This document shows positions 1 through 25,381 of a DNA stretch of 25,381 nucleotides, piece after piece. Both the position numbers and the translations under genes were made by a program. Each line of letters opens with the position of its first letter. Position 1 is the first letter of the stretch. Source of the DNA: a virus; IMG/VR virus record IMGVR_UViG_3300033388_000333, positions 1 through 25,381 of that record; one strand, given 5' to 3'. The notes under the pieces are model-generated. The model was not told where the DNA came from and made no database searches. It saw only the letters and a list, made by a program, of their open reading frames with translations.

Positions 1-1743
1 ATACACTTAACAGACGCTGGCACAGTAAGAGGTAAATTACTACTAAATGCCTCAGATAGAGATAATGTCGAATTAAGAGCTGAATCACTTGGCTCAACGA
101 TGAAATTTTTTACAGCAAGTACACAAGCACTTTTATTAGACGCTTCACAAAACGCAACTTTTTCATCAGATATAACTGTTTCGGGCGGTGATATAACTTT
201 AGGTGGTACAGGTAGAATCCAAGGTGTAGATACAGTATCTGCAAGTACCGATGCTGCTAATAAAGCTTATGTAGACGCACACACAAGTGGTATACAAACA
301 CTAACAGAAGGAGATGGTATAAAAATAACTGGGACGACCACAGCCACTATTTCTGTAAATTACGATGCTGCTGATGCAGATAATTTAATACAAGCTGCTA
401 CGGCTGTTACTTCTATTAATGGAGCGTCAAGTGGGTATGCTGCTTATGTATTAGTTGCAGAAAGCAATCCTGGGGTAACCTATGGTGCTGTCAATAAGAT
501 ACGTGTAAGTGATATACACTTAGAAGATTTTGGGGCTGCAGAAGGAAATATAAATTTAAACTCAAATAAAATAACAAATTTATCTACGCCTACTGCATCA
601 ACTGATGCTGCTAATAAAAGTTATGTTGACAGTGCAGTAGCGGGTTCTCCTCAAGGAACAGTTACTGGGTCAGGAACATCAACAAGAGTAGCTTTTTGGT
701 CATCAGGAAGTGCATTAAGTAGTGATGGTGATTTATTTTGGGACAATAGTAATAAGTATTTAGGCGTAGGCACAAGTCTACCCGCTAATCCATTAGACGT
801 AGCAGGTAATTTTACATTACAAGGAAATCAATACATGGCGGATAATTATCAAATTATCCTGGGGACTGGATCGGATTTAAAAATATTTCATGACGGAACA
901 GATTCAAGAATACAAGACTCTGGTAATGGATTATTAAAGCTTCAAGGTAGTGCAGTGTATTTACAACATACTACAAATGGCACTACGTTTACTAACATGA
1001 TTGAAGCTATTAGTACCTATGTAAGATTAAATTATAGCGGAAGCACTAAACTTGCAACAGCCACTAATGGAGTTAACATAACTGGACTTATAAATATAAG
1101 TGGAGATGCTTATGTGCAGGGTGGAGATATACACATGAATAGTAATGTAAATGTTATGTCTAATTCTGCAAGTGACGTTAATTTAATTATCGGAGACGTA
1201 AATAATAGTGATTCGATAGAGCAGATAGATTTTCACACCTTTGGTAAATCACAACTTACCGTATATGATGATGAGATTACTATGAATGCTTCGAATGTAT
1301 ACCTGGCATCTGATACAAGACTCACTACAGGAAATGACTCTCAAATTAAATACAACGCTACTTTTAGTTCTTCATTCAAAGCAAATGGATTGTTCATGCC
1401 TCAGGGAATTGGAGCTTCTCAAAGTGTAACTCAAGGGTTACTTTATGCATTGACATCTTTAGGCTCATGGATTGCAGTTCAAAACAGTAGCTCTAACTCA
1501 ACACAGTTATTAGCTATTGCGGCTGGCAGTAATGTTCTGTCTGGGATGTTGCTTCAAGGAGTATTTAAGTCTGCTTCTCATGGCTTTGCTATAGGAGCTC
1601 CGATATATATAAACTCTGTATCAGGAACTCTTACTGCCACTGTTCCTACCGCTTCAGGTGCTTATGCACGTGTTGTTGGTCATGCTGTTGATAGTAACTT
1701 TATATTATTTAATCCCGATAACACTTGGGTAAAACTGGCCTAA
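1..1743 (+). CDS. Tail fibre / structural protein, 5'-truncated by window edge
   Basis: The reading frame is open from base 1, so the start lies upstream; the ATG at base 100 is internal. The visible 580 residues are rich in Gly, Ser, Thr, Asn and Ala, as in beta-rich fibre shafts. A fibre-type spacer motif, STDAANKxYVD, occurs twice (DNA near 244-276 and 598-630). The middle contains a segment of the type GSDLKIFHDGTDSRIQDSG (near 865-920), which I know from marine phage fibre proteins. The C-terminus (near 1400-1740) is a compact Gly/Ala/Val-rich beta domain ending in NPDNTWVKLA, also common at ends of phage virion proteins. No Ser/Lys peptidase (S74-type) chaperone is visible at the end. 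The likely role is a distal tail fibre or appendage that contacts the host surface. Phage structural class is confident; the exact position in the virion is not known. Confidence 0.75.
   Translation: MHLTDAGTVRGKLLLNASDRDNVELRAESLGSTMKFFTASTQALLLDASQNATFSSDITVSGGDITLGGTGRIQGVDTVSASTDAANKAYVDAHTSGIQTLTEGDGIKITGTTTATISVNYDAADADNLIQAATAVTSINGASSGYAAYVLVAESNPGVTYGAVNKIRVSDIHLEDFGAAEGNINLNSNKITNLSTPTASTDAANKSYVDSAVAGSPQGTVTGSGTSTRVAFWSSGSALSSDGDLFWDNSNKYLGVGTSLPANPLDVAGNFTLQGNQYMADNYQIILGTGSDLKIFHDGTDSRIQDSGNGLLKLQGSAVYLQHTTNGTTFTNMIEAISTYVRLNYSGSTKLATATNGVNITGLINISGDAYVQGGDIHMNSNVNVMSNSASDVNLIIGDVNNSDSIEQIDFHTFGKSQLTVYDDEITMNASNVYLASDTRLTTGNDSQIKYNATFSSSFKANGLFMPQGIGASQSVTQGLLYALTSLGSWIAVQNSSSNSTQLLAIAAGSNVLSGMLLQGVFKSASHGFAIGAPIYINSVSGTLTATVPTASGAYARVVGHAVDSNFILFNPDNTWVKLA
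250..618 (+). repeat. Direct repeat coding for fibre spacer motif
   Basis: The 15-base sequence gatgctgctaataaa occurs at 250-264 and at 604-618, both in the same reading frame. It encodes DAANK within the two STDAANKxYVD fibre spacers. It is a protein-level repeat reflected in DNA and could serve as a site of homologous exchange between fibre genes. Confidence 0.6.
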
Positions 1744-1746
1744 CGT

Positions 1747-2310
1747 ATGAGATATCTTTCACAATCTTTAATATTTGATGATAGCTCTATTTATTTTATA
1801 AACGAAGAAGATAAAAAAGAGTATGTAATGATGGATTGGGAGGATGTCCTAATGAAAAAACATGCCGACATAGTTTGTCACAATCAAGGGGATATTTTAG
1901 AAATAGGTTTTGGCATGGGTATAAGTGCTAATTATATTCAGGCTAATAACCCCAAATCTCACACTATAATTGAGAATCACCCACAAGTATTAGAAAAAGC
2001 AGTAGAGTGGGCTAAAGATAAACCAAACGTTTTTATTTTAGCGGGGTCTTGGCGAGATAAATTAAATGATTTAAATACGTATGACGGTGTGTTTTATGAC
2101 ACATATGGAGATGATGATTTTAAATTATTTTCCAATCACGTTTCTGAATTAGTAAAAAGCGGAGGTGTGTTTTCGTGGTGGAACAATATAGATAAAGAAG
2201 AAAATGTTTTTGATTTATCAGAAGTAATATATGAGGAAATAAATGTAACACCGACTGATAATTCATATTACAACAGTAGCATTTATTATCTCCCTAAAAA
2301 ACATTTTTAA
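1747..2310 (+). CDS. GAMT-like SAM-dependent methyltransferase
   Basis: A class I S-adenosylmethionine methyltransferase resembling guanidinoacetate N-methyltransferase (GAMT) and the related arginine methyltransferase RMT2. The 187 residues show, in order: DWEDVLM at 30-36 (GAMT has a WE-x-x-(Y/L)M element whose Glu contacts the guanidino group), the SAM-binding motif I LEIGFGMG at 51-58, an acidic end of beta2 in TIIE at 73-76, and YDTY at 117-120, whose Asp corresponds to the GAMT substrate-binding Asp. GGVFSWWNN at 139-147 resembles the post-motif strand KPGGV. It is shorter than animal GAMT (about 236 aa), mainly at the N-terminus. It begins 3 bases after the fibre gene stop and ends just before another virion gene, so it is co-expressed with structural genes. 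The substrate is unknown: a small guanidino compound or an arginine in a virion protein are both possible. The fold is confident; the substrate is inference. Confidence 0.8.
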   Translation: MRYLSQSLIFDDSSIYFINEEDKKEYVMMDWEDVLMKKHADIVCHNQGDILEIGFGMGISANYIQANNPKSHTIIENHPQVLEKAVEWAKDKPNVFILAGSWRDKLNDLNTYDGVFYDTYGDDDFKLFSNHVSELVKSGGVFSWWNNIDKEENVFDLSEVIYEEINVTPTDNSYYNSSIYYLPKKHF

Positions 2311-2312
2311 TT

Positions 2313-3026
2313 ATGCCAACAATAAATATTACAGCATCGCTTCAAGGAGCTTCAGGGCATGTAAATAATAATGCATTTAGTTGGCTAAATGATGCTCGTA
2401 ATCAACCTAATGGGAATATTACTTCAACATACGCTACCAGCACTTCTCAGTGTTGTACAATTAGATCTTCTCTTCTAAGTTCACGTGGTACTTTAAGTGC
2501 AAATTGTTTTCGTTCATTTCTTTTTTTTGACACTACTTCAGTTCCAGGCAACATAACTGCTGCAGATTTAAAAGTATATGGATTCTCTCAAAGTTCAGGA
2601 GATGTTATCCCTATCGAAGCTACTGCTTGGGGGGGCAATGGATCTTCCACTTCTTTGACTAATTCTGATTTTAGTTTTGTAGATTTTAATATGCCATACT
2701 CAACGGGGTCTACGGGTTGGCAAACAGGTACAACACAGCCAAACATTTTTGCACTAAACACAGATGCAATAAATCAAATGAATAATAATCAATACTTAAA
2801 CGTTGCACTAATCAATGAGCAGTATGATTATAATGGGCTAAACATGTTTCCAGGTACAGTACAAATTAATGGGGTTCGGTTTCAAAATACATTTTATCCA
2901 GTTGAATTAGAAATAACTTATAGTGCAGGATATCCACATGATGTTATAGATGTACCAAGCGGATCTATCGAAATAATTGGGGGAGAGTTTTCATCTCAAA
3001 TAGAATCAGTAATAGGGGTTCAGTAA
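2313..3026 (+). CDS. DNRLRE-like beta-sandwich virion protein
   Basis: The 237-aa product is Ser/Thr/Asn-rich with few charged residues, no signal peptide and no membrane segment. The stretch RSFLFFDTTSVPGNITAADL (about residues 67-86) followed by KVYGF and, later, an (E/A)TAW element resembles DNRLRE/CBM-like jelly-roll domains, which typically read R-(S)-x-L-x-F-D-x-S-x-(I/V)-P-x-x-A-x-I-x-x-A-x-L-x-(V/L)-Y. Such domains occur in surface-binding and appendage proteins. The C-terminal part (about 205-237) has a short acidic tail. It starts 2 bases after the methyltransferase stop and is followed by the first real gap in the window, so it ends a transcription block. A receptor-binding or decoration role is inferred from composition and context. 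Confidence 0.55.
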   Translation: MPTINITASLQGASGHVNNNAFSWLNDARNQPNGNITSTYATSTSQCCTIRSSLLSSRGTLSANCFRSFLFFDTTSVPGNITAADLKVYGFSQSSGDVIPIEATAWGGNGSSTSLTNSDFSFVDFNMPYSTGSTGWQTGTTQPNIFALNTDAINQMNNNQYLNVALINEQYDYNGLNMFPGTVQINGVRFQNTFYPVELEITYSAGYPHDVIDVPSGSIEIIGGEFSSQIESVIGVQ

Positions 3027-3045
3027 TCAATCATAATATTTTTAC

Positions 3046-3053
3046 TATCTTTG
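3046..3053 (+). promoter_or_regulatory. Bacteroidota-type promoter -7 box (TATCTTTG)
   Basis: TATCTTTG matches the Bacteroidota sigma-A -7 consensus TAnnTTTG and lies in the 55-base gap before the 3082 gene. Initiation would be expected near 3058-3060, giving a leader of about 22-24 bases. No clear -33 TTG is present at the usual spacing, so the assignment rests on the -7 box and on recurrence of the same octamer at three other gene starts. Confidence 0.6.
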
Positions 3054-3081
3054 TATATATAATAAATTAAATCAAGTTAAA

Positions 3082-3336
3082 ATGAGTAAAGAAAAAAAAC
3101 CAGTGCAATTAACTGCCGAAGAATTAGAGACTATTCAGAATTTAAATCAGCAGTTTATGCAAACTAAAGTTGCTATTGCAGACGCAGTAGTACAGCAAAA
3201 AACATTAATGGATGCGTTAGAAAGTATTCAAAATTCTTTTAGTGATCAAGAAAAAGTTCTTGCCGAAAAATATGGTAAAAACGCAACAATCAACTTAAAA
3301 GACGGAACTGTAACGCAACCAGAAGATAAAGAATAA
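3082..3336 (+). CDS. Small coiled-coil phage protein
   Basis: An 84-residue, highly charged, Gln-rich protein predicted to be mostly helical. Residues about 10-62 (ELETIQNLNQQFMQ onward) show heptad-like spacing of hydrophobics, consistent with a coiled coil, followed by a short basic/polar tail with NATINLKDGTV. It has no Cys, no signal peptide and no catalytic motif. It is the first gene after a promoter box and is followed 1 base later by another small virion-like gene. Proteins of this size and look sit between fibre and packaging genes in related phages, but I know no function for them. A structural or chaperone-like coiled-coil role is only a guess. Confidence 0.65.
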   Translation: MSKEKKPVQLTAEELETIQNLNQQFMQTKVAIADAVVQQKTLMDALESIQNSFSDQEKVLAEKYGKNATINLKDGTVTQPEDKE

Positions 3337-3337
3337 C

Positions 3338-3874
3338 ATGGCAAAAATAAGCGACACTTCGGCATACCCACAAATTGCAACATTAGATCCTGCAGATTAT
3401 TTAATACTTACTGATGCAGAGAACAATTTAATGACAAAGTCTTGTACTATAGAACAACTACAAGCTCAATTTGGTATTGACACGTTGGTTGCTCATGTAG
3501 AAGTTACATCTTCACAATTACAATCTTTAGCTACATCAGCTAAAGAAATTGTTGCAGCCCCAGGAACAAACAAAGTTATAGACGTATTGTCTCTTTCGGT
3601 TTATGGTCAAAAGGGTACAACAGCGTATAACTTTGGTAATGCTTTAGAGTTTGATTGTGATTCAACGGTATTTGCAACTTTACCAGCAGCAACTGCAAAT
3701 ACTAATGCAGATTATGCAGCGAAGCTTATGGTAGGAGGGGGAGCATCAAATCCTTTAAACTTATCAGCTAACCAACCTTTACAGCTAACAACGTCTGCTA
3801 ATCCAACACAGGGTGACGGTAAGGTTTTTGTGAATGTGTACTATAGAATCCTAACATTAGGAACATTATTTTAA
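3338..3874 (+). CDS. Putative phage virion protein, 178 aa
   Basis: The N-terminal 45 residues (pattern KISD-x-x-x-Y-P-x-I-x-x-L-D-P-x-D-Y-L-I-L-T-D, then an IEQLQ-type helix) look like the attachment segment found at the N-terminus of many marine phage structural proteins. Residues about 48-178 form a separate Ala/Thr/Asn-rich, beta-predicted domain starting VAHVEVTSSQLQSL and ending VNVYYRILTLGTLF, of the kind seen in small fibre-tip or decoration proteins. No enzymatic motif is visible. The ATG follows the previous stop by 1 base, implying translational coupling. The gene is probably a minor virion component; which one cannot be told from the sequence. Confidence 0.6.
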   Translation: MAKISDTSAYPQIATLDPADYLILTDAENNLMTKSCTIEQLQAQFGIDTLVAHVEVTSSQLQSLATSAKEIVAAPGTNKVIDVLSLSVYGQKGTTAYNFGNALEFDCDSTVFATLPAATANTNADYAAKLMVGGGASNPLNLSANQPLQLTTSANPTQGDGKVFVNVYYRILTLGTLF

Positions 3875-3883
3875 TTTAATAAA

Positions 3884-4108
3884 TTGGACATAAGAAAGAT
3901 ATCCATAGGAGCAGATTATAAATCTGGTGCAATGCATTATATTGTAGGCCAAGAAGTTTTAGGCGGAGGATATTCTATTCATTTAATACAACATGATAAA
4001 CCTATGGATTCATATAAGATATGGATTCAGAGCAAAGACGAAGTATTACTATGGAAAGAATTTAAATCAACTATGCCAATTTCTTTGGAATACAATATTA
4101 ATTTTTAA
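3884..4108 (+). CDS. Small conserved phage protein of unknown function (TTG start)
   Basis: I do not recognise a function. The 74-aa product would start at TTG 3884, giving (M)DIRKISIGADYKSGAMHY. An in-frame ATG exists at 3932, but it would discard the DIRKISIGADYKSG segment, which resembles the N-terminus of similar small proteins I recall from related phages, so the TTG is preferred. It is a mixed alpha/beta, His- and Tyr-containing peptide ending SLEYNINF, without membrane or signal features. Its stop overlaps the next ATG (TAATG), so it is translationally coupled to the GroES-like protein downstream. It may be a partner of that protein or of the oxygenase; that is inference from context only. 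Confidence 0.6.
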   Translation: MDIRKISIGADYKSGAMHYIVGQEVLGGGYSIHLIQHDKPMDSYKIWIQSKDEVLLWKEFKSTMPISLEYNINF

Positions 4109-4674
4109 TGCAATCCCCACACTATTTTATTGTAAAGCCATCAAAAGGCAAACGCTACGACAACACAAGAAACTACGGAGATAAAGAATTAATTATAAGT
4201 GTTTCTGAAGAAGACCACACGGTCGCAAATAGATTTGCAAAGGTAGTAAATATACCAATAGGGTATACTGGCGAGATATCAATAGGCGATACCGTTTTAG
4301 TTCACCACAATGTTTTTAAATATTATAATGATATTTATGGAAGACAAAAAAGTGGGCGAAGCTGGTTAAAAGACGATTTGTTTTTAGTAGATGAGTTTCA
4401 GTTTTTTTTATATAAAAAAGATAAGGACTGGAAAGCGTATGATAAATACTGTTTCGTAAAACCCGTTCCTAAAAAAGATTCTTATTTTGTAGGAAGCGGA
4501 GTAACAAAAGAACCTCTGCATGGAGAGTTGGTTTATATTAACAAACAATTAGAAGACTTAGGATTAAAAGTAGGGGACGAAATATGTTTTGAGCCACACA
4601 GTGAATATGCATTTAAAGTAGAGGGAGAGGATTTATATAGAATGTTTACGCAAAATATTACTATAAAATTATGA
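4108..4674 (+). CDS. Tandem GroES-like (Cpn10-like) beta-barrel protein
   Basis: The 188 residues appear to hold two halves that each resemble a co-chaperonin barrel. The first half has AKVVNIP (44-50) then GEISIGDTVLVHHNVF (55-70), like the GroES pattern GKVV-x-x-G...VKVGDxVLF, ending in a strand LFLVDEFQFFLY (91-102). The second half restarts with YCFVKPVP (114-121, like the GroES N-terminal strand RVLVKP), then HGELVYI, LGLKVGDEICFEPHSEYAFKV (151-171), and closes with EDLYRMFTQNITIKL, like the EEYLIMREEDILAVI end of GroES. A canonical mobile loop is not obvious; the variable segments at about 12-40 and 122-137 are candidates. The gene overlaps both neighbours (TAATG upstream, ATGA downstream). 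Phage co-chaperonins such as T4 gp31 serve capsid folding, so a capsid-folding role is plausible but unproven. Confidence 0.5.
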   Translation: MQSPHYFIVKPSKGKRYDNTRNYGDKELIISVSEEDHTVANRFAKVVNIPIGYTGEISIGDTVLVHHNVFKYYNDIYGRQKSGRSWLKDDLFLVDEFQFFLYKKDKDWKAYDKYCFVKPVPKKDSYFVGSGVTKEPLHGELVYINKQLEDLGLKVGDEICFEPHSEYAFKVEGEDLYRMFTQNITIKL

Positions 4675-5240
4675 TATATATAATAGATAATTTTTTAGAT
4701 AAAGATTTTCTTGAGGTCACTCAAAACTATTTAAACGAACCTTTCCAAAAAGTTATATCTGGCGGAAAGGATTTTTACGTTTTAGAGTCAAATGAAGATT
4801 TTGATAATTATATATTACAAATATTAGAATATAAAGAAGGTGTTCAGTTAGAAAACATATTAAGTTTTTTTAGGGTTTCTACTAACGAATTGGATGTCAC
4901 TTGGCGTATTCATTCAGACTTAAATATTAAAGGTCAAAAACCTGATCGTGCAATAGTTTTATATTTATCTCCAAAGGAACTTGAAGAGTTGCACGGGACT
5001 GCTTTTTGGGAGCACGATATTTATGGAAGTAAACTTCCTCCTGAAATAAGTGACGAAGAGTATGATCGAATGATTGAAGCAGATGCTGAAATATTAGATA
5101 AATGGAGATTAAGTTCAGTTGTAGGGTATGAAGAAAATAGATTACTTTCTTACCCTTCAAGTTATTTTCATAGTAAGTACCCTAATAAAAGCTGGCCCTC
5201 TGGCAGAAAAGTATTTGTAATGTTTTATAAATTTAAGTAA
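4671..5240 (+). CDS. 2-oxoglutarate/Fe(II)-dependent oxygenase
   Basis: The 189-aa product fits the double-stranded beta-helix dioxygenase family. The iron-binding triad is visible as H81-x-D83 (in WRIHSDLNI) and H167 (in YPSSYFHSKYP). R179 in SGRKVFVMFY, 12 residues after the distal His, is positioned to bind the 2-oxoglutarate carboxylate. RAIVLYLSP (93-101) and HGTAFWEH (108-115) match the strands that follow HxD in this family. These enzymes couple 2-oxoglutarate decarboxylation to hydroxylation or demethylation of proteins, nucleic acids or small molecules. The start ATG overlaps the preceding TGA (ATGA) and the stop overlaps the next ATG (TAATG). All catalytic residues are present, so it is probably active. 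The substrate is unknown; position beside structural genes suggests a virion or host protein. Confidence 0.8.
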   Translation: MIYIIDNFLDKDFLEVTQNYLNEPFQKVISGGKDFYVLESNEDFDNYILQILEYKEGVQLENILSFFRVSTNELDVTWRIHSDLNIKGQKPDRAIVLYLSPKELEELHGTAFWEHDIYGSKLPPEISDEEYDRMIEADAEILDKWRLSSVVGYEENRLLSYPSSYFHSKYPNKSWPSGRKVFVMFYKFK

Positions 5241-5512
5241 TGGATATAAAAGCACTTAAAATAAAAATAATAGACGCAGGGCAAAAGGCTGTAGATGAAT
5301 TAATAAACGTAGCTAAAGAAAAAATAGTAACAGGAACAGAAGATGATGTTTCTGCTGATAGATTAAAAAACGCAGCTGCCACAAAAAAACTTGCAATTTT
5401 TGATGCTTTTGAAATATTAAAAAGAATAGAAGAAGAAAGAGATAGATTGGAAGGAAAGGATATTAAGAAAAATAATTTACCAAAAGGATTTGCAGAAAGA
5501 AAATCAAAATAG
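5240..5512 (+). CDS. Putative terminase small subunit
   Basis: A 90-aa, strongly helical, Lys/Glu-rich protein directly upstream of the large terminase, which is the usual place for the small terminase (DNA-recognition) subunit. Residues about 1-30 could form a first helix pair, and about 36-75 (DDVSADRLKNAAAT through EERDRLEG) a long helix that could oligomerise. The tail is basic (KGFAERKSK). No clear helix-turn-helix can be confirmed by eye, so the call is mainly positional. The start overlaps the oxygenase stop by one base, and the end overlaps the proposed TTG start of the large terminase by 23 bases, consistent with translational coupling. Confidence 0.5.
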   Translation: MDIKALKIKIIDAGQKAVDELINVAKEKIVTGTEDDVSADRLKNAAATKKLAIFDAFEILKRIEEERDRLEGKDIKKNNLPKGFAERKSK

Positions 5513-6503
5513 CCTATACAGTGTTTTACAAAAAGTTGTACCTGATAAAGTTATGTCTTCTAAAAACAGACATAGATCTTGGCAGTATGGTTATAATGAT
5601 AAGTATGATATTGTAATTATATCCAAAGATGGAACTATTGGAGATATATATAATATAAATGGTTTAAAAGTAGCACTACCAAGTAAGCCAAAAAAAATTC
5701 ATAAAAGATCATCTACACAAAAAGAACAATATTGGGAGTCTAAAGAATATCCAAAAGAATTAAAAAGAATCCCCACAATTTTTGTATGGCACAGTATGCC
5801 TAACTCTTTCAAGGAACAATGGGTTGACTATATAGAAGAAGAGTTTAACCGTAGGGACAATGGTTTCTGGTTTGCAAACAATGGTGTACCTACCTACATA
5901 ACGGGGTCTCACTATATGTATTTACAATGGACTAAGATTGATGTTGGCCTTCCTGATTTTCGGGAAGCTAATAGAATCTTTTATATATACTGGGAAGCTT
6001 GTAAGGCAGACAAAAGAAGTTTTGGGATTTGTTATTTAAAGATAAGGCGTTCAGGTTTTTCCTACATGGGTTCAGAAGAATGTGTTAATATAGCCACACT
6101 TGCTAAAGATTCTCGTGTAGGCATATTGTCAAAAACTGGATCGGATGCCAAAAAAATGTTTACAGACAAAGTTGTTCCTATATCTAACAACTATCCATTT
6201 TTCTTTAAACCCATACAAGACGGTATGGATAAACCAAAAACTGAATTAGCCTTTAGAGTTCCTGCTTCTAAGATTACAAAAAAGAATATGTTTGAAATGG
6301 AAGAAGAAGAGCTTGAAGGATTAGATACTACTATTGACTGGAAAAATACTTCTGACAACAGCTATGATGGTGAGAAGTTAAGGTTACTAATACATGATGA
6401 AAGTGGTAAATGGGAAAAGCCTGAAAACATTTTAAACAATTGGCGTGTAACAAAAACTTGTTTGCGTCTTGGTAGCAAAGTTATAGGTAAGTGTATGATG
6501 TAA
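5490..6503 (+). CDS. terL: Terminase large subunit, N-terminal ATPase part (interrupted)
   Basis: The packaging motor ATPase half. From the TTG start, 337 residues are read. A deviant Walker A, KIRRSGFS, is at 184-191 (no Lys before Ser, as in several phage terminases). Walker B with catalytic Glu, LRLLIHDE, is at 297-304. The frame stops after GSKVIGKCMM at 337, just where TerL proteins continue into ATPase motif III (a G-S/T-rich coupling motif) and a short linker. The rest of TerL resumes in another frame at 6491. TTG 5490 is chosen because NSLYSVLQKVVPDKVM looks conserved; ATG 5553 is the alternative. By itself this product lacks motif III and the nuclease and should not package DNA. A short deletion, real or from assembly, is the simplest explanation. 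Confidence 0.85.
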   Translation: MQKENQNSLYSVLQKVVPDKVMSSKNRHRSWQYGYNDKYDIVIISKDGTIGDIYNINGLKVALPSKPKKIHKRSSTQKEQYWESKEYPKELKRIPTIFVWHSMPNSFKEQWVDYIEEEFNRRDNGFWFANNGVPTYITGSHYMYLQWTKIDVGLPDFREANRIFYIYWEACKADKRSFGICYLKIRRSGFSYMGSEECVNIATLAKDSRVGILSKTGSDAKKMFTDKVVPISNNYPFFFKPIQDGMDKPKTELAFRVPASKITKKNMFEMEEEELEGLDTTIDWKNTSDNSYDGEKLRLLIHDESGKWEKPENILNNWRVTKTCLRLGSKVIGKCMM

Positions 6504-7672
6504 AAAAAAGAAACTCGAATGGTCAAACTAAAAGCGGATTATATTCACTTTTCATCCCTATGGAATGGAACATGGAGGGTTTTATAGATAGGTATGGGAT
6601 GCCTGTTTTTGAAACTCCAAAAAACGCAGTAGAAGGAATCGATGGCGAAGATATATTTCAAGGGTCAGTAACGTATTGGGAAAACGAAGTAGAATCGCTG
6701 CATAGTGATCCTGATGCTTTAAATGAATTTTATAGACAGTTTCCTCGCTCAGAGTCTCATGCATTTAGAGACGAGAGCAAGCAATCTATTTTTAACTTAA
6801 CTAAAATATATCAACAAATAGACTATAATGACTCCCTCATAAAAGATCATTTTATTACTCAAGGATCTTTTAGTTGGAAAAACGGAATAAAGGATTCAGA
6901 GGTTATTTGGACTCCAAATAAAAGAGGTAGATTTTTTGTAACTTACATGCCGAAAGCTGCATTGCAAAATAATGTTATAAAAAAGAGTGGTAGATTTTTA
7001 CCAGGCAATGAACATTTAGGTTCATTTGGCTGCGACTCTTACGATATTTCAGGAGTAGTAGTAGGTAAAGGATCTAACGGTTCTTTGCATGGGCTTACAA
7101 AATTTTCTATGGAAGAAATGCCAAGTAATCATTTTTTCCTGGAATATATTGCCAGACCTCAAACTGCCGAAATATTTTTTGAAGAAGTTTTGATGGCTTG
7201 TGTTTTTTATGGTATGCCTATTTTGTGCGAGAATAACAAACCAAGACTTTTATATCATTTTAAAAACAGAGGTTACAGAGACTTCTGTTTAAATAGACCT
7301 GATAAAAATTATTCTAAACTTTCAAAAACAGAAAAAGAGTTAGGTGGTATACCAAACACTTCTGAAGACGTAAAGCAATCGCATGCAGCAGCTATTGAGT
7401 CTTACATAGAAAAATATGTAGGACTGGATCAGCAGGGTATATATAGGACCAGAGGAGATATGGGTGATATGTATTTTCAAAGAACCCTTGAAGACTGGGC
7501 TAAATTTGACATTTCTAACCGAACAAGGTTTGATGCGTCTATTAGTTCAGGGTTGGCAATTATGGCTAATCAAAAACACTTATATACACCGTCAAAAGAA
7601 ATGAGGAAAATAAGCATTAAATTTGCAACATATAACAACACTGATTCTCACAGTAGAATAAATAATAGATGA
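6491..7672 (+). CDS. terL: Terminase large subunit, C-terminal nuclease part (separate frame)
   Basis: This frame continues TerL with DVKKRNSNGQTKSGLYSLF and PMEWN, a signature of this Bacteroidota-phage terminase group, then the RNase H-like headful/cos nuclease. Candidate metal-binding acids are D182/D185 in FGCDSYDISG, E247 in PILCENNKPR and D348 in NRTRFDASIS, numbered from GTG 6491. The nuclease therefore looks intact. A start at GTG 6491 is possible but probably artificial: the first residues are the remains of a linker normally inside one polypeptide. It overlaps the N-terminal part by 13 bases in a different frame and ends in an ATGA overlap with the portal gene. If the break is real, separate translation from GTG would give a nuclease-only protein. 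Confidence 0.85.
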   Translation: MYDVKKRNSNGQTKSGLYSLFIPMEWNMEGFIDRYGMPVFETPKNAVEGIDGEDIFQGSVTYWENEVESLHSDPDALNEFYRQFPRSESHAFRDESKQSIFNLTKIYQQIDYNDSLIKDHFITQGSFSWKNGIKDSEVIWTPNKRGRFFVTYMPKAALQNNVIKKSGRFLPGNEHLGSFGCDSYDISGVVVGKGSNGSLHGLTKFSMEEMPSNHFFLEYIARPQTAEIFFEEVLMACVFYGMPILCENNKPRLLYHFKNRGYRDFCLNRPDKNYSKLSKTEKELGGIPNTSEDVKQSHAAAIESYIEKYVGLDQQGIYRTRGDMGDMYFQRTLEDWAKFDISNRTRFDASISSGLAIMANQKHLYTPSKEMRKISIKFATYNNTDSHSRINNR

Positions 7673-10104
7673 AAGAGGTAAAAATAGAAATCAATCAAGC
7701 CGCTTTCCCAGATCAGTTTGTTTCGGATAAACAAAAAGATTCAATGGAGTATGGCCTCCAAGTTGGACAGGCTATACAATATGGATGGTTTAGACGTGAT
7801 AACGGCTCGTGTCGTTTTTTTGATCAATGGGGAGAGTTCAATCGTTTGAGGCTTTATGCACGTGGAGAACAATCTGTAGCTAAATACAAAAACGAAATTG
7901 CAGTTGATGGCGATTTAAGCTATCTAAATTTGGACTGGACACCTGTTCCTATAATACCAAAATTTGTAGACATTGTAGTAAATGGTTTAAATGATCGTTT
8001 ATTCAAAGTAAAAACTTTTGCAGAAGACGCTATGTCTGCTGAAAAAAGAGATCAGTTCCAAAGACGTATTGAAAGTGAAATGGTGGCTAAACCACTGTTG
8101 CAACAAATAGAACAAGATTTTGGAGTAAATGTATTTCAAACTGAAGAGTCTGAGTTGCCTGGTAACGAAGAAGAGTTACAACTTTTTATGCAACTTAAAT
8201 ATAAGCCAGCTATAGAGATAGCAGCTGAAGAAGCGATTGACACTATACTACATCAGAATCAATATCAAGAAACAAGAAAAAGATGTGATTATGATTTAAT
8301 GACGCTTGGCGTTAGTATGGCTAAGCATCAATTTTTACCAGGGCAAGGAATACAATTAGACTATGTTGACCCTGCAAATGTTGTATACAGCTATACAGAA
8401 GATCCTTATTTTAAAGATTGCTTTTATTGGGGTGAAATAAAAACCATTCCCATGGCTGAACTTGTTAAGATAGATCCAAATATATCTAATGAAGATATGG
8501 ATAAGATTGCTAAGTATAGTCAATCCTGGTATAATTATTATAACACATCGCAATATTACGAAAACTCTATGTTCTATAGAGACACATGTACGTTGTTATA
8601 TTTCAATTATAAGACCACTCATTCTTTTGTTTACAAGAAAAAACAAATGTCTGATGGAACTTTTAAAGTTGTTGCTAAAGACGACACCTTTAATCCACCT
8701 CAAGAAATGATGGATGAAGGAAATTTTGAAAGAGTAGAAAAGAAAATAGAAGTATGGTATGATGGTATAATGGTAATGGGTACAAACATTATGTTGAAAT
8801 GGGAACTTGCAGAAAACATGGTTAGACCAAAGTCGGCTTCTCAGTTTGCGTATCCTAATTATGTTGCTGTTGCTCCAAGAATGTATAAAGGAAACTATGA
8901 GTCTTTAGTAAGACGTATGATTCCTTTTGCAGACCTTATTCAAATAACACATTTAAAAATACAACAAGTGGTTTCTCGTGTAGTTCCAGATGGTGTATAT
9001 ATTGATGCTGATGGATTAAATGAAGTAGATTTAGGAACAGGCAACGCTTATAATCCAGAAGATGCTTTACGTCTTTATTTCCAAACAGGTAGTGTTGTAG
9101 GTAGGTCTTATACCCAAGATGGAGAGTTTAACAATGCACGTCAACCTATATCGCAACTTACTTCAAGCAGCGGTTCTGGTAAGCTTCAAATGCTGATAGG
9201 TAACTACAATCATTATTTAGATATGATACGTACAGTTACAGGCTTAAATGAAGCTCGAGATGCTTCTTCTCCGAATCCTGAAGCTTTAGTAGGTGTTCAA
9301 AAATTAGCAGCATTAAGTTCTAATACCGCTACTCGACACATATTAAATGGAAGTTTATACTTAACTAAAAGACTGGCCGAAGGAATTGTAGTAAGAACAG
9401 CTGACGTAATGCAATATTCTGAATTTAAAAATCAATTTGCTATGCAGATTGGTAAATATAATTTAAGAATATTAGAAGATCTAAAAGATTTTTACTTATA
9501 CGACTTTGGTGTATTTTTAGAAATGTCTCCAGATGAAGAGCAAAAAGCTATGCTTGAACAAAACATTCAGATGGCTTTATCTAAACAAGATATTAATTTA
9601 GAAGATGCTATTGATATAAGAGAGATCCATAATTTAAAAATGGCCAATCAGTTGTTGAAAGTAAAAAGAAAGAAAAAAGCAGAAATGGAGCAAATGCAAC
9701 AGCAACAGCAACAGGCTGCTGCCGCTGAAATGCAACAACAACAATTTATGGCTCAAGCTCAAATGGAGCAACAAAAAATGGAAATGGAATTGCAAAACAA
9801 AATGCAGTTAAAGCAAAACGAAATTGCTATGGATATTGAAAAGCTTAAAAACGAAGCTCTGTTAAAAGCACAGTTGATGGAAGCAGAGTTTGGTTATAAT
9901 CTTCAATTACGTGGAATGGAACAAATGCAAATAGATGAAAGAGAAAAGTCTAAAGAAGAAGGCAAGGCTAAAAGAATTAGTCAGGCTAATAGCCAGCAAT
10001 CTAAATTAATTGAACAGCGTAAGAGAAACTTACCTCCAATAAACTTTGAGTCTAACGAAGACAGTTTAGATGGTTTTGATTTTGCTGAATTTAACCCAAG
10101 ATAA
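7669..10104 (+). CDS. Portal protein
   Basis: The 811-aa product follows the terminase and has the look of crAss-like/podoviral portals: the dodecameric ring at the capsid vertex through which DNA enters and leaves. Residues about 60-120 (GEFNRLRLYARGEQSVAKY..., then PIIPKFVDIVVNGLNDRLF) match the portal N-terminal wing. A central DYVDPANVVYSYTEDPYFKDC region and a later helix region (IPFADLIQITHLKIQQVVSRVVPDGV) match the stem/clip, followed by LTSSSGSGKLQMLIGNYNHYLDMIRTVTGLNEARD-type crown-side helices. Residues about 660-780 are a Gln/Met/Lys-rich predicted coiled coil with runs of Gln, then a basic-to-acidic tail. This is longer than a minimal portal (about 500-600 aa). The start overlaps the TerL stop (ATGA). 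Confidence 0.85.
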   Translation: MKEVKIEINQAAFPDQFVSDKQKDSMEYGLQVGQAIQYGWFRRDNGSCRFFDQWGEFNRLRLYARGEQSVAKYKNEIAVDGDLSYLNLDWTPVPIIPKFVDIVVNGLNDRLFKVKTFAEDAMSAEKRDQFQRRIESEMVAKPLLQQIEQDFGVNVFQTEESELPGNEEELQLFMQLKYKPAIEIAAEEAIDTILHQNQYQETRKRCDYDLMTLGVSMAKHQFLPGQGIQLDYVDPANVVYSYTEDPYFKDCFYWGEIKTIPMAELVKIDPNISNEDMDKIAKYSQSWYNYYNTSQYYENSMFYRDTCTLLYFNYKTTHSFVYKKKQMSDGTFKVVAKDDTFNPPQEMMDEGNFERVEKKIEVWYDGIMVMGTNIMLKWELAENMVRPKSASQFAYPNYVAVAPRMYKGNYESLVRRMIPFADLIQITHLKIQQVVSRVVPDGVYIDADGLNEVDLGTGNAYNPEDALRLYFQTGSVVGRSYTQDGEFNNARQPISQLTSSSGSGKLQMLIGNYNHYLDMIRTVTGLNEARDASSPNPEALVGVQKLAALSSNTATRHILNGSLYLTKRLAEGIVVRTADVMQYSEFKNQFAMQIGKYNLRILEDLKDFYLYDFGVFLEMSPDEEQKAMLEQNIQMALSKQDINLEDAIDIREIHNLKMANQLLKVKRKKKAEMEQMQQQQQQAAAAEMQQQQFMAQAQMEQQKMEMELQNKMQLKQNEIAMDIEKLKNEALLKAQLMEAEFGYNLQLRGMEQMQIDEREKSKEEGKAKRISQANSQQSKLIEQRKRNLPPINFESNEDSLDGFDFAEFNPR

Positions 10105-10105
10105 A

Positions 10106-10411
10106 ATGAGTAAACTAAGTAAAAAGAAAAGAAAGCAAGTTAGACCATCAGCTATTGCAAAAGAGTCTACTTCTGTACGTAAACCTAATGTTCCGACTAA
10201 GCCTCGAAGAAAGTTAAAAACTAAAAAAGAGGTTGAGGCATTCAAAAAGAAATATGGACACATAAAAGATGTTCCTAAACCTAAAATGAAGATGGGTGTA
10301 GCAGGAGGTGATTTACTGGGCGGCATGGGCAAAGGAGCTGTAAAAGGCATACGTAAAATTGCTAAGTATGTAGGAAAAAGTTTGGCTAAAAAAGCCGTTA
10401 AAAAACTATAG
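10106..10411 (+). CDS. Small, very basic phage protein
   Basis: A 101-aa protein starting at ATG 10106, one base after the portal stop; an upstream in-frame non-ATG start inside the portal gene is not needed. By count it has 28 Lys and 6 Arg against 5 acidic residues. The first 60 residues are disordered-looking, Lys/Arg/Pro-rich (KKKRK near the start, PRRKLKTKK at 33-41). After a Gly-rich hinge (GVAGGDLLGGMGKG, 64-77) the last 25 residues form a cationic amphipathic helix (VKGIRKIAKYVGKSLAKKAVKKL). No enzyme motif is visible. It could be a DNA-binding, capsid-packaged or membrane-active virion peptide. The charge and the helix are observations; the role is inference. Confidence 0.7.
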   Translation: MSKLSKKKRKQVRPSAIAKESTSVRKPNVPTKPRRKLKTKKEVEAFKKKYGHIKDVPKPKMKMGVAGGDLLGGMGKGAVKGIRKIAKYVGKSLAKKAVKKL

Positions 10412-10422
10412 AAAATAATACT

Positions 10423-10430
10423 TAAATTTG
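10423..10430 (+). promoter_or_regulatory. Bacteroidota-type promoter -7 box (TAAATTTG)
   Basis: TAAATTTG fits TAnnTTTG and lies in the 35-base gap between the basic protein and the scaffold-like gene. Initiation near 10436 would leave about a 10-base A-rich leader before ATG 10447. It would drive the scaffold-capsid pair. No clear -33 TTG is seen. The box differs in the nn positions from the TATCTTTG copies elsewhere, so confidence is lower. Confidence 0.45.
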
Positions 10431-10446
10431 TAAAAAATAAAATCTA

Positions 10447-11598
10447 ATGGAATTAAAAGTAAAAGAAGTTGGTGGCGGTCAACAAAAATCAAAAGCTGAA
10501 ATAGAAGAAAGTCTATTAAAAAATCATGAAGAAAATCTTGAATCTAAAGAATCTTCAGTGGAAAAAGTAGAAACTGCTGATCAGCCAGAGGTTGTTGAAA
10601 ACCCCACGCAAAAAGTTGAAGCTGAGGAGAAAACTCCTGAAGTAGAAACTCCTCCCACATTAGAGGTAAATGATGATAATGTTCTTTCATATATTAAAGA
10701 AAGATATAATAAAGATATTAATTCAGTAGATGAATTATTTGAAACAAAAAATTCAAATGATCCTTTACCTGAAGATGTCTTAAAATATTTTGAGTACAAA
10801 AAAGAAACAGGTCGTGGAATCGAAGACTTTTACAAATTGCAAAAGAACTACGATGAAATGGACGATGATTCTGTACTGGCTGACTACTATAGTATTCAAG
10901 AAGAAGGTCTTGATGCTATAGATATTCTTGATTTGATGGACGATAAGTTTGGATATGATGTTGATGAGGATGAAGAAAGAGATATTAAAAAAAGAAAGTT
11001 AGCCAAAAAAAGAGAACTTGCTAAAGCACGTAAGTATTTCAGCGAACAAAAAGATAAATATAAAATTCCTCTTGAGTCAAGCGGGGGTGGATTATCTGAA
11101 GATCAAGAAAAAAAACTTAATGCTTATCAGGATTATATAAAGGAATCACAAACTGTAGCTGATGAAAACCAAAAGCGATACAGTTATTTTTTAGATCGTA
11201 CAAAACAAGTGTTTAACAACGATTTCAAAGGTTTTGAATTTAGCGTTGGCGATAAAAAAATTAACTATAAGCCAGGTACGTCAGAAGAATTAATGAGTAA
11301 GCAGTCTGATGTTAACAATTGGGTCAATAAATTTATGGACGACAATGGTTTAATTAAAGATGCGGCAGGATATCATAAAGCCTTATCGGTTGCAATGAAC
11401 CCTGAAAAGTTTGCTCAATTCTTTTACGAACAAGGAGTAGCAGCAGCTGTGGATGATGTTACACGTAAATCTAAAAATATAAATATGGATGTGCGTAGAT
11501 CACCACAATTGTCTACTAAAGATAGCTTAAAAATACGTTCGGTTGGAGACAGCAGCAGTGGAAGAGGACTTAAAATTAGAAGTATTAATAAAAGTTAA
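10447..11598 (+). CDS. Putative capsid scaffolding protein
   Basis: The 383-aa product lies between portal and major capsid genes, the usual site of the scaffold. It is highly charged with no Cys. Residues 1-75 are Glu/Val/Lys-rich and disordered-looking. About 78-180 is an acidic helical region with repeated Asp/Glu clusters (DEDEERDIKK). About 180-260 is coiled-coil-like. The C-terminus is short and basic, with a duplicated element LKIRSV (361-366) and LKIRSI (375-380). Scaffold proteins typically bind the capsid protein through a basic C-terminal helix, so this tail is the likely capsid-binding part. No protease catalytic motif is evident, so maturation proteolysis is not indicated here. 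It has its own putative promoter and precedes the capsid gene by 20 bases. Confidence 0.65.
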   Translation: MELKVKEVGGGQQKSKAEIEESLLKNHEENLESKESSVEKVETADQPEVVENPTQKVEAEEKTPEVETPPTLEVNDDNVLSYIKERYNKDINSVDELFETKNSNDPLPEDVLKYFEYKKETGRGIEDFYKLQKNYDEMDDDSVLADYYSIQEEGLDAIDILDLMDDKFGYDVDEDEERDIKKRKLAKKRELAKARKYFSEQKDKYKIPLESSGGGLSEDQEKKLNAYQDYIKESQTVADENQKRYSYFLDRTKQVFNNDFKGFEFSVGDKKINYKPGTSEELMSKQSDVNNWVNKFMDDNGLIKDAAGYHKALSVAMNPEKFAQFFYEQGVAAAVDDVTRKSKNINMDVRRSPQLSTKDSLKIRSVGDSSSGRGLKIRSINKS

Positions 11599-11618
11599 CA
11601 ATTTAAAAAGTAAAAATT

Positions 11619-13076
11619 ATGGCAGTAAATGCAACCCCAGGTTTCGATTTACAACCTTCAGCACAACAAGTGCCGTTGGAAACTAACTATATCACAGACT
11701 TTAATTTCTTGAACCAGTATCTACCTGATACTTATGAGAAAGAGTTTGAAAGATATGGTAATCGATCAATTAGTTCCTTCCTAAGATTGGTAGGAGCTGA
11801 AATGCCTTCTAACTCTGACCTTATCAAATGGGCTGAGCAAGGAAGACTACACGTTAAGTATCAAAATTGTACATCAGCAGGTGCTCAAGGAGCTGCAACT
11901 GGTGTATGGACAATACCTAACAACATCTCTAACTTTAACCCTGCATTAGCAGGAGGAGCTAAAGCTTCTCTTAGAGTTGGACAAACAGTAATGATTTCAG
12001 ACAAAACTTCAGGTTCAAACTTTACGAACAAAGGAGTTGTAACAGTTGCCCCTACGGCTGGTGCACCAAACACAGTAACAATTGCTTACTATGAAGGAAC
12101 AGGTCAAGCAATGGTAGCAGGGACAGCGTGTGATATCTTTATCTATGGTTCTGAATTTAACAAAGGAACAGACGGAATGGTAGGCTCTAATGAAGCTGAT
12201 GATTTAATCTTTGACAACAAGCCAATTATTATTAAAGACAGATACGAAGTGTCTGGATCTGATATGGCTCAAATCGGATGGATTGAAGTTTCAGGAGAAG
12301 ACGGAGTAAGCGGATACCTTTGGTATTTAAAGTCTGAGCATGACACAAGACTACGTTTTGAAGACTACATGGAAACAGCGATGATTGAGGCAGTTCCAGC
12401 TGAAGCTGGTTCTGGAGCAGGTGGTTACTTCCAAGGAGTAGCTGCAGGTGCATCAGTTGCAAACCTTAACGGTTCTGAAGGTGTATTCTACGTTGTAGAA
12501 GAAAGAGGAAATGTTTTTGGTGGAGGTAACCCAACATCTCTTGCTGAGTTTGACAGCATCATCCAACGATTAGATAAGCAAGGTGCTATCGAAGAGAATG
12601 TTCTTTTCGTAAACCGTAACTTCTCATTCGACATGGACGATATGTTAGCTGCTCAAAACTCTTACGGAGCTGGAGGAACTTCTTATGGTTTATTCGACAA
12701 TGACGAAGAGATGGCATTAAATCTTGGATTCTCAGGATTCCGAAGAGGTTATGACTTCTACAAGTCTGACTGGAAATACCTTAACGACCCAACAATGAGA
12801 GGTGGTCTTGTAGGTGGAGCAATCAACGGACTATTAGTTCCTGCTGGTTCTACTACAGTATACGATCAAATCTTAGGAAAGAATGCTAAGCGTCCTTTCT
12901 TACACGTTCGTTACAGAGCTTCTGAGACTGAAGACAGACGTTACAAAACTTGGATCACTGGTTCTGCTGGTGGAGCAAGAACTTCTGATCTTGATGCTAT
13001 GCAGGTCAACTTCTTGACTGAAAGAGCAGTTTGTGTCTTAGGTGCAAACAACTTCTTCTTATTCCAAGATGCGTAA
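11619..13076 (+). CDS. Major capsid protein (HK97 fold)
   Basis: The 485-aa product matches the capsid family of crAss-like and related Bacteroidota phages (recognised from sequence style, not a search). Features in order: a short N-terminal arm (MAVNATPGFDLQPSAQQ), a TYEKEFERYGNRSISSFLRLVGAEMPSNSD helix region, WAEQGRLHVKYQN, an inserted Gly/Ala/Thr-rich beta domain at about 85-185, WYLKSEHDTRLRFEDYMETAM (spine-helix area), and the C-terminal A-domain with LGFSGFRRGYDFYKSDWKYL, RYRASETEDRRYKTW and AVCVLGANNFFLFQ. No large N-terminal delta domain is seen, consistent with a separate scaffold gene. Codon choice is shifted towards C-ending codons (aac, ttc, gac, tac) compared with neighbours, as expected for the most highly expressed virion gene. 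It is followed by a strong hairpin. Confidence 0.88.
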   Translation: MAVNATPGFDLQPSAQQVPLETNYITDFNFLNQYLPDTYEKEFERYGNRSISSFLRLVGAEMPSNSDLIKWAEQGRLHVKYQNCTSAGAQGAATGVWTIPNNISNFNPALAGGAKASLRVGQTVMISDKTSGSNFTNKGVVTVAPTAGAPNTVTIAYYEGTGQAMVAGTACDIFIYGSEFNKGTDGMVGSNEADDLIFDNKPIIIKDRYEVSGSDMAQIGWIEVSGEDGVSGYLWYLKSEHDTRLRFEDYMETAMIEAVPAEAGSGAGGYFQGVAAGASVANLNGSEGVFYVVEERGNVFGGGNPTSLAEFDSIIQRLDKQGAIEENVLFVNRNFSFDMDDMLAAQNSYGAGGTSYGLFDNDEEMALNLGFSGFRRGYDFYKSDWKYLNDPTMRGGLVGGAINGLLVPAGSTTVYDQILGKNAKRPFLHVRYRASETEDRRYKTWITGSAGGARTSDLDAMQVNFLTERAVCVLGANNFFLFQDA

Positions 13077-13090
13077 TAAGTATTAATATT

Positions 13091-13115
13091 TACCCTCGTT
13101 GTAATGACGAGGGTA
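13091..13115 (+). terminator. Hairpin terminator after major capsid gene
   Basis: A perfect 9-bp inverted repeat, taccctcgt (13091-13099) and acgagggta (13107-13115), encloses a 7-base loop and is followed by attatttttaataa. The uninterrupted T run is short (5), so this may be a partial terminator or a 3'-end stabiliser that raises capsid mRNA over downstream genes. Confidence 0.7.
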
Positions 13116-13144
13116 ATTATTTTTAATAAATTTAATTATATCAA

Positions 13145-13903
13145 ATGAAAAAAAACAAAAAATATACAGATAAAGCTTATAGGCTAATCGGAGATAAAGC
13201 CCCATTAAGCTACATGTTGGCTTCACGCCACTCAAAAAGATCGCCCCTATTATGGTTTGACGAAGAGTCAGGCGTTAACAAACCCCTAAGATATGCACGT
13301 AACCAAAAGACTCCTTTTGAGGATGATCAAGATGGTAACGCTGTTTTAGAACCAATTGTATTTGAAGACGGAATGCTTTTTGTTCCTAAGTCGAATCAAG
13401 TCTTACAAGAGTTTTTACATTACCATCCTTCTAATGGAAAGGTGTATGAAGTCATAGATAAAGAACGTGACGCTTCTGAAGAATTAGAAGTTGTTGAACA
13501 GGCTTTAGAAGCTCAGATTATTGCTAAAGGATTAAAAGGAGAAAAACTTTTAGCTGTAGCAAGAGTTCTTATAGGCTCTGGAGTAGACAGAATGACTACG
13601 GTAGAAATACGAAGAGATGTATTAATGTATGCTCAACAAAGTCCGTTTGACTTTTTAGAAACAATTAATGATCCTATGTTAGACTTGACAAATGACGTTG
13701 TTCAATTCTTTAACAATTCATTTTTAGTTTTCAAAAACAGCGGCAAAGATGTATACTTTAACTTACCTAAAAATAAAAACAAGCTTTTAACTATACCTTT
13801 TGGAGAAGACCCTTATTACATAGTGGCTTCACATTTCCAAACAGATGATGGTATTGAAACTTATAAGTTGCTTGCAAAACGACTAAAAAGTAGTAAAGAA
13901 TAA
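13145..13903 (+). CDS. Conserved phage protein of unknown function downstream of capsid
   Basis: I do not recognise a function. The 252-aa protein starts MKKNKKYTDKAYRLIGDKAP and is soluble and mixed alpha/beta. The first 95 residues (SYMLASRHSKRSPLLWFDEESG, then PIVFEDGMLFVPKSNQVLQEFLHYHP) look like a compact beta-rich domain. About 100-175 is helical and Glu/Leu-rich. The end (VYFNLPKNKNKLLTIPFGEDPYYIVASHFQTDDG) is another conserved-looking element. Similar proteins occur just after the capsid gene in related marine phages, in my memory without a role. Position points to a head or head-completion factor. It follows the capsid hairpin by about 30 bases, so its expression depends on read-through or a promoter I cannot see. 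Confidence 0.7.
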   Translation: MKKNKKYTDKAYRLIGDKAPLSYMLASRHSKRSPLLWFDEESGVNKPLRYARNQKTPFEDDQDGNAVLEPIVFEDGMLFVPKSNQVLQEFLHYHPSNGKVYEVIDKERDASEELEVVEQALEAQIIAKGLKGEKLLAVARVLIGSGVDRMTTVEIRRDVLMYAQQSPFDFLETINDPMLDLTNDVVQFFNNSFLVFKNSGKDVYFNLPKNKNKLLTIPFGEDPYYIVASHFQTDDGIETYKLLAKRLKSSKE

Positions 13904-13907
13904 AGCT

Positions 13908-13915
13908 TATCTTTG
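13908..13915 (+). promoter_or_regulatory. Bacteroidota-type promoter -7 box (TATCTTTG)
   Basis: TATCTTTG begins 5 bases after the stop of the previous gene, in the 55-base gap before ATG 13959. Initiation is expected near 13921, giving a leader of about 38 bases that includes a T8 run. It pairs with the terminator at 14313 to make a single-gene transcript. Confidence 0.62.
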
Positions 13916-13958
13916 CATTGAGAATAATCTCATATAACATTTATTTTTTTTTATAACG

Positions 13959-14288
13959 ATGGAAAAATGTTTAAAAATCAGTCTAAGTGATGCCTACCAC
14001 TTAATTCCAATTAAAAACATTCTTGGAGTAGAAGTAGGAGGGAACACAAAAGTTAACATTCTTTACAACATTGTAGGACACACAGCTACTACAGAGTCTG
14101 AAGTGTTAGGAGTAGAAATTGTTGCTACTACAGCGACAGATGCACCTAAAACTAAAGAGCAATTAAACAGTATTGTAGATGCAATTGAAAAAGCTTTGCA
14201 AACAAGTTGGCTAAACCCTTACTATGTTCTTGAGCCTAAGTACGCTATTACAGCTGTGAACCAGATTGAAGTAGAATACTCTGCATAA
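13959..14288 (+). CDS. Small probable virion protein, singly transcribed
   Basis: A 109-aa protein without Cys-rich, membrane or enzymatic features. It contains alternating hydrophobic residues typical of a beta barrel (ILGVEVGGNTKVNILYNIVG at about 19-38, VLGVEIVATTATDAP at about 49-63), then a helix (KTKEQLNSIVDAIEKALQTSW) and a final strand (NQIEVEYSA). It is bracketed by a promoter box at 13908 and a strong terminator at 14313, so it can be made separately from its neighbours and probably in large amounts. A capsid decoration or auxiliary protein would fit both the fold impression and the expression layout. No family was recognised, so this remains inference. Confidence 0.65.
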   Translation: MEKCLKISLSDAYHLIPIKNILGVEVGGNTKVNILYNIVGHTATTESEVLGVEIVATTATDAPKTKEQLNSIVDAIEKALQTSWLNPYYVLEPKYAITAVNQIEVEYSA

Positions 14289-14312
14289 GAAGAACTAACT
14301 AACTAATTATGG

Positions 14313-14347
14313 AAGAGGTCACAAAAAAAAGTGGCCTCTTTTTTTTT
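14313..14347 (+). terminator. Rho-independent terminator
   Basis: Stem aagaggtcac (14313-14322) pairs with gtggcctctt (14331-14340) over 10 bp with one G-T wobble, around an A8 loop. It runs directly into a T tract (14339-14347). This is the clearest intrinsic terminator in the window. It ends the transcript of the 109-aa gene and is followed within 3 bases by a promoter box. Confidence 0.9.
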
Positions 14348-14349
14348 GT

Positions 14350-14357
14350 TATCTTTG
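14350..14357 (+). promoter_or_regulatory. Bacteroidota-type promoter -7 box (TATCTTTG)
   Basis: TATCTTTG follows the T tract of the terminator and precedes ATG 14373 by 15 bases. Initiation near 14363 gives a leader of about 10 bases. The -33 region would fall inside the terminator hairpin; no TTG is there at standard spacing. It would start the neck-hub-fibre transcript. Confidence 0.62.
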
Positions 14358-14372
14358 TAAAAAAGAGATTTC

Positions 14373-15203
14373 ATGATTAATTCTGTAAGAAACACAGTGC
14401 TTGCTGTACTGAATAAAAATAACTACGGATACCTATCTCCGCAAGATTTTAATTTATATTGTTTGCAGGCTCAAATGGATTTGTTTGAAGACTACTTTTA
14501 CAATTATAATAATTGGATTGTAAGACAAGTTCAAGGAACTTCAGGTTCAGGATATGCTGATATAGTAAAAGGCTTGGAAGAAGTTATTGATACTTTTAGT
14601 GTAACAGCTCCCTTGTTAAACGAGAGCACGTCTCAGTTAAATAGAAGCGATTACACTTTACCAACCTTTGCGTTAAATGGAAGTGATTACTATTTGTTAA
14701 GTAAGGTATTGGTTTATCAAACAATAAAAACTCAAGGCACAAATACTGGAACAAGTGGAGGGGGTAATCGTCTTACAGATGCAAATGCTACTTTCATTAC
14801 TAATGGTATTGCTGTTGGTGATATAGTAGGTTTTGTTAGTCCAGCAGGATTACCGATTAACGCAGTTGTAGAGGTAGTTCAATCAGAAACTGTTCTTGAG
14901 CTTGAAACATCTTTTTTAACAGCAACAGGTATAGATTATACAATATATGATCCTTCAAAAATAAAAGAGGTTGAGAAAGTTACTCATCAAAAAATAACTA
15001 TGTTGGAAAATTCATTGTTAACTAAGCCAACATTGACATATCCCTCTTATACTCAAAACGCTGCAAGTGCCAAAATGTATCCTATAACTAGATATAACCA
15101 AGGACAACCTATCTTGAAACTTCAGGACAAGATCCTATATTTAACCCGTCTGATCCTTTGTATCAAAACTTTGAGTTGCCTCAGTCAGATGAGCCTAACT
15201 TAG
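14373..15203 (+). CDS. Neck/head-tail connector-like protein, C-terminus frameshifted
   Basis: As read, 276 aa, but the last ~29 residues (LKLQDKILYLTRLILCIKT...) are out of frame: the natural C-terminus continues in another frame at 15116-15304. The N-terminus INSVRNTVLAVLNKNNYGYLSPQDFNLYCLQAQMDLFEDYF resembles the helical start of head-tail adaptor proteins. The middle (about 125-190) is an inserted beta domain with GNRLTDANATFITNGIAVGDIVGF, and KEVEKVTHQKITMLENS precedes the break. Restoring one T in the TT at 15114-15115 changes ATC TTG AAA to ATC TTT GAA and yields about 310 aa ending just before the next gene. Location upstream of a second adaptor-like gene and the hub supports a connector role; the precise ring it forms is not determined. 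Confidence 0.7.
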   Translation: MINSVRNTVLAVLNKNNYGYLSPQDFNLYCLQAQMDLFEDYFYNYNNWIVRQVQGTSGSGYADIVKGLEEVIDTFSVTAPLLNESTSQLNRSDYTLPTFALNGSDYYLLSKVLVYQTIKTQGTNTGTSGGGNRLTDANATFITNGIAVGDIVGFVSPAGLPINAVVEVVQSETVLELETSFLTATGIDYTIYDPSKIKEVEKVTHQKITMLENSLLTKPTLTYPSYTQNAASAKMYPITRYNQGQPILKLQDKILYLTRLILCIKTLSCLSQMSLT

Positions 15204-15304
15204 TAGCAAAAATACTTCAATACGCTGGTGTTGAAATTAGAGAAGGGGACGTGGTTACATTTGCACAATCAGAAGAAGCTTTAGATACACAAGAAACAAG
15301 TTAA
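15116..15304 (+). pseudogene. Displaced C-terminal part of the neck protein gene
   Basis: This frame encodes 62 residues starting ETSGQDPIFNPSDPLYQNFE, then LPQSDEPNLVAKILQYAGVE, and ends with an acidic tail and TAA one base before the next ATG (15306). It has no plausible start of its own and reads as the missing C-terminus of the 14373 gene. The composition is protein-like (Pro/Asp/Glu-rich, ordered helix VAKILQYAG) in contrast to the out-of-frame tail that overlaps it. A one-base T loss near 15114 explains the shift. Confidence 0.75.
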
Positions 15305-15305
15305 G

Positions 15306-16229
15306 ATGGCATATATAAATCAATATCAATATTACACAAACAACAACACCAATCCAAATGATGCGAATTGGGGTTCATATCAATATATATCTTTAGAAGA
15401 TATTGTAAATAATTTTATGCTCATATACCAAGGGAATATGGAGCTTGTAAATAATTTAAACAGATACCAAGTTTTGTTTCATGCTAAACGTGGTATTCAA
15501 GAATTAAACTATGATGCTTTAAAAGAAATAAAAGTTTTACAGTTAGACATAGATTCTAATTACAGATTTGTGCTTCCTTCCGATTTTGTAAATTGGGTAA
15601 GGGTTTCACAATGGAAAGACGGATTATTATATCCTTTAACAGAAAATATTCAAACTAATTTTTCAGACTCTTATTTACAAGACAACCAAGCTAATTTATT
15701 GTTTGATCAAAACGGCAATGTATTAAGACCTCAAGATAGTCAAGTAGATTTAGCCAGGATTCAAGGAAGTGCTAAAAGTATTTATTTAAATGCTGGTAGT
15801 CCTTTTGATGGCCAGGAAGGTTATTGTGTTGATGGCTGCTGGTATTTTGATTATCAAATAGGGGCAAGGTTTGGATTGAATACAGAAACTGCTAATTCAA
15901 ATCCAACTTTTAAAATAGATAAAAAAGCAGGTGTTATTAATTTTAGTTCTACTGGTGGACCTATATCTGTGGTATTAGAATATATTTCTGACGGTATGGA
16001 AAATGGAGACGATGCATCTGTTAGTTTAAACAAGTTATTTGAAGAATATATATATGCTTATATACGATATTCAATTTTGAATGGAAGACTTGGGGTTTCA
16101 GAATACATAGTAAATAGAGCGAGAAAAGACAAATCATCACTTTTAAGGAACGCTAAATTAAGATTAAGTAATATACACCCTGGTCGCCTTTTAATGAATT
16201 TAAGAGGTCAGGATAAATGGATAAAGTAA
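15306..16229 (+). CDS. Head-tail adaptor / tail tubular-like protein
   Basis: The 307-aa product resembles the P22 gp4/T7 gp11-type adaptor class seen in crAss-like gene clusters. It begins with an Asn/Tyr/Gln-rich segment, then a helix region ISLEDIVNNFMLIYQGNMEL and FHAKRGIQELNYDALKEIKVLQL (about 60-82), followed by a beta element YRFVLPSDFVNWVRVSQW (about 87-104) that is typical of these adaptors. The C-terminus is helical and basic (EEYIYAYIRYSILNGRLG, then VNRARKDKSSLLRNAKLRLSNIHPGRL), fitting a surface that docks on the portal. It directly follows the first neck gene and directly precedes the hub gene (1-base gap). Function as an adaptor ring is inferred from order and these motifs. Confidence 0.6.
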   Translation: MAYINQYQYYTNNNTNPNDANWGSYQYISLEDIVNNFMLIYQGNMELVNNLNRYQVLFHAKRGIQELNYDALKEIKVLQLDIDSNYRFVLPSDFVNWVRVSQWKDGLLYPLTENIQTNFSDSYLQDNQANLLFDQNGNVLRPQDSQVDLARIQGSAKSIYLNAGSPFDGQEGYCVDGCWYFDYQIGARFGLNTETANSNPTFKIDKKAGVINFSSTGGPISVVLEYISDGMENGDDASVSLNKLFEEYIYAYIRYSILNGRLGVSEYIVNRARKDKSSLLRNAKLRLSNIHPGRLLMNLRGQDKWIK

Positions 16230-16230
16230 T

Positions 16231-19200
16231 ATGCCAATAGTTAATACCAATTTTATTGCAGGACGAATGAATAAGTCTGTGGATGAAAGACTTCTTCCAC
16301 CAGGCGAGTACGTAGATGCATTAAATGTTAGACTCGGTTCTACTGAGAATACAGAAATAGGAGCAGTAGAAAACTCTCGAGGTAATACTCAATTAACAAC
16401 ACTTCAATATGGAGGGCAAAACTTATCTTCAGGGGCAACTTGTTTAGGAGCTTTTGAAGATGGTCAATTAGAAACAATGTACTGGTTTGTACATGACGAG
16501 TCAAACCCAGTAGCTCAAGATGGAGTAGTTGACATGATTGTTTCTTATAACACTTCTACTAACCAATTAAGATATCATGTTATAACTTTAGGTGTTTTAA
16601 ATTTCGATCCAGAATACTTAATAACTGGAGTTGATAAAATTGAAAACTTACTATTTTTTACAGATGGTAAAAATCCACCCAGAAGAATTAATGTAACATC
16701 TAATTATGCATATCCTGTAGGAAATGTTGATGGTATTGAAGAAGAAGATATATCAGTAATTTTAAAACCACCAGGGTTTGAAGATCAGGTTGCTACAGGT
16801 GAAGTTCCACTTCCTGCTCCTACTTTTCAATTAATAACTTTGGCGGGAGGTCAAAATTATTTAGAAGATAGATTTATAAGCTTTGCATATAGATATAGAT
16901 ATACAAATAATGAGTACAGTGCTACGTCTTTATTTACAAACCCAGCGTTTCAACCGAATAACTTTAGATTTGATACTAAAGCCTATGACAATGGTGGTAT
17001 GAAAAACGCTTTTAATGCGGCTAAAATTCAATTTAGTACGGGGAGTTCAAGGGTAACCCAAGTTGATTTATTATACAAAGACTCTAATACTAATAGCATT
17101 TATGTTATAGAAAGATTTAAAAAAGAAGATTACGGATGGGGTGACAACCAACATCAGGAATATGTATTTACAAACAGTAAAATATATTCAGTAATTGGTG
17201 CAGATGAATTATTAAGACTATATGATAACGTTCCTCGTAAAGCTCAAGCCCAGACTATTATGGGTAATAGACTTATTTATGGTAACTATACGGATAATTT
17301 TAATATAGAAAACATTAATGGTCAAAATATACCAATAGATTTTTCTACAGCACATTTGCAACAAGAGACAGATTTTAAGACTGTTCAAGGTCCTGTATTT
17401 TCTCAAGGCGTAACATACACTATAAATCCTTCTCAAGCTACTCAAGTTCCTAATTCATTGGCAACAGTTAATTTAGCTGAAATTGAAGATCAGTTGAAAA
17501 CAGATGCTCAAATAGGTTTTTCTATGAGGTTTGAGCACGCTTTAATAAACGGTACAACAGGGACTGCTTGTTATATCGATAATGCTGGGTTTAAAACTGC
17601 TGATTTTAATTTAAATCTTACAATAAATTTAACTCAAAATTATTCAAGTGTTTATGACTTTGTAACTTCTTCAGACTTTCGAGACTCTATAGGAACTGTA
17701 GAAGGAGTAAACTTTCAGCCTATAGCTACAGCAGATCAAGGATTCTCCTTAACTGACAAATTTAATGCAGCTTTAGTCCCTCCGCAAATTACGTGTGCGT
17801 TTACAAAAGATAATAGTAGTATAACAAATGCAACAGCACAACAAGGTTTTGCAATAGTAGCTACTCCTGGATCAACTTCCTTTACGTTGCAGGTATTGGC
17901 AATGAAATACACTAACACTACTGGTAGCACTGTTAGTGACATGTATGAGTATTTTAGATTTTTAAGATTTTCAATAGAGTTTAGTAGAGAAACAAATAAA
18001 AATAGCTTACATAGTAATAGAGATTTTGAAACAGGTAGTGTATACATGGATGAATATGCCAGGGCTTCTACAGTTTTAGTTTCTGAATATAATACCATAT
18101 ACATCCCGCCAGCTTCAAGTATTAATAAAAATAGTATACAAGCTACAATAAATAATTATGCTCCTACTTGGGCGACTAAATATAAGTTTGTAGTTAAGCC
18201 AAGTAAGGCAGGTTATGAAACTATATATTCTAATTTCTTTTATACTGATCCTTTTAGCAATGTGACTCATTTTAAATTAGATGGGGATAATCAACAAAAA
18301 GTAAAAACAGGAGACAGGCTTATCGTAAAAAGAGACACGGGTGGTGCATTAACCTCTTTAGTAGAAACGACAGTCTTGGCCGTTGAGGCTCAAAGCTCTG
18401 ATTTCTTAGCTACTCCTATATCTTTAGGCGAGGACTCAGATCAGTTAGCTGGTCTTTATATGCAGCTAAAAGCAACTAACTTTAGTATTGAAATAGCTGA
18501 TGATGCTGTAATTGATTATGGTAATCGAAGCAGGGCTTCTGATAGTGAGACAACTTGTAACAACGTATGGACTATATCATACCCGCTTTTTACTTATGAC
18601 GCTGACGCAGGAACAACTACTAATTATAGCATACCAGGAGGATCGATAATAGATGTACTTGTTAAATGGAGAAGAAAAGGTAATGCTACTGCTCCTGAAA
18701 GAAAGTGGGAGAAAGAATGGCAGTTTGTAGCTGGAGAAAATTATAATGATTTTGCTGATTTTTGGAATGCAACAAACATTGATTTAGACGCAGATAGCTG
18801 TTTGTCGGCACAATGTACGGCTCGTTATGAACCTGCTTTTGGTCAGCCATCAGGGGCTGGAATTGATCCAAACGTTTCAGGGGCAACAGGAACTTACAAT
18901 AGAGGTCATGGCATTCCTTGTGATGGATTTTCCACCACAGTTATTCAATTTATTCAAGCTACTCCAGGTGATGTAAATAGTCCTTTATGGTTTGGCGTTA
19001 GGTCAGGAGGTACTGGTGTTAACGGTACATTTAAAAAAGATAGGGATTTAAAAATTGAGGTTGAAATAGTTGTACAAAGAGCTAACTCAGTTTTGGTTTT
19101 TGAAACTATACCAGCTGATGCGAACGATGAAATATATTACGATGCTTCAAGAGCTTTACCTTTAGTTAGAGATAATGCTACAGGAAATATGCTTCATCAA

Positions 19201-21027
19201 GCAGATGGCAATACAGATGCTGGAGATCAAAACCAAACTACTACTCAGCCAGCTATTGTTACTTTAAATTTTATGGATTGCTATACTTTTGGAAACGGTG
19301 TAGAAAGTTATAAATATTTAGATAGAATTGAAGGGCGTTCTGTAGTTATGGGGCAAAGAGCATTAGCGGTTTCTGATCAAGATTTTAAAGAAACCGATCG
19401 TTTTGCCGACATGACTTATAGTGGTGTATACAGTAGTAACTCTGGTATAAATAACTTAAACGAATTTAATCTTGGTCTGGCTAACTTTAAAACATTAGAA
19501 ACTTCTTTTGGACCAATACAATTATTATACGCAAGAGAGACTGATATTTTAACTTTACAGGAAGATAGAATTAGTTATGTTCTTGCTAATAAAAATTTAA
19601 TTAGTGATTCAACAGGAGGGGGTGCAATTGTTTCTGTTCCTGAAATATTAGGACAACAAATAGCCCGAGTTGAAGAATATGGTATAAGTTATAACCCTGA
19701 AAGCTTTGCTAACTATGGGCCTTACTTTTACTTTACTGATACCAAAAGAGCAGCAGTAATCGAGTTGGTGGGTAATTCAGTAAACGATAGATTAAAAGTT
19801 ATATCTGATTTTGGCATGCGTTCATGGTTTAGAGATCAGTTTAATTTTCAGCTAAACACTCAAAAACTTGGAGGATATGATCCTTACATGGATGAGTACG
19901 TTATAGGTACAAATTTAAATAGTGTTCCTGTGCCTCAGCCAATATTAGATTGTAATGTTCAATTAGACTTCCAACAAAAACAAGCAAACGAAAGTGTTGA
20001 ATATGAATATGACTTTCAAACTTTAATAGGAGATGTTGATATAGACTACAACATAACCGCTGGAAGTGTTGCTATAAAAGTTGTATGGAATGGTACTGTA
20101 TACAATTCAGGCACAGTTACGGGGTCTGGAACTTTTACATTTACCAAAACCGCAGCTACTCCAACAAGTGCTATAATAACAATTACTCCAATACAAACAG
20201 CTACAGGATATGTAACACCAAAATGTGTTAATCCTGTGCCTATAACAGTTGTAAAGTGTTTAATAAATTCAAACACAGACAATGGAGAAACTATTCATGT
20301 TGAATATTTGTGGGGTGATGGAACTACTATTAGTCCAGTAGATAGTGATTTAGCTACATTAGGATCGGTAGATACTGTATTTAGTTTCTACAACTCTCAA
20401 AGTGGTATTAGATCTCAAGGTGTTTTCCCTTACCACGGGGTTGACCTTACTATCAGAGTTAACAAAGTAAACTTTGATACTTACGATTGGAGTTATCCAT
20501 CTGATAATTTTAAATACTTATCATCAAATACATTATATACTAATACTCCTGCTAACGTTGCGGCTTTATTAGCGGCAGCTACAACTGTTCCAAATGGAAA
20601 TGTAACAGCTCCAACAAATGATATAAATCAAACTATTATTAGTAATTTAAGTTTACCTACAAATAACCAATATTTGTATCTTATATATGATTTAAGAACT
20701 ATAGGGGCTCAACAATTATGTTATGATGCGAGTTCTGCGGATGATGCTTGTTGCTTATGCACATGGTCTTGTGTGTCATTCTCAGCAAGTTCTCAAGCTG
20801 AGACCTCAGCAAGTGCGTGTGGCTCAGTGTTAGGGAATACTTATTATCACAATAATGGTAGTGGATCTTTACCAATAGTCGGAAGTATTGTTTACACAGC
20901 ATCAAATTGTGAAGACTCATTAACCGACCCCGTACAGGTTTTAGCTCCAGGATTTTATAAAATATCTTCAACAAAGTATATGGAGATAGGAGAAAATGGA
21001 CTTGTATTAGAAGTAGAAGATTGTTAA
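16231..21027 (+). CDS. Large tail hub / DNA-stabilisation protein (P22 gp10-like N-terminus)
   Basis: A 1598-aa protein. The N-terminus NFIAGRMNKSVDERLLPPGE and YVDALNVRLGSTENTEIGAV is the signature of stabilisation/hub proteins of crAss-like and podoviral tails, followed by beta-propeller-like strands to about residue 450. The central region carries further beta domains, including FRFLRFSIEFSRETNKNS and a segment rich in Asp/Asn loops. About 1110-1235 contains ETSFGPIQLLYARETDILTL and FGMRSWFRDQFNF, GGYDPYMDEYVIG, which resemble the closing propeller blade in this family. About 1236-1345 is an Ig-like Cys-bounded domain. The last 70 residues form a Cys-bounded module (C1530 to C1598) related to parts of the next gene. 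It probably plugs the tail channel and anchors fibres. Unusually long compared with P22 gp10 (about 470 aa). Confidence 0.75.
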   Translation: MPIVNTNFIAGRMNKSVDERLLPPGEYVDALNVRLGSTENTEIGAVENSRGNTQLTTLQYGGQNLSSGATCLGAFEDGQLETMYWFVHDESNPVAQDGVVDMIVSYNTSTNQLRYHVITLGVLNFDPEYLITGVDKIENLLFFTDGKNPPRRINVTSNYAYPVGNVDGIEEEDISVILKPPGFEDQVATGEVPLPAPTFQLITLAGGQNYLEDRFISFAYRYRYTNNEYSATSLFTNPAFQPNNFRFDTKAYDNGGMKNAFNAAKIQFSTGSSRVTQVDLLYKDSNTNSIYVIERFKKEDYGWGDNQHQEYVFTNSKIYSVIGADELLRLYDNVPRKAQAQTIMGNRLIYGNYTDNFNIENINGQNIPIDFSTAHLQQETDFKTVQGPVFSQGVTYTINPSQATQVPNSLATVNLAEIEDQLKTDAQIGFSMRFEHALINGTTGTACYIDNAGFKTADFNLNLTINLTQNYSSVYDFVTSSDFRDSIGTVEGVNFQPIATADQGFSLTDKFNAALVPPQITCAFTKDNSSITNATAQQGFAIVATPGSTSFTLQVLAMKYTNTTGSTVSDMYEYFRFLRFSIEFSRETNKNSLHSNRDFETGSVYMDEYARASTVLVSEYNTIYIPPASSINKNSIQATINNYAPTWATKYKFVVKPSKAGYETIYSNFFYTDPFSNVTHFKLDGDNQQKVKTGDRLIVKRDTGGALTSLVETTVLAVEAQSSDFLATPISLGEDSDQLAGLYMQLKATNFSIEIADDAVIDYGNRSRASDSETTCNNVWTISYPLFTYDADAGTTTNYSIPGGSIIDVLVKWRRKGNATAPERKWEKEWQFVAGENYNDFADFWNATNIDLDADSCLSAQCTARYEPAFGQPSGAGIDPNVSGATGTYNRGHGIPCDGFSTTVIQFIQATPGDVNSPLWFGVRSGGTGVNGTFKKDRDLKIEVEIVVQRANSVLVFETIPADANDEIYYDASRALPLVRDNATGNMLHQADGNTDAGDQNQTTTQPAIVTLNFMDCYTFGNGVESYKYLDRIEGRSVVMGQRALAVSDQDFKETDRFADMTYSGVYSSNSGINNLNEFNLGLANFKTLETSFGPIQLLYARETDILTLQEDRISYVLANKNLISDSTGGGAIVSVPEILGQQIARVEEYGISYNPESFANYGPYFYFTDTKRAAVIELVGNSVNDRLKVISDFGMRSWFRDQFNFQLNTQKLGGYDPYMDEYVIGTNLNSVPVPQPILDCNVQLDFQQKQANESVEYEYDFQTLIGDVDIDYNITAGSVAIKVVWNGTVYNSGTVTGSGTFTFTKTAATPTSAIITITPIQTATGYVTPKCVNPVPITVVKCLINSNTDNGETIHVEYLWGDGTTISPVDSDLATLGSVDTVFSFYNSQSGIRSQGVFPYHGVDLTIRVNKVNFDTYDWSYPSDNFKYLSSNTLYTNTPANVAALLAAATTVPNGNVTAPTNDINQTIISNLSLPTNNQYLYLIYDLRTIGAQQLCYDASSADDACCLCTWSCVSFSASSQAETSASACGSVLGNTYYHNNGSGSLPIVGSIVYTASNCEDSLTDPVQVLAPGFYKISSTKYMEIGENGLVLEVEDC

Positions 21028-21040
21028 TTAATTAAATAAA

Positions 21041-21895
21041 ATGGCACAATTAGGAATATATTATTTTAACGGGACATCTTTCAGCACAGCTACATCTGTG
21101 TTTACTGATGCTGCCTTAACTACCCTCGCTCCAGACGGATACTACTCCAATGCAGGTATTGTTAGACAACAACTAAGTGGAGTTCTTTTAAACGCTCAAC
21201 CATGCAACAGTTGTGCAGTACCGTGTGGTTCAGGTATATCGGCATCTATTTCAAGTCAGAACGGAATATTTAATGCAACTGTTGATGTTGCTAACGATAC
21301 GGGAGCAATCATTGTTTATGGTTATTGGGGTAGCACAATACCAGATGGTGTGGATATAATTTACAACAGTACGCATTACAACAGGTGGACAGCTCAAGGG
21401 AATCATGATACCGTAACGTTGGTTGATGGAGCTGGTACTACTGTAGATTATGCAGGAATTAACAATCAAGGTACTGGTCTACCTACTTACCTGGGAAAAC
21501 AAAATGCATCCTTAATATCAGGCAGTCCGTATAACAATACCCCAAGTGGGGCGTGTGCTGCTGGAGATAAACCTCAAAATTATGTATACGACCAAGGAAG
21601 TAATAATTATGTGGCACAAGGAACATATCAAAGTTTAACAGTGGTCAACAGTCAAATAGGATATGGATCAGGTTCATCACCAGTGTTTACAGCAGTAATA
21701 CCAAAGCCAAACCTTACACCTACAGGAGTTGTCGTAGATATATATGCTCCACAGACGCTTGTGCTACACCTACAACGACTTATTATTTTGCACCAAATGC
21801 TACGGGTACTGGCCCTTCCTTTACAGTGGACACCAATACCATTCCTAATATTGGTAACTTTGTATTCAAAGCAAGTGATGGGTCGGTTTATCTAA
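21041..21895 (+). CDS. Fibre-like protein with Cys-bounded modules, C-terminus frameshifted
   Basis: As read, 284 aa, but residues after DIYAP (about 236) are out of frame (LVLHLQRLIILHQMLRVLAL...); the real C-terminus lies in another frame at 21748-21993. Restoring one T in GCTCC (GCT TCC) near 21748 gives a protein of about 317 aa. The N-terminal 55 residues (FSTATSVFTDAALTTLAPDG, YYS...GVLL...C55) form a module like the C-terminal end of the upstream hub. A CxxCxxxC motif (55-62) follows, then a Gly/Asn/Thr-rich beta region to 235. No enzyme motif is present. It is likely an appendage or receptor-binding protein attached to the hub. Confidence 0.65.
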   Translation: MAQLGIYYFNGTSFSTATSVFTDAALTTLAPDGYYSNAGIVRQQLSGVLLNAQPCNSCAVPCGSGISASISSQNGIFNATVDVANDTGAIIVYGYWGSTIPDGVDIIYNSTHYNRWTAQGNHDTVTLVDGAGTTVDYAGINNQGTGLPTYLGKQNASLISGSPYNNTPSGACAAGDKPQNYVYDQGSNNYVAQGTYQSLTVVNSQIGYGSGSSPVFTAVIPKPNLTPTGVVVDIYAPQTLVLHLQRLIILHQMLRVLALPLQWTPIPFLILVTLYSKQVMGRFI

Positions 21896-21993
21896 ATGAC
21901 AATAACATATTAAAATATTATATTACAGGAGGCTTTGCTTTGGGAGTTAGAAACGGAGTGGTAGTTTCAAAAACTACTTGTACAAGTCCTTAA
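21748..21993 (+). pseudogene. Displaced C-terminal part of the fibre-like gene
   Basis: This frame encodes 81 residues beginning STDACATPTTTYYFAPNATG, continuing NIGNFVFKASDGSVYLNDNN and ending VVVSKTTCTSP with TAA 13 bases before the next ATG. It has two Cys placed like those of the hub C-terminal module. There is no plausible separate start. It reads as the missing end of the 21041 gene after loss of one T near 21748. Confidence 0.75.
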
Positions 21994-22006
21994 ATAAAAA
22001 AACAAT

Positions 22007-22786
22007 ATGGCAGCACCAGATCAAAATACAGCGTTTACATTAACATACAGTGAGAGTGTGGAAGGATGGCCTTCATTCTACTCTTATTTACCTGAGTACA
22101 TGAAAGGTATGAATGGATTCTTTTATACTTTTTCTGGTGGTAATTTATATCGACATAATACTAATGATACACGTAATCAATATTATGGTATCAATTATAA
22201 TTCTGTAATCACAAGTGTTTTTAATCCACAGCCTTCGTTAACTATTAAATTATTTAAAACAATATCTTTTGAAAGTAATGCTGCGTGGGATTGTACTTCA
22301 TTAATTACAGATTTAAGCCAAGGAAATGTAGACCTGTTGGAGTTTGAACAAAAAGAAGGGGAGTGGTTTGGATACGTAAGACATAATACTGGAGTGACTA
22401 ACTATGCATTAAGATATACTAATGGCTTAGGTACGATATCTGCTGTTAGTGGACCTCCTACAGCTTTAATATGTTCAATAGGAAATTCTTTAGGTAATTT
22501 AATTACCATTGGAGCAACCGCCTATGTTTTAGTTAACAACGCTGCACCTGTGTTAGCGGGTAGAGTTGAAAATGTAAATAAAAGTGGACAAACTGTAACT
22601 TTAGATACCACCATTACAGGAGCTGTAGCACCTGTTGCTAATGATTTTTTAATGTTTACTAACAATACTATTGCAGAAAGTTATGGTTTGCGAGGATACT
22701 ATATGGAATTTACTTTAGTTAATAGTAATACTGGTCCAGTAGAGCTGTTTGCGGTAGGTAGTAATATCATGAAAAGTTTTCCATAG
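22007..22786 (+). CDS. Tail-associated structural protein
   Basis: The 259-aa product begins with TLTYSESVEGWPSFYSYLPE and YMKGMNGFFYTFSGGNLYRH, then NQYYGINYNSVITSVFNPQP and a KLFKTISFESNAAW element. This is a recurrent domain in tail structural proteins of marine podoviruses, where it is often fused to larger tail proteins. The second half (about 145-259) is a beta-rich domain with VTLDTTITGAVAPVANDF and SYGLRGYYMEFTLVNSN. No Cys-bounded module or enzymatic site is seen. It follows the fibre-like gene after a 13-base A-rich gap and ends just before a promoter box. A tail-hub or fibre-base component is the best reading; the exact location is unknown. Confidence 0.65.
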   Translation: MAAPDQNTAFTLTYSESVEGWPSFYSYLPEYMKGMNGFFYTFSGGNLYRHNTNDTRNQYYGINYNSVITSVFNPQPSLTIKLFKTISFESNAAWDCTSLITDLSQGNVDLLEFEQKEGEWFGYVRHNTGVTNYALRYTNGLGTISAVSGPPTALICSIGNSLGNLITIGATAYVLVNNAAPVLAGRVENVNKSGQTVTLDTTITGAVAPVANDFLMFTNNTIAESYGLRGYYMEFTLVNSNTGPVELFAVGSNIMKSFP

Positions 22787-22794
22787 AATTTTAT

Positions 22795-22802
22795 TATCTT
22801 TG
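22795..22802 (+). promoter_or_regulatory. Bacteroidota-type promoter -7 box (TATCTTTG) abutting a start codon
   Basis: TATCTTTG lies 6 bases before ATG 22809. With usual spacing, transcription would begin at about 22807-22809, making the acetyltransferase message leaderless or nearly so. No standard -33 TTG is seen. It would drive the GNAT and internal virion genes. Confidence 0.55.
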
Positions 22803-22808
22803 CTTTAA

Positions 22809-23219
22809 ATGAAATTAAATGTAAAGCCTTTAAAAAACACTGATTACGACAATATACTATGTCAGTGGTGGCGTGACTGGAGATGGACTCCTCCCTACAG
22901 AGATTTTTTACCAGAGAATGGTACTGGGGGGTATATGGTTTATGATGAAGACACTCCAGTTTGTGCAGGCTTTATGTATACAACTAATTCAAAAGTAGCT
23001 TGGTGTGATTGGATTATATCTAATATAAGCTATAAAGATAGAACAAAAAGAAAGCAAGCACTTGAGTTGTTAATAAAACAAATAACTGAAGTTGCTAAGC
23101 GAAAAGGATTTAAATACTCGTATGCGTTAATAAAAAATAAACCTTTGATAGACACTTATAAAAAGATAGGATACAAAGAGGCTTCAAGTTATACGAGCGA
23201 AATGATTAAAGTATTATAA
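22809..23219 (+). CDS. GNAT-type N-acetyltransferase-like protein
   Basis: The 136-aa product has the length and layout of small GNAT enzymes that transfer acetyl from acetyl-CoA to an amine. After beta1-alpha1 (VKPLKNTDYDNILCQWWRDW), strand elements GGYMVYDEDTPVCAGFMYTT (about 40-59) and VAWCDWIISNISY (63-75) precede the acetyl-CoA-binding helix RTKRKQALELLIKQITEVAKRKG (78-100). The usual R/Q-x-x-G-x-G/A loop is replaced by KDRTKRKQA, so catalysis may be weak. ALIKNKPLIDTYKKIGY (106-122) matches the conserved end motif (N-x-x-x-x-x-x-Y-x-K-x-G-F). Its position between a tail gene and ejected-protein genes suggests virion or host protein acetylation, or a non-catalytic role. The stop is one base before the next ATG. 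Confidence 0.65.
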   Translation: MKLNVKPLKNTDYDNILCQWWRDWRWTPPYRDFLPENGTGGYMVYDEDTPVCAGFMYTTNSKVAWCDWIISNISYKDRTKRKQALELLIKQITEVAKRKGFKYSYALIKNKPLIDTYKKIGYKEASSYTSEMIKVL

Positions 23220-23220
23220 T

Positions 23221-24003
23221 ATGGCAGTAACAACAGCGGCAGTAATTGGTATAGGTACAGGGTTAGCCAGTGCGGGTCAATCGTTTAGTCAAGCGGCACA
23301 GCAGAAAAGAGCAGCTGAGCAAGCGAGAAAAGAACAAGAAAGACTTATGGCTGATGCAAGACAGAAAGCTGAAAAAGATTTTTATGCAGGCCTCAATGTG
23401 CCTTTAGATGCGTTTGGTGAACAGTATCGTCAAAACATAGCTGGCCAACAACAAACCCTTCAGGCTCTTCAAGAAGGTGATACTCGTAATTTAGTAGCTG
23501 GAGTAGGTGGCGTTACAGCTGCCGCAGCTCAAGCTGCAGAAGGCACACGTATAGGTATGGCAGATGCTCTTTATGAAAACAGAAAAATGAAAGCTGATGC
23601 TCAAGAAAATCTGAAGCAACAACTAATTCAAATGGACGTAGGTCAAGCTGCTGATGAATCTCAAAGAGAAAGAGATCTTCTTGAGGCAAGAAATAAATCC
23701 ATCCAAAGCGGTATCCAAGGAATCGGCATGGTCGGTCAAGGGCTAAATACATTAGCTCCTTTATATGGTAAGCAAGGAGGTATGAGAAGAGCAGAAAAAA
23801 TTGCGGATGCTGATAAGTTTGACATGTCTAAAGTTACAGCTGCTGCAGGAGGAGAACTATCAAGAGCTCAAATATTAAACACATTAAAGAACCAAGGATA
23901 CACTGGGAAAGAAACTCGTCTTATGGTTAATAAGGGTCAGTTTGATGATGACTTTTATAAAATATTTAAAGGACTATATGTGCCGCCAGTAACAAATCCC
24001 TAA
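23221..24003 (+). CDS. Internal/ejected virion protein (T7 gp14-like type)
   Basis: The 260-aa product starts with a small-residue hydrophobic segment (AVIGIGTGLASAGQ, about 7-20) that could insert into or cross a membrane. A long Ala/Gln/Lys/Glu helix (about 21-55) follows, then a Gly/Ala-rich stretch (VAGVGGVTAAAAQAAEGTRIG, about 91-112) and another helical region with RERDLLEARNKS. This arrangement is typical of internal core or ejected proteins of podoviruses, such as T7 gp14, which form a channel through the envelope. The C-terminus (LNTLKNQGYTGKETRLMVNK) is a small basic helix region. It follows the GNAT gene by one base and precedes a larger partner-like gene. Homology to gp14 itself cannot be shown by eye; the class is inferred. 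Confidence 0.6.
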   Translation: MAVTTAAVIGIGTGLASAGQSFSQAAQQKRAAEQARKEQERLMADARQKAEKDFYAGLNVPLDAFGEQYRQNIAGQQQTLQALQEGDTRNLVAGVGGVTAAAAQAAEGTRIGMADALYENRKMKADAQENLKQQLIQMDVGQAADESQRERDLLEARNKSIQSGIQGIGMVGQGLNTLAPLYGKQGGMRRAEKIADADKFDMSKVTAAAGGELSRAQILNTLKNQGYTGKETRLMVNKGQFDDDFYKIFKGLYVPPVTNP

Positions 24004-24013
24004 TAACTAAAGT

Positions 24014-25381
24014 ATGGCAGAAGGAACAGACAGACCCACAGGTGCAAATGCATATTCCATATATGTAAATCGAGATACCGATGCTACGCAGGTTGATTGG
24101 TCAGCAATGGCTAAACAGCTTACGGATGGTGCTATTGCAATCGCTGAAGGGCGTGAGAAAAAAAAGCAAGAGATTACTGATGCGACTCAAAAAGCCATGG
24201 ACGAGCTCAGCAAAATTGCTGGCACAGATGTTCAATCATTAGGAAAACTTTTAATTAATGGATCTAATTATTCAAAAGAAACATTAATGGCTAACATGGA
24301 GCTTATGCGTAGTGGTGGCCTTGATCCTAAAGACTTTCAACTTATCATGCAACAGCAAAAGGACGGCTATAAAAATTTAAGTGAGTTTGTAAAAGGAGCT
24401 AATGATAAATACAAAGAAGCCATGGAACGTTTGGCACTTGGTGAAGACGGTGCTTCAATTGCTTCTGACTTAGAGATTGCATGGAATGAAGGTACATTTG
24501 GTTTTGGTGATCTTAATAATAAAAGAATTATAAGTAACCCACGTACTGGGGAATTAGTTTTGGTTACAATGGTTGATGACGGTCAAGGTAATTTAGTTGT
24601 TCCTAATCTTGATGAACGCCCAGACTTATATCAAAACGCTGCATATATAAATGTAAGAACTGATTTTAAATTAGACCGAAGAAGCACTAATGAATTAGCC
24701 GATGGTATTGTAGAGAATTTAGCTGATGTGATAACTTCAGAAGTAGGTAATTTCTCTGCTATCTCAGGAGGAGGAGTGGTAACTTCTATTAAAGACTTCC
24801 GTCAATTATTTGGTCAAGTAATAAAAGATGAGAGTGGAAATGTTATAAATAAACTTGTTAATGACGATGGTCAACCTATCGGCTATGATCAATTTATGAG
24901 TGATCAAGTTGACGTTATAACAGGTGATAAGACAGATTTAAGTTCTATGAATGCCGCTCAAGTTTTAAGTGGGGCAGGATATAAATTTGTTCAATCAGAA
25001 GAAGAAGCAAAAGAGAAAGGCTTTAAAAAATATATTATATACAAGAATATAAACGGAAGACCTCAAGTAGAGTTAACTGAAGGCCAAATGCAAGAAGCTC
25101 GTAATATTGCTAAGCGTGCAATTGAATCTCGTATAGACCTGGTTATCAAACAAACTCAACCAGATACTGGTGAACAAAGAAATCCTGTACAAGAAAAGTT
25201 AGATAGGGATAAGACAGACAAAACAGATAAAAGGTTTGGGTATATCAAACAAATTAATACTATGCTTACTGGTAATACAGCTGCTGCACAAAACGAAGCA
25301 AACAATTTAATTGACCAGTATAATGCAACTTTAAAAGAAGAAGATTTAAAAACTAAAGGATTAAGAGGTATTGTGGTTACA
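24014..25381 (+). CDS. Large internal/cargo virion protein, 3'-truncated by window edge
   Basis: Translation from ATG 24014 is open to the last base, giving at least 456 residues with no stop. The protein begins MAEGTDRPTGANAYSIYVNR and has an early charged helix (EGREKKKQEITDATQKAMDE, about 45-64). It then carries helix-rich segments with Gln/Asp/Asn-rich linkers, a middle part with IISNPRTGELVLVTMVDDGQ and a later GYKFVQSEEEAKEKGFKKYI. There is no signal peptide or transmembrane segment in the visible part. Placement directly after the gp14-like gene, large size and helical composition fit an internal or cargo protein ejected with the genome. No lysozyme or protease motif is seen in the visible portion. 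The start is 10 bases after the previous stop. Confidence 0.65.
   Translation, partial: MAEGTDRPTGANAYSIYVNRDTDATQVDWSAMAKQLTDGAIAIAEGREKKKQEITDATQKAMDELSKIAGTDVQSLGKLLINGSNYSKETLMANMELMRSGGLDPKDFQLIMQQQKDGYKNLSEFVKGANDKYKEAMERLALGEDGASIASDLEIAWNEGTFGFGDLNNKRIISNPRTGELVLVTMVDDGQGNLVVPNLDERPDLYQNAAYINVRTDFKLDRRSTNELADGIVENLADVITSEVGNFSAISGGGVVTSIKDFRQLFGQVIKDESGNVINKLVNDDGQPIGYDQFMSDQVDVITGDKTDLSSMNAAQVLSGAGYKFVQSEEEAKEKGFKKYIIYKNINGRPQVELTEGQMQEARNIAKRAIESRIDLVIKQTQPDTGEQRNPVQEKLDRDKTDKTDKRFGYIKQINTMLTGNTAAAQNEANNLIDQYNATLKEEDLKTKGLRGIVVT

Follow-up and report, generated by a model that had tools for sequence, protein, structure and literature searches.

Yeast RMT2, a protein arginine delta-N-methyltransferase, is regarded as a relative of GAMT; it is larger, is extended at the N terminus and has a ribosomal protein as its substrate, and RMT2-type chemistry would suit a protein arginine. 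In GAMT, E45 contacts the guanidino group. D134 of GAMT is the proton acceptor (PMC12471008). A May 2026 study, by its own account the first on phage protein methylation, describes methylated phage proteins in virions, among them a putative tail fibre of the Cellulophaga phage phi18:1 that carries methylated arginines in free virions; none of the phages in that study is known to encode methyltransferases, and host enzymes were inferred to be responsible (PMC13288928). No phage GAMT-like or arginine methyltransferase is described in the open-access literature that we searched.

We analyzed a 25,381-base virus record, hereinafter the window, that encodes a GAMT-fold methyltransferase (MT) between two tail genes. 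The structural protein encoded at 11619-13076 is seemingly the major capsid protein and has relatives in Maribacter phage Panino, Flavobacterium elemo phages and Cellulophaga phages, so that, judging by sequence, the host is likely a flavobacterium. The MT open reading frame (ORF) is separated by 3 nt from the stop codon of the upstream fibre-like ORF (1-1743) and by 2 nt from the downstream ORF (2313-3026), the product of which we denote the partner. The features of this cassette are the following:

1..1743, plus strand: tail-fibre-like protein, truncated by the left edge of the window (PHROG tail fibre and structural matches)
1396..1740, plus strand: C-terminal domain of the fibre (...RVVGHA...FNPDNTWVKLA), located 5' of the MT in most relatives (comparison of the relatives' loci)
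1747..2310, plus strand: GAMT-fold MT, 187 aa, ATG start (ORF, phmmer, profile and model)
1840..1842, plus strand: codon of MT E32, aligned with rat GAMT E45 (alignment)
1894..1926, plus strand: SAM-binding motif ILEIGFGMGIS, MT residues 50-60 (sequence)
2098..2100, plus strand: codon of MT D118 in YDTY, aligned with rat GAMT D134 (alignment)
2313..3026, plus strand: partner, 237 aa, CBM96/CBM100-like beta-sandwich, proposed adhesin and substrate (synteny and model)
2484..2486, plus strand: codon of partner R58 at the SSRGT hairpin tip, proposed methylation site (model and comparison of loci)

Elsewhere in the window, the terminase large subunit (5490-7672) is split into two overlapping ORFs that correspond to two parts of phrog_6681. 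In a near-identical contig (L001), the same region is a single ORF that extends to the contig end, so that a frameshift or an artefact of assembly probably accounts for the split. Within the virion gene run, at 4108-5240, a GroES-like gene (phrog_13932) precedes one that resembles 2OG-Fe(II) oxygenases, with weak similarity to DUF6445 and an HxD motif. A GNAT-like acetyltransferase (phrog_17252; 22809-23219), another possible virion-modifying enzyme, is also encoded amid virion genes.

A phmmer search against all PDB sequences matched the MT to four distinct GAMT sequences (E 2e-13 to 4e-13), with the best non-GAMT match at E 0.1, and a profile of 47 MT relatives matched GAMT at E 1e-24, compared with 1e-4 for the next match; in these searches, the similarity between the MT and GAMT is far above chance. 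The AlphaFold model of the MT, built from a 46-row alignment (pLDDT 95, pTM 0.91), matched the GAMT structure with bound SAH and guanidinoacetate (1xcj) with Z 23.6 and rmsd 2.1 over 182 of 187 residues, as opposed to Z 15.8 for the next-best family. The predicted structure thus shows the GAMT fold over the full domain. In the printed alignment, E32 and D118 correspond to E45 and D134 of rat GAMT (E46 and D135 of the human enzyme); D118 is invariant and E32 is conserved in at least 90% of the 47 representative relatives. Throughout the main MT family, with about 50% divergence, E52, D118 and the GFGM motif are retained, and E32 nearly so. The first-pass annotation had recognized a GAMT-like protein by its SAM motif, the Glu of WED and the Asp of YDTY, and had proposed structure prediction as a check and, as a refutation, placement in another family by a profile search; the assignment, including both residues at the level of alignment, withstood these comparisons, and the profile search pointed to no better-fitting family. 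PRMTs are absent among the fold matches listed for the model, which speaks of that list and not of true absence, and no PRMT model is among the Pfam and NCBIfam matches; the MT protein stops where the core domain stops. Because Pfam and NCBIfam provided generic methyltransferase models only, all below threshold, and PHROGs provided no matches, the MT family is absent from the standard phage library.

Three pattern scans of IMG/VR retrieved 463, 450 and 389 contigs with MT relatives, in overlapping sets (about 460 viral contigs). Among deposited phages, the sole carrier is one uncultured 634-kb megaphage record, in which the MT is located directly 3' of fibre-like genes; this being the only close relative among deposited genomes, no cultured phage with the MT was found. 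A single scan of prokaryote genomes yielded six MT loci: one on a phage contig from a Flavobacteriales MAG (L092), whose cassette matches that of the window, and five distant cellular homologues. The distant cellular GAMT-like genes of Allokutzneria (L093 4843-7811) and Thiothrix (L097 2999-6609) belong to apparent small-molecule clusters, and in Allokutzneria another gene resembling a SAM methyltransferase comes next. T4-like contigs (L006-L012; for example, L007 670-7220) encode one or two GAMT-like proteins, the genes for which adjoin tandem 2OG-Fe(II) oxygenases; L007 additionally encodes a protein of 757 aa that contains a Hint/intein-like domain. The CBM-like partner was not found on these T4-like contigs or in the megaphage (L014). 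Given the T4-like contigs with the MT and without this partner, the MT family is probably not confined to one substrate; in the T4-like phages and the megaphage, either the substrate differs or the link to the partner is not general.

Gene order was compared for 136 distinct MT sequences in 426 loci (131 viral and 5 cellular sequences). The partner adjoins the MT in 121 of the 131 distinct viral copies, counting L175/L212/L226 and L277, where the partner calls rest on common C-terminal repeats only. The order fibre domain, MT, partner is found for 96 of the 136 sequences; a further 15 MTs are upstream and 10 are downstream of the partner, 2 have the fibre domain without the partner, and 13 have neither (the 5 cellular sequences and 8 viral ones from the T4-like group, the megaphage and L276). 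In the lineage of L041, L048 and L058, the MT is on the opposite side of the partner, yet adjacent. Among 77 fibre-domain loci with downstream room, 22 contain the MT and the partner, 18 the partner only and 37 neither; in none of the 77 was the MT present downstream of the fibre domain without the partner. Placement of the MT inside a virion gene run, initially noted for this window, is therefore stronger than first claimed, because the neighbourhood is kept in more than 100 distinct viral copies. Glycosyltransferase-like genes are found downstream of the cassette in L002 (4030-9258) and L092 (5603-9252), accompanied in L002 by an apparent FkbM-type methyltransferase, perhaps reflecting further modification of the virion surface.

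The model of the partner (pLDDT 92.5) is most similar to a CBM that binds chondroitin sulfate (8wab, Z 15.2) and to CBM96, which binds alginate (7vbo, Z 13.0), all remaining matches being at or below Z 10.0, and its viral structure matches include a phage protein whose name assigns it a CBM96 domain. No match to Pfam or PHROGs and no PDB sequence match to CBM96 or CBM100 was obtained. The partner is thus CBM96-like in its predicted fold and is not a member of the family by sequence profile. A consensus-like query composed from the alignment of the partner family retrieved no match in deposited phages. The family shows 31% mean column identity, and R67 is invariant nonetheless; in the model, R58 sits at the turn that links strand 44-57 to strand 60-73. 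In CBM96, Lys27 and Arg36, likewise nine residues apart, are key for alginate binding (PMC9971899) and may correspond to R58 and R67.

The loop residue at the position of R58 is Arg in all 119 distinct partners with an adjacent intact MT, in a motif that reads roughly G/S/A/T-R-G/S/T/F. Among 32 partners without an adjacent MT, a sample enriched by a query taken from the lysine clade, 27 have Lys at this position and 4 have Arg, with 1 left unclassified; no MT was detected elsewhere on the 15 MT-less contigs checked, many of which are fragments. Two contigs of one lineage, L081 and L269, encode an MT in which E32 is changed to G, together with a partner that has Lys in the loop. A sequencing error in L081 is an unlikely cause because L269, a separate and non-identical contig, also carries E32G. 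Degenerate MT relatives (E52Q, D118N) are encoded beside tail genes in L175 (1153-1800), L212 (9228-9872) and L226 (11081-11725), where the partner is unrelated and lacks the CBM-like loop. In the partner tree, both R-to-K changes map to branches without an intact MT, a class that makes up 9% of the branch length in the arginine state; this gives a crude P of 0.008, a post hoc branch-length estimate from a quick tree with long branches. The raw counts would suggest a clear-cut association, but among the tree-based independent pairs two are concordant, two are ties and none is opposed (p 0.5 in a sign test). The covariation, as seen in these sequences, is a good lead, short of proof, and we put R58 forward as a candidate site only, since phylogenetic control leaves just two concordant switches. 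On one reading, Arg would be required while the MT acts on the loop, and Lys would be enough for glycan contact otherwise; alternatively, the basic residue may be conserved for ligand binding alone. Retention of Arg in four MT-less partners implies that the loop Arg has a methylation-independent role.

The explanation that we favour, and to which we assign about an even chance, is that the MT is a guanidino N-methyltransferase of GAMT/RMT2 type and that its target is an arginine side chain of a tail protein from the same cassette, most likely R58 of the partner. SAM would bind at the GFGMG motif, and the guanidino group would be held by E32 and D118, with D118 as the proton acceptor, in a GAMT-like manner; sequence and fold agree on the motif and on both residues. 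An arginine of a cassette protein would then receive the methyl group before or during tail assembly. The site may be R58 on the hairpin tip of the CBM96-like adhesin, and methyl-arginine, within the proposed glycan-binding face or close to it, might alter binding to the host surface polysaccharide. We infer a virion-protein substrate from synteny. Such a target had been suggested in the first-pass annotation, and this part of the suggestion is favoured by synteny together with covariation of the partner Arg, the methylation itself being still putative. The broader proposition, that mostly marine, widespread phages use a dedicated GAMT/RMT2-type MT to modify one Arg in the glycan-binding face of their own adhesin, with the Arg/Lys identity coevolving with MT activity, is more tentative, and we consider it somewhat less likely to hold than to fail.

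Should the MT instead be an arginine methyltransferase of the tail cassette with another target, such as the fibre C-terminal domain, another residue of the partner or a host protein, R58 would be kept for glycan contact. Such a division of roles would be consistent with the conservation of Arg or Lys in the loop of MT-less partners, with the use of Lys27 and Arg36, nine residues apart, for alginate by CBM96 (PMC9971899), and with the lack of the partner on the T4-like contigs. The fibre domain upstream of most MT copies also contains an invariant Arg (RVVGY); however, loci that lack the MT, those of cultured immuto phages among them, conserve this Arg just as much, which rules it out as an MT-specific site. 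Every observed R-to-K change goes together with an MT that is lost or mutated, and the MT never follows the fibre domain without the partner in the 77-locus sample, so that we regard a different target as rather unlikely.

A small-molecule guanidino methyltransferase, acting on guanidinoacetate, arginine or another metabolite and encoded by an auxiliary metabolic gene placed by chance among tail genes, appears less probable still. GAMT, the closest solved relative, is a small-molecule enzyme, and the Allokutzneria and Thiothrix relatives are in apparent small-molecule clusters; against this stand the conserved place beside one tail partner in two gene orders and the covariation of the MT with a residue of that partner. 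A host osmolyte or energy metabolite, the other target initially envisaged, and creatine chemistry are disfavoured because the MT follows tail genes and accompanies one adhesin-like partner, with no metabolic genes in the cassette; a cassette protein as the substrate fits the synteny, and a small metabolite is a poor fit. No amidinotransferase was apparent among the ORFs of the window, which is a 25-kb fragment. A role with little if any catalysis, in which the GAMT-fold protein would chiefly help the fibre or adhesin to fold or assemble, would suit its position between fibre and adhesin genes, which resembles that of tail-fibre assembly genes, and the retention of the gene in L175/L212/L226 despite D118N and E52Q, but is improbable given the conservation of E52, D118 and the GFGM motif, and nearly so of E32, over about 50% divergence and the coincidence of E32 loss with the partner change.

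If the favoured explanation is correct, the cassette would provide the phage protein methylation field with a defined enzyme-substrate pair and a predicted site, an instance of a receptor-binding protein tuned after translation, and an arginine methyltransferase that is compact and not a PRMT. Compared with GAMT (PDB 1xcj, 3orh, 1khh), the MT shares the fold over its whole length, the VMxxWE and YDTY motifs and the GFGM SAM motif, but it is shorter (187 versus 236 aa), about 29% identical, and has (T/S)WWN where GAMT has TYCNLT after the last core strand; the context of GAMT is creatine synthesis, whereas that of the MT is a viral tail cassette. The partner resembles the CBM96 and CBM100 modules (7vbo, 8wab) in its predicted beta-sandwich and conserved basic residues nine apart, and differs from them in the low identity (9-12% only), the extra C-terminal repeats (GVAxANIxKVIGV) and the phage tail cassette setting. 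The closest parallel in virions comes from the Cellulophaga baltica phages, marine flavobacterial phages that bear methyl-arginine on a putative tail fibre; there, methylation is credited to host enzymes (PMC13288928), in contrast to the phage-encoded MT described here.
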